From a virus: a stretch of DNA of 53,153 bases. Both the position numbers and the translations under genes were made by a program. Location: the IMG/VR virus record IMGVR_UViG_3300048590_000075, positions 1 to 53,153 of that record; one strand, given 5' to 3'. Below are positions 1 to 53,153 of this stretch, piece by piece (position 1 is the first letter of the stretch; every line of letters starts with the position of its first letter). The notes beneath the pieces are model-generated. The model made no database searches and had not been told where the DNA came from. It saw only the letters and a program-made list of their open reading frames with translations.

Positions 1-246
1 TCGCCTGATAGGTCAACAGCCCGGACATGGCTTCCTCGCCGAGCATCTGGCGCTGTTCTAGCGGCAGCTTCATCACATCGCCGCCCGCCTCGATCATCTG
101 GAAAGCGGCATCCCTTGCCCCGGCCAGTTCCGCCTTCCGCTCGCCGTCGGCGATGGACTGTTCCAGCGTGATCGCGTCAGCCATCGACTTGCGGATCGCC
201 GGGTCTTCCTCGGCCATCACCGTGTCCCACATCGACGGCCGCTCGC
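1..246. repeat. Left copy of terminal overlap
   Basis: Bases 1-246 match 52908-53153 with four substitutions, at positions 32, 59, 68 and 119 of the repeat. Both copies lie in the same reading frame of the M15-domain virion protein gene. I read this as the overlap of a circular or circularly permuted genome, giving a circle of about 52,907 bp. All four differences fall on third codon positions: three are silent and one exchanges Glu and Asp. They therefore look like natural variation between two phage haplotypes and not like random error. Confidence 0.9.
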
Positions 247-1378
247 CGATCGGCGATGTCACCGCTTCCGCCGCCCATTCCGGCAGCGTCTCGCGATGGT
301 AGTCCGCGCCCCACGCGCGATCCCCGCCCACATCGAAATGGAGCGCGTTGTCATAGACGCCGATGCCCGAAAACCCGGCCGCCCGTGCCTGCCGGATCAA
401 GTCCTGCCGCTGTTCAACCGACATGCCCGACACATCCACGTCGAAGGCGTTGCCGTGGACATGCTGCGAGCCCTTGGCGCCGCCGACCGCCTCGTTGTGC
501 GCCGCGTCGCGAAATGCCGAGTTGACCTTGAGCGGAAAGCCGATGGCATCCTCAAGCGCCTTGAACGACGCCATTGCCGGCGCCGAGACATTGGCGAACA
601 ACTCCCGGCCCTTCTGCCAGCCGATGAACTCCTTCACCGCTGGCTGAATCTTCGCCTCAAGGTTCACCACGTCCGCCGGCAACATGCTGTCCTGGTTCTG
701 GCGTAGATACTGCATTGCAGCGACAGGATCGGTGGACGCAATGCGGATCGTCTGGTCGTTGTAGACCTTCGACGTTGCCTTCTGCACTTCCAGATCAAGC
801 TTTTCCGGCGCCCATCCCTCATCCACCGCCCGGCCGCGCAACTCGCCCGTGATGAGGCCGATATTCGCCGCCGTGCTGGCGGGATCGGCCAGGCTGTCCT
901 GATATGCGCTCTCGATCCGTGCCGCCGAGGCGCCCGCCACCCACGTCTTGCGCGCGCTTGCCGAATGCGTGTCCACCGACAGCATGGCGCTCTCAATGCG
1001 CCGATCCAGCACGTCCTGCAGTTTCTTCTGTGCCGGCCGCGACAGTCCTTCCATGGCCTTCGACTTGATGCCTTCCAGTTGCCCGACGACCGCCTGACGC
1101 CTCTGGACCGCCGTTCCGCCTTCGAGGTTCATGAACCCGGCCGTCGGATCGTAAAGCAGCCCCCTGATCTGATCGGAGACAAGCGCGTCACGGTCCTTCG
1201 CTTCAGCCGTCGCCTCGCGGTCGATCATCTCGAAGCCGACACGGGACACTTCGTCGCCAAGCGACGTCACCGCGTCCGCCACCGCCGACGCAGCGCGCGG
1301 CGAGACTTGCGCAATGGCCCGTTGCGGCGCCGGGATCGGGCGCCGGCCCATGTCCGCGACTGTCGGAAGCGTAGCCAT
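1..1378 (-). CDS. Internal virion protein with M15 peptidase domain (N-terminal part, cut by window edge)
   Basis: The first 459 codons of a gene that continues at the right end of the window; joined across the overlap the product is 668 residues. It starts at ATG 1378 with an ATGA overlap to the stop of the upstream gene. At about residues 270-370 there is a D-Ala-D-Ala carboxypeptidase-like (peptidase M15) domain. Its metal ligands are visible in SQHVHGNAFDVDV (His, Asp) and ALHFDVGG (His). Long helical stretches flank it. Its place after the gp13- and gp14-like genes is that of T7 gp15 or gp16, ejected core proteins that open the cell wall during DNA entry. The peptidoglycan-cutting role is inferred from the domain and from position. 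Confidence 0.85.
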   Translation of the reverse strand, partial: MATLPTVADMGRRPIPAPQRAIAQVSPRAASAVADAVTSLGDEVSRVGFEMIDREATAEAKDRDALVSDQIRGLLYDPTAGFMNLEGGTAVQRRQAVVGQLEGIKSKAMEGLSRPAQKKLQDVLDRRIESAMLSVDTHSASARKTWVAGASAARIESAYQDSLADPASTAANIGLITGELRGRAVDEGWAPEKLDLEVQKATSKVYNDQTIRIASTDPVAAMQYLRQNQDSMLPADVVNLEAKIQPAVKEFIGWQKGRELFANVSAPAMASFKALEDAIGFPLKVNSAFRDAAHNEAVGGAKGSQHVHGNAFDVDVSGMSVEQRQDLIRQARAAGFSGIGVYDNALHFDVGGDRAWGADYHRETLPEWAAEAVTSPIGERPSMWDTVMAEEDPAIRKSMADAITLEQSIADGERKAELAGARDAAFQMIEAGGDVMKLPLEQRQMLGEEAMSGLLTYQA

Positions 1379-1857
1379 CAGCCGAAGCGCTCCATGAACG
1401 ACGATCCACCCGCCATAAGCGTCTTGGCCCCGGCCAGAAACCCGGCCCGCTTGTAAGACTTGCCTTCCATCCTTGCCGCCGCTGCCTGTGCCTGCCGGCC
1501 CTTGGCGCGTTCCTCGCCGCCCCATGTCGCCAGCATCTGGCGATAGGTGCCTTCCTCCTCGATGTCGCCGAGAAGCCCGATGTCCTGCCCGCCGCCGCTC
1601 GCCGCCGCCACCGCGCGCGCACGGCTCGCCACAAGGCGCTTCTGTTTTGCTTCCTGTTCGGCCTCAAGCGATGCGGAAGCGCGCTCTGCCGTCGCCTGGG
1701 CTTCGAGTTGCCGTGCCTGAAAGTCGGCCGTCGCCTTCTGCGCGTTGCCGGATGCGATCGACCCGGCGGCCGAAACCACGGAACCACCCGCCGCGAGAAC
1801 CTGACTGAGCGTCGCGCCCTTGATCGCGCCGACCGCAGCCGCGAATAGCTGTGCCAT
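1378..1857 (-). CDS. Internal virion protein B-like (T7 gp14-like)
   Basis: 159 residues. A hydrophobic, Gly/Ala-rich N-terminus (about residues 1-40, with AAGGSVVSAAGSIASG) could insert in a membrane. A long Ala/Glu/Arg helical stretch follows, and the C-terminal half has the pattern YRQMLATWGGEERAKGRQAQ...KSYKRAGFLAGAKTLM, which is typical of the gp14-type core proteins of podoviruses. It sits between the GNAT-like and M15-domain genes, the same order as T7 genes 13, 14 and 15. The role, forming part of the ejection channel through the cell envelope, is inferred from position and pattern. Confidence 0.7.
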   Translation of the reverse strand: MAQLFAAAVGAIKGATLSQVLAAGGSVVSAAGSIASGNAQKATADFQARQLEAQATAERASASLEAEQEAKQKRLVASRARAVAAASGGGQDIGLLGDIEEEGTYRQMLATWGGEERAKGRQAQAAAARMEGKSYKRAGFLAGAKTLMAGGSSFMERFG

Positions 1858-1860
1858 ATC

Positions 1861-2199
1861 CTACCTCGGCTCGTATTTGTAGACGTTGCCGGCGACATGC
1901 CGCCAGCCAAGGCGCAACAGCATCGGCCCGGATGTCTCCGTGCATTCACAGAATGCCGGAAAGTCGATCATGGCCATCAACTGCTTCGCCTTCCGCCAGA
2001 CCGTCATCTTCGCCACACCGGGCTTCAGGTCACTGAACACAACCATATGCTCGCCAGCAACCCGCCAGCCCGCCATGCCGACAACCTCGCCATCGACTTC
2101 AAGCACCCACGCCCGCACCGCGTGATCCGGCTGGCGCCCATGGAACGCGTCGAAGTCCTCCGACCGCGCCGGCCTACTCGTTATCGTGCCGGTCGACAT
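1861..2199 (-). CDS. GNAT-fold virion-associated protein (T7 gp13-like position)
   Basis: 112 residues with the strand pattern of a GNAT acyltransferase fold: AWVLEVDGEVVGMAGW near residue 30 and a C-terminal LLRLGWRHVAGNVYKYEPR. Proteins of this fold are common in podoviruses between the tail tubular B gene and the internal core genes; T7 gp13 holds the same place. Whether it still acetylates anything is unknown, and an assembly role is equally likely. The start at 2199 overlaps the end of the tail tubular B gene by 26 bases, which points to coupled translation. Confidence 0.65.
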   Translation of the reverse strand: MSTGTITSRPARSEDFDAFHGRQPDHAVRAWVLEVDGEVVGMAGWRVAGEHMVVFSDLKPGVAKMTVWRKAKQLMAMIDFPAFCECTETSGPMLLRLGWRHVAGNVYKYEPR

Positions 2200-4828
2200 T
2201 GATCACCGCCGCCAGAACGGTGCAGGGCCGCGGCGCATTGGCGACCAGGCAGATGCGGTTGTCGGTATCCCAGTCGCCGGGAAACTCGATCATGTCCTGA
2301 TCGTAGGCCGCCCATACCGTGCCATCCGCCACGTCATCACCATCCTCGACAAGCGGCAGATCGTCCAGTGTGTTGAAGTCAGGCCCGAACTGAAGCCCCT
2401 GAGCGTGCGTGTCCGCCAAGAGCAGACCGATCTTGTTGACACGTGTGCGCTGCGTCAGGGATACGCCCATGCCGGTCTGGCCGATCAGCTTGGCGCTGCG
2501 ATAGCGCGCCTGATAGCCGAGTCCGGCGCACCATGTCGTGAAACTGGCCGTGAGCGTCGGCAGGGCGCCAGCCACAACCGCGTGCGTGCCCTGATCCGCG
2601 CCATCCGCCCACACCACCACGTCCTTGCCTTCCAGATGCGCCAGCCCCGACACGACGCCCGTCCCGGTGATGGAGCTGTCCGCGAGAAGACTGAGCGCGC
2701 CACCGGCACATTCGTCGATCCGCGCCAGTTCCTCATGATACCGCACGTCAACCCCGCCAATGGTGCGGCGCACCCGGAAGAACACACGATCCTCGATCAC
2801 CGCCGGCAGCACACATACATCCTCGATCACTCCGTCCGTCTCAAGCGGCACCCAGCACACGACATTCTCCGCATCGTCGCGCACCAGGAGCGCCACCGTC
2901 CCGTCCGACAGCACGCAGTAGAGGCGAAAGTCAGGCTCTTCCTGGGCTGCGATCTTGACGATGCCCGCGCCGGAGACTTCCGGCACGAGAATGTTCATCT
3001 TCGTCGCCGCGTAGTCGATCCCGGTCTGATCCGGGCGCAACTCATAGAGGCTGATCGTGTCGCCGCCCACGAAATAACCGACCTTGCCGGAAATGGCCGG
3101 CATCAGCGCAGCGGCTCCCTTCCCGGTAGCCGTCTTGACGTTGTAGTTCGACGGCGTGATCGGCTCGTCAAGCGACGACGACCGCACCACCTGCACCATT
3201 GCGCTTGTGCCGACGAACATCCGCTCGATCGCCATCGCCCAATTCACGTCGAACCCGGCCGCGTCGGAGACCGTGCGGTTGATCGGCGCGGCGTCTCCCT
3301 CATAGTCTGGATCGAACGACGCATAGGCGTCCGAGATCGACCCGAAGGCGCGGCCATTGCCGAACCACCATAGCCGGCCCTGCGATATTTCCACCGCACT
3401 CGGCCAGCCCCGCCAGTCCGACCACGCGCCTTCCGCCCAGATCGTCGTGGCGGAGTTGTCGCCCAAGTCCTTCAGCACGATCGCGCTGGCCGATGTTGCC
3501 GACGTGTAGCCCGTGATCCGCACCACGCCGATGATCGATCCAGCCGAAAATTCGAGGGTTACGTCTGCCGCCCCCGATGTGTAGTCGCCAGCATCGAACC
3601 CCATCCGGTAATAGGCTACCGTGTTGTCAAGCCCATCCGCGTAGTTCGCCGTGCCGTTGGCGGTATAGGTGTTCACCGTCACCCATGCGCCGACATCGCC
3701 GATGGAGCGCTGAAGCCTGAGCGTCCCCGCCCATGTGCCGGCAATGGTGAAGGTGAAGCGCCTGTCCGCGCCGACGCCAGTCACCCGAATGGGGTTGGTA
3801 TAGGCCAGATCAGCCACCAGAAGCCCCTTGACGCGCTGGCCCTGCGACGTGAGACGCCAGAGCGCCCCGACATGCGACGACCGGAACAGCGGCTGCGTCG
3901 CCGTGAGCGTGATAGCCCCGGAAATGGCCGACGGCGTGATCGACACGCTATCGACGTTCTCCACCAGGAACGGCCCGTCGTTCGCCTCGTAGAGCACGAG
4001 CGACCATGAATTGTTGTCGCGCCGCTCGATCCGCCGTTGCTGAACATTGGACGCGACGAAGATCACATCTCCGCTCTGGCGCCAGCGCAGCGTCTTGTTG
4101 TCGGCCGCCGTCGGCCATGGCGTCGGCAGCGTCACGACGCCGCTTTCAATGGCGATGCTGTCCACCAGCACCGGGTATTTCAGGATCGACGAAAACTCGA
4201 CATGGATCGTCGCGTTGCCGGATGGGTTGACGGCGATGCTGTGAACGCCCGTGCGCAGCACGATCTGCCGGAACACGTCATCCGCGCCGGCCGACGAGCC
4301 GATTCGCAGAACGACCGGACCACGCTGCACCGTGATCCGCAGCCCGTGAACCGTGCCGGTCTCCGTGACGCTGATTGACTGGCGCTGGCGCGCCGCAGAG
4401 AACCCGGTCCCGAGCAGCCGCATGTAGCCGCCGGACGACCATATCGAGGAAGCGCCAGCCTCATCCGCCGATGTCCACCCAGACAAATCGCTGTCGAACG
4501 TCCCGTTCGTGATCGTTGCGGCAACTGTCGGGCGACTAACCCGTGTCTCCCCATCGTCCCATATCCGCATCCCGAAGGACGACAGTTCCAGAATGGCGGT
4601 ATCGTCGCGGGAAAACACGAAGGGGATGTAGGAACCATCACCGCCCACCGTCGCGCCCGGCCCGTGCTTCTTCATGCCCGGCCGCAGCGACATCGGCCCA
4701 AGCACCCGCGGCAGCCAGTTCGTCTGTTCCTCGGCCGACAGCCGCACCCGCTCCACATCGACCCGCGCCACCGCCATCCGGCCGATCAGACCGCGGTTGA
4801 ACGTGGCGAGAATGTCGCGCGTCTTCAT
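2174..4828 (-). CDS. Tail tubular protein B / nozzle (T7 gp12-like)
   Basis: 884 residues. The N-terminus (ATFNRGLIGRM...RLSAEEQTNWLPRVLGPMSLRPG) is characteristic of the podoviral nozzle protein that closes the short tail and is often the largest tail tube component. The middle is strand-rich with repeated Ser/Thr-Gly loops, consistent with beta-propeller domains. It overlaps the tail tubular A gene (ATG 4828 against stop at 4825) and its 3' end overlaps the GNAT-like gene. The length is close to that of nozzle proteins in BPP-1-like phages. The assignment rests on pattern and synteny. Confidence 0.8.
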   Translation of the reverse strand: MKTRDILATFNRGLIGRMAVARVDVERVRLSAEEQTNWLPRVLGPMSLRPGMKKHGPGATVGGDGSYIPFVFSRDDTAILELSSFGMRIWDDGETRVSRPTVAATITNGTFDSDLSGWTSADEAGASSIWSSGGYMRLLGTGFSAARQRQSISVTETGTVHGLRITVQRGPVVLRIGSSAGADDVFRQIVLRTGVHSIAVNPSGNATIHVEFSSILKYPVLVDSIAIESGVVTLPTPWPTAADNKTLRWRQSGDVIFVASNVQQRRIERRDNNSWSLVLYEANDGPFLVENVDSVSITPSAISGAITLTATQPLFRSSHVGALWRLTSQGQRVKGLLVADLAYTNPIRVTGVGADRRFTFTIAGTWAGTLRLQRSIGDVGAWVTVNTYTANGTANYADGLDNTVAYYRMGFDAGDYTSGAADVTLEFSAGSIIGVVRITGYTSATSASAIVLKDLGDNSATTIWAEGAWSDWRGWPSAVEISQGRLWWFGNGRAFGSISDAYASFDPDYEGDAAPINRTVSDAAGFDVNWAMAIERMFVGTSAMVQVVRSSSLDEPITPSNYNVKTATGKGAAALMPAISGKVGYFVGGDTISLYELRPDQTGIDYAATKMNILVPEVSGAGIVKIAAQEEPDFRLYCVLSDGTVALLVRDDAENVVCWVPLETDGVIEDVCVLPAVIEDRVFFRVRRTIGGVDVRYHEELARIDECAGGALSLLADSSITGTGVVSGLAHLEGKDVVVWADGADQGTHAVVAGALPTLTASFTTWCAGLGYQARYRSAKLIGQTGMGVSLTQRTRVNKIGLLLADTHAQGLQFGPDFNTLDDLPLVEDGDDVADGTVWAAYDQDMIEFPGDWDTDNRICLVANAPRPCTVLAAVINVDRHDNE

Positions 4829-5469
4829 CTGATCCGCGACCCGCGATCATAGTTGCCGCCGCGAGACGACGCCCACGCACCGACCGGACGAAACTTGACA
4901 CCTTCCTGCATGGCATCCGTCGACTTCGCCTGCGCCAGGTATTTGCGCTGATCCCGCTCGATCAGTTGCAGCTTGGTGTCCGAGTTGGTGATGCGCTCGC
5001 ACGATTCAAGCGCCATGCATGTCTCGAGATAGTAGCGGAAGCTCTCCGTCCACCGCGACGAGTCATGGCCGTAGCTGCCATGCGACGACACATAGCGGAT
5101 GAAGATCGTGTCGTTGTCAGACAGCCAGTATCCGCCTTCGTCGGTGTATTCCTCGGCCGTGAGCGGGCGGCGGAAATATTCGTCCGCCGACAGTCCGGCC
5201 AGGCGCCGGAAGTCGTCCGGCTTGTCAAATGCCCGGCGAAACCCGAAGCCGGGCGTAATGCTCGCGTTGTAGGCACCCTGCACCGATCGAATGGCAAAGT
5301 TCCACTCGCCGCGCTCAAGCGCGTAGTTGACCAGCGCGCCATTGTTCCAGATGCCATCCAGCACCCGCCGCGGCTCGCGGTTTTCCGTAAGCGAGGCCAG
5401 CCGGCGCGAACCAAGGCGCCGCAGCGCCCCGTTGTAGACATCCAGCCGGTCGCTGTTGGTGATCGCCAT
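4825..5469 (-). CDS. Tail tubular protein A / adaptor (T7 gp11-like)
   Basis: 214 residues starting MAITNSDRLDVYNGALRRLG, the usual start of podoviral gp11-type adaptors (DVYN.AL..LG). Other family landmarks are the RRVLDGIWNNG and ALERGEWNFA segments near residues 34-60 and a C-terminal helical part. The protein should form a 12-fold ring between portal and nozzle. The gene lies one base after the 150-residue gene upstream and overlaps the nozzle gene, matching the head-to-tail gene order. Confidence 0.85.
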   Translation of the reverse strand: MAITNSDRLDVYNGALRRLGSRRLASLTENREPRRVLDGIWNNGALVNYALERGEWNFAIRSVQGAYNASITPGFGFRRAFDKPDDFRRLAGLSADEYFRRPLTAEEYTDEGGYWLSDNDTIFIRYVSSHGSYGHDSSRWTESFRYYLETCMALESCERITNSDTKLQLIERDQRKYLAQAKSTDAMQEGVKFRPVGAWASSRGGNYDRGSRIR

Positions 5470-5470
5470 G

Positions 5471-5923
5471 TCAGGCCGCAGCTTTCACATGGTTCAAGAT
5501 CCAGCGTTCCGCCTGTTCCCGAGTCTGGAAGTGATCCTTGACCACTTCGTTGTTGTCCCTGCGATGGACGCGGAACATGACGGACGGCGATCCGTACTTG
5601 GCATAGTAGGGCGCGTCGGCCGCAGCGATGGCTTCATGGCCACCGATTTCGGTGAACTCGATCATCTGCACGATCGCTTCCACCCGGCCGACCGCGCGCA
5701 CGAATACAACCGCGCGCCACGCCATATCCTCCGGGATGATCTTCACCTCGTCACACGGACGAAGTTTCTTGGCAACATGCGCCCACCATCCCGGTTGCAG
5801 CACGTCGTCCATCGTCGTCGTCGCCGGGACGAAGATCGCATAGCGCTGCGTGTAGTGCGCTTCAAGGTTGAGTTGCATCGGCCGCTGCACCTGGCGAGCC
5901 GGCGACTTCACTGCGTCGGTCAT
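5471..5923 (-). CDS. Conserved virion-region protein of unknown function
   Basis: 150 residues, no named domain recognised. The N-terminal 20 residues are Arg/Gln-rich, followed by a strand-rich part (MQLNLEAHYTQRYAIFVPA and EDMAWRAVVFVRAVGRVEA) and a C-terminal helix ending NHVKAAA. It stands between the head-decoration-like genes and tail tubular A, so it is likely to be a head-tail joining or head protein. The start at 5923 follows a purine-rich stretch and the stop is one base before the tail tubular A start. Confidence 0.75.
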   Translation of the reverse strand: MTDAVKSPARQVQRPMQLNLEAHYTQRYAIFVPATTTMDDVLQPGWWAHVAKKLRPCDEVKIIPEDMAWRAVVFVRAVGRVEAIVQMIEFTEIGGHEAIAAADAPYYAKYGSPSVMFRVHRRDNNEVVKDHFQTREQAERWILNHVKAAA

Positions 5924-5981
5924 GGAAAAACCTCATGAAGAAGGAGGGAGGGATGCGGGGCCATGACAGCCCCGCCTCATA

Positions 5982-6719
5982 TCAGTAGCCCCACATCGTG
6001 ATGGCGAACTTGCCCGCCGTGTAGGGCGCGTTGGCCGTGCCTTGCCCCACAAGGTAGAGGAACGCATCCGCAGCCGGCATGTTGGCGAAGAAGGACGTTG
6101 TGCCGAGCGACTGCGTTCCGGCGTTGATGATCTGCGTTCCCGAAAGCGTCGAGATCGCCACATCCTCAACCCCGGTTCCCGCAGCGGCCGAATAGAGATC
6201 GATGTCGGCATCTCCACCGATCGGAGCCTCAAGACACACCATACGGCCGGCAAAGATGGCGCCATTCCGCGCATCCGTGATCTGCGTGACATAGGCCACA
6301 CCAGCTCCATTGGTGCCGATGATGTCCCCGGCCGTGCCGCCGGAATTGAGGCCAGTCAGGTCCAAGATCAGCGTTGTTTCGATATAGTCGCCCTTCGGCA
6401 CGACGGACGACTTCATGACCGTGCCGGTCCCGCCGGTGATGCCGACCCCGGCCGCGCCTGCCTTCTGCGAGGCCGAGAGCGTGGCCGCGCCAGCCGCCAT
6501 TGACGACACCGTGAGCAACGCCGTGGCATAGCCGTTGTCGGTTTCCGAGATCACGACAGCATCGCCGACCCGAAGGCCGACGTTCTGCGCATTGGAGATG
6601 TAGCCGGCCCCGAGCACGACCGAAAGTGCATCGGTCGTGGCAAAGGCCCAGAGGGCCGGGGTGGCCCCGTCGTCCGCCGAAGCCAGAAGCCGCGGCGGGT
6701 AAGCGGTGTTGTAAGCCAT
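5982..6719 (-). CDS. Head decoration-like protein (larger paralogue)
   Basis: 245 residues, rich in Gly, Ala, Thr and Ser, without Cys clusters or charged helices, as expected for a beta-rich capsid surface or fibre protein. The first 75 residues resemble the whole 86-residue product of the next upstream gene (MAY...PP.L..S..G, ...YI.NA..LG...GD.V.I..T.NG.AT), so the two genes are likely paralogues. It sits directly downstream of the major capsid gene. A role in capsid stabilisation or decoration is inferred. Confidence 0.65.
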   Translation of the reverse strand: MAYNTAYPPRLLASADDGATPALWAFATTDALSVVLGAGYISNAQNVGLRVGDAVVISETDNGYATALLTVSSMAAGAATLSASQKAGAAGVGITGGTGTVMKSSVVPKGDYIETTLILDLTGLNSGGTAGDIIGTNGAGVAYVTQITDARNGAIFAGRMVCLEAPIGGDADIDLYSAAAGTGVEDVAISTLSGTQIINAGTQSLGTTSFFANMPAADAFLYLVGQGTANAPYTAGKFAITMWGY

Positions 6720-6780
6720 AGCGGCCTCCGTTGCTGAAAATGATGCGGCAGGGCCGTCGCAGCCCTGCCGCGCGCCGCCG

Positions 6781-7041
6781 TCAGGTGATGGCGGTCAGGG
6801 CCGTCAGGGTGCCGTTGCCGTCAACGTCGACCGTGACCTGCGCCATGGTGGCGAGGCCGTTGGTCGTGTCGATCACATGCACGAAGTCGCCGGTCGCCAT
6901 GCCAAGGTCGCGGGCATTGGTGATGTAGTCGGTGTCATCGAACGCCGTTTCCGGGTCCGCCGACTTGTACATCCACACTTGACCGCGACCACCGACCCCG
7001 GACGAGATCAGGGCCGGGGGGTTGGAAGCCGAGTAAGCCAT
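6781..7041 (-). CDS. Head decoration-like protein (small paralogue)
   Basis: 86 residues: MAYSASNPPALISSGVGGRG, then TDYITNARDLGMATGDFVHVIDTTNGLATM and a strand-rich end. It aligns with the N-terminus of the 245-residue protein encoded just downstream. A gene 13 bases after the major capsid stop with this composition is usually a capsid-associated protein. No catalytic motif is visible. The pair probably arose by tandem duplication with an added C-terminal domain in the larger copy. Confidence 0.65.
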   Translation of the reverse strand: MAYSASNPPALISSGVGGRGQVWMYKSADPETAFDDTDYITNARDLGMATGDFVHVIDTTNGLATMAQVTVDVDGNGTLTALTAIT

Positions 7042-7054
7042 GTGTCAGCCCTCC

Positions 7055-7903
7055 TTAGGCCGGAACGAAGGCGGACCCGTCGTGGTTCATCACGACGATA
7101 CCGCTGTTTTGCAGGATTTGGCTGCCCATGTAGACCGAGCACCGCGCCCACGACACGTCCTGCTTCTCGTCGTAGCCAACCGGCGACATGAGCCCGCCGG
7201 AGTTGACGGCATGGCCGATCGCAGACTTGTGGAACATGAAGCACTTTTCAGCATTGGTGCCCTTTCCCGGAAGGTTCGGGTGAACGATCCAGTTGACGCC
7301 GAGCCACTGGCGCACCTTCGGCCGATCCGACCACGCGCTCGCGTTGGCCGTGACAGGCTTCAGGTCCACGTAGTCGGCGCTGGCGTAGCTCTTGACCTTG
7401 AGCAGGTAGCCGTTGAACGCCGGAGTGACGACAGCGAACACGTTGTTGTCCCACGGCACATCGGCATTCTGAAGGATCGTGAGCGAACGGATCGCCACGT
7501 CTTCGGACGCCGGCGACGCGGTGCCGGTATTGACCGTGCCGGTGTTGAGTTCGGTGATGATGTCCGCGTCGATCTTGCGGTTGATCACCGCCATCGCGTC
7601 GCGTTGCATCAGCTCGCGCTGGTTGCCCTGAGACGCGAAGATGTTGAACCCGGTCTTTTCGACAAGCCGATGCCACTCGACCAGCGTCGCCGTGTATTGC
7701 GTGCTGTCGGTGATGCCGGCCGGGATCAGACCATTCACGCCGCGCGTGGTGGCTTCGCCACCGGAGCCAGCGACCAGGAACTCGGCCTGATTGCCCTTGA
7801 TGACGACTTCAGTCGTCACAGTATCGCGCAGGAGCGATTGATGCTGCTCGAAAACAGCGATCATTTCCTGCCGGTACTGCTTCTGGAAAGCAGTGTCTGC
7901 CAT
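7055..7903 (-). CDS. Major capsid protein (BPP-1-like)
   Basis: 282 residues. An N-terminal helix (MADTAFQKQYRQEMIAVFEQHQ) is followed by an extended loop with VVIKGNQAEFLVAGSG and a compact alpha/beta body with KIDADIITELN and WLGVNWIVHPNLPG, a pattern I associate with capsid proteins of BPP-1-like podoviruses (HK97 fold). The gene follows the scaffold gene and precedes decoration-like genes, the expected place. It should be the most highly expressed late gene. The 152-bp leader in front of it carries two copies of a repeated motif (see 7904-8055). Confidence 0.85.
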   Translation of the reverse strand: MADTAFQKQYRQEMIAVFEQHQSLLRDTVTTEVVIKGNQAEFLVAGSGGEATTRGVNGLIPAGITDSTQYTATLVEWHRLVEKTGFNIFASQGNQRELMQRDAMAVINRKIDADIITELNTGTVNTGTASPASEDVAIRSLTILQNADVPWDNNVFAVVTPAFNGYLLKVKSYASADYVDLKPVTANASAWSDRPKVRQWLGVNWIVHPNLPGKGTNAEKCFMFHKSAIGHAVNSGGLMSPVGYDEKQDVSWARCSVYMGSQILQNSGIVVMNHDGSAFVPA

Positions 7904-8055
7904 TGGATTACCTCATGGGTTGAAGGAGAGGCACATCCGACGCAGGGTATCCGAACGGCCGGCGGGCTCTTGCGAGGGTATCCGCCGCCCGCACGGGGCG
8001 TTGTCTTTCGTGCTGTCTGTCTTTGGTTTCGACGGGGCCGTTGCCGGGGTGTCCA
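7904..8055 (-). promoter_or_regulatory. Leader of the capsid gene with paired GGGTATCCG motif
   Basis: A 152-bp non-coding gap between the scaffold stop and the capsid start, the largest gap inside the head operon. It holds AGGGTATCCG at 7944-7953 and 7975-7984 (plus-strand reading), 31 bases apart. A related pair lies in the leader of the small terminase gene. No ORF or clear sigma-70 promoter is seen here. A processing site, activator site or extra late promoter for the capsid gene are all possible. Confidence 0.45.
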
Positions 8056-9027
8056 TCAGCGAGATGCCAGCTTCTCCTGGGCATCGTAGAGTGTGCGAAG
8101 GCGTTCTTGTGCCTTCGCGTCCTTGTTGTAGGCGGCGCGATCTTCGCGCATGTATTTCTCGATCTTGGCGACCTCTTCGGCCACGCTGTCCGCCTGCGAG
8201 CCGCCGCCCGCTGGGGCCACGAATCCGGCCGGGTTTTCCCGGTTGGCCATGTCCGCCATCCAGCGCAGGAACGCCGGGTTGTCGCCGAGCAACCGGCCGT
8301 CCGGTGTGCGCGCACCGCGCAGCATGTCTCCGAGCGTCACATCAGCGCCGGACTCGTCCTTGCCGACGACCGGCGCTGCGTCGAGGAAGTTCTTCACGGA
8401 ATTAAGCGTCATGCGGTAGTCGCCGCCGAACTCGCCGCGCAACTCATCCTCTGCCGCGACGCGAAATTCCTTGTCCGACTGCGCCGCGGCGGCGACCTTC
8501 GCCTCTTCGGTCTTGTAATACCAGTCGAGCGCCGCGCCGACGAAGGCCGGCGGCATGTTCGCGGCGTGCGCCGATTCAAGGAACGACCCGGCAATTTCCT
8601 TGTCAGCCTCGCCAATCACCAGCCCGTTCGGCAGGCTTTCAAGGTAGCCATCGGCCTTTTCCGGCACGCCGATCTGCTTGCGGTAAGCCGCCACGTCCTC
8701 CGGGCTTGCGTCCTTCGCCAGCGCTGGTTGCGCATGGCCGGCCGAAATCTTCTTCTGTGCCTCGCGCAAAGCCTTTGCCACGTCCAGAGGCGACTTGTAG
8801 CGGTCGAGCGACTTCATCGCGTCCTTGTCGTCGCCGGCCATGCGGGTGCGCCAGTCGGCGGGCCAGTCGGCCGGCGCAGCGGCTGGCTTGTCGCCACCGC
8901 CACCATCCGCCAGCGACTTGCCAGCACCCGCCGGTGCGGCACCATCGGCAGGTGCGGCAGGCTCACTCTTCGGTGCATCCGACGGGTTTCCGCCATCAAG
9001 CGGCGCGTCGATCACGTCATCGGGCAT
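8056..9027 (-). CDS. Capsid scaffold protein
   Basis: 323 residues, acidic, Ala/Asp/Glu-rich and mostly predicted helix, with a Pro/Ala/Gly-rich disordered first 80 residues and a charged C-terminal coiled-coil stretch (QADSVAEEVAKIEKYMREDR...). The middle has ASPEDVAAYRKQIGVPEKADGY, a segment common in scaffolds of podo- and siphoviruses. It lies between portal and capsid genes. It should nucleate the procapsid and then leave. The start at 9027 overlaps the preceding gene by 11 bases. Confidence 0.85.
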   Translation of the reverse strand: MPDDVIDAPLDGGNPSDAPKSEPAAPADGAAPAGAGKSLADGGGGDKPAAAPADWPADWRTRMAGDDKDAMKSLDRYKSPLDVAKALREAQKKISAGHAQPALAKDASPEDVAAYRKQIGVPEKADGYLESLPNGLVIGEADKEIAGSFLESAHAANMPPAFVGAALDWYYKTEEAKVAAAAQSDKEFRVAAEDELRGEFGGDYRMTLNSVKNFLDAAPVVGKDESGADVTLGDMLRGARTPDGRLLGDNPAFLRWMADMANRENPAGFVAPAGGGSQADSVAEEVAKIEKYMREDRAAYNKDAKAQERLRTLYDAQEKLASR

Positions 9028-9310
9028 TCTGCTTCCTCATTTCAGCCACCAGTCGCGGCGGCAGGTTGACCATCTTGACGACCTGAAGTCCGACGAAGCG
9101 CCGACCCTCTCCGAATGCCGTCTCTCTCTCGCCCCCGTCGCTGTCCGAGCGGAAGGAAAGCTCATAGGTGCCGGCGGCCGTCGTGATCAGCCAGTCCAGC
9201 GCCAGCTTCTGTTGAATATCGTTGGCGGTTCCCGTCGCCAGCGACTTGAACGCCAGCACGACTGCCTCGCTGTAGTCCACCGGCTTCCATGCCGGATCGC
9301 GCGGTTTCAT
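9017..9310 (-). CDS. Bbp19-like virion-region protein
   Basis: 97 residues. The pattern DYSEAVVLAFKSLATGTANDIQQKLALDWLI, then RETAFGEGRRFVGLQVVKMVNL, resembles the small conserved protein called Bbp19 in Bordetella phage BPP-1, found between portal and scaffold in this phage group. Function is not known; a small helical assembly factor is likely. It overlaps the portal stop (ATGA at 9307-9310) and the scaffold start. Confidence 0.7.
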   Translation of the reverse strand: MKPRDPAWKPVDYSEAVVLAFKSLATGTANDIQQKLALDWLITTAAGTYELSFRSDSDGGERETAFGEGRRFVGLQVVKMVNLPPRLVAEMRKQNAR

Positions 9311-10932
9311 GCCGCGAACGCCTTGGCGGCCACGCCGAGCTTCTGAGCCACGTCTGCGCCTTGCTGCATCCCGGCCAGCGCCTGCGAGGCGTCCTGTGCC
9401 TGAGCGTCACGGTCCATCGCCGCCGCCACCGCATCCTCGCTGCGCATCCATGCCTGCGGCGTGCCGGAGCCGGAGAGCGCATCCCGAAGCGCCACACCGA
9501 AGTCCACCGCGTAGCGCGCGGCCGGATCGACCTCGACGGCTTGCGCGATCATCGCCTTCATCTCGAGGAATTGCTGGCCCTTCTCGCGTTCCGCCGCCTT
9601 CGCCAGCGGGCTTTCGAAGGCAAAGCGCACGTCCGAGCCTTGCAGGCTTTCGGGGATGCGATCCGCGCCGCCGAACGCGCCCTCGCGCAACAGCGTCTCG
9701 AATGTCATGTCGCAGAGCGCCGCGTTGTAGTCCTCTTCGATCGGCTCGAAGAGCGGCAGCGCCTGGCGGATGTATTCCTGCACCCGTTGCCCAACCTCAT
9801 AGGCCGTCATTTCCGGGCCACCGACCGGCGGAAGCGCCAATTGGTTGATGTAGAACGCCTCGCGGATTTGCGCCGCGATCCGATCCGACATCTCGAAACC
9901 GTAGGGCAGGCCTGACTTGTCCTGCATCATCGGCCGAAGCACTTCACCGAGCCGCTCGTCATATTCCGCGTCGATGGCCGTAAAGCCACCCGCGTAGATG
10001 TTGAGATCGCCGCGGATCGCCTCCGACACGCCGATCATCGGCGGGTTTGCAGCCCGCTCGCCGGCGTCCAGCAGCGTCAGCGTCATCGCCTGAATGAGCC
10101 GCGCGTCAGGGATCGCCACCACGGTTGCCGGCGAATAGGGATACTGCGAGCCGGAGACCGTTGCCCATCGCGGGATCACATAGCGCCGCGTCCACGATCC
10201 GACATCCTCCATGATGTGATCGTTGTCGCAGTCGATATAGAGCGACACCCACGGCTGGCGCCACGCCTTCGTGCCGTATTCATCGGCGCGAACGACGATA
10301 TGGCGCACCGCGACCCGCTCATTCGGCTCCCTGTCAAGCCGTTCCGTCACCTTCGCATGGACCTTGCCGGGGAAGAACCGGCAGAGTTGCGAGACCGTGG
10401 GCTTCCAGTTGCGATGCACGCCGCAGATTTGGCCGTAGGTGTCCTCTTCCCACGCCACGTCGCGCAGGTGCCAGTTGCGATAGAGGAGCGCCGTGTCGCG
10501 GCGGTTGACCTCGACCGAAATGACGCCGCCGCCGAAGGCCGAGAAGTCGTGATCCGTCTCCTTCGTCGCCCGCGTCAGCATCGCCTTGTGATCATACATC
10601 GCCCGGCGCATGACGCTGGCGCTCCATTCGAGCCACAGCTTGGCCTCATGGTCCTCGCGCTCTTCGCGGTCGGCCCGGACGGCAAACCAGTTGCGCCCCT
10701 TCGGACGCAGCATCGAGCCGATGGAATTGCCCAAGTCGCGCCGCACCATCACAGGATAGCCTGTCATCAGATGACCGGCGAAGTCATCGCCCACGTCGCG
10801 CGCTACGGTGAAGTCCGCCCGCTCTGGATAGAAATTCTCGGCGATGTCCTGATTGCGCCGGTCGAAAGACGTCTTGGCCGAGAATAGCCGGTCCCCGCGC
10901 TCCTTCAGCGACTTGGCGTCGGTGTGCAGCAT
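9307..10932 (-). CDS. Head-tail connector / portal protein (T7 gp8-like)
   Basis: 541 residues, the usual length for podoviral portals. The N-terminus shows the family pattern ERGDRLFSAKTSFDRRNQDIAENFYPERADF, followed by the clip and stem region with GNSIGSMLRPKGRNWFAVRA and a C-terminal helical crown with Gln/Ala-rich repeats. It should form the 12-fold ring through which DNA is packaged and ejected. ATG 10932 shares bases with the TAA stop of the 57-residue gene upstream (TAATG). It lies two genes after the large terminase. Confidence 0.9.
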   Translation of the reverse strand: MLHTDAKSLKERGDRLFSAKTSFDRRNQDIAENFYPERADFTVARDVGDDFAGHLMTGYPVMVRRDLGNSIGSMLRPKGRNWFAVRADREEREDHEAKLWLEWSASVMRRAMYDHKAMLTRATKETDHDFSAFGGGVISVEVNRRDTALLYRNWHLRDVAWEEDTYGQICGVHRNWKPTVSQLCRFFPGKVHAKVTERLDREPNERVAVRHIVVRADEYGTKAWRQPWVSLYIDCDNDHIMEDVGSWTRRYVIPRWATVSGSQYPYSPATVVAIPDARLIQAMTLTLLDAGERAANPPMIGVSEAIRGDLNIYAGGFTAIDAEYDERLGEVLRPMMQDKSGLPYGFEMSDRIAAQIREAFYINQLALPPVGGPEMTAYEVGQRVQEYIRQALPLFEPIEEDYNAALCDMTFETLLREGAFGGADRIPESLQGSDVRFAFESPLAKAAEREKGQQFLEMKAMIAQAVEVDPAARYAVDFGVALRDALSGSGTPQAWMRSEDAVAAAMDRDAQAQDASQALAGMQQGADVAQKLGVAAKAFAA

Positions 10933-11105
10933 TACGCGCCCAGCGTCTCGCGCCCGGCGCCGGTCAGCACCGTCGAAGCCGAGCCAGACGATCGCGTCTC
11001 CTGCGCCACGACACGCTTGCGCGCCGCCGTCAGGGCCTTTTCATCCGGCAGCGGAGTCGGCGGTTCGATCTTCGGCATCTTCGGCTTGGAAAACAGCCCG
11101 CTCAT
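10932..11105 (-). CDS. Small conserved protein between terminase and portal
   Basis: 57 residues, beginning MSGLFSKPKMPKIEPPTPLP and ending STVLTGAGRETLGA. A Pro-rich start and a GSASTVLTGAG-type tail are seen in many short proteins in the same position in T7-like and BPP-1-like phages; function is unknown, although the tail resembles peptides that dock on portal or terminase. The gene starts 13 bases after the large terminase stop with a purine-rich ribosome site and ends TAATG on the portal start. Confidence 0.75.
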   Translation of the reverse strand: MSGLFSKPKMPKIEPPTPLPDEKALTAARKRVVAQETRSSGSASTVLTGAGRETLGA

Positions 11106-11117
11106 GTCTCGCCCTTC

Positions 11118-12719
11118 CTATCGCTTCAGCCGCGCCGAGGCCCGGCCCATGTTTACCGTCACCGACGATCCGCTGCGCTTCGCCGCCGCGTAGCCGCGCC
11201 ACTCGTTGCCGTGCGTCATCAGCTTCGGCCCGTAGGCGTTGGCCATGATCACCGCATCTCCCCGGTCTGGCGAGCGGCCGAGCTTGGCCACCAGGTCGAC
11301 CTTTGGCGTCACCTTGATCCCGGAGGACGTGACTTCAAACCGCAGCGCCGTCAGGTCGGAGATCAGCACCGGATCATCCGGCAGGGCGATCCTCGCGCCG
11401 CCGTCCTGCGCCGGATCAAGCGCTTCACGCAGCCGCCACGCATCCTCGGCCCGTTTGTTGAAGAAGCCGAATTGCTGGTCCACCGTGCGCCGCACCGACT
11501 TCTCCGCGCCCTTGTGCCCGATCAGAGGCGCGATCGCGTTGTCCTTGAGCCGCATGTAGGTAGCGCCGCCATAGCCGCCGCCCATGTCCACCACGACCGT
11601 GGCGCCGTTGCGCCGCGCCGCGATGATCAGTCCGGCGACCTCGTTGCCGGTGGGCGTCTCCACCCCCGCCACCACCTGCAGCGGCGCGAACCACGCGTCA
11701 TAGCGCGCCGATATCGTGGTGTTGTCAGCCCCGCCCTGCGCCACGTCCGCGGCGATCGTGGACATGGGCGCATGTTCCGGCGGCTCTGGCGTCCACCGCG
11801 CCTGCGCCTCGCGCAGCCATGCCGTCGGAAAGACCTGAAAGGCGTCGTCCTGCCGCCCGACCATGAAATTGCCGTCGCGGATCGCCGAGCGGTATGGCTC
11901 GGGAAGCGCGTCGAGCTGCTTCTGGTAGTCGTCCGTCTCGATGAACGGGTTGTCGGTCAGCCGCGACGGAATGAATGTCCGCGATGTCGGGATGAACACG
12001 TCGCCGTCGCGCTGCACCGGATCCGGACCATCAACCTCCAGGTCTTTCGACGTGTAGCCGTCCGCCACAGTGATGAACCAGCGCAACTCGCCCGGCCTGG
12101 CCGGCTTCGGATGCGTCAGGTCGAGCCACGGCCGAAACATGCCGACGATCCATTCGCCCTCGGACGTGACCGGCGGGTTTGTCGCCAGCACCGTCCGCGT
12201 CCGCTGGCCCTCCTTTACCGTGCGGACCCATCCCATGAGGAACCGCACCTGCGTTTCGCCGAACTGCGTTGCCTCATCCAGCCCGAGCAGATCGCGCGCC
12301 CGGCCCTGGTATTTCATTTCGTCGCCGTGGTCCTTGGCAGCGCCGAACGTGATGATCCGGCCTTCGGGGGTCCGCAGCGTCGGCGGCGCCTTGCCGGAAA
12401 AGCCGTCGCGCGAGCCGTAAATGCGCAGCAAGTCCTCGATGAGCCCGCCGCCGCCCTCGAGATCGACACCATTGCGCCGCATCAGCAGCGACTGATGATG
12501 CTCCTCCAATGCCAGACCGCAGAGCAGGCCGGACTTGCCGCCACCCGCCTCGCCGCCGAATAGCAGCACGTCGGCCTTGGAAAACCACGCGGCCGTCTGC
12601 GGCCCCGGCGACGGAATGAACTTGCGTCGCGCGAACCGCTCGGCCGCCAGATTCTCCAATTCCATGCGGCTGGCCTGCGGCAGCCCCTCGACCGCCGCCA
12701 GAACTTCCCGGAGGTTCAC
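11118..12719 (-). CDS. Terminase large subunit
   Basis: 533 residues from the GTG start at 12719, chosen because GTGA overlaps the upstream stop and because the residues before it are a shadow of the upstream gene. The ATPase shows Walker A GGEAGGGKS near residue 59, Walker B LLGLDEATQ and coupling motif LATNPP. The C-terminal nuclease has acidic residues in IAADVAQGGADN and VVVDMGGGYG. The enzyme cuts and pumps concatemeric DNA into the procapsid. The genome ends appear permuted, which would fit headful packaging, but the packaging mode cannot be read from the sequence alone. Confidence 0.93.
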   Translation of the reverse strand: MNLREVLAAVEGLPQASRMELENLAAERFARRKFIPSPGPQTAAWFSKADVLLFGGEAGGGKSGLLCGLALEEHHQSLLMRRNGVDLEGGGGLIEDLLRIYGSRDGFSGKAPPTLRTPEGRIITFGAAKDHGDEMKYQGRARDLLGLDEATQFGETQVRFLMGWVRTVKEGQRTRTVLATNPPVTSEGEWIVGMFRPWLDLTHPKPARPGELRWFITVADGYTSKDLEVDGPDPVQRDGDVFIPTSRTFIPSRLTDNPFIETDDYQKQLDALPEPYRSAIRDGNFMVGRQDDAFQVFPTAWLREAQARWTPEPPEHAPMSTIAADVAQGGADNTTISARYDAWFAPLQVVAGVETPTGNEVAGLIIAARRNGATVVVDMGGGYGGATYMRLKDNAIAPLIGHKGAEKSVRRTVDQQFGFFNKRAEDAWRLREALDPAQDGGARIALPDDPVLISDLTALRFEVTSSGIKVTPKVDLVAKLGRSPDRGDAVIMANAYGPKLMTHGNEWRGYAAAKRSGSSVTVNMGRASARLKR

Positions 12720-13099
12720 TTTCCGCTCGGGTCCGCCAGCACGAGGATCAGCGTCCTGTCCGCCCCCTGCGCCACCGGACTTGCCGACGTGCCGGAGCGC
12801 ACCTTGAGATAGCGCAGCGCGCCAAACCACGCAGTCGGGCTGATCGCGACGAAAGCCGACGCCGCCGCCGTGATGGCAACCTCCGTGCCACCGCTGTCAA
12901 ACATCGGCACGAAATTCGTGCCGTCACGGGACGCGAGGAATGTCAGGGACGCGGTCGTCCACGAGTCGGGCATGTAGATGCCGGTCAGAACGCGACCGCC
13001 CATGTTGACAGATTCAGTCTGATCATCGTCCACCGCGATGACGAATTTCGCCTCGACTTCGTTCGAGATGTTGTGGACGGGGTTGAGGTTGTTTGTCAT
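12716..13099 (-). CDS. Small virion-region protein between terminase genes
   Basis: 127 residues, strand-rich and acidic, no Cys, with [21 protein letters not shown] and [19 protein letters not shown], a jelly-roll-like composition seen in minor head or decoration proteins. I do not recognise a named family. It sits between small and large terminase genes and overlaps both (ATGA at 13096-13099 and GTGA at 12716-12719), so its amount should follow terminase expression. Confidence 0.75.
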
Positions 13100-13653
13100 T
13101 CGCCGTGATCCTTTATGCCCTGCGCCAGCAGAAACGCCACGCGGCGGGCCAGTTCCTTGTCGCTCAGCTTCACGTCATCGACCTCGATCGGGCCACCGTC
13201 ACGCCCCGTCAGTTCCGACCTGTCGGCAAGGCCGAGATCGCGGGCGATGATGTTGGCGTTGAGAAGGTCGGCCGACGCGCCCTCGAATTTCTGTTTTCGG
13301 ATGATCGCCTCGGCTCGCGTGATGACCCCAACCAAATCGGCCCGGAACTTCTCATGCCCTCTGGTTTTCCACCCGCGCCACGCCTCTTCCGTCACGTCCA
13401 GGAACAGACACAGCCCGCCGATGGTCATTGCCCGCATCTTGGCGACAGCTTTTTGCACGACGACGCCCTGATAGGCGAACGGCTTCATCTCGTAGAGCGG
13501 GTTTTCGGCGTTCCACTCGAAATATTCGACGCAGGCGCTCCACAGATCATCGGCCGTCTCGAACTTCGGCGCGATCCCGTGCGAGCTTCGCGCCTCCCAG
13601 AAGCGGTTTCCCGGCAGGAAGCGCCCGGTTGTGGCGTCCCGGTCGTCGCTCAT
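13096..13653 (-). CDS. Terminase small subunit (P22 gp3-like DNA-packaging protein)
   Basis: 185 residues. The helical core [16 protein letters not shown], then [21 protein letters not shown] (helix-turn-helix-like) and [18 protein letters not shown] is characteristic of gp3-type small terminases, which recognise the packaging start and form a ring on the large subunit. It heads the late operon: a promoter-like element and a hairpin lie in the 230-bp gap upstream, and the large terminase follows after one small gene. Confidence 0.8.
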
Positions 13654-13801
13654 GTGTTCGCCTCATGCTGTGGATAGCTGCGCGTTGGCCTGTCGCGCCC
13701 CAGTCGCGCGGTGCGCCGCACTTGTCGGGATGGGCCTTGTCGCCGATAGGGGCGCAGGTATCCGGGCCGACCGCCCTTGCCAGTCTCCCGGCGAATGAGA
13801 A

Positions 13802-13829
13802 ACGCCACCGTCCGGGAGGGAGGTGGCGT
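13802..13829 (-). terminator. Hairpin in front of the small terminase gene
   Basis: An 8-bp perfect stem, ACGCCACC paired with GGTGGCGT, with a 12-base loop. Read on the minus strand it is followed by TTTCTC, a short and imperfect U tract. It may end transcription arriving from the replication genes or act as an attenuator or mRNA end for the late operon. It lies just downstream of the promoter-like element at 13861-13888. Confidence 0.5.
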
Positions 13830-13860
13830 CTTTGCAGGGTATCGCCTGCGATTATGACCG

Positions 13861-13888
13861 AATGTACCCGGCCCGCGTGAAACGTCAA
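13861..13888 (-). promoter_or_regulatory. Candidate sigma-70-like promoter for the packaging genes
   Basis: On the minus strand TTGACG (13888-13883) and TACATT (13866-13861) are separated by 16 bases. The -35 box overlaps the stop codon of the 210-residue gene. The element reads toward the small terminase gene. Its leader would include the hairpin at 13802-13829 and two GGGTATC motifs at 13833-13845 and 13753-13764. Confidence 0.4.
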
Positions 13889-14517
13889 CCCCTATCCACC
13901 ACCTGCCGCATCGAGCGCATCGCAGCGACGAATGCGCTGCCCGTGGTGCTGAGCCGGCCGCCGATGACAAGCGCGCCGCATGTCTGGCGCGAGGCGCGCA
14001 TGATGAGGCTCGCGTCATGGGCGCCGAGTGCCTGCAATGCGCCCTGCCAGCGCATCCACAGTGACACCGCATCCCTGTCGCGCTCATCCTCGCTGCGGAT
14101 GTCCGGGCGGTCATCTGCGCGCGTCTCGAAACGCTCGGGAAGCATGTCGAGGCGGGCCACGTTGGCGAAACGGTGCCGGCCGATGATGCGCCGGAAATAC
14201 GTCTCGTCTGCCGCGTCGTAGCGGGCGAATACGTCCCAGAGCCTGGCAGCCTCATCCGCGTCCCGTGCGCCGAGGTGGATGGCCTGGCCGGCCGGGTCCG
14301 CGAGCATGACGCTGGCGGCGTCGACCTCGGGACCGAAATGCCGGGTGCGGGCGTTGAGCACGACGACGCGCGGGTCTTCGGCCGGCCGGCGCGTCGACTC
14401 CACGTAGCGCCCGTCGCGATGGCGCTTTGGTGTCTCTGCCAGCCCCGGCATGTCAGCGCCGCCATCCGCGGCACGCGCCCGCCGCAATGCCCGCTTTGCC
14501 CGCTTGCTGTATGCCAT
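13885..14517 (-). CDS. Unknown protein at the end of the replication operon
   Basis: 210 residues, basic at the N-terminus (KRAKRALRRARA) and rich in Arg, Asp and Ala after that, mostly predicted helix, with VVVLNARTRHFGPEVDAASVM near residue 50. The start at 14517 follows GGAGGCAGGAC, a strong ribosome site. The protein matches nothing I can name. Position just before the terminase genes is where some phages carry head completion or packaging accessory proteins. Confidence 0.7.
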   Translation of the reverse strand: MAYSKRAKRALRRARAADGGADMPGLAETPKRHRDGRYVESTRRPAEDPRVVVLNARTRHFGPEVDAASVMLADPAGQAIHLGARDADEAARLWDVFARYDAADETYFRRIIGRHRFANVARLDMLPERFETRADDRPDIRSEDERDRDAVSLWMRWQGALQALGAHDASLIMRASRQTCGALVIGGRLSTTGSAFVAAMRSMRQVVDRG

Positions 14518-14770
14518 GTCCTGCCTCCATGTCAGTTTCTGTCACCCACGCCAGAGGCGCTGTGCCCGTCTCGCGTTTTCCTGCCGTGGGTAGCCGCCAT
14601 GCCCGGCTTTCCGCCTGTAGCGCCGCCTGACGCGGTTTCCGCAGCCGCATCGCCCCCACCGCCGCACCAAGACGGCGGGGGCGGGCCACGACAGGGGCGT
14701 GATGGCCTTTCACGGTTGCCGGATGCGCTCCGGTGGGCGATGCCGCCTGCATGGCGGATGCGATGCTCAT
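14453..14770 (-). CDS. Possible small basic protein
   Basis: 105 residues from ATG 14770, which overlaps the upstream stop as ATGA, the junction used throughout this genome. The product is Arg/Ala-rich with no recognised motif, and its last 65 bases overlap the next gene. Without it a 250-bp gap would be left in an otherwise gap-free operon. Composition is close to that of chance ORFs in GC-rich DNA, so it stays uncertain. Confidence 0.4.
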   Translation of the reverse strand: MSIASAMQAASPTGAHPATVKGHHAPVVARPRRLGAAVGAMRLRKPRQAALQAESRAWRLPTAGKRETGTAPLAWVTETDMEAGHGIQQAGKAGIAAGACRGWRR

Positions 14771-15120
14771 GGCAGCCGCCACAGAGTGGTCCGGGCTATC
14801 ACACGGTCGCCGACAATGGCGCCCTCCGTCCGCATGATGCCGAGAAGTTTGCCAAGCGCCGGACCAGGCAGTCGCACATGCCCGGCCATGTCGCCGAAAT
14901 ACATCGGCCCCTCGGCCAGGAGGCGCAGAATGGCGGCGCGGGCCACGTCATAGACACCCCCTGTGTATGGGGCGTTGACGTAGCCATTCCGCGGCGTCTC
15001 GGGCCGCTTGCGCTCGCGCTTCACCACCGCCAGCATTTCCCGGCCGATGGCAGCCTCAAGGCCGGGCGTCATGGCGCCGAGCCGGAATGCGTTGCCGATG
15101 ATCCGCGTGTGAATGCTCAT
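14767..15120 (-). CDS. Winged-helix-like small protein
   Basis: 117 residues from ATG 15120, chosen for the ATGA overlap with the upstream stop. The C-terminal 65 residues (VYDVARAAILRLLAEGPMYFGDMAGHVRLPGPALGKLLGIMRTEGAI) have the helix-turn-helix and wing pattern of a winged-helix fold. It could bind DNA in replication control, but no family is recognised. It is the second gene after the primase. Confidence 0.65.
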   Translation of the reverse strand: MSIHTRIIGNAFRLGAMTPGLEAAIGREMLAVVKRERKRPETPRNGYVNAPYTGGVYDVARAAILRLLAEGPMYFGDMAGHVRLPGPALGKLLGIMRTEGAIVGDRVIARTTLWRLP

Positions 15121-15362
15121 GCCTGTCCCTCCATTGCCACTGTCTCGCTCGCATTCACCGGGCGCCACGGCCACGGCTCGCCCGCCTCGATAGCCCGCCG
15201 CCGCAGCTCCCGCGCCTGTGCCCGCGTCCCGCTCCACGCATAGGCCGGGTCTTTCGCCACGCCGCGTCCCGAGAGGTGCAGCCGCGCGCCGGTCGCTGGA
15301 TCCACGAGGCGAATTTCCGGCGCCCATGACGTGCGCCAGTGCCTGGGGGTGAGGACGCTCAT
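15117..15362 (-). CDS. Unknown small protein after primase
   Basis: 81 residues from ATG 15362, which overlaps the primase stop (ATGA). Tryptophan-rich (PRHWRTSWAPEIRL, EPWPWRPVN) with a basic helix RAQARELRRRAI in between. No family recognised. It is linked by overlaps to both neighbours and so is probably translated together with the primase. Confidence 0.65.
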   Translation of the reverse strand: MSVLTPRHWRTSWAPEIRLVDPATGARLHLSGRGVAKDPAYAWSGTRAQARELRRRAIEAGEPWPWRPVNASETVAMEGQA

Positions 15363-16294
15363 GCCTGCCGCCTCCGCCGACGCTGCCACACGTCATTCCA
15401 GTCCTCGCCTGCCACGTCAGGGATATGCACCGTCACCCGCGCCTTGCCCGAGAGGCTGTAGGCCAGCCCGTAGGCCGCCGCCTGCCCGGCAAAGCCCGCG
15501 TCATTGTCGCCGAAGATCGCCACTTCGTCGCAGCCATCCGGCGGCGTCCACTTGCGCAGCATCGGCGCATTGAGCGCCGCCCACACCGGCATGTCGTAGA
15601 GCGCGGATGCACTCATTGCCGTCTCGATACCCTCGGCAATGCCGAGCGGCCCGCCGCTGTAGTCGCTGAGCATGACGCAGGCGCCATCGGGCAGCGTCCC
15701 CGGCATGAGCTTGCGCGGCGCGGCCATTTCCGCCTTGCCAGAGCCATCCGGCTTGAGGAATGTCCGGTGCATGGACACCGGCTTGTCCTGACCGGCAACG
15801 CCCACCATCGCCACCATGCACGGCCGCACCCCGCCATCGCCGTCGCGCAGCCGCGCGGCAAAGCGCAGCGCCGCAGGGTAGAGCATTTCCTCGACACCCC
15901 GGCTGGCGAGATAGCGATGCGCCAGATCGCCGGGCTGCACCGGCACCGTCGCCCGCCACGTGTCGCGCAGCAGATCGCGCGTCTCATCCGGCGTCCGCGC
16001 GGCCTTCGCCGCCTCGAATTTGACGTTGCCGACCATGCCGTCGATCAGCGCGGCGACCTCGGGAAACCCCTTGCCGGTGTATTTCTGCGCCAATGCCATG
16101 CCGTCGCCCGCGCCGCACTGGTTGCATATCCACGTGCCCCGGCCTTCCGTGTCGTCAAAGCGGAAGCGATCCGTGCCGCCGCAGATCGGGCATGGCCCAT
16201 GCCGGTTGCGCAGCGCGGTTTCGGGCAGGCCGAGTTGCAGGAGAATACCCCGCCACTTGCCGCGCGCCACATTCGTCGTCTTGTCGAAAAACAC
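15359..16294 (-). CDS. DNA primase with zinc-binding and Toprim domains
   Basis: 311 residues from a GTG at 16294 that overlaps the TAG stop of the helicase gene (TAGTG). Residues 20-60 form a primase zinc ribbon, CPICGGTDRFRF...WICNQCGAGDG. The Toprim-like part follows, with GIAEGIETAMSA and VAIFGDNDAG carrying the acidic metal-binding residues. It lacks a helicase domain, which is supplied by the separate upstream gene. It should lay RNA primers during phage replication by host polymerase. Confidence 0.88.
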   Translation of the reverse strand: MFFDKTTNVARGKWRGILLQLGLPETALRNRHGPCPICGGTDRFRFDDTEGRGTWICNQCGAGDGMALAQKYTGKGFPEVAALIDGMVGNVKFEAAKAARTPDETRDLLRDTWRATVPVQPGDLAHRYLASRGVEEMLYPAALRFAARLRDGDGGVRPCMVAMVGVAGQDKPVSMHRTFLKPDGSGKAEMAAPRKLMPGTLPDGACVMLSDYSGGPLGIAEGIETAMSASALYDMPVWAALNAPMLRKWTPPDGCDEVAIFGDNDAGFAGQAAAYGLAYSLSGKARVTVHIPDVAGEDWNDVWQRRRRRQA

Positions 16295-17787
16295 TATGCC
16301 GCCCCCCTTTCCTGCCGCTTCGCCCACCGGATGTCCTTGAATTTCACGAAATTCCACACTTCCGGCGACGGCTCGCCCGGCCAGTCCGCCAGCCCCTTCG
16401 GCCAGACGCCGGTCTTTTCCCGGTAGGTATGCGCTGCCCAGCCACGCGTGCGGCCGCGCTTCGCGGCGATGGTCAGCAGCCCCGACCACCACGCCTGCTT
16501 TTCCTCGCGCGCCAGCCCCTTTGGCTTGCCCGTGATCTCGATCAACTCGCCGTCGACCGTCTCCACCCCCGCCACCGGCTTGCGCACATGGCCGCAGGAC
16601 GGGCAGGTAAGCCCGGTATGCAGCACCCCGCAGCCGACGCACTCCTTTGGCAACCGCTCGGCCTTGGCGCGCGCCTTCTGAGGCCCACGCTCGGTATCGT
16701 CCAGCGCGTCATGGCCGATGTCCGTGACCAGCCCGAGGCGCAGCGAATTGCCGGCATGATCGAGCACCACCAGGTCTTCCGTGCCGGGGTTGATCCGCAG
16801 GCCACGGCCAATTTTCTGCACGTGCAGCATTTCCGACTTTGTGGGAGCCGCGTCGATGATGCAGGACACCGGCCAGTCAATGCCCGTTGTCAGGGTCCGC
16901 ACGGAGCAGGCCACCTTGACCTCGCCGGCCCGGAACCGCCGCTCGATCAACTGCCGCTCCACAACGTCGGTGTAGGCGTCGCAGTAGGCCGCCGCCACGC
17001 CGGCGCGCTCGAATGCCTCGAATAGCTGGCGGGCATGGGCGCGGTTGACGCCAAAGAGCAGCGTCGGCCGGTTTTCCCCGCGCTCAAGCCACGTCTCGAC
17101 CACCGACGCCGTGATCGTCGCGCCTTTCATGAGGTCGGCCGTCTGACCCTCGTGGTAGTCCCCCGCCACGGTCTTGACGCCCGACATGTCCGGCACGTCC
17201 GGCGCGAAGACGCGGAATTGCGAGAGGTAGCCCGCGTCGATCAGGTCGCGGATCGTCACTGGCACCACCAGGTCCTGCCACCAGCGGCCCATGCCCTTCG
17301 CCCACGGGGTCGCCGACAGGCCGACGAAAAACACGTCCGGCCGCTCGGCCATGAGCTTTTCGACGACCTCGGCCCGGTGATGGCATTCGTCGACGATGAC
17401 CAGCGCCGCCGGCGGAATGTCCCGCCGCGCCAGCGTCTGCACCGATGCCACCTGCACCCTAGCCAGAGGATCGGTGCGCGGATGGCTCGCCTGCATGACG
17501 CCGATGCCGGAAATGCCCTCAGCCTCGAAAGCGCTCACGGTCTGGTCGATCAGCGAGACGGCCGGTGCCGTGAAGATCACCCGGTTGCCCTTGTCCAAAG
17601 CCCCCTCGATGATCTTCGCGGCGATCAGCGTCTTGCCCACGCCTGTCGGTCCCTGAACCACCACACGACGGTTTCCCCTAGCCAATGATGAGCGAAGCAT
17701 GGCGATGGCATTCGACTGGTGCGGACGAAGTTCCTTCTTCCTGGCTTGGGCTTCTTCGGGCTGAAACCTGTGGAACAGATCAGTCAT
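16294..17787 (-). CDS. Superfamily II DNA/RNA helicase
   Basis: 497 residues. Walker A is GPTGVGKT near residue 47, the Walker B box is DECHH, and motif III is LSATP. The C-terminal RecA-like domain contains the arginine-finger region HVQKIGRGLRI. Near residues 400-420 a zinc ribbon is seen, CVGCG...CPSCG. Similar helicases of the type III restriction Res/UvrB class stand next to primases in many temperate phages of Proteobacteria. It should unwind DNA at the phage origin or fork. It overlaps the initiator-like gene (ATGA) and the primase gene. Confidence 0.88.
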   Translation of the reverse strand: MTDLFHRFQPEEAQARKKELRPHQSNAIAMLRSSLARGNRRVVVQGPTGVGKTLIAAKIIEGALDKGNRVIFTAPAVSLIDQTVSAFEAEGISGIGVMQASHPRTDPLARVQVASVQTLARRDIPPAALVIVDECHHRAEVVEKLMAERPDVFFVGLSATPWAKGMGRWWQDLVVPVTIRDLIDAGYLSQFRVFAPDVPDMSGVKTVAGDYHEGQTADLMKGATITASVVETWLERGENRPTLLFGVNRAHARQLFEAFERAGVAAAYCDAYTDVVERQLIERRFRAGEVKVACSVRTLTTGIDWPVSCIIDAAPTKSEMLHVQKIGRGLRINPGTEDLVVLDHAGNSLRLGLVTDIGHDALDDTERGPQKARAKAERLPKECVGCGVLHTGLTCPSCGHVRKPVAGVETVDGELIEITGKPKGLAREEKQAWWSGLLTIAAKRGRTRGWAAHTYREKTGVWPKGLADWPGEPSPEVWNFVKFKDIRWAKRQERGAA

Positions 17788-18224
17788 TTCGCACCGCCTG
17801 AGTTTCGAGCCTCTGGCGAGGGAAATTCGATGACAGAAACGCCCTTATTATATATCCCCCTATACTGCGCCCCCGTCTGCGCACGGTGACCGTGCGCCCC
17901 CGTCTGCGCACGGTGCCGTGCGCCCCCGTCTGCGCACGGTTTCACCTTTGGCGCGCAAAAAAGCCGGTATGTCGTCTGCTGGAATTTGCCCCCCGTTCGG
18001 GCGACTGTCCGGCGAATGAATCCTTGGCTTTCGAGCATGGTGAGGCTGTCTTGGACGCGCCGACGGCGGTAGCCTGATAGCAGGGCGACACGCTCTTGTG
18101 ACGGGAAACACCCACCTGCGTCGGTGTGTTCCCAGCAGAGCGCTAGCAGCACGGCCCGCTCTGCCGGCGGGATGTCGATGACCTCGAAAAGCCCGTAAGC
18201 CCACCGCATTGCCTTAACGCTCAT
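17784..18224 (-). CDS. Helix-turn-helix replication initiator-like protein
   Basis: 146 residues. The N-terminal half is a winged helix (PAERAVLLALCWEHTDAGGCFPSQERVALLSGYRRRRVQDSLTMLESQGFI) like the N-terminus of phage O-type replication proteins. The C-terminal third is low complexity because three DNA repeats run through it (AQTGA-type peptides). In lambda, O protein binds iterons inside its own gene; the same arrangement is seen here. Helicase and primase genes follow directly. An initiator role is inferred from these features. Confidence 0.7.
   Translation of the reverse strand: MSVKAMRWAYGLFEVIDIPPAERAVLLALCWEHTDAGGCFPSQERVALLSGYRRRRVQDSLTMLESQGFIRRTVARTGGKFQQTTYRLFCAPKVKPCADGGARHRAQTGAHGHRAQTGAQYRGIYNKGVSVIEFPSPEARNSGGAK
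17843..17940. other. Candidate replication origin (three iterons and AT-rich stretch)
   Basis: Three copies of a 22-bp repeat beginning TGCGCCCCCGTCTG lie at 17866-17887, 17893-17914 and 17919-17940, spaced 27 and 26 bases. Copies 2 and 3 are centred dyads with arms CCGTGCGC and GCGCACGG (8-9 bp). The spacing of 26 puts two copies in different reading frames, so the DNA and not the peptide is conserved. An AT-rich run (TTATTATATA) lies immediately beside them. Location inside the initiator-like gene fits a lambda-type origin. Confidence 0.6.
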
Positions 18225-18235
18225 CGCCCCGCCCC

Positions 18236-18616
18236 TCAGAATGGAATGTCGTCGTCTAGGTCGTTGCGCCGGCCGCTCCCGGCGTCCTCGCGCGGCCGGT
18301 CCCGTGGCGCGTCGTCCCGCCGCTCGCCGCCGCCCTGCAACGTCACCTCGGCCACCCGGACGGTCAGATACGTCCTGCCCTCGTGCTCGCGCGTCGAGAG
18401 GTCGCCAGCGACGGTGACGCGGCTGCCCTTGGTGAGGTATTGCGCCAGCCCTTCGCCGCGCTTGCCCCAGAGGGAGCAGTCAAACCAAAGCGTGCGCTTG
18501 TCCTGGCCGTTGCGCTCTTCCACGGCGACGGGAAAGCCAGCCACGGCGTCCCCGGCATTGGTGCGGCGCACAACCGCGTCCTTGCCGATATTGCCGGCGA
18601 TGATGATCTGCTTCAT
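18236..18616 (-). CDS. ssb: Single-stranded DNA-binding protein
   Basis: 126 residues from ATG 18616 (ATGA overlap with the upstream stop; ribosome site GGGAG). An OB-fold of the bacterial SSB type is seen: KQIIIAGNIGKDAVVRRTNAG, WFDCSLWGKRGEGLAQYLTKGSRV and HEGRTYLTVRVAEVTL. The tail is acidic and ends DDDIPF, the conserved C-terminal peptide that recruits host partners. It coats single strands in phage replication and recombination. Confidence 0.95.
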   Translation of the reverse strand: MKQIIIAGNIGKDAVVRRTNAGDAVAGFPVAVEERNGQDKRTLWFDCSLWGKRGEGLAQYLTKGSRVTVAGDLSTREHEGRTYLTVRVAEVTLQGGGERRDDAPRDRPREDAGSGRRNDLDDDIPF

Positions 18617-18819
18617 GTCGTCTCCCAATAAGCCTGTGTCACGTCCTCGCCGCTCTCCGCCGCGTCGGCCCGCCTGATCCTGTCCGTGGTGACGCGGACG
18701 CTGGCGCCCGTGCGGCCAAGCGCCTCGCCAATGGACGTGCTCGACATGCCAGCGCAGCGACGGCGCAGCATGACGAGCGCCAGTTCATCATCCTCGCGCG
18801 TCGGATAGCGGCCGCTCAT
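18613..18819 (-). CDS. Small helix-turn-helix-like protein
   Basis: 68 residues from ATG 18819, which has the ribosome site AGGGGGAG. A basic helical segment (TREDDELALVMLRRRCAGMSSTSIGEALGRTGASVRV) has the spacing of a helix-turn-helix in which the second helix would contact DNA. I cannot name a family. It lies between the resolvase and SSB genes and overlaps the SSB start. Confidence 0.7.
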   Translation of the reverse strand: MSGRYPTREDDELALVMLRRRCAGMSSTSIGEALGRTGASVRVTTDRIRRADAAESGEDVTQAYWETT

Positions 18820-18820
18820 T

Positions 18821-19243
18821 TCACGCTCCCCCTGAGCGGGAGCCGCGCCAGGAGCCGGCCTCCCGCGTCGGAATGCCCCACGCCTCGAAAACCACCCGTC
18901 CGCGCTCCACAGGCGCACCCACGGCGTAGGTCGGCACCCACAGCGCATCGTCGACGCCAAGCACGTCGGCGATGCCGTCCGCGCCGGCCTTGAAGGCGGC
19001 GATGAGGTTGTCGCGGTCCCGACGGCGCGCGTCGGGCGGGTGGAATGTGATGCGCACCGCCAAGCTGTCCGCCTCTATCCGCCGCAGCCCCGCCGCCTTG
19101 GCTTCCCACGCGCAGCCGGTGCGGTAGGCTTTAACCGCGCGGGCCTTGACGAAGTGATGCACGCGGGCATTCGGCGACAGTTCGCGCTTTGGCCACGGGA
19201 GCGATACCCGGTGGATCGGCCCCTCGGCGTCACGGCGGGTCAT
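18821..19243 (-). CDS. RusA-like Holliday junction resolvase
   Basis: 140 residues from ATG 19243 (ATGA overlap with the upstream stop); the longer open frame before it is a shadow of the methylase gene. The RusA signature is clear: PPDARRRDRDNLIAAFKAGADGIADVLGVDDA, with Asp residues that bind metal. RusA enzymes cut branched DNA that arises in replication and recombination and would clear concatemers before packaging. Family length is about 120-140 residues, so the protein is complete. Confidence 0.88.
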   Translation of the reverse strand: MTRRDAEGPIHRVSLPWPKRELSPNARVHHFVKARAVKAYRTGCAWEAKAAGLRRIEADSLAVRITFHPPDARRRDRDNLIAAFKAGADGIADVLGVDDALWVPTYAVGAPVERGRVVFEAWGIPTREAGSWRGSRSGGA

Positions 19244-19422
19244 GCCAGCCTCCGAAACAGCCGCCTGAGCACGAATTGCCGGGCCGTCGAGAGCGCGAAG
19301 AACATCGCCGTCACGCCCACGCTCTGCACCGGCGAGAAGCCAAGCACCGCCCATGTCGCCGCCCATGAAACCGCGAGGCCGACAAGCGCGTTGGCAAGGA
19401 CTTCGGCGAGGTCGTGGGTCAT
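19240..19422 (-). CDS. Small two-segment membrane protein
   Basis: 60 residues from ATG 19422 (ATGA overlap with the methylase stop). Two hydrophobic segments are seen, VLANALVGLAVSWAATWAVLG and SVGVTAMFFALSTA, and the C-terminus is basic (RQFVLRRLFRRLA), predicting both ends inside. Similar small proteins (DUF7220-like) occur in phages of Alphaproteobacteria with unknown function. Confidence 0.75.
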   Translation of the reverse strand: MTHDLAEVLANALVGLAVSWAATWAVLGFSPVQSVGVTAMFFALSTARQFVLRRLFRRLA

Positions 19423-20453
19423 AGCAGCCGCCCCTGCGCCGGATTGTCGATACAGTGCGGCGAAAACCACAATCGCTCTTTCGTCGCGTTTTCCTCGCCA
19501 CGCCCGCCTCGGCCAGCGCCATAGCCGCCAGCGGTCGACCACTCGTGGACGCGCCATCCGAGCGCCTGAAGGTCGTTGTGTTCGCCGTCATATCCAGCGA
19601 GGACGATCCGCAAGGCCGGGTTGGAGCCGTTGGCCGCGCACCAGCGAAACACGTCCGCTGCGCATCCAGACTCATTTGCATAGACCGCCGCGCGCATGGT
19701 CAGGTCATAGGGCGGGTCGAGAAATACACCGGTCACGCCGCCAGCGGATCGCAGCACCGAAGGGCCGCATACTCGCGACCAGTCGCCGCAGGCAACGCGG
19801 GTGTCATGCAGCCTATCGCGGAGGCCGCAGAACCATTCGGTGAGGAATTGCTTCCGGTTGACGCCCTGCCCGGTGTTGCCGAGGTGGGGAAGCTGCCGGT
19901 TGACGCCCCGCCCGGTGTTGCCGAGGTGGGGAAGCTGCCGGTTGACGCCCCGCCCGGTGCCGCCGAGGTGGGGAAGCTGCCGGTTGACGCCCTGCCCGGT
20001 GCCGATCTTCGTGAATACCCCGTCAACATTGACCCACGGCCCGTCGCCGGAACAGAAGCCGCTGCCGATCCAGCAGTTGATGCCCCACACCCACCAGCCC
20101 GCCGCCTTGGCGTCGTGCCAGTCCGGGTCGGCCATGAGCCGCTCGGTAATGCCGTCCTTGGCGTTGACCAGCCAAAGGTGGCGGGCGTGCAGGTCAGCCT
20201 CGTTGACCGGGTGCGCCGCATGGTGCGCCACCGCATCCGGGTCAGCGGAGACCGCCCGCCAGAAGTTCGCCAGCAGCCCGTCCGCATCGTTGACCGTCTC
20301 GCATCGTGCCGGATGCGGGCGCGCCAGCAGCACAGCGCCCGAGCCGAAAAATGGCTCGACGTAATGCTCTACGTCGCCGATGGCGTCCCATATCAGGTGC
20401 GCAACGCGGGACTTGCCGCCAAACCAGACGAACGGTGGGCGCATGTCATTCAT
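19419..20453 (-). CDS. DNA N6-adenine methyltransferase (D12/Dam class)
   Basis: 344 residues. The N-terminal PFVWFGGKSRVAHLIWDAI and YVEPFFGSGAVLL form the S-adenosylmethionine site and DPPYD is catalytic motif IV. Between them, about residues 145-205, a 14-residue peptide of the form GQGVNRQLPHLG is repeated four times. That insert is found in variable copy number in phage relatives and probably lies in the target-recognition part. The enzyme may protect the phage from restriction or mark its origin or promoters. Confidence 0.9.
   Translation of the reverse strand: MNDMRPPFVWFGGKSRVAHLIWDAIGDVEHYVEPFFGSGAVLLARPHPARCETVNDADGLLANFWRAVSADPDAVAHHAAHPVNEADLHARHLWLVNAKDGITERLMADPDWHDAKAAGWWVWGINCWIGSGFCSGDGPWVNVDGVFTKIGTGQGVNRQLPHLGGTGRGVNRQLPHLGNTGRGVNRQLPHLGNTGQGVNRKQFLTEWFCGLRDRLHDTRVACGDWSRVCGPSVLRSAGGVTGVFLDPPYDLTMRAAVYANESGCAADVFRWCAANGSNPALRIVLAGYDGEHNDLQALGWRVHEWSTAGGYGAGRGGRGEENATKERLWFSPHCIDNPAQGRLL
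19854..20001. repeat. 42-bp tandem repeat inside the adenine methylase gene
   Basis: Units beginning CCGGTTGACGCC lie at 19854, 19896, 19938 and 19980, the last one partial. The period is 42 bases (14 codons), so changes in copy number keep the frame. Units differ by only a few bases. Slippage or unequal recombination could change the enzyme's recognition loop. Confidence 0.85.
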
Positions 20454-20614
20454 GCCCCACCCCCTGTCGCGGGGGCGCGCCGCCCGGCACCGGCCCCCGC
20501 TTCGGTGAATGACGCGCCGAGGGAGGCAGCGCGCCGGGCGGTATGGTATTCATGGCTTGCGGCCAGCGCCGCCTCACGGCAGCGTGAGGGACAGGCAAGA
20601 CACCTACCGGGCAT
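20450..20614 (-). CDS. Small Cys-containing protein
   Basis: 54 residues from ATG 20614; the start overlaps the Cro-like gene by 11 bases and the stop overlaps the methylase start (ATGA). A short knuckle CLACPSRC at residues 5-12 is followed by a helix (REAALAASHEYHTARRAASLGASF). The His and Cys residues could bind one zinc. The double overlap and the CxxC motif argue that this is a gene and not a chance ORF. Function unknown. Confidence 0.55.
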   Translation of the reverse strand: MPGRCLACPSRCREAALAASHEYHTARRAASLGASFTEAGAGAGRRAPATGGGA

Positions 20615-20837
20615 TGGACGCCTCCGATGAGGAGGCCGGCTCGGAGGTTTTCCAGTTGAATGCAGACATGGGGCAGTCAACGCCGCTGTCTTTGGCAAGT
20701 GCAGACACGACCGGATACCAAGATGCGGGGAACGCCCCCCGCACCACTGCGTTGCCGATGGCGGTCTCGCCCACTTCAAGCGCCGCCGCCAATTTCTTGC
20801 GCCCTATGGCGCCTGCGATCTCGAAAGGTATGCTCAT
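20604..20837 (-). CDS. Cro-like helix-turn-helix regulator
   Basis: 77 residues. IGRKKLAAALEVGETAIGNAVVRGAFPASWYPVVSALAKDSGVDCP is a compact helix-turn-helix of the Cro type found in phages of Alphaproteobacteria. The last 20 residues are Ser/Glu-rich. It is the first leftward gene from the control region, about two bases after the predicted transcription start, so its message may be nearly leaderless. It is expected to bind the same operators as the divergent repressor and to favour lytic growth. Confidence 0.75.
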   Translation of the reverse strand: MSIPFEIAGAIGRKKLAAALEVGETAIGNAVVRGAFPASWYPVVSALAKDSGVDCPMSAFNWKTSEPASSSEASNAR

Positions 20838-20845
20838 GACAGAGC

Positions 20846-20893
20846 ATTATCCACTTTTTGTGGCTCGCCGCAAGACCACATTTGGTAGTTTGC
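20846..20893 (-). promoter_or_regulatory. Leftward early promoter with two operator sites
   Basis: On the minus strand TTGCGG (20873-20868) and GATAAT (20851-20846) are 16 bases apart. The 18-bp sequence CCACTTTTTGTGGCTCGC (20851-20868) fills the spacer; its core CCACTTTTTGTGG is an inverted repeat. A weaker relative lies at 20875-20893 (ACCACATTTGGTAG). The same 18-bp sequence recurs, inverted, at 21377-21394 in front of the rightward operon. A repressor bound here would block RNA polymerase. Confidence 0.65.
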
Positions 20894-20925
20894 CGAAGGG
20901 CGCCTCATCAAGCACTCATGTGCCC

Positions 20926-21183
20926 ATGGGCAACGGTGCTGAATATGCTGAGATAGGCGCGCGGCTTGCGGCGATCCGTCGCGGCTTTTCCGGCCTCAAC
21001 CAGAAAGAATGGGCCGCGAAGCACGGTTTCCCGACCACCAGGTGGAACAACTGGGAGACGGGAACGCGCCGCATCCCCGTCGAGGAAGCCGAGAGGTTGT
21101 GCAACCGCTACGGCTTGACGCTTGACGCGATATACCGGGGCAAGCTCGACGGGTTGTCGGAGAGCGTCCGAAACATCTTCTGA
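20926..21183 (+). CDS. XRE-family repressor-like protein
   Basis: 85 residues from ATG 20926. The longer upstream open frame runs through the promoter and is not used. The helix-turn-helix is seen in EIGARLAAIRRGFSGLNQKEWAAKHGFPTTRWNNWETGTRRIPVEEAERLCNRYGL. No cleavage or dimerisation domain of the lambda CI type is present, so induction through RecA self-cleavage is not expected. It lies between the two operator pairs and is transcribed away from the leftward promoter, the position of a lysogeny repressor. Confidence 0.75.
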   Translation: MGNGAEYAEIGARLAAIRRGFSGLNQKEWAAKHGFPTTRWNNWETGTRRIPVEEAERLCNRYGLTLDAIYRGKLDGLSESVRNIF

Positions 21184-21281
21184 TCACACCTGCCCATGTG
21201 CTTGACGACGTGATCCAGCGGAACGTCTAGCGCGTCCGCGATCTCGATCATCCGGTCGAGTCGCCTGTCGATCTCTTGCAT
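21108..21281 (-). CDS. Small helical protein antisense to the repressor end
   Basis: 57 residues from ATG 21281 with AGGGG nine bases upstream. It is helical and acidic at the start (MQEIDRRLDRMIEIADALDVPLDHVVKHM), which resembles the last helices of some helix-turn-helix regulators. Its 3' end overlaps the repressor gene on the other strand by 76 bases, so the two are transcribed against each other. It could be an antirepressor or an antisense regulator; it may also be chance. Confidence 0.4.
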   Translation of the reverse strand: MQEIDRRLDRMIEIADALDVPLDHVVKHMGRCDQKMFRTLSDNPSSLPRYIASSVKP

Positions 21282-21346
21282 GTCCGTACCCCTATATCGA
21301 ACAGAGCGTAAACGACGCTTCCGGACCGCGTCAATAGTGCGCAACA

Positions 21347-21399
21347 GCGAACCACAAGATGTGTTTTTCTGCTTGCGCGAGCCACAAAAAGTGGTTAGC
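21347..21399 (+). promoter_or_regulatory. Rightward early promoter with two operator sites
   Basis: GCGAGCCACAAAAAGTGG at 21377-21394 is the exact reverse complement of the operator at 20851-20868. A degenerate copy lies 30 bases upstream at 21347-21364 (GCGAACCACAAGATGTGT). TTGCGC at 21373 and GTTAGC at 21394 are weak -35 and -10 boxes in the same relation to the operator as in the leftward promoter. A strong ribosome site (GGAGG) precedes the first gene at 21424. Confidence 0.6.
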
Positions 21400-21423
21400 G
21401 TCCTCTCATACCCGGAGGACACC

Positions 21424-22077
21424 ATGACCGACACCGCCACTGCCGCCCCCGCCGACGAAGCGCCCGCGCCCTATGACCAGACGCTGACTCTGGCAGGCAT
21501 TCGCAAGCACGGTCCCTGCGAGGACGGCTGGCGCAAGCTTCTGGCGCATCTCGGCAAGACCCGCGCCGACGATGAGCCGCTGACCATCGCCACCGTCTAC
21601 GCCAGCAATGGCTTTGACGACGCGCTGTGGTGTCTGCGGGCCATGCCGGACGACCGCCTGTCGCGGCATTTTCAGGCGTGGTGCGCAGAGCAGGTGTTGC
21701 ATCTTTTCGAGGCTGAGCGCCCTGACGACGCGCGCGTCCGTGAGCAGATCGCCATGCTTCGCAATGACGCCGCGAGGGACGCCGCGAGGGCCGCCGCGTG
21801 GGACGCCGCGAGGGCCGCCGCGAGGGACGCCGCGAGGGCCGCCGCGTGGGACGCCGCGTGGGACGCCGCGAGGGCCGCCGCGAGGGACGCCGCGAGGGCC
21901 GCCGCGTGGGCCGCCGCGAGGGACGCCGCGAGGGCCGCCGCGTGGGACGCCGCGTGGGCCGCCGCGATGGCCGCCGCGAGGGACGCCGCGAGGGACGCCG
22001 CGAGGGCCGCCGCGTGGGACGCCGCGTGGGACGCCCAAGAGCGTCAATTCCGTCGCATGATCGGACTGGACCAATGA
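21424..22077 (+). CDS. First rightward early protein, with Asp/Ala/Arg/Trp repeat domain
   Basis: 217 residues from ATG 21424, eight bases after GGAGG. Residues 1-114 form an ordinary globular part with DGWRKLLAHLGKT and NGFDDALWCLRAM. Residues 115-202 are 22 units of the four-residue pattern (D/A)AA(R/W), which predicts one long amphipathic helix with Trp and Arg on one side. The last residues are EDRQFRRMIG-like and charged. As the first gene under the operators it is produced at once after infection; function unknown. Such Ala-rich repeat helices occur in bacterial and phage proteins without a known role. Confidence 0.8.
   Translation: MTDTATAAPADEAPAPYDQTLTLAGIRKHGPCEDGWRKLLAHLGKTRADDEPLTIATVYASNGFDDALWCLRAMPDDRLSRHFQAWCAEQVLHLFEAERPDDARVREQIAMLRNDAARDAARAAAWDAARAAARDAARAAAWDAAWDAARAAARDAARAAAWAAARDAARAAAWDAAWAAAMAAARDAARDAARAAAWDAAWDAQERQFRRMIGLDQ
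21766..22029. repeat. 12-bp tandem repeat, 22 units, varying at two adenine positions
   Basis: The unit GACGCCGCGAGG is repeated 22 times without a gap. Only its two adenine positions vary: GAC or GCC (12 to 10) and AGG or TGG (13 to 8), plus a single ATG. All other ten positions, including every third codon position, are identical in all units. The array is in frame with the gene at 21424-22077. Confidence 0.9.
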
Positions 22078-22385
22078 CCGCTCACGCCCCCATTCCCGAC
22101 GCCCGCGACTGGACGCCCTTCGTGCCGCTCCACGATGCCGAGGACGACGCCGACGACTGGCGCGACGAATTGGGCGCGGCCGATGGTGACGTGCTCCGCG
22201 CGCTCTACGCGACGTGGACGGAGACGGACGGAGGCCACACCTGCACCCTGCACCGGCTCATTGGCGTGACCGCCGAGAATGCCGACGAGCGGCTGTTTCT
22301 CGACCGCGAGACGGTGATCGCGCGCGTCGGCGAGGGCACCGTCGGCCATGCCGAAAACCTCATGGACGAGGACGCAAACCAATGA
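22074..22385 (+). CDS. Acidic early protein of unknown function
   Basis: 103 residues from ATG 22074 (ATGA overlap). Strongly acidic (HDAEDDADDWRDELGAADGD) in the first half, which recalls DNA-mimic or inhibitor proteins made early by phages, although this is only composition. The second half, ENADERLFLDRETVIARVGEGTVGHAENLMDED, is also acidic. No family recognised. Confidence 0.75.
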   Translation: MTAHAPIPDARDWTPFVPLHDAEDDADDWRDELGAADGDVLRALYATWTETDGGHTCTLHRLIGVTAENADERLFLDRETVIARVGEGTVGHAENLMDEDANQ

Positions 22386-22615
22386 TGCACACCCCCGACA
22401 TTGACCGGCTCATGGCCGAGGCCCGTCGCCGCGAGGATGCGGAGCGCGTGGAGCGTGAGCGCCGCGAGGCTGCCATTCTGCGCCGCTGGGAGGCCGAGGC
22501 CGAGGACAGCATCTCGGCCGAGGCGTGGCACTACGCGCTGACCCGGCTGGCGGCGATCTTCGCCGTGGGCTCCGCGCTGCTGGCGCTGGCGGGCGCGCTG
22601 GCGGTGCTGCCATGA
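22382..22615 (+). CDS. Tail-anchored small membrane protein
   Basis: 77 residues from ATG 22382 (ATGA overlap). A charged helix (MAEARRREDAERVERERREAAILRRWEAEAED) of coiled-coil type is followed by one C-terminal membrane segment, LAAIFAVGSALLALAGALAVL. The charged part should face the cytoplasm. It may attach a phage factor to the membrane; function unknown. Confidence 0.7.
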   Translation: MMHTPDIDRLMAEARRREDAERVERERREAAILRRWEAEAEDSISAEAWHYALTRLAAIFAVGSALLALAGALAVLP

Positions 22616-22827
22616 CGCGCGAGGCCGAGGCCCGGATCATGGCCAAGCTGCGCGCCGGGCAGGATGTCACACGCGAGGATCACGTCGCCACCATAGACGA
22701 CCTCGCCGAACTTGAGGCTTTCCGCCAGGGCGTCGCCGAAGCCGGGCGCATGACGGCCGATCTGACGACCGCGATCCTGCGGCGCCAGGTGCAATTGCAG
22801 ACCCCATTGGCGCGGCGAGCGCGCTGA
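22612..22827 (+). CDS. Small helical early protein
   Basis: 71 residues from ATG 22612, which overlaps the upstream stop as ATGA. Helical and charged: MTREAEARIMAKLRAGQDVTREDHVATIDDLAELEAFRQGV. Its 3' end contains one copy of a 36-bp sequence that recurs at 23143-23178. No family recognised. Confidence 0.65.
   Translation: MTREAEARIMAKLRAGQDVTREDHVATIDDLAELEAFRQGVAEAGRMTADLTTAILRRQVQLQTPLARRAR
22769..22804. repeat. 36-bp direct repeat, copy 1
   Basis: Matches 23143-23178 at 34 of 36 bases. It starts CCGCGATCCTGCGGCG and contains the 10-bp palindrome TGCAATTGCA. Here it lies inside the end of a gene; in copy 2 it spans a stop codon and the following gap. The coding meaning differs, which argues that the DNA or RNA is what is repeated. 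Confidence 0.8.
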
Positions 22828-22882
22828 TACCGGGGCGGGTCCGCGTTCCCGCCCGCCCCGGTCCACATTCGAGGAGAGAGAC

Positions 22883-23161
22883 ATGGAAATTCGAGGGCTT
22901 GAGAAGCTTCCGTCGCACATGCGCGACGGCGTGGAGCGCTACGTCCTGCACGGCATTCAGGGCGGCTCATTCCTGACCGAGCTTTTTGCCAACCGCCTCG
23001 TGCAGGCATTCGGCCGCGCGGACGAGGAAAACACCGCCGCCATGCGCGACTGGGCGTCGTGGCTCTACAACGACGCGCCGCGCACCTGCTGGGGATCGCC
23101 AAGGGCTGTCTCCGAGTGGATCGCGAATGGCGGACTGATGGGCCGCGATCCTGCGGCGTGA
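22883..23161 (+). CDS. Conserved small phage protein
   Basis: 92 residues with a good ribosome site (GAGGAGAGAGAC). The pattern VERYVLHGIQGGSFLTELFANRLVQAFGRADEENTAAM is one I associate with short conserved proteins in many unrelated phages, where it is always annotated as unknown; the remainder WLYNDAPRTCWGSPRAVSEWIANGGL is also typical. Helical throughout. It lies between the two copies of the 36-bp repeat. Confidence 0.8.
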   Translation: MEIRGLEKLPSHMRDGVERYVLHGIQGGSFLTELFANRLVQAFGRADEENTAAMRDWASWLYNDAPRTCWGSPRAVSEWIANGGLMGRDPAA

Positions 23162-23178
23162 GGTGCAATTGCAGACCC
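23143..23178. repeat. 36-bp direct repeat, copy 2
   Basis: Partner of 22769-22804, 374 bases downstream. It covers the last codons and TGA of the 92-residue gene and 17 bases of the gap. The two mismatches are what create the stop codon here (GTGA for GCCA). Recombination between the copies would delete the 92-residue gene. Confidence 0.8.
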
Positions 23179-23194
23179 AACAGCGGAGGAAGCC

Positions 23195-23479
23195 ATGACC
23201 GATCCCACACTCACCCCCGAACTCTACGGCCCGGACCATGCCAACCCGCTCGGGCTGGCCGTGGCGAAGGCACGCGCGGACAGCGCGGCGAAGCGCGAGC
23301 CTATCAGCGGCTTGGACTTTGTGAGCGCGCGCGCCCATGCCGGCGACATCGGCGACCGCTGTATCGTCGCCTACTGGATAGACGCCAGGGGCGGCGACAT
23401 CACCTTTCATCGCACCGAGGCCGAGAAGTCGCTGCACCGCCTCGCCGACCTCTTCGGCTATCGGCTGGAGGCGAAGTGA
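23195..23479 (+). CDS. Unknown early protein before ERF
   Basis: 94 residues with GGAGGAAGCC before the ATG. A helix rich in Ala and Lys is followed by SGLDFVSARAHAGDIGDRCIVAYWIDARGGDITFHRTEAEKSLHRLADLFGY, probably a small alpha/beta fold. The stop shares bases with the ERF start (TGATG). No family recognised; the link to ERF suggests an accessory role in recombination. Confidence 0.7.
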   Translation: MTDPTLTPELYGPDHANPLGLAVAKARADSAAKREPISGLDFVSARAHAGDIGDRCIVAYWIDARGGDITFHRTEAEKSLHRLADLFGYRLEAK

Positions 23480-24189
23480 TGGACGGGGGAATGCAGCCCG
23501 CCATCGCCCCATGCGGCGAAGTGCTCGCGGCCATTGCCAAGGCGATGGGTGCCGTCAAGCGCATCGCGCGGGATGGCAAAAACACTCACGACAATTACGG
23601 TTTTGCCAGCATCGACAGTTTTCTCGCGGCGGTAAACCCGATCTGCGCGGATGCGGGCATCATCATCCACATGGATGAGGTTGCGACCGAGGACTTCACC
23701 CGCAAGGGCAAGTTCGGCGAAAGCCCGTGGATGCGCGTCAGGTTTTCCATCGCCGTGCTGCACGTCAGCGGCCAAGGGCTTCCGCCCGTGACGCGATCCG
23801 TCGAAGTGCTGCGGAACGGGGCACAAGCCTATGGCTCGGCTCAGTCCTATGCGCTCAAGCAGTTTCTGCGTGCGCTCCTGCTGATCCCGACTGGAGACAA
23901 GGACGACGCTGACTTTCGCGCGTCCGACGATGGCGAGATCGTCCACGCGAAGGCCGCGCCGAAGGATGAGCCGAAGCGCCCGACGCGTGGCGCGGGTGCC
24001 GAAGCCGCGCAGATCGCCTGTGACAGCCTCGGCGCCGCCGACGACTTGGACGCCCTCGCGGCGATCTGGCGCGACCTCCCGGCTGGCGTGAAGTCGTTGC
24101 CCACCGTGACTGCCGCCAAGGATGCCCGCAAGGCCGCCCTGACGCCCAAGCCCGCTGACGACCTCGGCGGCGACGAAATTCCTTATTGA
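23479..24189 (+). CDS. erf: ERF-family single-strand annealing recombinase
   Basis: 236 residues from ATG 23479 (TGATG overlap). The ERF core is clear: NYGFASIDSFLAAVNPICADAGI near residue 37 and GAQAYGSAQSYALKQFLRALLLIPTGDKDDAD near residues 110-145. The C-terminal part is Lys/Pro/Ala-rich and ends GGDEIPY, resembling the acidic tail of SSB-like proteins. ERF anneals complementary strands and would circularise permuted ends or repair breaks, which suits a genome with redundant ends. Confidence 0.9.
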   Translation: MDGGMQPAIAPCGEVLAAIAKAMGAVKRIARDGKNTHDNYGFASIDSFLAAVNPICADAGIIIHMDEVATEDFTRKGKFGESPWMRVRFSIAVLHVSGQGLPPVTRSVEVLRNGAQAYGSAQSYALKQFLRALLLIPTGDKDDADFRASDDGEIVHAKAAPKDEPKRPTRGAGAEAAQIACDSLGAADDLDALAAIWRDLPAGVKSLPTVTAAKDARKAALTPKPADDLGGDEIPY

Positions 24190-24203
24190 TGGAGAAAAGC
24201 GCA

Positions 24204-24410
24204 ATGTTCGTGGCTGTGAAATTCAACCCGTCTGACGTTCGCCATTACACGTATACATATAGCGGCGCCGCAGAAATTTCACCGGGCGATTTCGTTGTGG
24301 TGATGACGCGAGAAGGGCGGAAAGCCGTCGAAGTGTCCGCTGTTGACGTGCAGCCGCCGGCCTTCGAGTGCAAGGAAATTGTGGCCGTTCTCACTGAGAA
24401 GGGCGTGTGA
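24204..24410 (+). CDS. Small beta-rich protein after ERF
   Basis: 68 residues from ATG 24204, which follows GGAGAAAAGC; an ATG at 24189 overlapping the ERF stop is an alternative. It reads MFVAVKFNPSDVRHYTYTYSGAAEISPGDFVVV, then EGRKAVEVSAVDV, a small all-beta pattern like short domains that bind DNA or subunits. No named family recognised. It sits in a recombination cluster. Confidence 0.7.
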   Translation: MFVAVKFNPSDVRHYTYTYSGAAEISPGDFVVVMTREGRKAVEVSAVDVQPPAFECKEIVAVLTEKGV

Positions 24411-24411
24411 C

Positions 24412-25101
24412 ATGACGCTCGCCGCTCGCGACCACAACAACCCGCCGGACCCGCTTGACGAGGCCATCGCGCCCTTCGGAGACGCCATTTCCGAGGCGGA
24501 AAACTGGCTCGACGGCGAGCCGGTGCAGAACGAGGCGCAGATGAAGGCGATCGACGCACTGTTGCGCGACGTGAAGGCGGCGAAGAAGGCCGTCGCCGAG
24601 GCCGAGGAAAGCGAAGCCAAGCCGATCTATGACCAGTGGAAGGCGGCGAAGGCCCGCTTCGCGCCAACGATCACGGACCTGGACCGCATCGCCAAGGGCC
24701 TCATTGCCATCGTGGACGCATTCAAGCGCAAGTTGGCGGCTGAGAAGGCCGAGGCCGAGCGGAAAGCCCGCGCCGAGGCCGAAGCCCGGATGCGCGCCGC
24801 CGCCGAAGCCGCGCGTCAGGCGGACGCCGGGAATATCGAGGCGCAGCGCGCTGCCGCCCAGGCTCAGGCCGAGGCGGATGAGGCTGTCCGCGCCGCCGCC
24901 CTCGCCAGCAAGGACACCGTGAAGGGCCTGCGTCAGGTGACGCGCTACGCGGTCGACGATCACAAGGCGCTCCTGAACTGGATCGCGCGCAACCGGCGCG
25001 ACGACCTGACGGCATTCATCGACGACTTCGCCAAGAAACATCACAGCGAGGTTCCGGTGGGAAATGGATTGAGGACGTGGAAAGAGCGGGTGGCCTTCTA
25101 A
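24412..25101 (+). CDS. Coiled-coil protein of the recombination cluster
   Basis: 229 residues. Residues 60-165 are an uninterrupted charged helix rich in Ala, Glu and Lys (AEKAEAERKARAEAEARMRAAAEAAR), a coiled coil. The C-terminal part, TVKGLRQVTRYAVDDHKALLNWIARNRRDDLTAFIDDFAKKHH, looks globular. Proteins of this shape stand beside ERF or RecT genes in many phages; the role is not known. The stop is shared with the next start (TAATG). Confidence 0.75.
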   Translation: MTLAARDHNNPPDPLDEAIAPFGDAISEAENWLDGEPVQNEAQMKAIDALLRDVKAAKKAVAEAEESEAKPIYDQWKAAKARFAPTITDLDRIAKGLIAIVDAFKRKLAAEKAEAERKARAEAEARMRAAAEAARQADAGNIEAQRAAAQAQAEADEAVRAAALASKDTVKGLRQVTRYAVDDHKALLNWIARNRRDDLTAFIDDFAKKHHSEVPVGNGLRTWKERVAF

Positions 25102-25643
25102 TGACCGAGATCAATCCATCATTGCTGTCAACGCTTCTTGATTACAACCAGAGCACAGGGAATTTGACGTGGCGTCGTCGGTCCGTGGATATGTTCCATG
25201 GAAATTGCCGAATTGCCTCTGCGTGGAATTCTCGATATGCGGGTCGTCCTGCATTTTCAGCGATGAGAAATGGATATAACTGCGGGTCGATATTCGGCAA
25301 AGTTTTTCAGGCTCATCGAGTAATATGGGCTCTTGTTAACGGAACATGGCCCGAAAGTGAAATTGACCACATAAACCATGACCGGAGCGATAATAGAATC
25401 GCAAATCTTAGGCTTGCGTCCAGAGGAGAAAACGCCAGAAACCAAGGCCAAAACAGAAATAACACTAGCGGCGCATCCGGGGTCTATTTTGTGAAAAGAC
25501 GCAGCAAGTGGTTGGCAAGGGTCATTTGCGATGGGGTCTCTGTCTACGAAGGCTATTTCCACACGCGCGATGACGCCATAACCGCGCGCGAAGCGCAGAT
25601 GGCTGCCTTCGGGTATCATCCAAACCATGGGAGGGCCTTCTGA
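25101..25643 (+). CDS. HNH endonuclease with AP2-like DNA-binding domain (homing type)
   Basis: 180 residues from ATG 25101 (TAATG overlap). The central nuclease motif is AHRVIWALVNGTWPESEIDHINHDRSDNRIANLRLAS, with His-Asn-Asn/His positions of HNH enzymes. It is followed by an AP2-type segment, NTSGASGVYFVKRRSKWLARV. The gene is clearly more AT-rich than its neighbours (many A/T-ending codons around 25190-25500), a sign of recent transfer. It is a free-standing homing endonuclease that probably spreads itself between related phages. Confidence 0.88.
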   Translation: MTEINPSLLSTLLDYNQSTGNLTWRRRSVDMFHGNCRIASAWNSRYAGRPAFSAMRNGYNCGSIFGKVFQAHRVIWALVNGTWPESEIDHINHDRSDNRIANLRLASRGENARNQGQNRNNTSGASGVYFVKRRSKWLARVICDGVSVYEGYFHTRDDAITAREAQMAAFGYHPNHGRAF

Positions 25644-25831
25644 TGACCCCCGAGACCGCCCGCGCTGTTGTCGCCGCCTACAAGCGCCGTGAGGACGATG
25701 CGGGCGGCTATGCGCTGGCCGACATGATCGAGTGCGTCCGGCTCGCGGCTGAGGACTGCGGCGTGAGCTATGAGGACGCGCGCGGCGCGCTCTTGGACGC
25801 ATGGGCGGCACCGATGGGGAGCGGCGGGTGA
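25643..25831 (+). CDS. Small helical protein
   Basis: 62 residues, TGATG start. Helical (PETARAVVAAYKRREDDAGGYALADMIECVRLAAEDCGVSYEDARGALLDAW) with no known motif. The base composition returns to the GC-rich average after the HNH gene. It overlaps NinB and is probably translated with it. Confidence 0.65.
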   Translation: MTPETARAVVAAYKRREDDAGGYALADMIECVRLAAEDCGVSYEDARGALLDAWAAPMGSGG

Positions 25832-26295
25832 TGGCGTCCCGCATTCTCCGCAACGCTGAGGACGTGGACGGCTTCGTCAAGCTCCTGTGCACACTCAAGC
25901 TGCCCCTCACCCTGTCATGGGTGCAGGGCGCGGACAGGAGCACGGAACAAAACGCGCTCATGTGGATGTGGGCGACCGAGGTTGCCGCGCAACTCGGCGA
26001 CCGCACCGTGTCCAGACAACAGGCCGAGTGGAAGTTGACCATCGGCGTGCCGATCCTTCGCGGCGACGACCCCGACTTCCGCGCCAAATACGACAAGTCG
26101 CTGCGCTGGCTGCCCTATGAGACCAAGCTCGACATCATGGAAGCCTTCTTCCCCGTCACCAGCCTCATGAAGGTGCGCCAGATGTGCCGCTTCCTCGACG
26201 GGGTCGAGCGGCAATGCCTTGGCATGGGCTTGTCCCTGACGCAGCCGTCCGACGATCTGGCGTCCTACAACCGCCGCTACGGGAAGGCCGCATGA
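25831..26295 (+). CDS. ninB: NinB-like recombination protein
   Basis: 154 residues from ATG 25831 (TGATG). The NinB family pattern is seen through residues 30-130: STEQNALMWMWATEVAAQLGDR, AEWKLTIGVPIL and WLPYETKLDIMEAFFPVTSLMKVRQMCRFLD. In lambda, NinB (Orf) binds SSB and single-stranded DNA and replaces RecFOR as a recombination mediator. Here it would work with the ERF annealase and the SSB encoded in the other operon. Confidence 0.88.
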   Translation: MASRILRNAEDVDGFVKLLCTLKLPLTLSWVQGADRSTEQNALMWMWATEVAAQLGDRTVSRQQAEWKLTIGVPILRGDDPDFRAKYDKSLRWLPYETKLDIMEAFFPVTSLMKVRQMCRFLDGVERQCLGMGLSLTQPSDDLASYNRRYGKAA

Positions 26296-26438
26296 CATTC
26301 CCCGCCCACATCATTCACGCCCCGCAGGCCAGCCGCACGGGCGGGCGGCGCACCCTGCGTAACGACATGAAGGCTCTGCCGACCGGGAGGCGCCTGGCTC
26401 TGGGCAGGCCAGGCTGCCAACATTGGAGGATGGCATGA
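26292..26438 (+). CDS. Very small basic protein between NinB and HNH genes
   Basis: 48 residues; ATG 26292 and the stop at 26438 both make ATGA overlaps with the neighbours. It is basic (ASRTGGRRTLRNDMKALPTGRRLALGRPG) without a known motif. The two coupled junctions are the main support for it being expressed. Confidence 0.5.
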   Translation: MTFPAHIIHAPQASRTGGRRTLRNDMKALPTGRRLALGRPGCQHWRMA

Positions 26439-26812
26439 CGCGCGCGCTCCCCGAGTGGATCGGCAAGACGCCGGACACGGCCATTCCCGCCCGCGTGCGG
26501 GTGCGGGTTTTCGAGCGCTACGGCGGCGTGTGCCAGGAGACCGGCCGCAAGATCGCCGCTGGCGAGACTTGGGACTGCGACCACGCGCTTGCCATCATCA
26601 ACGGCGGCGAGCACCGGGAAAGCAACCTGCGCCCCGTCCTGCGTGCCGCCCACCGCGCCAAGACGAAAGACGACGTGGCGATGAAGGCCAAGACGGCGCG
26701 GGTGCGGAAGAAGCACCTTGGGCTGGCGAAGGCCAGGTGCCCGCTCCCCGGCTCAAAGGCCAGCGGGTGGAAGCGAAAAATTTCAGGCGAGACAGTCAGG
26801 AGGGACGAATGA
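26435..26812 (+). CDS. HNH endonuclease (second)
   Basis: 125 residues from ATG 26435. The motif WDCDHALAIINGGEHRESNLRPVLRAAHRAKTKDD gives the DH, N and H positions of a typical HNH nuclease of the small phage type, with CQETG upstream as a possible Cys for metal support. The C-terminus is strongly basic. Base composition matches the neighbours, so it looks resident and may serve packaging or recombination; free homing is the other option. Confidence 0.82.
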   Translation: MTRALPEWIGKTPDTAIPARVRVRVFERYGGVCQETGRKIAAGETWDCDHALAIINGGEHRESNLRPVLRAAHRAKTKDDVAMKAKTARVRKKHLGLAKARCPLPGSKASGWKRKISGETVRRDE

Positions 26813-27048
26813 CAGACATTTCCGATCCGCTGACCGACGCGGATGCGCGCATCCGCAGTGCGCTGTGGGCGGCATGGCACGCGCTGGACAACATTGCCGA
26901 AGCGGCGGCGCACACCGTCGGCCAAGTCAGGATCGGCCCGGACGGCGAGGGCCAGGACTTCGCGGACGATCTTGAGGCGATCCGCGACGAAGCTAGCGCC
27001 GCCAGCGCCGCGATCAATGCGTTGATGTACCCTGGAGAGGCGGCATGA
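26809..27048 (+). CDS. Small helical protein
   Basis: 79 residues from ATG 26809 (ATGA). Helical throughout, Ala-rich, acidic (DPLTDADARIRSALWAAWHALDNIAEAAAHTVGQVRIG). No family recognised. Its stop overlaps the start of an 18-codon methylase relic. Confidence 0.65.
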   Translation: MTDISDPLTDADARIRSALWAAWHALDNIAEAAAHTVGQVRIGPDGEGQDFADDLEAIRDEASAASAAINALMYPGEAA

Positions 27049-27101
27049 GCGCCCGTGTCCTGATAGCGTGCGAAACCAGCGGGATCGTGCGGGAGGCATG
27101 A
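27045..27101 (+). pseudogene. 18-codon relic of a second methylase-type gene
   Basis: ATG 27045, in an ATGA overlap, reads [18 protein letters not shown] and then stops. This is the usual N-terminus of a phage DNA methylase-like family (VLIACE.SG.VR.AF.A.GH). The next gene starts at 27098 inside it. I read it as the stump of a gene that was replaced by recombination with the cytosine methylase now present. It may still be translated as a coupling leader. Confidence 0.6.
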
Positions 27102-28423
27102 CGAATGTGGTGCTACGTCCCAGAAACGGGCTCTCCCTCTGCGCAGGCGGCGGAGGCCTGGATATGGGCCTCATGCTCGCAGAGCCCGGATTTCACACCC
27201 GCTGCTTTGTCGAGTGGGAGGAATACCCCCGAGACGCCCTCATCGCCGCCCAGCGGGCCGGATACTTCGCGCCAGCCCCGATATGGGATGACCTCACCAC
27301 ATTCAACGGACGGCCATTCCGTGGCGCATTCGACACCATCCTTGCCGGATACCCGTGCCAGCCATTCAGCCATGCCGGGCAGCGGCGGGGCCACGACGAC
27401 GAGCGCCACCTGTGGCCCGACGTTGCCCGGATCGTCCGGGAAGTCGAACCGGAATGGGTATTCCTCGAAAACGTCGCCGGGCATGTCAGCCTCGGCGCAG
27501 AGACCGTGCTGCGAGAGCTACGAGAAATGGGTTTCACGCCTGCGGCTGGCCTCTTCTCAGCGGCTGAGACAGGCGCGCCGCATGAAAGGCTCCGCTGGTT
27601 CTGCGTGGCCCACCGCCGCCACGCGGGACCATCACGCGCAGGGGGCTGGGCACAACACGGCAGCGCAATCCGACAGTCTGGCGACGATGGTCGAGGCGAA
27701 GTGGCCCACGCCGATGGCGGGCACCCCGGCGCAGAACGGGAACAGCGCGGCGGGGAGCAGCGACTTCAGCCGGAAGGCGGAGGAGTTGGCGCGGGCGATG
27801 TGGGGCACCCCGCGCGCATCGGACGCGGAGAAGGGCGGGCCGAACCAGGCATTCGGAGCGGGCGGGACGCCCCTGCCGGCACAGGCAGCGCAATGGCCCA
27901 CTCCGATGGCCGGAACGCCAGCACAGAACGGCAACAGCGCGGCGGGGAGCAACGACTTCACCCGGAAAGCCGACCTTCTGGCGGCGGGTGTGCTGGCCTC
28001 GTCATGGCCGACGCCAGCGGCGCAGAACGTGAAGGGCAGTTCCGAGGGCAGCATCACGCGCGCGGATGGCAAGTCAAGGATGGACATCCTGCACTACCGC
28101 GCGGAGCAGGGCTTTTCCCACCCGGCCCCGGAGACGCAGCCGCATGGGCGGCCGTCCTCCGATCCTCGCCAGACATGGCGCCGGCTGCGGCGGCTCGTGA
28201 TCTCCACGCATGGGCGCGCCGTCTGGAAGCGGATGGCCGCGAGTGGTGGCAAGCGGAGGCTGAACCCGCTTTTTGTAGAATGGTTGATGGCCTTTCCCAT
28301 AGGTCACAGCCTTTGCGGCTTCTCGGGAACGCCGTCCACCCCCTCACCGCCGGCCTTGCATGGCGATCACTCGCCGCAGCGCACGGCCTCCAGCCAATCG
28401 ACCTCGGAGGAACTGAACGATGA
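27098..28423 (+). CDS. DNA (cytosine-5)-methyltransferase, mosaic or frameshifted
   Basis: 441 codons from ATG 27098. The catalytic half is intact: motif [15 protein letters not shown], motif [13 protein letters not shown] (catalytic Cys), motif VI ENV and motif VIII-like [12 protein letters not shown] by residue 170. The end carries [10 protein letters not shown] and [19 protein letters not shown], like motifs IX-X. The part between about 27603 and 28310 is doubtful in this frame: a duplicated segment shows that the frame one base further on was the conserved one. So the protein may have a scrambled recognition domain, or the locus may need a frameshift. The role would be protection from restriction. 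Confidence 0.65.
27603..28310 (+). pseudogene. Conserved alternative frame within the cytosine methylase locus
   Basis: In this frame the DNA reads [14 protein letters not shown], two copies of [33 protein letters not shown] and [23 protein letters not shown]-type repeats and the FVEWLMGFPIG-type end are hallmarks of the variable C-terminal half of phage cytosine methylases. Copies at 27702-27779 and 27894-27971 differ at 11 of 78 bases: 9 changes are silent in this frame and only 1 is silent in the frame of the long ORF. The junction with the catalytic half (FCV in one frame, AWP in the other, over TGCGTGGCC) looks like a small frame-changing deletion. Confidence 0.65.
27702..27971. repeat. 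Duplicated 78-bp segment in the methylase locus
   Basis: Copy 1 is 27702-27779, copy 2 is 27894-27971, both starting TGGCCCAC and identical at 67 of 78 positions. The copies are 192 bases apart, a multiple of three. The pattern of silent changes identifies the reading frame in which they diverged. Confidence 0.9.
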
Positions 28424-28842
28424 TCGAGAAGACGTGCGCCCACTGCGGGGCGACCTTCCAAGCGGAGAGGGCGAGAAACAGATTCTGCGGGAAGCCGTGC
28501 CAGCACGCGGCGTCGAGGTCGGGAAAAGGCTACGTCCAGACGAGCGAGGGACTGGAACACCGGCTGGTCATGGAGGCCCATCTTGGCCGCAAGCTGCGCC
28601 GCGACGAGCACGTCCACCACAGGAACGAGGACAAGAGGGACAACCGTATCGAGAACCTGGAGTTGCTGACGGTTCGGGAGCACGCGAGTCTGCACAAGTC
28701 GAAGCACCCGAAGACGAAGACCTGCGTCGTCTGCGGCGAGACCTTCATCCCGCATCCGGAGACCCGAGGGCGGGTCAAGACGTGCTCGAAGGTCTGCCGC
28801 TACAAGTCGCAGGCGCGGTCGATGCTCGCGCGAGCTTCCTGA
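28420..28842 (+). CDS. HNH endonuclease with zinc fingers (third; inserted in methylase locus)
   Basis: 140 residues from ATG 28420 (ATGA overlap with the methylase ORF). An N-terminal [22 protein letters not shown] knuckle, the nuclease motif [38 protein letters not shown] and a C-terminal [25 protein letters not shown] knuckle are seen. This is the usual architecture of a free-standing homing nuclease. The gene sits between two parts of the conserved alternative methylase frame, as if it had entered that gene. Confidence 0.88.
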
Positions 28843-28961
28843 CATGGCGGCGGCACATGCGTGGCGCACTTTGTCGGCTGCCCACGGCCTCCGGTGCGTG
28901 GATATGGGCGCCGCCGAAGGAGATGCCGAAGCCGGTGCAAATCGAGATGTTCGGAGGATGA
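28833..28961 (+). pseudogene. Separated C-terminal piece of a methylase-type gene
   Basis: The frame reads [42 protein letters not shown] and stops at 28961; it is the same frame as 27603-28310. In relatives I recall, such a WR..MRGAL..LP...G.WIW tail follows shortly after FVEWLMG.P.GH. Here about 520 bases, including the HNH gene, come between. No start codon of its own is evident, so it is probably not made as a separate protein. Confidence 0.55.
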
Positions 28962-28965
28962 CGAA

Positions 28966-29025
28966 ATGACAGCACACCAATGGGGCGATCATGCCGCACG
29001 GGCCTATCAGCGGAGGGCGGCGTGA
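28966..29025 (+). CDS. Possible 19-residue peptide
   Basis: ATG 28966 to TGA 29025: MTAHQWGDHAARAYQRRAA. The stop shares bases with the next start (TGATG), as in other junctions here. It fills a 60-bp gap. It may be a coupling leader or the remains of a longer gene. Confidence 0.3.
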   Translation: MTAHQWGDHAARAYQRRAA

Positions 29026-29243
29026 TGCGTTCTGACCTGCACGACCTGCCCGTGATCTACCAGCACATGACCGACCGCGCCGTCTGCGTGCGCGAGACCG
29101 AGGACGGCCCGGACATCTGGATCCCGCTCAGCCAGTGCGAGATCGCGCCGCGGGAGGCCGACCCCCTCGGCGGGCTGGCGCGCGGCCGGGTGGCGATCCT
29201 CACCGCACCCGAGCGGGTGCTCATGGAGAAGGGGCTGATATGA
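29025..29243 (+). CDS. Small strand-rich protein of unknown function
   Basis: 72 residues from ATG 29025 with GGAGGGCGG upstream. Strand-rich (LPVIYQHMTDRAVCVRETEDGPDIWIPLSQCEIAPREADPL), a pattern often seen in small phage accessory proteins of unknown role. ATGA overlap with the next gene. Confidence 0.7.
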   Translation: MRSDLHDLPVIYQHMTDRAVCVRETEDGPDIWIPLSQCEIAPREADPLGGLARGRVAILTAPERVLMEKGLI

Positions 29244-29497
29244 AACTGCGCATCGCACTCCGCGCCGAAGGGAATTTCTGGAACGCCTATCTGGCGCTGC
29301 CCGACACGATGGACGGCGCGCAGATGATCGGCTCGATCGCGCTCGGCTCGGCCAAGCGGAACCCGAAGATCAAGCAACGCTTCATCGACCTCATGCAGAT
29401 GGTGTTTAAGGACGCACTGAAGACTCAGACGGGCGTGACGGCGGAAGAATTTACCATCGAGCGCGCGCCCGAGCACGAGCGCGCCGGGAACGCATGA
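29240..29497 (+). CDS. Unknown small protein
   Basis: 85 residues: MKLRIALRAEGNFWNAYLALPDTMDGAQMIGSIALGSAKRNP, then KQRFIDLMQMVFKDALKTQTG. A strand-strand-helix arrangement is likely. ATGA overlaps on both sides. No family recognised, but it reads like a conserved phage protein. Confidence 0.7.
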   Translation: MKLRIALRAEGNFWNAYLALPDTMDGAQMIGSIALGSAKRNPKIKQRFIDLMQMVFKDALKTQTGVTAEEFTIERAPEHERAGNA

Positions 29498-29862
29498 TGA
29501 CGCGCTATCGCATTCAGGACGCAGAGGGTCGCGGCCCGTGGCGCCCCGGCTTCTCGCATCGGTGGATCGACCCGATGAAAGATGACAGCCTCTGCCCGCC
29601 GATGATGATGGAATTCCCCGACTGGCGGAAGTGCGTGGCACAGCATCCGTGGGCTATCCATATCGGATGCTGCGTCGACGGCATGGCTGGCATTCATCGC
29701 TGGTTCACGCCGGGCGAATTGGCGCGTTTGCAAGGCCTTGGCTTTCACCTTGTGGACGCCACGGGTCTGACGCCGCTCATCATTGGCCGGAGCCAGATCA
29801 TCGGCGGGTCGCGCTTCCCGCTCGCCTATCTGCCGCGCGTCGAGTGGAGCATCGCCGCATGA
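29494..29862 (+). CDS. Unknown Trp/Met-rich protein
   Basis: 122 residues. Rich in Trp, Pro and Met: GPWRPGFSHRWIDPMKDDSLCPPMMMEFPDWRKCVAQHPWAIHIGCCVDG. The second half, WFTPGELARLQGLGFHLVDATG, looks like a helix-strand unit. Overlaps both neighbours as ATGA. I do not recognise it. Confidence 0.7.
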   Translation: MMTRYRIQDAEGRGPWRPGFSHRWIDPMKDDSLCPPMMMEFPDWRKCVAQHPWAIHIGCCVDGMAGIHRWFTPGELARLQGLGFHLVDATGLTPLIIGRSQIIGGSRFPLAYLPRVEWSIAA

Positions 29863-30122
29863 CCCGCCTCGCCATCATCCTCGCGTGTCTCGCCACGCCC
29901 GCCGCCGCCGAGACGGTCTGCGTCCCCGGCGCCGACCTGACCGCCGCCGCGAAGGCCGAGGGCCTCGCGCTCACCTTCGAGGGCTTTCTCGCCGACGGCG
30001 CCGTGCTGATCTTCACCGCCCGCGACGGCGAGTGGGTGATGGTCATCCTCAAGGCCGATGGCAGCGCCTGCCCTGTGGCGGCGGGCGACGCCCACGACAT
30101 CACACTCGGGAGCCTGATGTGA
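29859..30122 (+). CDS. Secreted small protein
   Basis: 87 residues. MTRLAIILACLATPAAAET is a clear Sec signal peptide with cleavage after AAA, so a periplasmic product of about 68 residues is expected: strand-rich, with Cys residues at the start and near the end (VCVPGADL, GSACPVAAG) that could form one disulfide. An early secreted protein may change the envelope against superinfection; this is inference. Confidence 0.7.
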   Translation: MTRLAIILACLATPAAAETVCVPGADLTAAAKAEGLALTFEGFLADGAVLIFTARDGEWVMVILKADGSACPVAAGDAHDITLGSLM

Positions 30123-30760
30123 CAGACAAGCCCATTATCTTCTCCGCGCCGATGGTGCGCGCCTTGCTCGCGGGCACCAAGACGCAGACGCGGCGGCTGT
30201 TAAAGCCGCCATACGGCACACTGGAATGGCTCGGTAATAATCAGTGGCGGCCGATCTGCACCAAGGTTTTCCCCGGCGACCGCCTATGGGTGCGTGAGGC
30301 GCACAGCCTGCACCATGCCCACGGACAGGGCCGAAGAGACGGCAAACGGTGGGGGCCGTGGGGCGGACTGCCGACGACAGGCAGCCCAGATGGAACGCAA
30401 ATTGCCTACTACCGCGAGGGGTTCGACAGATGCGATCACGGACGCTGGAGGCCCTCCATCCACATGCCACGCTGGGCGTCCCGCCTGACGCTCATCGTCA
30501 CCGATGTGCGGGTGCAGCGGCTGGCGGAGATCAGCGAGGAAGACGCGCGGGCGGAGGGAGCGCCACCATTCGGGGGCGATAGTGCGGACGCCAGCCGAGG
30601 TGTCATGGCGAGCGGTCACGCGGGAAATTACCGGGCCACATTCCGCGACATCTGGAACACCATCCACGGCCCCGGCGCATGGGATGCAAACCCGTGGGTC
30701 GCGGCCCTGACCTTCACTGTCCACCGCCAGAACATCGACCAGATGGAGCCGACCAAATGA
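30119..30760 (+). CDS. ASCH/PUA-like domain protein
   Basis: 213 residues from GTG 30119, which overlaps the upstream stop (GTGA). The pattern IIFSAPMVRALLAGTKTQTRRLLKPP, FPGDRLWVREAHS, IHMPRWASRLTLIVTDVRVQRLAEISEEDARAEG and FRDIWNTIHGPGAWDANPWVAALTF is that of a widespread phage and prophage protein with an ASCH-type (PUA-like) fold. Such folds bind RNA or modified nucleic acid; the phage role is not established. Full length. Confidence 0.85.
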   Translation: MTDKPIIFSAPMVRALLAGTKTQTRRLLKPPYGTLEWLGNNQWRPICTKVFPGDRLWVREAHSLHHAHGQGRRDGKRWGPWGGLPTTGSPDGTQIAYYREGFDRCDHGRWRPSIHMPRWASRLTLIVTDVRVQRLAEISEEDARAEGAPPFGGDSADASRGVMASGHAGNYRATFRDIWNTIHGPGAWDANPWVAALTFTVHRQNIDQMEPTK

Positions 30761-30930
30761 CACATCCCACGCGCTTTGAACATCCCGTCCCGCTGTCCGT
30801 CACCGTTGAAAGGATCAGCGACGACGAGATGACCAAGATGTGCCTCGCCGTGAATCAGCTATTTGGCAGCGCAATGGCGAGCAAGCTCATGGACCTGATC
30901 GTCGCCGCACGGAAGGAGGTGAAGGAATGA
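30757..30930 (+). CDS. Small protein, unknown
   Basis: 57 residues from ATG 30757 (ATGA). A strand part (VPLSVTVERISDDE) and a helix (LAVNQLFGSAMASKLMDLIVAARKEVKE). Its end carries GGAGGTGAAGG, a strong ribosome site for the next start. Confidence 0.65.
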   Translation: MTHPTRFEHPVPLSVTVERISDDEMTKMCLAVNQLFGSAMASKLMDLIVAARKEVKE

Positions 30931-31556
30931 CGCGCGCGGAAATCCGCATAGAGGCCGCGAAGCGCCGCGCCAAGACGGCGGAAGCCGCGTTGTCCAGTGT
31001 AAACGAAGCCGCCCCACGCCAAGATACCGGAATCCGGCCAACAATGCGCTTTTCATCCGGCGCCTGTTCCCGGTTTGGCCCGCGTTTCCGGGTTCACGCA
31101 GGTTCAGCGAACCAGAACGCACTTCGTATGGCGGCGCTTGGAACGTCTGCCCGACATGCAAATGCCGCCCGTGCCAGTGCGGGCGGGGAGAAGGAGGACG
31201 GAATGACTGACGCACCGAAAACCATCGACCTTGTCCACCCCGGCTTTGGCGGCTGGCGGCTCTGGACGGCAGACGACGCCGACGATCCGACCGTGGTCGC
31301 CGCGCCCTACATCCTCGCCGCCGAGCACGAGCGGCTGATGGCGGAGCGGGACGCGGAGATCGCGCGGCTGTGGGAAGCTTTGCTGGACGCAACAGCGTAC
31401 TTGGTCGGTGCGGCTTCATCCTACCGGACCTACGCCCGTCGTGGCGGTGACATCCGGCCGAGGGCTGAAGTGGATGCGTTTTTCACCACTCGCGTCGGGG
31501 ACTATGACAGAGCCGCTGAACGCGCCCGCGCAGCCTTGGGAGACGACAATGGATGA
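30927..31556 (+). CDS. Composite ORF: possible frameshifted small gene fused to a 117-residue protein
   Basis: 209 codons from ATG 30927, which has a strong ribosome site and an ATGA overlap. A second start at ATG 31203 has GGAGG seven bases upstream and gives a 117-residue protein (MTDAPKTIDLVHPGFGGWRLW, then a helix AEHERLMAERDAEIARLWEALL). The stretch 31000-31200 reads poorly in this frame. In another frame it gives GAWNVCPTCKCRPCQCGRG and stops at 31210, just past the second start. A likely history is a first gene with a Cys-rich end that suffered a frameshift, followed by a second gene starting at 31203. Confidence 0.6.
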   Translation: MTRAEIRIEAAKRRAKTAEAALSSVNEAAPRQDTGIRPTMRFSSGACSRFGPRFRVHAGSANQNALRMAALGTSARHANAARASAGGEKEDGMTDAPKTIDLVHPGFGGWRLWTADDADDPTVVAAPYILAAEHERLMAERDAEIARLWEALLDATAYLVGAASSYRTYARRGGDIRPRAEVDAFFTTRVGDYDRAAERARAALGDDNG

Positions 31557-31812
31557 TGGTGGACCGGCCTTCCCGCACCAAGACAGTGGCGACACGGGAA
31601 CGCGATCCGGCATGACCCTGCGCGACTGGTTCGCGGGGCAGGCGCCTGTGACGATGGGGGACGCTGCAAGAGTGTGCGGGTGGCCTCCAGAATTTAATCT
31701 CACGCAAGACAGTGATCGCGCTGCATTTTGGGCGGTCATGGCGATGCTTCGCTTTGAATACGCAGACGCCATGATTGTGGCACGGAGCATCAAAGGAGAC
31801 GACAATGCCTAA
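31549..31812 (+). CDS. Conserved small phage protein
   Basis: 87 residues from ATG 31549, which overlaps the upstream stop by eight bases. MDDGGPAFPHQDSGDTG...SGMTLRDWFAGQA is the typical start of a short protein found in very many phages and prophages of Proteobacteria, always unnamed. The end FEYADAMIVARSIKG is also family-like. Function unknown. Confidence 0.82.
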   Translation: MDDGGPAFPHQDSGDTGTRSGMTLRDWFAGQAPVTMGDAARVCGWPPEFNLTQDSDRAAFWAVMAMLRFEYADAMIVARSIKGDDNA

Positions 31813-32011
31813 ATGCATAAATGCCCACGACCGCTGTTATGGCGGGGCGGGCGGCCCCTGCCCTGAGTGTGAACTCACCTACGACGAAGCATTTGAGAAG
31901 GACTATTCCCGCGTGTGCGAGGTCTGCGGGGCCAATCCTGTTGTGCGGGCTACTGGTCTGTGTGGTCCTTGCACATTCGGAGAAGCCGACACTGCCGATG
32001 GAAATTGGTAA
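31805..32011 (+). CDS. Small Cys-rich protein with zinc-ribbon-like pairs
   Basis: 68 residues from ATG 31805 in the sequence AAGGAGACGACAATG. Eight Cys lie in pairs and singles: CINAHDRC, GPCPEC, CEVCG and CGPC, spaced to bind one or two zinc ions. It may bind nucleic acid or a host protein. Overlaps the previous gene. Confidence 0.7.
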   Translation: MPKCINAHDRCYGGAGGPCPECELTYDEAFEKDYSRVCEVCGANPVVRATGLCGPCTFGEADTADGNW

Positions 32012-32022
32012 GGGAGACGACA

Positions 32023-32319
32023 ATGGATAATCTGGTAGCACGGCTGCTGACATTTGCCGGCATTGAAGACGCAAGTGGTGGAACCTGCGATTATCGACTG
32101 AGTGTGTCACTCTTGCGCGAAGCCGCCGACGCCATCGAGGCGCTACAGGCGCAGCTTGCCGATGAACGCGACAAGGCGCTGGAGGAAGCGGCGCAGACGG
32201 CCGAGACACGCCACGGAGTGTGGCTCGGGCTTGGGGCTGACTGCTTGGTAGATGACGACATTTCTGCGTGCAGCGACATCGCCGCCGCCATCCGCGCCAT
32301 GAAGGGAGAGCGGGGATGA
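32023..32319 (+). CDS. Unknown helical protein
   Basis: 98 residues from ATG 32023, again within GGGAGACGACAATGG. Helical: DNLVARLLTFAGIEDASGG, SLLREAADAIEALQAQLADERDKALEEAAQTAE and SDIAAAIRAMKGERG. The central helix is of coiled-coil type. Similar short proteins (LREAADAIE.LQ) are common in phages and have no known role. Confidence 0.75.
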   Translation: MDNLVARLLTFAGIEDASGGTCDYRLSVSLLREAADAIEALQAQLADERDKALEEAAQTAETRHGVWLGLGADCLVDDDISACSDIAAAIRAMKGERG

Positions 32320-32651
32320 GCGATCTGCCATACCTGACCAAGCAACGGTGGGCGTGCCTGCACGCGCTCAGGCGCCAGCCGCGCATGCTGGATCGCGCCT
32401 TTCTGGCGAGGGAATTGCTGATCCATTACCGCGACAACGGCCCGCTGAAGCCCGCATCCGGCGCGATGATGGACAGCCTGCGCGATGCGGGGTGGGTGGA
32501 GCGCGTCGTCTATGACTTCGGCGGTTCCGGTGCGCCCTTCCGCATGGGCAAGCCGCCGACTGCATGGCAGATCACCGAAGCCGGGCGCGAGGCGATCCGC
32601 CAGTGCCCCGACATATTCCCCGGAGAGCCGGTATATAGGATGACTCCATGA
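32316..32651 (+). CDS. Winged-helix-like protein
   Basis: 111 residues from ATG 32316 (ATGA). LTKQRWACLHALRRQPRMLDRAFLARELLIHYRDNGPLKPASGAMMDSLRDAGWVERV has the helix pattern of a winged-helix domain, followed by WQITEAGREAIRQC, the wing-and-helix end typical of MarR/PadR-type folds. It may regulate the rightward operon. It overlaps the PcfJ-like gene. Confidence 0.7.
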   Translation: MSDLPYLTKQRWACLHALRRQPRMLDRAFLARELLIHYRDNGPLKPASGAMMDSLRDAGWVERVVYDFGGSGAPFRMGKPPTAWQITEAGREAIRQCPDIFPGEPVYRMTP

Positions 32652-33511
32652 AAGACACCGCCGCTCCGCTCTTTCCCGACGCGCCCGTGTGGCGCGAGCC
32701 GCAATGGCTCTACGATGCCGGATGGCACAAGAGCGGCGCGTTGTGGCTCTGGATGCGGAAGCATGGGCATCTGATCCGGCAGGCCGAGGCGGATGGTATC
32801 CGGCAAGTGGCCCCGATCTGCGTCGCCTACCGCCGGCCCCCGGCCGAGGTCCGGGCGATCATCGGCGCCGGGCTGTGGAGGCGCGTCCACCACAGCGACG
32901 TGATCGACAATGCGTGGCGCGCGAAGATCAAGCTGACGACGAAACTGCCTTTCGCCACGATCATGGACATTCCACGCGGCGCCTTCCGTGAAGTTAATCG
33001 CATGATCGCGCATCGCGGCGAGGCGGCAGTCGCCATCGCCGCGCGGATCGCCAGCAACCGCGACCAGATGCGCGAGGCCGTGATGCTGGCGCACGATACC
33101 GTCCGCATGGGTGGCGCGGCCGATCCGGCGTGGTCGCTGCGCCGGCTGCGCGAGGAACACGACCGGCTGGCGCGTGAGCACGCGCGTCGCAGCGCCGATC
33201 CGACGCCCTTCGCCGAGCCGTGGCGCTGCGAGATCGACGGCTTCATCTTCACGCGGCTTGTGAGCGCGGCCGACTTCGCCGAGGAAGGCGCTATCATGCG
33301 CCATTGCATCGCCGGCTATGCTCGTGACGCGAAGGCATGGCGGGAGACTGCCTTCAGGATCGAAGGGCCCGAGCGTGCGAGCGTCAGCTTCTCTGCGGGC
33401 GGTGGTGTCGAAATTCGCGGGCGGCTCAACAGCAGGGTCACGGAGCCGTGCCGTCGCGCCGCGATGAAGGCGTGGGCGATATTCAAGGCCGCGCCCAGCA
33501 CCCCGCGCTGA
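32648..33511 (+). CDS. PcfJ-like domain protein
   Basis: 287 residues. The C-terminal third shows the PcfJ pattern: LVSAADFAEEGAIMRHCIAGYARDAKAWRETAFRIEG, then RASVSFSAGGGVEIRGRLNSRV. PcfJ was named from a conjugative plasmid of Enterococcus and similar domains occur in phages and bacterial mobile elements; the biochemical role is unknown, although the conserved H-C and beta strands suggest an enzyme or RNA-binding fold. The first 180 residues are basic and helical. It is the last gene before a new promoter. Confidence 0.8.
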   Translation: MKDTAAPLFPDAPVWREPQWLYDAGWHKSGALWLWMRKHGHLIRQAEADGIRQVAPICVAYRRPPAEVRAIIGAGLWRRVHHSDVIDNAWRAKIKLTTKLPFATIMDIPRGAFREVNRMIAHRGEAAVAIAARIASNRDQMREAVMLAHDTVRMGGAADPAWSLRRLREEHDRLAREHARRSADPTPFAEPWRCEIDGFIFTRLVSAADFAEEGAIMRHCIAGYARDAKAWRETAFRIEGPERASVSFSAGGGVEIRGRLNSRVTEPCRRAAMKAWAIFKAAPSTPR

Positions 33512-33554
33512 AGCCGATCACCACGTCCGCGCCTGCCTCGCCCATAATTAATGT

Positions 33555-33605
33555 CGCAATTATTGCGTATCACCCCTTGCATTACCAGCAGCCATTGCGT
33601 ATATA
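33555..33605 (+). promoter_or_regulatory. Promoter with palindromic operator-like site
   Basis: TTGCAT (33577-33582) and TATATA (33600-33605) have a 17-base spacer, a good sigma-70 promoter. Just upstream is a perfect 6-1-6 palindrome, CGCAATTATTGCG (33555-33567). ATTGCGTAT occurs at 33562-33570 and again over the -10 box at 33594-33602, 32 bases apart (three helix turns). The 140-bp gap is AT-rich in a GC-rich genome and is the only sizeable gap in the rightward operon. It should drive the three genes up to 34398, the last of which is a helix-turn-helix protein. Confidence 0.65.
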
Positions 33606-33650
33606 GGATGCATGAGCAACGGGGATCGCCCCGAGGGAATGGAGAGAGAG

Positions 33651-33881
33651 ATGACCGACGACATGGAGCAGATGGCAAGGGAACGCGCAGAGCTTCAGAT
33701 CACCCGCGGGCAGGTGGCGCTGGTCACCGCCGAGGCGGAAAAGCGCGGCATCGCGGTCCCGGAGGACGTGATCTATCTGGCGACCCTCATGGTGGATCAT
33801 GCTCGCGGCGCTGGCGCGATGCTCGATGCCGCGCTGAAGATTCTGGCCGAGGATGAGGCGTATGAGGAGGCCCACAAATGA
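33651..33881 (+). CDS. Small helical protein after the internal promoter
   Basis: 76 residues from ATG 33651 with GGAGAGAGAG upstream; an ATG at 33612 close to the predicted transcription start is an alternative. Helical: TDDMEQMARERAELQITRGQVALVTAEAEKRG, VIYLATLMVDHARGAGAMLDAALKILAEDEAYEE. No family recognised. Confidence 0.7.
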   Translation: MTDDMEQMARERAELQITRGQVALVTAEAEKRGIAVPEDVIYLATLMVDHARGAGAMLDAALKILAEDEAYEEAHK

Positions 33882-34219
33882 AACGCACACTCCATTTCGA
33901 CGCTGACCGCGTAGCTCCCGGATCGCCCTATGTGGACGTGTTCGTCGAGACCGACGATGGGTCGGCATCGCACAGCGCGACGTTCCCGTGGCATTCGGTC
34001 GACGAGTTCGGCAACCAGCGGGGGCCGATGGACGCGGAGTTTTACGGTCTGACGCAGTTCTGCGCCCGGCATGGCATCGACTGCGACAGGGAGGCCATCG
34101 TTGCCCGCGTGTTCGACCGGCTGGTTCCGATGATGGAGCGGGATAGGCTCAGGCCCGGCAGTCTGCGCGCCGACTCGCTGTATGGCGCGGCCCTGCGCAG
34201 GCGCGAGGAGGCGGCATGA
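33878..34219 (+). CDS. Unknown early protein
   Basis: 113 residues, ATGA overlap. A strand-rich N-terminus (RTLHFDADRVAPGSPYVDVFVETDDGSASHSATFPW) is followed by helices (MDAEFYGLTQFCARHGIDCDREAIVARVFDRLVPMMERDRL). No family recognised. It lies between two regulatory-looking genes in the short operon from the promoter at 33577. Confidence 0.7.
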   Translation: MKRTLHFDADRVAPGSPYVDVFVETDDGSASHSATFPWHSVDEFGNQRGPMDAEFYGLTQFCARHGIDCDREAIVARVFDRLVPMMERDRLRPGSLRADSLYGAALRRREEAA

Positions 34220-34398
34220 CCCCCGCGCAATTCCGCGCCACCCGCAAGCGGCTCGGCCTCACGCAGGCCGAGCTTGCCGCCATCTTCGGCACCGGCGCAC
34301 GCACCATCGCTGCAATCGAGGCTGGCACCACGCCCAAAGCGCGGCTCTACGAACTGGCGCTGCGCGGGCTGCAGGTCGAGCGCATGATGGATGCCTGA
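34216..34398 (+). CDS. Small XRE-type helix-turn-helix protein
   Basis: 60 residues, ATGA overlap. PAQFRATRKRLGLTQAELAAIFGTGARTIAAIEAGTTPKARLYELALRGL is a single XRE-type helix-turn-helix without any extra domain. A likely target is the palindrome at 33555-33567 in front of its own operon, giving feedback control. Its stop is directly next to the spanin stop of the opposite strand, so the early and late operons meet head to head here. Confidence 0.8.
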   Translation: MTPAQFRATRKRLGLTQAELAAIFGTGARTIAAIEAGTTPKARLYELALRGLQVERMMDA

Positions 34399-34611
34399 TC
34401 AGCACCCCGCGTCGATGGTGGCGATCAGCGTGCGGCCCGCGGCCATGCTCTGCGGGCCACCATCCGCCACCAGCGCGGCGGCAAGCGCCGTCCGCTGCGG
34501 CTCCGTCCGCGAGCAGATCGCCTCACTCGTCCGACCGCTCACGCAGCCACTCGCGATCATGGTCAGCATTGCCGCGCGACACATCCGCGCCGTCCATTCG
34601 CCGGTTTGCAT
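34399..34611 (-). CDS. Outer-membrane spanin (Rz1-like lipoprotein)
   Basis: 70 residues from ATG 34611. A basic n-region and the lipobox MLTMIASGC (Cys about residue 20) predict a lipoprotein, and the mature part is short with two more Cys (EAICSRTEPQ, DAGC). The gene starts inside the inner spanin gene in another frame, the classic Rz/Rz1 nesting. With Rz it fuses inner and outer membranes in the last step of lysis. It is the last gene of the late operon. Confidence 0.75.
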   Translation of the reverse strand: MQTGEWTARMCRAAMLTMIASGCVSGRTSEAICSRTEPQRTALAAALVADGGPQSMAAGRTLIATIDAGC

Positions 34612-34759
34612 CCCTGTCAGCCTCCAGGTTTTTTCGATCCGCGTCCCGCCGCGCCTCGCGCTTGCCCGCCGCGAATGCGCCGAGCACCGCCAGCGCCAGC
34701 GCACCGAGGGCGAGCGCCGCCCGGCGCAGCCAGCCGGGAATGAGCCAGCCCCAGATCAT
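34523..34759 (-). CDS. Inner-membrane spanin (Rz-like)
   Basis: 78 residues. One N-terminal membrane segment (LRRAALALGALALAVLGAFAAG) is followed by a highly charged periplasmic helix (KREARRDADRKNLEADRDANRRMDGADVSRGNADHDREWL). It overlaps the Rz1-like gene by 89 bases and the metallopeptidase-like gene by four. Short for an Rz, but the arrangement is diagnostic. Confidence 0.75.
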   Translation of the reverse strand: MIWGWLIPGWLRRAALALGALALAVLGAFAAGKREARRDADRKNLEADRDANRRMDGADVSRGNADHDREWLRERSDE

Positions 34760-35106
34760 CGCAGATACCTCTCGATATGCCGCCGCGCCTCGTATCGCGT
34801 GATCCCGAGCCGGTAGCTGGATCGCGCCAGCCGCTCGGCCATCGCGTCAAGATCGGAGCGATCCGGCTTTACCTGTCGCGCGAAGGCGACCGCCTCAGCC
34901 CAAAGCCGATAGGACTGGCAGAATGGATAGAGCACCAGGTGCAGCCCGAATGTGACCCAGAATTGCCGGGCGTGCTCCATCTCATGCGCCAGCAAACCCT
35001 TGTCGCCGCGGTAGCGCTTCTGAATGAGCACGACAGGGCCGATGGTCAGCCCGGCTTTCCGCTCGGGCAACAGCCGCGTGTGGACGACGAGTGCGAGCGG
35101 CATCAG
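34756..35106 (-). CDS. HExxH metallopeptidase-like protein in the lysis cassette
   Basis: 116 residues from ATG 35106 (TGATG overlap); the longer open frame is a shadow. The sequence GLLAHEMEHARQFWVTFGLHLVLYPF carries a zinc-binding HExxH motif (HEMEH) followed by a hydrophobic, possibly membrane-associated segment. The C-terminus is basic and helical. Similar HE.EH.RQ proteins occur beside lysis genes in phages of Alphaproteobacteria. Protein or peptidoglycan crosslink cleavage in the envelope is a possible role. Confidence 0.7.
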   Translation of the reverse strand: MMPLALVVHTRLLPERKAGLTIGPVVLIQKRYRGDKGLLAHEMEHARQFWVTFGLHLVLYPFCQSYRLWAEAVAFARQVKPDRSDLDAMAERLARSSYRLGITRYEARRHIERYLR

Positions 35107-35309
35107 TCGTCGCTCCCCTGTGCCACCAGCCGTCCGACGATGCCGCCGGCCAGCACGGCGAGCGTGATCCACCGGAGCCAGCCCTCGGGGATCGCGTCGC
35201 GCAGCTCGCCGGGCAGCGCACCCCACGCGAAAGGGATAGCCGCCGCCGCCGCCATCGCCTGCATGGACCACCACCGCCACGCCCGGCGCGCCCCTTTCAC
35301 CATCCGCAT
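35103..35309 (-). CDS. Small two-segment membrane protein, holin candidate
   Basis: 68 residues. Two hydrophobic segments (WWSMQAMAAAAAIPFAWGAL and LRWITLAVLAGGIVGRLVAQG) are joined by a short acidic loop (LRDAIPEG), with a basic N-terminus. This is DUF7940-like, a family found in lysis cassettes. Its size, topology and place after the muramidase make it a holin candidate. Confidence 0.7.
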   Translation of the reverse strand: MRMVKGARRAWRWWSMQAMAAAAAIPFAWGALPGELRDAIPEGWLRWITLAVLAGGIVGRLVAQGSDD

Positions 35310-35310
35310 G

Positions 35311-35391
35311 TCACAGCCCTCCGAAGAGCCATTCGATCCAGCCCATGACGTGGGCCACGATATAGAGCGTCACCGCCGCGAGTCTTTCCAT
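35311..35391 (-). CDS. 26-residue membrane peptide
   Basis: MERLAAVTLYIVAHVMGWIEWLFGGL: one membrane segment and nothing else. ATG 35391 comes one base after the muramidase stop with GGGGTGGTG upstream, and its stop is one base before the next start. The exact fit between two genes supports translation. It may be a pinholin-like or regulatory peptide of the holin. Confidence 0.55.
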   Translation of the reverse strand: MERLAAVTLYIVAHVMGWIEWLFGGL

Positions 35392-35392
35392 G

Positions 35393-36187
35393 TCACCACC
35401 CCATTGCTGCCTTGATACCGTCCCACCATTCCGTGATCGCCACGCCGGCCCCGGCCAGGATGAAGCCGATGACGGCGGCGAGGCCGAAGCCCGGCCCCGG
35501 TTTTTTGCCCGCTGGCGGCGAAGTCGGCTGTCCGGGCACCGTGAGCGCCACATCCGCGATACGCGGCTCAGTGACGATATTTCCGGGCGTATACGGCGTG
35601 TCTTTGATGCGCTGCCACTTGTCGAAGGCGGCGGCGAGCTTCCGGTCATAGCCATTCGCGGCAAACCCGGCGCCGTTGTAGCCCCGCGCGAAGCCCGCCC
35701 AGTCACGCGCCCGCAGAAAGCGATCCAGCTTCGCCGAGACGATGAATGTCACCATCGCCTCAAGGTGCCGCTCTTCATCGTCAAGGAAGTCCTGCACCAT
35801 CGCCCGCGCGGACGGATACCCGGCCAAGATGCAATTGAACCCCATGATCTGGCCGAGGCCCCACGACGCCGAGCGCAGCGCCGCCTCTTCGTTGATGCTC
35901 ATTGCCGAGGCGAGCCGGGGATAGCTGTCATTGGGATAGTCCCGCCGCCACTTCGGATAGGCGAGGCCCTTCCTTTCGGCGATGTCCCTGCCCTCGCCCT
36001 TGCCAAGTTCGCGCCAGAACACATGCGGCTCGAAAAGCATTCGCGGCCGGCCCTTGGCGTCAAAGCCGCGCCCGTTGGTTTCCACATCAAGCACCGCGTG
36101 GAGGGTGTCTTCATCAACCCCGATGCGCGCGCCGATGCGCGGCAGGTCGATATCGTCAAGCCGCTTGGCCTTGCCCTTGAAATTCAT
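35393..36187 (-). CDS. Endolysin, N-acetylmuramidase (DUF3380-like), with membrane segment
   Basis: 264 residues from ATG 36187 (ATGA overlap). The muramidase domain (about residues 20-180) shows VLDVETNGRGFDAKGRPRMLFEPHVFWREL with the catalytic Glu region and ASWGLGQIMGFN, the family signature. A Pro/Lys-rich linker follows and then a C-terminal hydrophobic segment GFGLAAVIGFILAGAGVAI ending EWWDGIKAAMGW. The membrane segment at the C-terminus is unusual and may hold the enzyme at the membrane until holin action. Confidence 0.88.
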   Translation of the reverse strand: MNFKGKAKRLDDIDLPRIGARIGVDEDTLHAVLDVETNGRGFDAKGRPRMLFEPHVFWRELGKGEGRDIAERKGLAYPKWRRDYPNDSYPRLASAMSINEEAALRSASWGLGQIMGFNCILAGYPSARAMVQDFLDDEERHLEAMVTFIVSAKLDRFLRARDWAGFARGYNGAGFAANGYDRKLAAAFDKWQRIKDTPYTPGNIVTEPRIADVALTVPGQPTSPPAGKKPGPGFGLAAVIGFILAGAGVAITEWWDGIKAAMGW

Positions 36188-36648
36188 GCCCCTGCCCTCA
36201 CGGTAAAGATGTTGCTCGTCGCGCATGTCGTTTTCGACGGCAGGATGCCCCACATCGGATACAGCACCGTCCGGCACGTCTCCGTGTAGTAGGCCCCCGG
36301 CTCGATCCGCGCGCAGGCGGCCTTGCCGTCCGTCCACTCGACGAGGCTCATGGTCTGCACCCCGGAGATGCCGCCCCGGTAGCGCAGCCGGTCGGTGCCG
36401 GTGCAGCCGCCGGCGACTTCGTTGGTCAGCACGTCGCGCGTCGTCGCGGTGTATTCGCCGAGGAACGAAAACCGGATGGTGCGATCCTCCACCACCGTCG
36501 GCGCGGAGCCTGCCGTGGCGTCGGAAATGGCGATGCTATGGCTGTCAAACCACACCCGCGCCGGCATGGCCCACAGGGCGAGGTAAAGCCCGAGCGCGGG
36601 CCAGAAAACCCACCACCTGTTCAGCGTCCTGCGAACCATAGCCATCAT
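36184..36648 (-). CDS. Membrane-anchored periplasmic protein of the lysis region
   Basis: 154 residues from ATG 36648 (ATGA overlap; ATG 36645 is nearly equal). A single N-terminal membrane segment (WWVFWPALGLYLALWAM) precedes a strand-rich domain with four Cys (GGCTGTD, AACARIE, TETCRT, TTCATS) expected to form disulfides in the periplasm. No family recognised. It stands directly before the muramidase, so a lysis or superinfection role is likely. Confidence 0.7.
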   Translation of the reverse strand: MMAMVRRTLNRWWVFWPALGLYLALWAMPARVWFDSHSIAISDATAGSAPTVVEDRTIRFSFLGEYTATTRDVLTNEVAGGCTGTDRLRYRGGISGVQTMSLVEWTDGKAACARIEPGAYYTETCRTVLYPMWGILPSKTTCATSNIFTVRAGA

Positions 36649-36908
36649 CCGAGCCACCCTCGCCATGCCGCCGCGATGCGGTCCCATTGGGTCAGCACGT
36701 AAACCAGCCCCGCGAGCACCCATTTGCCCCATCCGAAAAACCAGCGCGCCGCGTCGATCCGCGCGAAAAACAGCACGCCGCGGCGAATTGCCTCCCGCTC
36801 TTCCGCCGTAAGCGGCACGGCGGCGGGGTTATTCTCCGCCGCTGCAACCAGCTTTTCCGAGGCCTTGGTGAATTGGTCGATGATTTCGAGCGGGCCTTTG
36901 TCACGCAT
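36645..36908 (-). CDS. Small membrane protein upstream of the lysis genes
   Basis: 87 residues. A soluble helical N-terminal half (PLEIIDQFTKASEKLVAAAENN) leads to a membrane segment, WGKWVLAGLVYVLTQW, near the C-terminus. Similar short phage proteins with one C-terminal segment follow tail fibre genes. Its start is one base after the spike gene stop. It may be a holin accessory or an adhesin-anchoring protein. Confidence 0.65.
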   Translation of the reverse strand: MRDKGPLEIIDQFTKASEKLVAAAENNPAAVPLTAEEREAIRRGVLFFARIDAARWFFGWGKWVLAGLVYVLTQWDRIAAAWRGWLG

Positions 36909-36909
36909 G

Positions 36910-39900
36910 TCACCTCACCGTGTTGATCAGCGTGTTCGGGAAGAGCGCGTTGAAGTTGATCATCGGACGCAGGTTCATCAGCCCGTCGCCGGGAACCCCG
37001 ATGTTGACGCAGGGCACGCCCTTCCAGACCGCGTTCTGCATATCCTCGGGGTATTTCAGCGAGGCCCCGGCGCCGCCCGGCAGGAGCATGATCGTGTCGG
37101 TGTTGATGAACTTCTGCGTGCCATTGCCGTAGTAAAGCTCGATGTTGCCGCCAACGAGTTCTGCCCGCTGCGCCGGCTGGCCGTTGATGTAGAAGCCCAT
37201 CGCCTGCGTGTAGTGCGGGAAGGTCGCGGGGTTGAGCTGGCTCTCCGACCGCGCCGCAAACACGTTGGTGATGGCACCAGCCGCCGCGCTGATCGTCACC
37301 TTCGTATCGGCCCAGGTCACGGAGGTGATCTCCGGCTGGGTCGTGACCAGCCCGAGCGCCTCGCACATCGCATAGGCAAGATGCCCCGCGAACCTCTGGC
37401 CGCCGTCCGCGTTCTTTCGGCTCGGGTGCGGGATGTCGGTCCAGCCCCCGCCCGAGGCATAGCCGTTGAGGTAGGAGCAAAGCTCGATCCCCCGCAGCGA
37501 CGGCCCGACACTGGCGCCGGCGAAGAACGTATCCACCGCCTGCCTGCATCCGTGGATGTTGGCGCTTGTGTAGTCGGTATGGGCGCCGCCGCCGGTCGGG
37601 GTGTCGTAGCTGTCGTTGTCCTGCCGCACGTCGAACTTGTGCTGCCCGAGGACCGGGATCGTCACGGCCGGGTTGAACTGTTCCGGCATCAGGTGCGCGA
37701 CCGAGAAGGCTGTGGCACCGCTCTTGTTCTTGACGTTCCACGGCGCGCTGATCGCCGCGCCGTTGTCCTTGCCGAGCCAGAGGTTCTCGAAGGCCCGCGC
37801 ATAGGCGGTGTCGAGGTTGCGGTTGGCCGAGAGCCACGACTGGTATTGCAGGCCGGGCGTTCCCGAGAGCGCGCCCTTAATCGCGGCGACGGTCGAGAAC
37901 GGGAAGGACGCCGAGCCATCGTTGAAGAGCGTCTGCCAGCCCATGCCGGTGTAGGTGATCCAGCCGACCTCCCAGGTATCGAGCGGCCCGCCAATGGCAA
38001 TGAGCATGTTGGCGAAGGCGATCATCGGCCCGGAGAGGCTGGCGTCTGACGCCACGATCCATTTCGAGACAACCGGGCGAGGGTCGCCGACGCGCGGGTT
38101 GTGATAGACGAACTTGACCCGGTTGTCGGCGGTCAGCGCGGGCTTCGACGGCGCTCCGGCCGCATCCGCGTTCAGGATGTGCTCGATTTCCGACTGGCCG
38201 TAGAGCACCATGATCCGGTGCGTCCCGGCAGGAGCGGCGACATTGATCTGGTTCGAGGATGCCGACCATGCCCCTGCGCCGATCCCGTTCACCGCGCGGA
38301 ACTGGATGCGGTAGTTGCTGGCGGCGGTCACGGGGATGTTGCCAGCCGTCCTCGACACGTCCTGCACCGTGGTCCAGTTGGTGCCGTCGGTGGACCAGCG
38401 CAGGTCGTAGCGGGTAATCAGCGAGCGCATGTTGAGGGGCCGCGCGTTCGCGGCCCAGGCGATTGCGCCGGGCGCGGCCGAGATGACCGGCGCTGCCATC
38501 GTCGCGGGCACCTGCGCCGGCTGCGCGGCGAGATAGGGGTAGGGCACCGGCGCACCGATGCCGACGACCTTCCCCGCCGCAACCGAGGCAGCGTAGTCGA
38601 AATAGCGCACATACCAGTCGTCGAACCGCGCCGACGAATGCATCAGGGTCGGGTGATACCGAAGATCGACCAGCACATCGTAAAAGACGTTCCCCGCCTT
38701 GCCACCGTTGCCAACGCTGAGGAATGTGCTCTGTGCCGCCGGATCGTCGTGGCCGACGAGGATATTTTCCTCGACGATCAGCCCGGCGCCACCGGCGCCG
38801 CCGAAATCGGATGGCGCCTGACGGATCGCGTTGTTGAAGCCGGTGCCGCCGCCCGGCGTGACGCTCGTGGGCGTCCTGTTGCCGACCATGAGGTTCCGCC
38901 GGATGAAGCTGCCCGGCTCGGCCAGCCGGAAGTCGATGCCGTCGATATGCGCCCCGGACGTGAGGTGGCAGCCGAACAGCAGGTTGTCTCTGGCCTGAAG
39001 ATAGTTCCCGGCGCCGGGCCCCTTGATCGGGTCTTGCCCGGCCCAGTCCCGCAGATCGTTATTGTGCGCGACAGCGGTGCCTGTGGCGTCGTTGAAGGAC
39101 AGTTCCACGATGCCGCCACGATAGCCGGGATTGGTGATCCGGCAGTATCGCACGGTCGGGTTGAGGCCGCCGATGCTCCACTGGCGACCCTGACCGCCGG
39201 CACCGTTGGCGTTCACGTCGCCAAGGCAGTCCTCGAAGATGTTGTTTGCCCCGGAGTTGACCAGCTTGAAGCCGGAAAAATCAACGCCGGTGATGGTCTT
39301 GTTCGAGCCGGTGACGGTGATGGTGGAGCCGTTGTTCGAGACGCCGGACTGCCCCGCCGCCCATGTCGCGGCAGACGTAAGTGGGCTTACCCTCGGGCCA
39401 ACGCCGGTGCCGCCGTCATAGGCGAAAACCTCGTCATACCAGACGCCGCTACCGCCGGAGGCGATGGCCGTGGTCCAGGTCCAGGTATCGTCGGTTCCGG
39501 CAGCGATGCCGTTCCCGGCAACATCCGTGACCACGCCCGCGTCCCAACGCAGCGAATACTGTCGGATGTCGTTCTGCGACATGGTGGGCGTGAACGAGAC
39601 GGTATTGCCCGCGATCACGGTCTGACCGACCGGGAAGGTTTCCAGCACCGCGCCGCCGGTCATGTCGTAGACGATGAAGTTGCCGGCCCCGGCGACGACC
39701 GGCTCGCTGAGAGTAACGGTGACGGGCGCGTTCTGCTCGATCCCCGTGCCGCTCGGCGTGACACTCGAAACCGTCGGCGCGGTGGTGTCGATGGCAACCG
39801 AGGTTCCCGTGACCTTGATCGTCAGCGACCCCTTGGCGGCCGACACCACCGAGCCGTCTTCAAGCGCCCAGCGGTGCGAGGTAATCGTGAGGAGCGTGAC

Positions 39901-40362
39901 GGTCTGGCCCTGCGCCGGGGCCAGCGCCGCATCGGCTGCGTTGTAGCTAACCTGCACGAAGCCCCAGAAGCCGAGGGTGATGGTGAAGATGCCGGAAGTG
40001 AAGACGAAGGATTCCGCATGGGTCGCATCGGTCGCCGCGTCGTCCATCGTGAAATTGTAGGTCGTGCCTCCCACCACCATGTCATACATTCGGACGAAAA
40101 CCCCGGCTTGCGGATAGGGGAAAGGAATGAGGCGGTTATGGATGGCTTCGATGGTGCCGTCGGTCATGATGTTGAACTCCAGATCGGGGGTATCACCGGG
40201 AAGCGGATCAGATGGAGGCGCGGTCTCGGAGACGCGGGTGATGCGCATGCCGGGGCCGACCTGTGCGCCGTTCGAGACGTAGACCGGCTCGCCCGCCGCG
40301 TTGAGCTTCAGATCGCGCCAGGACCCGGCGCTCTCCACCCATATTTCCAGCTTGCGGGTCAT
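36910..40362 (-). CDS. Tail spike/fibre with beta-helix, FN3-like and SGNH hydrolase-like domains
   Basis: 1150 residues from ATG 40362 (ATGA overlap). Domains in order: an N-terminal adaptor (TRKLEIWVESAGSWRDL); an Ig-like part near residues 210-310 (PTVSSVTPSGTGIEQNAPVTVTLSEPV); a right-handed beta-helix (VRYCRITNPGYRGGIVEL..., FRLAEPGSFIRRNLMVGN); a fibronectin III-like part (ITRYDLRWSTDGTNW); then from residue 710 an SGNH/acetylesterase-like domain with GTHRIMVLYGQSEIEH (oxyanion block) and a catalytic-type GGGWTDIPHPSR. It should bind and de-acetylate surface polysaccharide. Confidence 0.78.
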   Translation of the reverse strand: MTRKLEIWVESAGSWRDLKLNAAGEPVYVSNGAQVGPGMRITRVSETAPPSDPLPGDTPDLEFNIMTDGTIEAIHNRLIPFPYPQAGVFVRMYDMVVGGTTYNFTMDDAATDATHAESFVFTSGIFTITLGFWGFVQVSYNAADAALAPAQGQTVTLLTITSHRWALEDGSVVSAAKGSLTIKVTGTSVAIDTTAPTVSSVTPSGTGIEQNAPVTVTLSEPVVAGAGNFIVYDMTGGAVLETFPVGQTVIAGNTVSFTPTMSQNDIRQYSLRWDAGVVTDVAGNGIAAGTDDTWTWTTAIASGGSGVWYDEVFAYDGGTGVGPRVSPLTSAATWAAGQSGVSNNGSTITVTGSNKTITGVDFSGFKLVNSGANNIFEDCLGDVNANGAGGQGRQWSIGGLNPTVRYCRITNPGYRGGIVELSFNDATGTAVAHNNDLRDWAGQDPIKGPGAGNYLQARDNLLFGCHLTSGAHIDGIDFRLAEPGSFIRRNLMVGNRTPTSVTPGGGTGFNNAIRQAPSDFGGAGGAGLIVEENILVGHDDPAAQSTFLSVGNGGKAGNVFYDVLVDLRYHPTLMHSSARFDDWYVRYFDYAASVAAGKVVGIGAPVPYPYLAAQPAQVPATMAAPVISAAPGAIAWAANARPLNMRSLITRYDLRWSTDGTNWTTVQDVSRTAGNIPVTAASNYRIQFRAVNGIGAGAWSASSNQINVAAPAGTHRIMVLYGQSEIEHILNADAAGAPSKPALTADNRVKFVYHNPRVGDPRPVVSKWIVASDASLSGPMIAFANMLIAIGGPLDTWEVGWITYTGMGWQTLFNDGSASFPFSTVAAIKGALSGTPGLQYQSWLSANRNLDTAYARAFENLWLGKDNGAAISAPWNVKNKSGATAFSVAHLMPEQFNPAVTIPVLGQHKFDVRQDNDSYDTPTGGGAHTDYTSANIHGCRQAVDTFFAGASVGPSLRGIELCSYLNGYASGGGWTDIPHPSRKNADGGQRFAGHLAYAMCEALGLVTTQPEITSVTWADTKVTISAAAGAITNVFAARSESQLNPATFPHYTQAMGFYINGQPAQRAELVGGNIELYYGNGTQKFINTDTIMLLPGGAGASLKYPEDMQNAVWKGVPCVNIGVPGDGLMNLRPMINFNALFPNTLINTVR

Positions 40363-42329
40363 GCGGGCCTCAGCACGATGGAGAAACCGATCCACGAGCA
40401 CGAGGCGCTCGTCTCGCCGCCGGTGAAAGCGTCGGGATCGAAGGCGCCGGCGGTCCAGTCGGTCTTGACGGCTGCGCCGATCACGCCGCCACGGGTCGAG
40501 CCCGCGCCCTGCGCCTGGTGAAAGCCGGTCATGTTCGCTGGCCCGGTGAAGGCGACAGGCGTGGGGTCGGACGATCCGAAGCCGCCTGCGAGGATCAGCG
40601 CGCCGGCCGTCACCGGCGTGATCGCCGGGGGGTTGACCATCGCCGAGTTGACATCGCTCGTCGTCACCACCGCGACATCGAGCGCGGTTGCCGCATCGAT
40701 GCCGCGCGCGACGAAGGCGATGGCACCGCCGCCACCAGCTGAGTTGTTGACCAGCGAGACCGTGACGGAAGTGTCGGGCACCGCCCCCATGCGCTTGCGC
40801 CAAGCCCGCAAGTTCGACTTGAAGCTGTCGCTGATGAAGATGTTGGCGATGATCTCGGTCCAGGTGCCATCCGGGCCAGCCGGCGCCGTGTCGATGCCGG
40901 AGGAGCCACCCGCGATGAGGATCACCTCGTCGCCCGTCGTCGCCGCCGATGCGATGCCGTCAACAAGCGCGGTGAGGTCAATGTTGGCCGAGCCGCCGTT
41001 GTTCGCGCCCACGCCTTTCCATCCGACGATGGAGATGCCCGCCGCCGCCGTAGTGAAGCCGTCGCCGGATGCCACAGTGGATTGGTTCGCCGCCGCGTCC
41101 TCGTGCATGAAATGGATCGTGTAGGCGGTCGATGCGGTCAGACCCGATGGCGCCGGGGAAAGCGTCTGGACGCCCGTTGCGGCAACCGCCTGCGATCCCG
41201 CATCCGCCGCTGCCGCGCCAGTGTGATCCTGCCCTGCCTTCACCTGAGCCTTCGTCGGCGCGGTGCCAGAGGTCGAGACCACCCACCAGAGCGTGCCATT
41301 GCCCTCGTCCGTGCTTACCGATCCAGTCGCAGCCGTCGCGCCGTTCGCTGCATCTACCGGCGAGGACAGCACGGGCGCAGTCGCATCGGCCAGCGTCGTC
41401 GTCACGCTCTTGGTGTCGCTGTCCGCGCCGTTCCCCTTCGCATTCACCGCGCGGATCAGCACGTTCGTCGCCGCGCCGTCGGTGAAGCCCGCGACATCGT
41501 AATTGCCGGTTGTGGTGCCGCCGAGGCTCGTCCACGCGCCCGCGCCGACTTTGCGCTCAAGGTCCATGATCGCCGAACCGTTCGCCGCCGGAAGCGAGGA
41601 AATGGCGATCCGCGCATCGCCGCCGGTGACAAGATCGGTGACGGTCCACTGGCCCGAGGTGAAGGCGTCGGGAGCGCCGGTCGTGGTGACGGACTTCGTG
41701 TCCGACCATGCGCCGGGGCCGCTGGCGTTAATGGCGCGCACCTGAATATCGGTCGCCGTGCCGTCCGGCAGGCCGCCGATGCCATACGTTCCAGTCGCCG
41801 CCGCGCCCCACGACTGTGCCGCGCCAACACCGATCCTGTATTCCAGATCGGTGAGCGCCGAGCCGTTGTCGGCCGGAAGCGTCGAGATCGTGACTGTCGC
41901 ATCGCCGTTCGTGCCTGCGTCTGCGATGGACCAGTTCCCGACGACGAAGGCATCCGGCACCGCGCCGCCACCCGGCGGAACAGTCCACTCAAGGTCCGAC
42001 GTGGCATAGCTGAAGTCGATGATCGTGCTCGGCTCGGCGTAGTAGTCCCGCGTCGCCGCCCCGGCCGTCAGGTGGACCAGCGCCGCGCCCACCACATCGC
42101 CAGCCTGCAGGACGTAGGTTGAGAGCACCGGCCCGCCGTCGACGGTGTAGGCGACGCTCGCCTCAACAACCGGGATGCCATCGAAGTCGGGATAGACGCC
42201 CGCCGTGAAGGCGCTCCCGATCACGTCGCCAACGCGCATCTTCGCCGGATCGAGATACGCGGGCGTGGTGATCTGGATCGTAGGCACCACGATCCCGCCG
42301 CCAAGCATCAGGAACAGGTTGATGTTCAT
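40359..42329 (-). CDS. Virion surface/fibre protein with fibronectin III-like repeats
   Basis: 656 residues. Two close FN3-like repeats (PDAFVVGNWSIADAGTNGDATVTISTLPADNGSALTDLEYRIG and PDAFTSGQWTVTDLVTGGDARIAISSLPAANGSAIMDLERKVG) and a third, more distant one, are followed by a compact C-terminal domain ending SIVLRPA. No enzyme motif. Ig/FN3 modules of this type bind carbohydrates weakly and stand on phage surfaces. It lies between two spike genes. Confidence 0.75.
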   Translation of the reverse strand: MNINLFLMLGGGIVVPTIQITTPAYLDPAKMRVGDVIGSAFTAGVYPDFDGIPVVEASVAYTVDGGPVLSTYVLQAGDVVGAALVHLTAGAATRDYYAEPSTIIDFSYATSDLEWTVPPGGGAVPDAFVVGNWSIADAGTNGDATVTISTLPADNGSALTDLEYRIGVGAAQSWGAAATGTYGIGGLPDGTATDIQVRAINASGPGAWSDTKSVTTTGAPDAFTSGQWTVTDLVTGGDARIAISSLPAANGSAIMDLERKVGAGAWTSLGGTTTGNYDVAGFTDGAATNVLIRAVNAKGNGADSDTKSVTTTLADATAPVLSSPVDAANGATAATGSVSTDEGNGTLWWVVSTSGTAPTKAQVKAGQDHTGAAAADAGSQAVAATGVQTLSPAPSGLTASTAYTIHFMHEDAAANQSTVASGDGFTTAAAGISIVGWKGVGANNGGSANIDLTALVDGIASAATTGDEVILIAGGSSGIDTAPAGPDGTWTEIIANIFISDSFKSNLRAWRKRMGAVPDTSVTVSLVNNSAGGGGAIAFVARGIDAATALDVAVVTTSDVNSAMVNPPAITPVTAGALILAGGFGSSDPTPVAFTGPANMTGFHQAQGAGSTRGGVIGAAVKTDWTAGAFDPDAFTGGETSASCSWIGFSIVLRPA

Positions 42330-42360
42330 GGCGCCTCCTTTTGTTCGCGTATCGTCATGA

Positions 42361-45300
42361 TCAGATCGGTTTCACGGTGATCTCGGCGCGGCCGTCGGGC
42401 AGGATGCGGCGCACCCGGCCGACGCTCAGCCGGTACTCGGCGAAGGTGACGGCATCGTCATCGACGAACCTGGCGCCGATGCGGCCGTCTCCGGCGCGCT
42501 CCGGCACGATCCAGTCGCCGGGCTTCGCGCCCGTGACGTTGACCGGCACCTTGCCGCAATAGGCGATGCGGTCGACGCGCTGGCGGGCGGCCTCGGCGGC
42601 CGCGCGGCGGGCCGCCAGCGCCGCCTCGTGGGGCACCAGCACGGCGGCGCGCCAGTCGGCGAGATGCGCATCGCGGGCGGCCTGCCAGGCCGCGTGCGCC
42701 GCGTCCCAGTCCGCCGCCCGCGCCGCCACGTCGGCGGCGTCGCTCGTGCGCGTGTTGACCATCGGCCGCTCGCCGAGGCCGTGGGCGCGCAGATGCACGG
42801 GCTCCTCATAAGCCGGCTCCACCGGCTCGGCCGCATCGCCGCCCCAGGTGTCGCCGCCGACGAGGTTGGGGCTGGTGGACTTCACCGCGAAGGAGATCGC
42901 GAGGTCGAAGCGATCGGTCAGCAGGCCGTCGGCATCGAAGCCGACGATGGCGCCCTTGGCGATGTGGCCGCAGTCCGCGTGTTTGGTCTCGTATTCGGCA
43001 TAGTCCGCACCGCTCGCGTTGATCGTGCCGCCGGCATTGATCGAGCGGCCGGTGGTGCTGTTGGCGCGCATCCGAAGCGCCGCGTCGGCGGTGTTGGCGA
43101 CGGTGCCGGCGGCGAGATATGCGCGCAAGCCCTCCTGCCCGTCCGAGGCGCGGGCAAGCGCCAGGATTTCGTTGCCCTCGGCGCTGGCGTTGGTGAGGAC
43201 CAGCCGTGCCTGGTTGTCGAGCACCATCGCGCCCGAGACGGAGTTCTTGTAGAGCACCGCGTCGGAACCGCCGCCGCTGAGCTTGATGCCGTGGGTGGCG
43301 CCGGCGCCGAGATGGATCGCGGCGTCCGAGAAGGTCGCGGCCTGGCTGTCGTAGCCCACCACTCCGGCGAAGGTGCTGCCGAGCCAGATGCCGCGCCCCG
43401 AAATGTTGCCGAGCCAGAGGCCGGTCGCGAAGGTGCCGCCGGCCGAGCCGGCCACGGCGACGGCCGCGAAATTCACCGGATCGTCGAAGCAGTTGACCAG
43501 CAGCCCCGCGCCGTTCTGCGCGCCCGTGCCCGCCGCCATCTGAATGTCGATCTCGTGGCCGAGCACCGCCGTCGGATTGCCCTCCGGGTAGTCGAGCCCG
43601 CGCGAGTTGCTGAGCACCGAGACATGGCCCCAGAGGTTCTGCGGCCCGAGCCCGATGGTGCAGGCGGCAGAGCCACCCACGTTGCCGTTACCCTCCGGCA
43701 GGCCGATCGAGAAGGCGTGGAGCGTGGTCTGAGGCGAGTCCGGCGCGGTCGCCCCCCACTCGCGCGAGAAGGCATGGTCGGAAACGGCCATGACGTTGCC
43801 GGGCCATTGGCCCTTGGTGTCGCGCGCGCGGAGCTCGTCGGCCAGCTCGACCAGGCTGTTCATGCCGCGCACCGAGGTCAGGGTCGCCTCGTTGGCGCGG
43901 TCGAAGCGCAGGATTACCCCCTGCGGCCGCGTGGGCGTGAACACCGCGCCGTCGGTCACCCAGGCGCGGTGGCGAAAGCCGCTGACCGCGAAGAACTGGT
44001 CGCCGAAATCGTAGGGCAGGTTGCCGAGCATGGCGGCGGCGAGGTTGCTGCCGAGAAGCCGCGATCCCGCCGCCGTGGTGCGGTGGCTAGCCAGCTGATA
44101 CCCGGTGAGGCCGGGGATGAAGGTGGCGCGGATCGTCCACTTGTGGATATGGGCAAGCGCGAGGTCAACCGCGCCGCCGGAGCCGGAGAACTCGGTGATG
44201 AAACGCGCCACCACGAGCTTCGCTTTCGCGGCCCCGGCGATGCCGGCGCGCAGCCCGGTCATGAGACTGTTCAGATAGCCGCCGGCCTGCGCCTCGGTCG
44301 TGGCGCCGGTGGCGTCGGCATAGCCGCCCGCCCAGGCGACGCCGATGAAGCGGTTGGTGCCGCCCCCGTGCGCGAGGGCCGCGTTGATGCCGGTCACCGC
44401 GGCGGTATAGGCCGCACCCCCCGACTGCCAGGCCGACATGGTGCCGGCGACGGTGCCGGCGGCGGCGACGATGATGATGCCGCGGTTGGCGGGGGTTTTC
44501 GCCAGCATCCCCTTGGCGAAGTTGAGGCCGGGGCTGACGCCCGCCGCCGGTCCCGGCCCGCCGAGCGGCTGGCCCGCCGCGGTGATGCCCGGAAGATCGT
44601 AAGAATACTGCAGGATGCGCGCGTCGGGCGCATCGAGCACGCCGTCGATCGGGCCGGGGTTGTCGCCCGCCATCCAGTCGTCGCCGGCCAAGAGGTAGAC
44701 GTCATAGCCTGCCGGCGTCGGGAAGGCCCATGTGCCGGCCGGGATCACGCATTCGCGCTGGCCGGCGAAGTCCCACATCCGCTGGAAGGCGGCGCGGTCG
44801 TCGGTGACACCATCGCCCTTCGCACCGAACATGCGCGGCGTGATCAGAAGGTTGCCGGGAGAGACGTAGAGCTTCACCCCGCCCGCCGTGGTGGCGTGAT
44901 GATCGGATGCGCCCGAGGCTGCGACCGTGAAAAGCGCGCCCCCGGCGTAGACGACTTCGCCAGTCGCGGCCATGAGAGACGTAGACGCCAGAAGGTCGGT
45001 GACGCTGCCGAAGTGAAGCCCGCCCATGCTGGCGAGCATGGTGAACGCCACCGCCGCAGCACCGATCTGCGGGTCATCGGTGGTGACAGACCATTCGGTG
45101 TTTCCGTTGGCAGCACCGCTCACCACATAGACGCGCGTCCCCTGTACCGCGTCCCTAACCCCGTTGAAGTCCTCGGCGCGCGACCACGATCCGGTGGAGA
45201 CATTCCAGATGCCATTGTCGATCGCGCTCGCCTGATCCTTGACCAGCACACGATCGCCGCCGGCAAGCGCCACGCCGTCGACGGTTTGCTCGCCCGACAG

Positions 45301-45393
45301 CGTGATGTTCGCCGTTGTCGCCACGCGAACCGGCGCCTTCACCGCCACGGAAGTCTCGATTCCTTCCAGCCGGTCCAGATAGGTTGATGCCAT
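42361..45393 (-). CDS. Tail spike with SGNH-like domain and Peptidase_G2-like C-terminus
   Basis: 1010 residues. The N-terminus (STYLDRLEGIETSVAVKAPVRVATTANITLSG) is a particle-binding type found on many tail fibres. MFGAKGDGVTDDRAAFQRMW near residue 185 is the start of a pectate-lyase-like beta-helix. Residues 250-400 look like an inserted hydrolase domain (GIIIVAAAGTVAGTMSAW). The C-terminal 170 residues, NASGADYAEYETKHADCG...FAVKSTSPNLVGGDTW and RIAYCGKVPVNVTGAKPGDWIVP, resemble an intramolecular chaperone (Peptidase_G2) that often cuts itself off after trimer folding. Confidence 0.75.
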   Translation of the reverse strand: MASTYLDRLEGIETSVAVKAPVRVATTANITLSGEQTVDGVALAGGDRVLVKDQASAIDNGIWNVSTGSWSRAEDFNGVRDAVQGTRVYVVSGAANGNTEWSVTTDDPQIGAAAVAFTMLASMGGLHFGSVTDLLASTSLMAATGEVVYAGGALFTVAASGASDHHATTAGGVKLYVSPGNLLITPRMFGAKGDGVTDDRAAFQRMWDFAGQRECVIPAGTWAFPTPAGYDVYLLAGDDWMAGDNPGPIDGVLDAPDARILQYSYDLPGITAAGQPLGGPGPAAGVSPGLNFAKGMLAKTPANRGIIIVAAAGTVAGTMSAWQSGGAAYTAAVTGINAALAHGGGTNRFIGVAWAGGYADATGATTEAQAGGYLNSLMTGLRAGIAGAAKAKLVVARFITEFSGSGGAVDLALAHIHKWTIRATFIPGLTGYQLASHRTTAAGSRLLGSNLAAAMLGNLPYDFGDQFFAVSGFRHRAWVTDGAVFTPTRPQGVILRFDRANEATLTSVRGMNSLVELADELRARDTKGQWPGNVMAVSDHAFSREWGATAPDSPQTTLHAFSIGLPEGNGNVGGSAACTIGLGPQNLWGHVSVLSNSRGLDYPEGNPTAVLGHEIDIQMAAGTGAQNGAGLLVNCFDDPVNFAAVAVAGSAGGTFATGLWLGNISGRGIWLGSTFAGVVGYDSQAATFSDAAIHLGAGATHGIKLSGGGSDAVLYKNSVSGAMVLDNQARLVLTNASAEGNEILALARASDGQEGLRAYLAAGTVANTADAALRMRANSTTGRSINAGGTINASGADYAEYETKHADCGHIAKGAIVGFDADGLLTDRFDLAISFAVKSTSPNLVGGDTWGGDAAEPVEPAYEEPVHLRAHGLGERPMVNTRTSDAADVAARAADWDAAHAAWQAARDAHLADWRAAVLVPHEAALAARRAAAEAARQRVDRIAYCGKVPVNVTGAKPGDWIVPERAGDGRIGARFVDDDAVTFAEYRLSVGRVRRILPDGRAEITVKPI

Positions 45394-45416
45394 GTCGTTA
45401 TTGCCTCATGGTAAAG

Positions 45417-45435
45417 CCCGCCCAAAGTGGACGGG
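45417..45435 (-). terminator. Hairpin upstream of the tail spike gene
   Basis: Minus strand CCCGTCC-ACTTT-GGGCGGG: a 7-bp stem with one G-U pair and a 5-base loop, followed by CTTTACC. It lies between the end of the giant virion gene and the tail spike start, 24 bases before the latter. The U tract is short, so it may be a partial terminator that lowers downstream expression or an mRNA processing site. Confidence 0.4.
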
Positions 45436-45481
45436 TTGCCTGCGTTCAGGTTTTGGGTTGCGAGCCACTCAGGAGGAGCGG

Positions 45482-45667
45482 ATGACGAAGTTGCTCAGGA
45501 TCGCGTTTGCCGCGGTGAGCCTGTTTCTGGCCTTCGGGCTTTTCATTAGCGCCGGGCGCGACCCCGGCCATGCGTCAGGTCTGCTTTTCATGGCCGCGAT
45601 GTTTGCGACCAACGGCTTTCTTCACTGGACCGCGCGATCAGCGGGCCAGCGGGTTGCGCCCGAGTAG
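45482..45667 (+). CDS. Small membrane protein on the opposite strand (moron candidate)
   Basis: 61 residues with AGGAGGAGCGG before the ATG. Two hydrophobic segments (LLRIAFAAVSLFLAFGLFI and ASGLLFMAAMFATNGFLHW). It is the only plus-strand gene within the 32-kb late operon and overlaps the 3' end of the giant virion gene by 30 bases. Such isolated, opposite genes are typical morons, expressed apart from the lytic program. No clear promoter is seen in the 90 bases upstream. Confidence 0.55.
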   Translation: MTKLLRIAFAAVSLFLAFGLFISAGRDPGHASGLLFMAAMFATNGFLHWTARSAGQRVAPE

Positions 45668-48600
45668 CGCCTCGGACATCGGCACATCATCGCTCAGCGC
45701 GCCCTCGATCGCGCGCATCGGCCCGGTTGTCGGAAGCCCGGTGATCATGCCGACGCTATCGGCGATGGCCCGGCGAAGTGCCGCGTCATTCTCGCCCTGT
45801 GCCGCCTGCGTCAGCAGCCGCGCCGGCGCATCGGCAACCGAGCCGTAGATGCCACCGCCGCCGAAACCCATGAGCGCCGAATACACGTCGCGGATGATCG
45901 GGATGCCACCGACGATCGCCGAGCCGGTTTCCCGCAGCAGGAAGCCCTTCAGGTCATCATCGTCGTCATCGTCGGAGAGCGCAGACCACAGAAGCGCCGT
46001 CAGTATCGCCTCCGTCCAGTAGAGCAGCGCCAAATTGGTCGCCGCCGTCAGCACCACACCGACGCGCTGCGCGCCCGCATCGGCATCGCGCCATCCGATC
46101 CTGGCCCGCATGGCTTCCACATGGGCGCGATTCATCTTCGTCAGCATGTAGCCGCCGAGTGTGGTGAAAAATCGCACCACGTCGGCTTGCCGCGTCGTCT
46201 CCGACAGGGTGCCGCGCTCGAAGGCGGCACGATCTGCCATGAGGCCGCTGTCCTGCGACCGCGCCACCATGCGATCCGCGTAATGGGCAGCCTTGCCTTC
46301 ATCCCCGAACCTCTCGACACCCGAGCGGAACGCGCCCAGCCACGTCGGCATGTCCACCGCCCAGAACTGCGTCCAGACGATCGGCGCGAAGCCGATCTTG
46401 CCGACGACCGCCTTGCCTTTCTTGTAACCGGACGCCACCGGCCCGGCGAGTTGCGTGTCGTCCATGAAGTCGTGAATGTCCTTCTGGAACGTCGACCGCC
46501 GCTCGCGCATGAACACCGACATGGCGACCACCGCCGCCGCAGTGCCGCGCGGGTTCCGCAGGTATTCCAGATAGCCGCGGACCATGTTGCGCTTGCCGAT
46601 GACCACCGCCGACTGCCCGACGCCAGTAACTTGCATCGCCACCGTCTTGAAGTTCAGAGCCAGCCGCGACAGCGTGAAGTTGTTCTTGACGATGCGGAAC
46701 ATGGTGTTGAACGCATCCGGCGATGGCGACGGCCCCTTCGCCACGTCCTTCAGCCACAGCTTCAGGATGTCGTGCTGATCCTTGGCGCCGGCATCGAGAA
46801 ACGCATTCATCACGTCCGGGTGCGAGATCAGCCGGTAGGTGTTATCCACCGCCTCCGATAGCGCGATGTATCGGATCGTGTCGCGCATGTGGGCGAAGGC
46901 TACCGACACGTCGAGCCGCAGCGTGCGCCCGCCACCGGACTTGGCACGCTGCTTCGTCATGCCGTTGCGGATCGCTGCCGTCGCGCCCCGTCCCGTCGCC
47001 GTGAACTTGTCCCATGCCGAGGCTTCATCCGCCGCCGCTGCCGCCGAAAGCGTCGGATCGTAGCTGATCGGGTAGTAGCCGCCCGTCACGAAGGAAGGCG
47101 CGCCCACCATCAGCTTCGCCTCGACCTTCTTGGGCACGACACCCGTCCGGCGATGCGCAACCTCGGCCAGCCCGGACCAGTAGGAGTTCACCATGTCCCA
47201 CATGTCTTGCACGAACCGCCAGTCGGTATCGTCCATCGTCGCCAGAAGCGCGTCAACTTGGCCCTTCGTCAGCCGGTTTTTCATGGCCGCATCCGGCGCG
47301 GTCAGCCGCAGGTAGTTATCCTCGTTGCCGGCGTTGAGCGCGACGGCGAGAATTTCCAGCTTCGACCACGCCCGGTCGTTCGCGCCGGGAATGTCGCGTT
47401 CCACCTTCATCCGACGAATGTCGGCGGCGCTGTAATGGCTCTTGAACAGCGCATCGAGACGCTCGGCCATCTCGACATTCATCCGGTGCTCTTCGCTTGT
47501 CGCCTCGTCAATGGAGCGCTTTACCTCATCATAAGCGCCGCCGAGTTCCTCGCCGCCATCCATGCGGATCAGGAGCGTGTCGGTGCGCCACAAGAGGTTG
47601 AACGCCTCCGCGATCCGGTGCCGCTCACCCGCCTTTCCGGTGCCGAGGTTCTTGCGGATCAGCCCGGAGACGCGATCCGCCGACGCCTGCAACTCGCGCT
47701 TGCGCTTGCGGTCGATCAACGCCTGCTTGAATCTGCCCATGTGGTCGATATTGGCGACGGTATCGAAAAGGCCGCGCAACTCGTCCACCGACAGCTTCGT
47801 GTAATGGCGGCGGTTCACCGCGTCGATCAGCCGCGCGTCGACATTCAACTCGCCCTCGCGGCCTTCCTCGATCATGCGGTCCACGAACGCCTTCAGGCTT
47901 TCCGCCCGTGCGATCTGGCGCTGGCCACGGATGCGGAAGTCGTAGTCCTCAAGAATGGCGTCGATCTGTTCGATATAGCCGCCGTCCAGTTTTTCCCTGA
48001 CCGACTTCTTCGTATAGGCGCGCATCTTCTCGCGCCCCTTCTGGACGTATTCGGCGACATTGCGGGATTCGTCGTAAATGAAGCCGTTGAGGATCTGCTG
48101 TTCCTTGGCTTGCAGCGCCTCGGCGAGCGCCTGTTCCGCCTTGCCGGTGCCGCGCGCCACCGTGGCGAATGCATCCTGTGCCGCCCGCGCCGCCTTGCGT
48201 TCCGAGGCAAGGAACCGCTCCGGCCGGATCACGTCGCGCACCATCATCCGGCCGACCATCTCGCGCGCCCGGTGACGGTATATCTTCGCCGTCATGCCGG
48301 CCGTGTCGCGTCCGAGCCGCCGCGCCATGTGCCGCGCTTCGGCGACCGACAGGTTCGCCTGTTGCTCGCTGTGAATGGCGGCCAGCGCCTCTTCCTCGAT
48401 CGTGCCGTCGTTGAGCGGATCGCCGTGCCGCTCGACCATCCGCCGTTCGACTTCCGCGGCGATGGCATCGCGCTTGCGCGGCGTGTTCTGCAAGGTCCGC
48501 ACCATCTCGGCCGCCGAGGCGAAGCCGAAGAACTGCGCCACTTCTTCCGGCGCCGTGCCGTTGTCGCCGTAGATCGCCCGCTTGCCGCCGAGCTGCTGGC

Positions 48601-51600
48601 GCGACACTTCAGCCAGAACGCCGTCGCCGAACTGTTCCACCAGTGCCTTGCGGTCGATCTGCATGTCGGGAATTTCGGCACCATCCACCGCGCCTTGCCA
48701 AGACTGGTTGGCGAGCAGATCGACAAGCCGGTATTCGCGCCGCCGTTCCACATCCGCCGTGACTTCCGCCAGCACCGCCTTCTTCTCGGCCCGATACCAC
48801 GCCTCGCGCTCGCGCCGCACCTTTGCCATCACCCGCGCCATCAGCGACTGTTCGGCCTGATCCACCGCCCGCCGCGCCATGCGCTGATATGTGGTGAAGT
48901 CGGTTTGCGACATGCCGGGAGGGGCATCGGCGAAGAGCGGACGCATCGCCTGTTCCTCGCGCGCCGCCTTTATCTCGGCATCCGTCGCCAGCATCCGGTC
49001 CATGACCTCGCGGATTTCCGGCGTGATGTTGACCTTGAGGCCGCGCGCCGTGCGGTAGATGCGCGTGAGCCACGCCTTGAACCGCGCAAATGCATCGGCC
49101 AGCGCCAGCGACGGCGCCTTGCCTTCCATGACGTAAGCCTCGAACCCGCGCGCCCATTGCTCATGCTGCGGCACGCCGACTTGCCCCCATCCCTTGACGC
49201 CAAGCCAGGCGAAGATCGCCGCCAGATCGTCCTTCATCGCCTGCGGGGCATGTTCTTCCGACGCCAGCGCGTTGAAGGCCTCGAGGAAGAAATGCCCCGA
49301 CTCATGAATGAAGGTGCTTAAATTGGCCGACTCGAACAGGTTGATGACGGTCTGCCCGGCGCGAACGCCACCCTGTGGCAGGACGATGGAGCCGCGGTTG
49401 CCGATGGAACCGTCTGGTTGGAACATGGTTTTGTCAATTTTTACGCCGCCCTTCACCCCTACCGAGTACCCGGCGGCGATGAAGTCCTCAGCGGTGCGCA
49501 GATCATCTCGACCCAGATACGCCGACGCTTCTTCTGGTGACAGAAGCCGCGCGCCAGGCATATCAAGATCAACCATGATGTCGGATAGCGGCACATCGAC
49601 GGGAATCACCACGCCATCCGGCCCCGCGTAATCTTCCGCGACCGATCTTCTCGAAGTAAAAAACGCAGGTCCGCTTATTTCCCCTGCGTCTTTTATGCTG
49701 TCCGCTGCCTCCGCGCTTGTGCCATGATAGAGACGCACCAGCCCCGGTTGCCCGTATTCAGCGCCGCCGGCCGCATCCAGCGCCGCGGCGATTTCGTCAT
49801 TCGTCATCGTCGCCGGATCAAGCGCCCGCTCGCTGAGCGCGTCCGCCAGCGCCTGCATGTCAGGGTCCGGGCCCTCACCCTCGGCATAGACCTTGCGGCC
49901 CGCCACGTCCTCGCTCAGCGCGTCCAGCAGCCGCGCCGCGAAGTCTGACGCCTCGCCCTTGGTCCCGATGTTGACCTCGCCTATGAGATCGGGGAAATAC
50001 CCCGCCTCGGCTGCAAGCCGTCCCATCTCGTCAAGCGACATTCCGCGCCCGGCTGCCGGCATCACCCCGCCGAGCGACGGCTGCGATGCGCGCGCCTTCA
50101 TCTGCGCCGCCGTTTCGGCCACCACGCCCTTCGGCGCGTCCATCGCCGCCACGTCGCCGCCGGCGTCCTGCACACCGCCCTTCGCCTTGACGAACTCGGC
50201 GAGCGACAGTCCGCGCGGCTTCAGCGCTTTCTCGCCCTTCGTCCGCAGCGTGTTGAGCGCGATGTCGAGTGCATCGCGGCGGCGAAACTCTGGCGACTGC
50301 GGCCCGCGCACCCGAACCGGCATGTCACGCGACATGTCCAGCGGGTCTTCGCCATAACGCTCGCCCATGGTGCGCCAGAACGCCGCCCACATCGTCGCTT
50401 CCTGCCGCGCCGCGTCCGGCGAGCGGCCGGCCTCGCGCAGTTGCGAAAACATGTCGTCGTATATCTGCACATCCGCCGCGCGGGTGGCGTCCTGATCAAG
50501 CCGCGCCGCCTCGGCTTCCTCGAATGCGTCCTGCATGATGTCCTGCACGCGCATGTTGAACGCGCGGACTTCCGCCAGCGACAGTTCCTCGGGATCGGTC
50601 GTGGCGTTCTCGGCGAACCACGCCGCCGCGTCCGTCCCGGCGATGTAGGTGGCATAATTCGACGCGGGCACCGCCACGGCATTGCCGGACTGCGCCGCCT
50701 CGTCGAACGTCACCGGGTCAATGCCCCACGCGCGCATGGTATCTTCGTCGAACGCCACGTCCTTGGCCTGGAAATACTCCCGCAAGGCATCGGCCGGGAC
50801 ATGGATCGTCTTGTCGCCGAGTCCTTGCGCTTCCAGCGCCTCGCGGAACTTCTCCGGCGCGCGCACCTTCAGCCGGGAGGCTGCCGCCTGTGCGTCCGCC
50901 TCGGCCAGCGTCTCCGCCGTCTCCCCGGCGGTCCCCGCCTTGACCGCGCCGCGCAGCAACCTGCGTCCACCGACACCGATAACCTCGATCGGGGCCGTAA
51001 CCAGTTCGGCCAGCCCCTCGATCACGATGTCCTTCCATGACACATTCTGACCCGACGCCAGTTGCCCGAGGGCTTCGCCGCCGCCGCCAAGGCCGACCTG
51101 TGCCAGCCCTTGCGCGATCATGTCACCCGCCGGAGACTTCATCAGCGTCTTGCCGGCAACCCCGCCGGAGATCGCGTCCATCATGCCGATGACGAGACCG
51201 CGCGTCAGTCCGCGATCACGGGCCGCTTGCATCAGGTCCGCATCCTGCAAGGCCGCCATGGCGTCTTCCGGCGTTTCCATCCTGACGCCGCGCTCGGCTA
51301 GGAACTCCATCGTGGACGCCGCGTTTTCCGTCAGCCCCGACACCGTGCCGAGCGTCAGAGCGCCCGCCGCTGGACTGCGCGTCACCACCGTCACCGCCGA
51401 GGCGCCGAGGATCGCCGGCAGGAACTCGCCCGCGACCTCGGCCGCGAAGGCCGCGCCGCGGATCGGATCGCTGGCAAAGGCGCCGAGCGCACCGAGGAAG
51501 GTATCCTCGGCATTGGCGAGGGTTTCGTCGCGGAACGCCGTCGCCGGCCCGGACATCGGAATGGAGGCGATCTTGTCGGACCGCTCCCGCGCCGACAGGA

Positions 51601-52282
51601 GCGCCGCAGAACCGCGATCCAGAAGCCGCCGCACATCCTCGGGGGAGAGATCACGGGCGGCATCAAAGCGCACCTGCGCCGCCATTAGCGCCATCGACCT
51701 CATGGGGGCAGGCGCCGAGTCACCGCCGACCTGTGCCAGTTCCTCGGCGATGAGATCGTCCAGCGAGCGGCCGACATCGGCGATCCGCGCCGACGTGCCC
51801 TGCACCGACAGCACGTCGCCGGCCATCGGAATGCGCCGCACGCCGCGCTCTATCATGCGCCCGGCCGCAGACCCTTCCGCAGCATCGCCCATCTCGACAA
51901 GGCCCTGAGATGGCGCGTTGAGGACGCGCTCCCACCACGTCAGGTTGTCGAGATCGTCCTTTGCAAGAACGCCGTTCTCCCGATCCGCCAGCCATGCCGC
52001 CGTCTTCGGCGCTCGCCGCAGCCCATCTGCCGCCTGCTTCATGCGCAGTTGCAGATCGTAGGCTTCCGGGTCGGCTCCGACGACCACCGGGTTGATGCCA
52101 AGCGCCGCGCCAACCTGCCGGCTTTTCGCCTCTGCGTCAGGATCGCGCTCGTCATAGGTCAACGCCATCCCGACCTGGCCAGCCTGTTGCGCCTTCATTG
52201 TCTCGGCCGCACGGGCGAGCGGCGAAACTGCACCGGTCTGTTGCTGTTTCAGAAGTTCGGCGGCGGCGGTAAAGTCGTTCAT
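45638..52282 (-). CDS. Giant virion protein with ADP-ribosyltransferase-like and HExxH domains (gp16-like)
   Basis: 2214 residues, ATGA overlap with the M15-domain gene. Residues 250-450 hold hydrophobic, Gly-rich segments (AAEVAGEFLPAILGASAVTVV, GVAGKTLMKS) that could enter a membrane. Near residue 850 is an ADP-ribosyltransferase-like part (LVRLYHGTSAEAADSI...FFTSRRSVAEDYA). Near residue 990 comes NLSTFIHESGHFFLEAF, an HExxH metallopeptidase-type motif. The last 1000 residues are mainly helical. Such polyvalent proteins are packaged and ejected with DNA; the position corresponds to T7 gp16. Confidence 0.8.
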   Translation of the reverse strand: MNDFTAAAELLKQQQTGAVSPLARAAETMKAQQAGQVGMALTYDERDPDAEAKSRQVGAALGINPVVVGADPEAYDLQLRMKQAADGLRRAPKTAAWLADRENGVLAKDDLDNLTWWERVLNAPSQGLVEMGDAAEGSAAGRMIERGVRRIPMAGDVLSVQGTSARIADVGRSLDDLIAEELAQVGGDSAPAPMRSMALMAAQVRFDAARDLSPEDVRRLLDRGSAALLSARERSDKIASIPMSGPATAFRDETLANAEDTFLGALGAFASDPIRGAAFAAEVAGEFLPAILGASAVTVVTRSPAAGALTLGTVSGLTENAASTMEFLAERGVRMETPEDAMAALQDADLMQAARDRGLTRGLVIGMMDAISGGVAGKTLMKSPAGDMIAQGLAQVGLGGGGEALGQLASGQNVSWKDIVIEGLAELVTAPIEVIGVGGRRLLRGAVKAGTAGETAETLAEADAQAAASRLKVRAPEKFREALEAQGLGDKTIHVPADALREYFQAKDVAFDEDTMRAWGIDPVTFDEAAQSGNAVAVPASNYATYIAGTDAAAWFAENATTDPEELSLAEVRAFNMRVQDIMQDAFEEAEAARLDQDATRAADVQIYDDMFSQLREAGRSPDAARQEATMWAAFWRTMGERYGEDPLDMSRDMPVRVRGPQSPEFRRRDALDIALNTLRTKGEKALKPRGLSLAEFVKAKGGVQDAGGDVAAMDAPKGVVAETAAQMKARASQPSLGGVMPAAGRGMSLDEMGRLAAEAGYFPDLIGEVNIGTKGEASDFAARLLDALSEDVAGRKVYAEGEGPDPDMQALADALSERALDPATMTNDEIAAALDAAGGAEYGQPGLVRLYHGTSAEAADSIKDAGEISGPAFFTSRRSVAEDYAGPDGVVIPVDVPLSDIMVDLDMPGARLLSPEEASAYLGRDDLRTAEDFIAAGYSVGVKGGVKIDKTMFQPDGSIGNRGSIVLPQGGVRAGQTVINLFESANLSTFIHESGHFFLEAFNALASEEHAPQAMKDDLAAIFAWLGVKGWGQVGVPQHEQWARGFEAYVMEGKAPSLALADAFARFKAWLTRIYRTARGLKVNITPEIREVMDRMLATDAEIKAAREEQAMRPLFADAPPGMSQTDFTTYQRMARRAVDQAEQSLMARVMAKVRREREAWYRAEKKAVLAEVTADVERRREYRLVDLLANQSWQGAVDGAEIPDMQIDRKALVEQFGDGVLAEVSRQQLGGKRAIYGDNGTAPEEVAQFFGFASAAEMVRTLQNTPRKRDAIAAEVERRMVERHGDPLNDGTIEEEALAAIHSEQQANLSVAEARHMARRLGRDTAGMTAKIYRHRAREMVGRMMVRDVIRPERFLASERKAARAAQDAFATVARGTGKAEQALAEALQAKEQQILNGFIYDESRNVAEYVQKGREKMRAYTKKSVREKLDGGYIEQIDAILEDYDFRIRGQRQIARAESLKAFVDRMIEEGREGELNVDARLIDAVNRRHYTKLSVDELRGLFDTVANIDHMGRFKQALIDRKRKRELQASADRVSGLIRKNLGTGKAGERHRIAEAFNLLWRTDTLLIRMDGGEELGGAYDEVKRSIDEATSEEHRMNVEMAERLDALFKSHYSAADIRRMKVERDIPGANDRAWSKLEILAVALNAGNEDNYLRLTAPDAAMKNRLTKGQVDALLATMDDTDWRFVQDMWDMVNSYWSGLAEVAHRRTGVVPKKVEAKLMVGAPSFVTGGYYPISYDPTLSAAAAADEASAWDKFTATGRGATAAIRNGMTKQRAKSGGGRTLRLDVSVAFAHMRDTIRYIALSEAVDNTYRLISHPDVMNAFLDAGAKDQHDILKLWLKDVAKGPSPSPDAFNTMFRIVKNNFTLSRLALNFKTVAMQVTGVGQSAVVIGKRNMVRGYLEYLRNPRGTAAAVVAMSVFMRERRSTFQKDIHDFMDDTQLAGPVASGYKKGKAVVGKIGFAPIVWTQFWAVDMPTWLGAFRSGVERFGDEGKAAHYADRMVARSQDSGLMADRAAFERGTLSETTRQADVVRFFTTLGGYMLTKMNRAHVEAMRARIGWRDADAGAQRVGVVLTAATNLALLYWTEAILTALLWSALSDDDDDDDLKGFLLRETGSAIVGGIPIIRDVYSALMGFGGGGIYGSVADAPARLLTQAAQGENDAALRRAIADSVGMITGLPTTGPMRAIEGALSDDVPMSEALLGRNPLAR

Positions 52283-53153
52283 TGCACCACCATGCCAAGG
52301 ATCGTCACAAGGTTTTCCGCCGTCACCGGCATACCGGCATCACGCAAAGCGGCAGCCGCTTCATCCACGCGGGCGGCGGGATAGGTCACATCGCCGATGG
52401 TGATGTCCGCGCCGCCGAGGGCGCTTTCGGCAAGGCCGAGGCCACCCAATTCGAACGCCAGCACGTCCTTTTCGTTCATCGGGCCGGGCGGGTTGATCGT
52501 CACCGGCGTCAGCATCTTCGCCACCCGCCGGTCGATATCGAGTTGCGACGGCGCCTCGCCCTTCTCCTTGATGTAGGTGTCCTGCCATTGCAGGAGTTGC
52601 ATCTGGATCGTCGCCACCTTCTTCGCCGCCGCCGTGCCTTCCTTCGGCGAGGCGTCGATACCTGCCGCCACCATCTGGCGCTTCGCCGTCTCCATCATCG
52701 TGGATGCAGCAGCAGCCGTCACCTTGGTGGCAGGGTCCGGCGGCGCAGTCTGCGCATCGGCGAACTTCTTCCAGTCTGTTTCGGACAGCGATCCGACATA
52801 GGGCGTCAGGTCGGTGTTGCGGAAGCGCTCAGGCTCGTTCGCCTGCATCTGGCGGAGCGTCAGGTAGGTCTGCGGGTCCGTCTCGACAGGCTCGCCCGCG
52901 AAGCGCTTCGCCTGATAGGTCAACAGCCCGGACATGGCGTCCTCGCCGAGCATCTGGCGCTGTTCGAGCGGCAGTTTCATCACATCGCCGCCCGCCTCGA
53001 TCATCTGGAAAGCGGCATCCCTTGCTCCGGCCAGTTCCGCCTTCCGCTCGCCGTCGGCGATGGACTGTTCCAGCGTGATCGCGTCAGCCATCGACTTGCG
53101 GATCGCCGGGTCTTCCTCGGCCATCACCGTGTCCCACATCGACGGCCGCTCGC
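52279..53153 (-). CDS. Internal virion protein with M15 peptidase domain (C-terminal part, cut by window edge)
   Basis: The last 291 codons visible on this side, including the stop; they join in frame to the gene at 1-1378 through the 246-bp overlap, so this is not a separate gene. An internal Met codon at 53139 (residue 383 of the joined protein) looks like a start only because of the edge. The region is mostly predicted helix, rich in Ala, Met and charged residues, with no catalytic motif I can name. Its stop overlaps the ATG of the giant 2214-residue protein in an ATGA junction, so the two are probably translated together and may form one ejection machine. Confidence 0.85.
   Translation of the reverse strand, partial: ERPSMWDTVMAEEDPAIRKSMADAITLEQSIADGERKAELAGARDAAFQMIEAGGDVMKLPLEQRQMLGEDAMSGLLTYQAKRFAGEPVETDPQTYLTLRQMQANEPERFRNTDLTPYVGSLSETDWKKFADAQTAPPDPATKVTAAAASTMMETAKRQMVAAGIDASPKEGTAAAKKVATIQMQLLQWQDTYIKEKGEAPSQLDIDRRVAKMLTPVTINPPGPMNEKDVLAFELGGLGLAESALGGADITIGDVTYPAARVDEAAAALRDAGMPVTAENLVTILGMVVQ
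52908..53153. repeat. Right copy of terminal overlap
   Basis: This is the partner of the copy at bases 1-246. The reading frame of the gene 52279-53153 continues without a shift into the gene at 1-1378 when the two copies are superimposed. It supports a closed genome. An exact direct terminal repeat of the T7 type is less likely because the two copies are not identical. Confidence 0.9.

Follow-up and report, generated by a model that had tools for sequence, protein, structure and literature searches.

Two overlapping same-strand reading frames appear to encode the subunits of a phage cytosine methylase

Two Open Frames Divide the Parts of a Methylase

A C5 cytosine methylase locus in IMG/VR virus record IMGVR_UViG_3300048590_000075 appears to encode a two-subunit phage enzyme from two same-strand genes that overlap almost completely, a reading to which we give a probability of roughly 0.8. 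The window, by which we mean the whole stretch of DNA analyzed, is 53,153 nucleotides long. Within it, a 441-codon ORF (frame A) would encode a subunit that we term alpha. Frame B lies one base further on (+1), is open for 618 codons and covers the whole of frame A, and would encode a second subunit, beta. The features of the locus, all on the plus strand, are as follows.

27091–27096, plus strand: GGGAGG, Shine-Dalgarno-like by its sequence, with a spacing of 8 nt to the frame-B ATG, 1 nt to the frame-A ATG and 10 nt to the frame-A GTG
27098–28423, plus strand: alpha ORF, a predicted C5 cytosine methylase with motifs I–VIII and X (PF00145, E = 2e-32; phrog_363 over residues 21–438)
27105–28961, plus strand: beta ORF, +1 to alpha, with conserved N-terminus, WPTP modules, motif IX-like segment and displaced tail (phrog_27243 and phrog_1008; ATG and open frame in relatives)
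27105–27179, plus strand: conserved N-terminus of beta, 25 residues (constrained in both frames over its first 24 codons; frame-B pN/pS 0.59)
27131–27169, plus strand: motif I, frame A (invariant columns in the alpha alignment)
27347–27364, plus strand: motif IV, catalytic GYPCQP, frame A (invariant in the alpha alignment; the profile matches M.HhaI)
27572–27610, plus strand: motif VIII, frame A (the same DNA is constrained in frame B too in relatives)
27606–28100, plus strand: WPTP-type modules of beta, starting at 27606, 27702, 27801, 27894 and 28005 (pN/pS in relatives 0.14 in B and 2.86 in A)
28254–28295, plus strand: motif IX-like segment of beta, 14 residues (invariant columns in the beta alignment; in-frame counterpart in single-chain methylases)
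28322–28342, plus strand: motif X LGNAVHP of alpha, overlapping beta (both frames constrained)
28391–28844, plus strand: inserted segment carrying an HNH endonuclease gene, near motif X (absent by BLAST from the closest relative, L192)
28420–28842, plus strand: HNH endonuclease gene (PF13392, E = 6.6e-13)
28830–28961, plus strand: displaced original 3′ end, comprising the beta tail (39 residues, frame B) and the old alpha tail AAAHAWRTLSAAHGLRCVDMGAAEG (frame A), identified by comparison with L192

The PF00145 match of alpha spans residues 22–185 and takes in motifs I–VIII, with PCQ (IV), ENV (VI) and motif VIII in order (P86 C87 Q88, E124 N125 V126 and R164/R166 are invariant), and a conserved motif X of the GNxVxP type (LLGNAVHP) lies in the same chain. 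The recognition region and motif IX are found in frame B and not in the alpha chain, such that alpha differs from a single-chain C5 methylase (PF00145). Frame B matches phrog_27243 (E = 6.5e-64), whose function is unknown, and also phrog_1008, which is annotated as "DNA methyltransferase". Motif IX of beta was assigned by sequence pattern and by its single-chain relatives, not by a PF00145 profile match. The initial annotation, made from the letters of the window, was thus right to place the catalytic motifs and a motif X-like end in the first frame, and right to see WPTP repeats and a segment of the kind found in methylase C-terminal halves in the +1 frame. AlphaFold models of alpha (pLDDT 48) and of beta (pLDDT 54, no clear fold) are too weak for fold searches, and a search of solved structures with a beta profile gave no match.

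The same annotation had drawn attention to two 78-bp copies, 27702–27779 and 27894–27971, which both fall within the WPTP-type modules. Direct comparison of the copies yields 11 differences, and our recount is identical to the original one: ten change the residue in frame A and one is silent, compared with nine silent and two residue-changing in frame B. All 11 are residue-changing in the third frame. If about 25% of random changes are silent in frame B, at least nine silent differences among 11 are expected by chance with P = 1.1e-4. Third-position GC between 27600 and 28300 is also higher in frame B (0.81–0.91) than in frame A (0.59–0.69). When the window is compared with L192, its best relative (85% DNA identity), pN/pS over the N-terminal part is 0.21 in frame A and 2.8 in frame B, and over the unswapped modules (27801–28252) it is 1.48 in frame A and 0.45 in frame B.

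Both Frames Are Kept Open in Relatives

More than 150 viral and bacterial loci have both frames open in the same layout. Against the prospect, raised at the outset, that frame B might lack homologues, its relatives are encoded by 79 viral contigs. Nearly all of these also have an open frame A that contains motifs I and VIII and a GNGVHP motif X, the last of which starts 65 nt after the frame-B motif IX-like segment in nearly every case. The complete layout was recovered by strict patterns in 66 of 80 bacterial genome loci, mostly prophage-like and from Rhodobacterales. Some genomes hold several copies of the two-frame locus; that of Yoonia vestfoldensis has four (L205, L212, L213 and L217), whose module sets may differ.

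Stop codons are depleted in both frames well beyond what the coding of the other frame would impose. Between motifs VIII and IX of 66 loci, frame A has one stop where synonymous shuffling of B predicts ∼122, and frame B has none where shuffling of A predicts ∼116, while third-frame stops match expectation; because the loci are related, albeit diverse, these totals are not independent. Across motifs I–VIII of 123 distinct loci, frame B again has no stops (∼146 expected), compared with 315 in the third frame (352 expected). In a control gene, the +1 frame is only mildly depleted (199 stops versus 247 expected), and the synonymous-shuffle null over-predicts stops in that gene by ∼20–45%, far below the depletion seen here.

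Selection Changes Frame along the Gene

We mapped selection in each frame over 46 independent pairs of relatives (83–97% identity), with pN/pS computed from simple counts, uncorrected for multiple hits, and a fixed transition weight. The mid catalytic region is constrained in frame A only (pN/pS A 0.14, B 2.78) and the modules in frame B only (A 2.86, B 0.14), so that in the modules silent sites favor the second frame and not, as the initial annotation had weighed as the contrary outcome of such a per-frame comparison, the first. Three zones are constrained in both frames. These are the first 24 codons of B (A 0.42, B 0.59), the zone of motif VIII (A 0.23, B 0.83) with the 18 codons before it (A 0.38, B 0.86), and the interval from motif IX to motif X (A 0.52, B 0.28). 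Values for the FPPGPGD stretch leading to motif IX are 0.55 in A and 0.74 in B, and those after motif X are 1.08 and 0.48. In zones that are low in both frames, changes silent in a single frame are reduced, and those that change the residue in both frames are the rarest. The frame switch between the window and L192 is the same as that seen across relatives. Each frame is thus carried along passively where the other works, with short shared zones constrained in both.

A whole-region average had given frame B as unconstrained before motif VIII; finer regions reveal its constrained N-terminus and the constrained zone at motif VIII. The headline claim of the initial annotation, that the locus was selected in a frame other than that of its long intact ORF, stands only for 27610 to ∼28150.

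Neighboring Start Codons and the Making of Beta

Downstream of GGGAGG, the starts in the window follow in the order alpha ATG (27098), beta ATG (27105) and an alternative alpha GTG (27107), the last of which overlaps the beta ATG (ATGTG). Of the 123 distinct loci, 94% have a frame-B stop at −473 and 93% an ATG at −470; the frame is then open to motif VIII, and exactly this beta start is annotated in two phage records (MWLYIP and MWLYVP). Initiation at two neighboring starts, rather than frameshifting, is what we infer from this arrangement; in the window, the spacing of the start codons favors beta. Two later beta starts were considered and discarded, as conservation begins at the upstream ATG: one at ATG 27582, and one at the ATG inside WPTPM, which is also without a Shine-Dalgarno site. 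A short ORF (27045–27101) ends at the alpha start with an ATGA overlap, is present in L192 as well, and looks like the truncated beginning of a different phage gene.

Ribosomal frameshifting was among the options listed in the initial annotation. A programmed +1 shift close to motif VIII would fuse motifs I–VIII of frame A to the modules and motif IX of frame B, with unshifted alpha supplying motif X. Such a mechanism could account for the switch of selection at motif VIII, a zone constrained in both frames, for the frozen synonymous codons nearby, and for the position of the modules in 79 distant loci found with an Arthrobacter phage protein, where they are +1 to the methylase domain in 71 cases and in the third frame in none. 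However, a fusion needs neither the beta ATG conserved in 93% of the 123 loci, nor a constrained beta N-terminus, nor a frame B open across all of motifs I–VIII, and programmed frameshifting presumes a second frame without a start of its own, whereas frame B has one. Moreover, frame A stays open through the modules with its motif X conserved, the frozen codons are explained by the frame-B residues they encode, and no slippery site shared between the families was seen. Frameshifting is thus unneeded, and we regard it as unlikely.

Beta Resembles the Target-Recognition Half of a Methylase

Some relatives carry all of these parts in one chain. Among the 79 loci found with the Arthrobacter phage protein, seven scored as having the modules in the same ORF as the methylase domain; two of these (L148 and L131) were confirmed by full reading, and the Pfam match covers L129 and L136 too. 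L115 was set aside because its frame had been misassigned, and L140 appears to be a similar case. L148 and L131 hold PF00145 motifs I–VIII, PTP modules, a RLNPELTEWMQGLP or RLNAAIVEWLMGLP segment and motif X in a single ORF, and both match phrog_1008, as does frame B of the window. They thus resemble the window in catalytic domain family, modules, motif IX pattern and motif X, and differ in having everything in one frame and chain, except that the first module after motif VIII of L131 is still +1. This last trait is shared by the actinobacterial single-chain loci L125, L136, L123 and L109, whose subsequent modules lie in frame 0; the +1 module of L125 ends in a stop codon just ahead of an in-frame ATG. 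In another contig (L160, 16.8 kb), an integrase-like ORF is immediately followed by a single ORF with modules, motif IX and motif X, and a methylase catalytic domain was not found in the contig. Arthrobacter phage Lymara has a split methylase: gp76 carries motifs I–VIII, and gp77, read in the +1 frame, carries the modules together with IX and X. Because the same modules, IX and X occur in single-chain ORFs and in the Lymara split, beta looks like the recognition region and motif IX of a methylase.

The arrangement recurs in epsilon15-type methylases from phages of E. coli, Salmonella, Klebsiella, Pseudomonas, Burkholderia, Edwardsiella, Aeromonas and Xanthomonas. As in the window, alpha occupies one frame and WPTP modules with QLNPAHSRWLMGLP the +1 frame, with the same selection switch (modules pN/pS A 2.24, B 0.25) and no stops between motifs VIII and IX in either frame (46 expected in A, 18 in B). 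Unlike in the window, the catalytic domain belongs to another family, the N-terminus differs, and beta is nested, its frame opening inside alpha, ahead of motif IV.

Conceivably, frame B instead encodes a real protein that is not a methylase subunit and was overprinted on an ordinary monomeric methylase, given that the beta model has no clear fold. Yet in single-chain methylases the stretch from motif VIII to motif X contains, in frame, both the modules and the RLNPxFVEWLMGLP segment, and alpha has no constrained recognition region between motif VIII and the FPPGPGD stretch, being unconstrained over the modules (pN/pS A 2.86). We consider this possibility even less probable than frameshifting.

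An HNH Gene Interrupts the End of Beta

Relative to L192, the insertion near motif X adds a net 501 nt (167 codons), such that both frames stay in phase. On either side of the insert lies a 47-nt stretch, and both stretches are homologous to one L192 sequence. The extra bases hold the HNH gene and a second, diverged copy of the alpha 3′ end; the alpha 3′ end provided by the insert is recoded, and alpha stays complete. The old beta tail at 28830–28961 is still in frame, and codons just after motif IX are degenerate. Beta of the window copy may therefore be altered, its end interrupted by the insertion. Although the insertion in the beta end and the degenerate codons could suggest a frameshifted, mosaic or decaying methylase, as the initial annotation had also allowed, we reject that reading, since both frames are open and conserved from Rhodobacterales prophages to phages of E. 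coli, Salmonella, Pseudomonas and Burkholderia, with the layout intact under purifying selection in many independent loci.

A Putative Two-Subunit Enzyme

True dual coding, the remaining option of the initial annotation, agrees with these results, in a form that is not uniform along the gene. Alpha would be the catalytic large domain, comprising motifs I–VIII, a stretch that needs only to stay open, and then motif X. Beta would begin with a short conserved N-terminus and continue as a free linker across the alpha catalytic region, after which come the WPTP modules for recognition, then motif IX and finally a tail. With starts within ∼10 nt behind one ribosome-binding site, ribosomes could begin in either frame, making slippage unnecessary, and alpha and beta would then join into one enzyme in which beta provides target recognition in trans. 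Translation of both frames, assembly of a heterodimer and methylation are predictions from the sequences. It is also possible, although we hold this only tentatively and think it more probably wrong than right, that phages swap the modules as dual-frame cassettes and that, with beta acting in trans, co-resident prophages could mix alpha and beta to create new methylation specificities.

If the two-subunit reading is true, the locus is a rare case of same-strand genes whose overlap is long, ancient and widely distributed and whose division of labor can be read off, and sequence catalogues mostly miss one subunit of a phage methylase family. The layout would also explain why such loci are annotated as one protein, the other, both, or pseudogene halves. 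The copy in E. coli Ec1117 (L187) is annotated as two pseudogene fragments, and only frame B is annotated in Roseicitreum plasmid pRA03 (L275) and in phages PMG1 and P (L183 and L083). The system would further offer a direct test of how phage methylation specificity varies, and a natural counterpart of the split methylases employed in tools for targeted methylation.

Comparison with Known Two-Polypeptide Methylases

A literature search on two-frame methylases found M.EcoHK31I and M.AquI, and no report of an overlap of the window type. M.AquI is a two-polypeptide C5 methylase specific for CYCGRG, and the two ORFs of M.EcoHK31I (YGGCCR) overlap in different frames. In M.AquI, one polypeptide carries motifs I–VIII and the other both IX and X (PMC3404938). 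The window is similar in keeping I–VIII apart from IX, and differs in that its motif X lies in alpha and not with IX; the gp76/gp77 pair of the Arthrobacter phage (L081) looks M.AquI-like. In M.EcoHK31I, motifs I–VIII and X are in one, larger polypeptide, to which the recognition domain is also assigned, and IX is in the smaller (PMC3404938). The window has the same partition of I–VIII and X from IX, its motif IX being assigned by pattern. Compared by plan, it departs from M.EcoHK31I in that several modules are present and are selected in the smaller beta rather than in the larger chain, and in that beta spans nearly all of alpha, a far greater overlap. By motif order, the plan of M.EcoHK31I is the closest to that predicted for the window.
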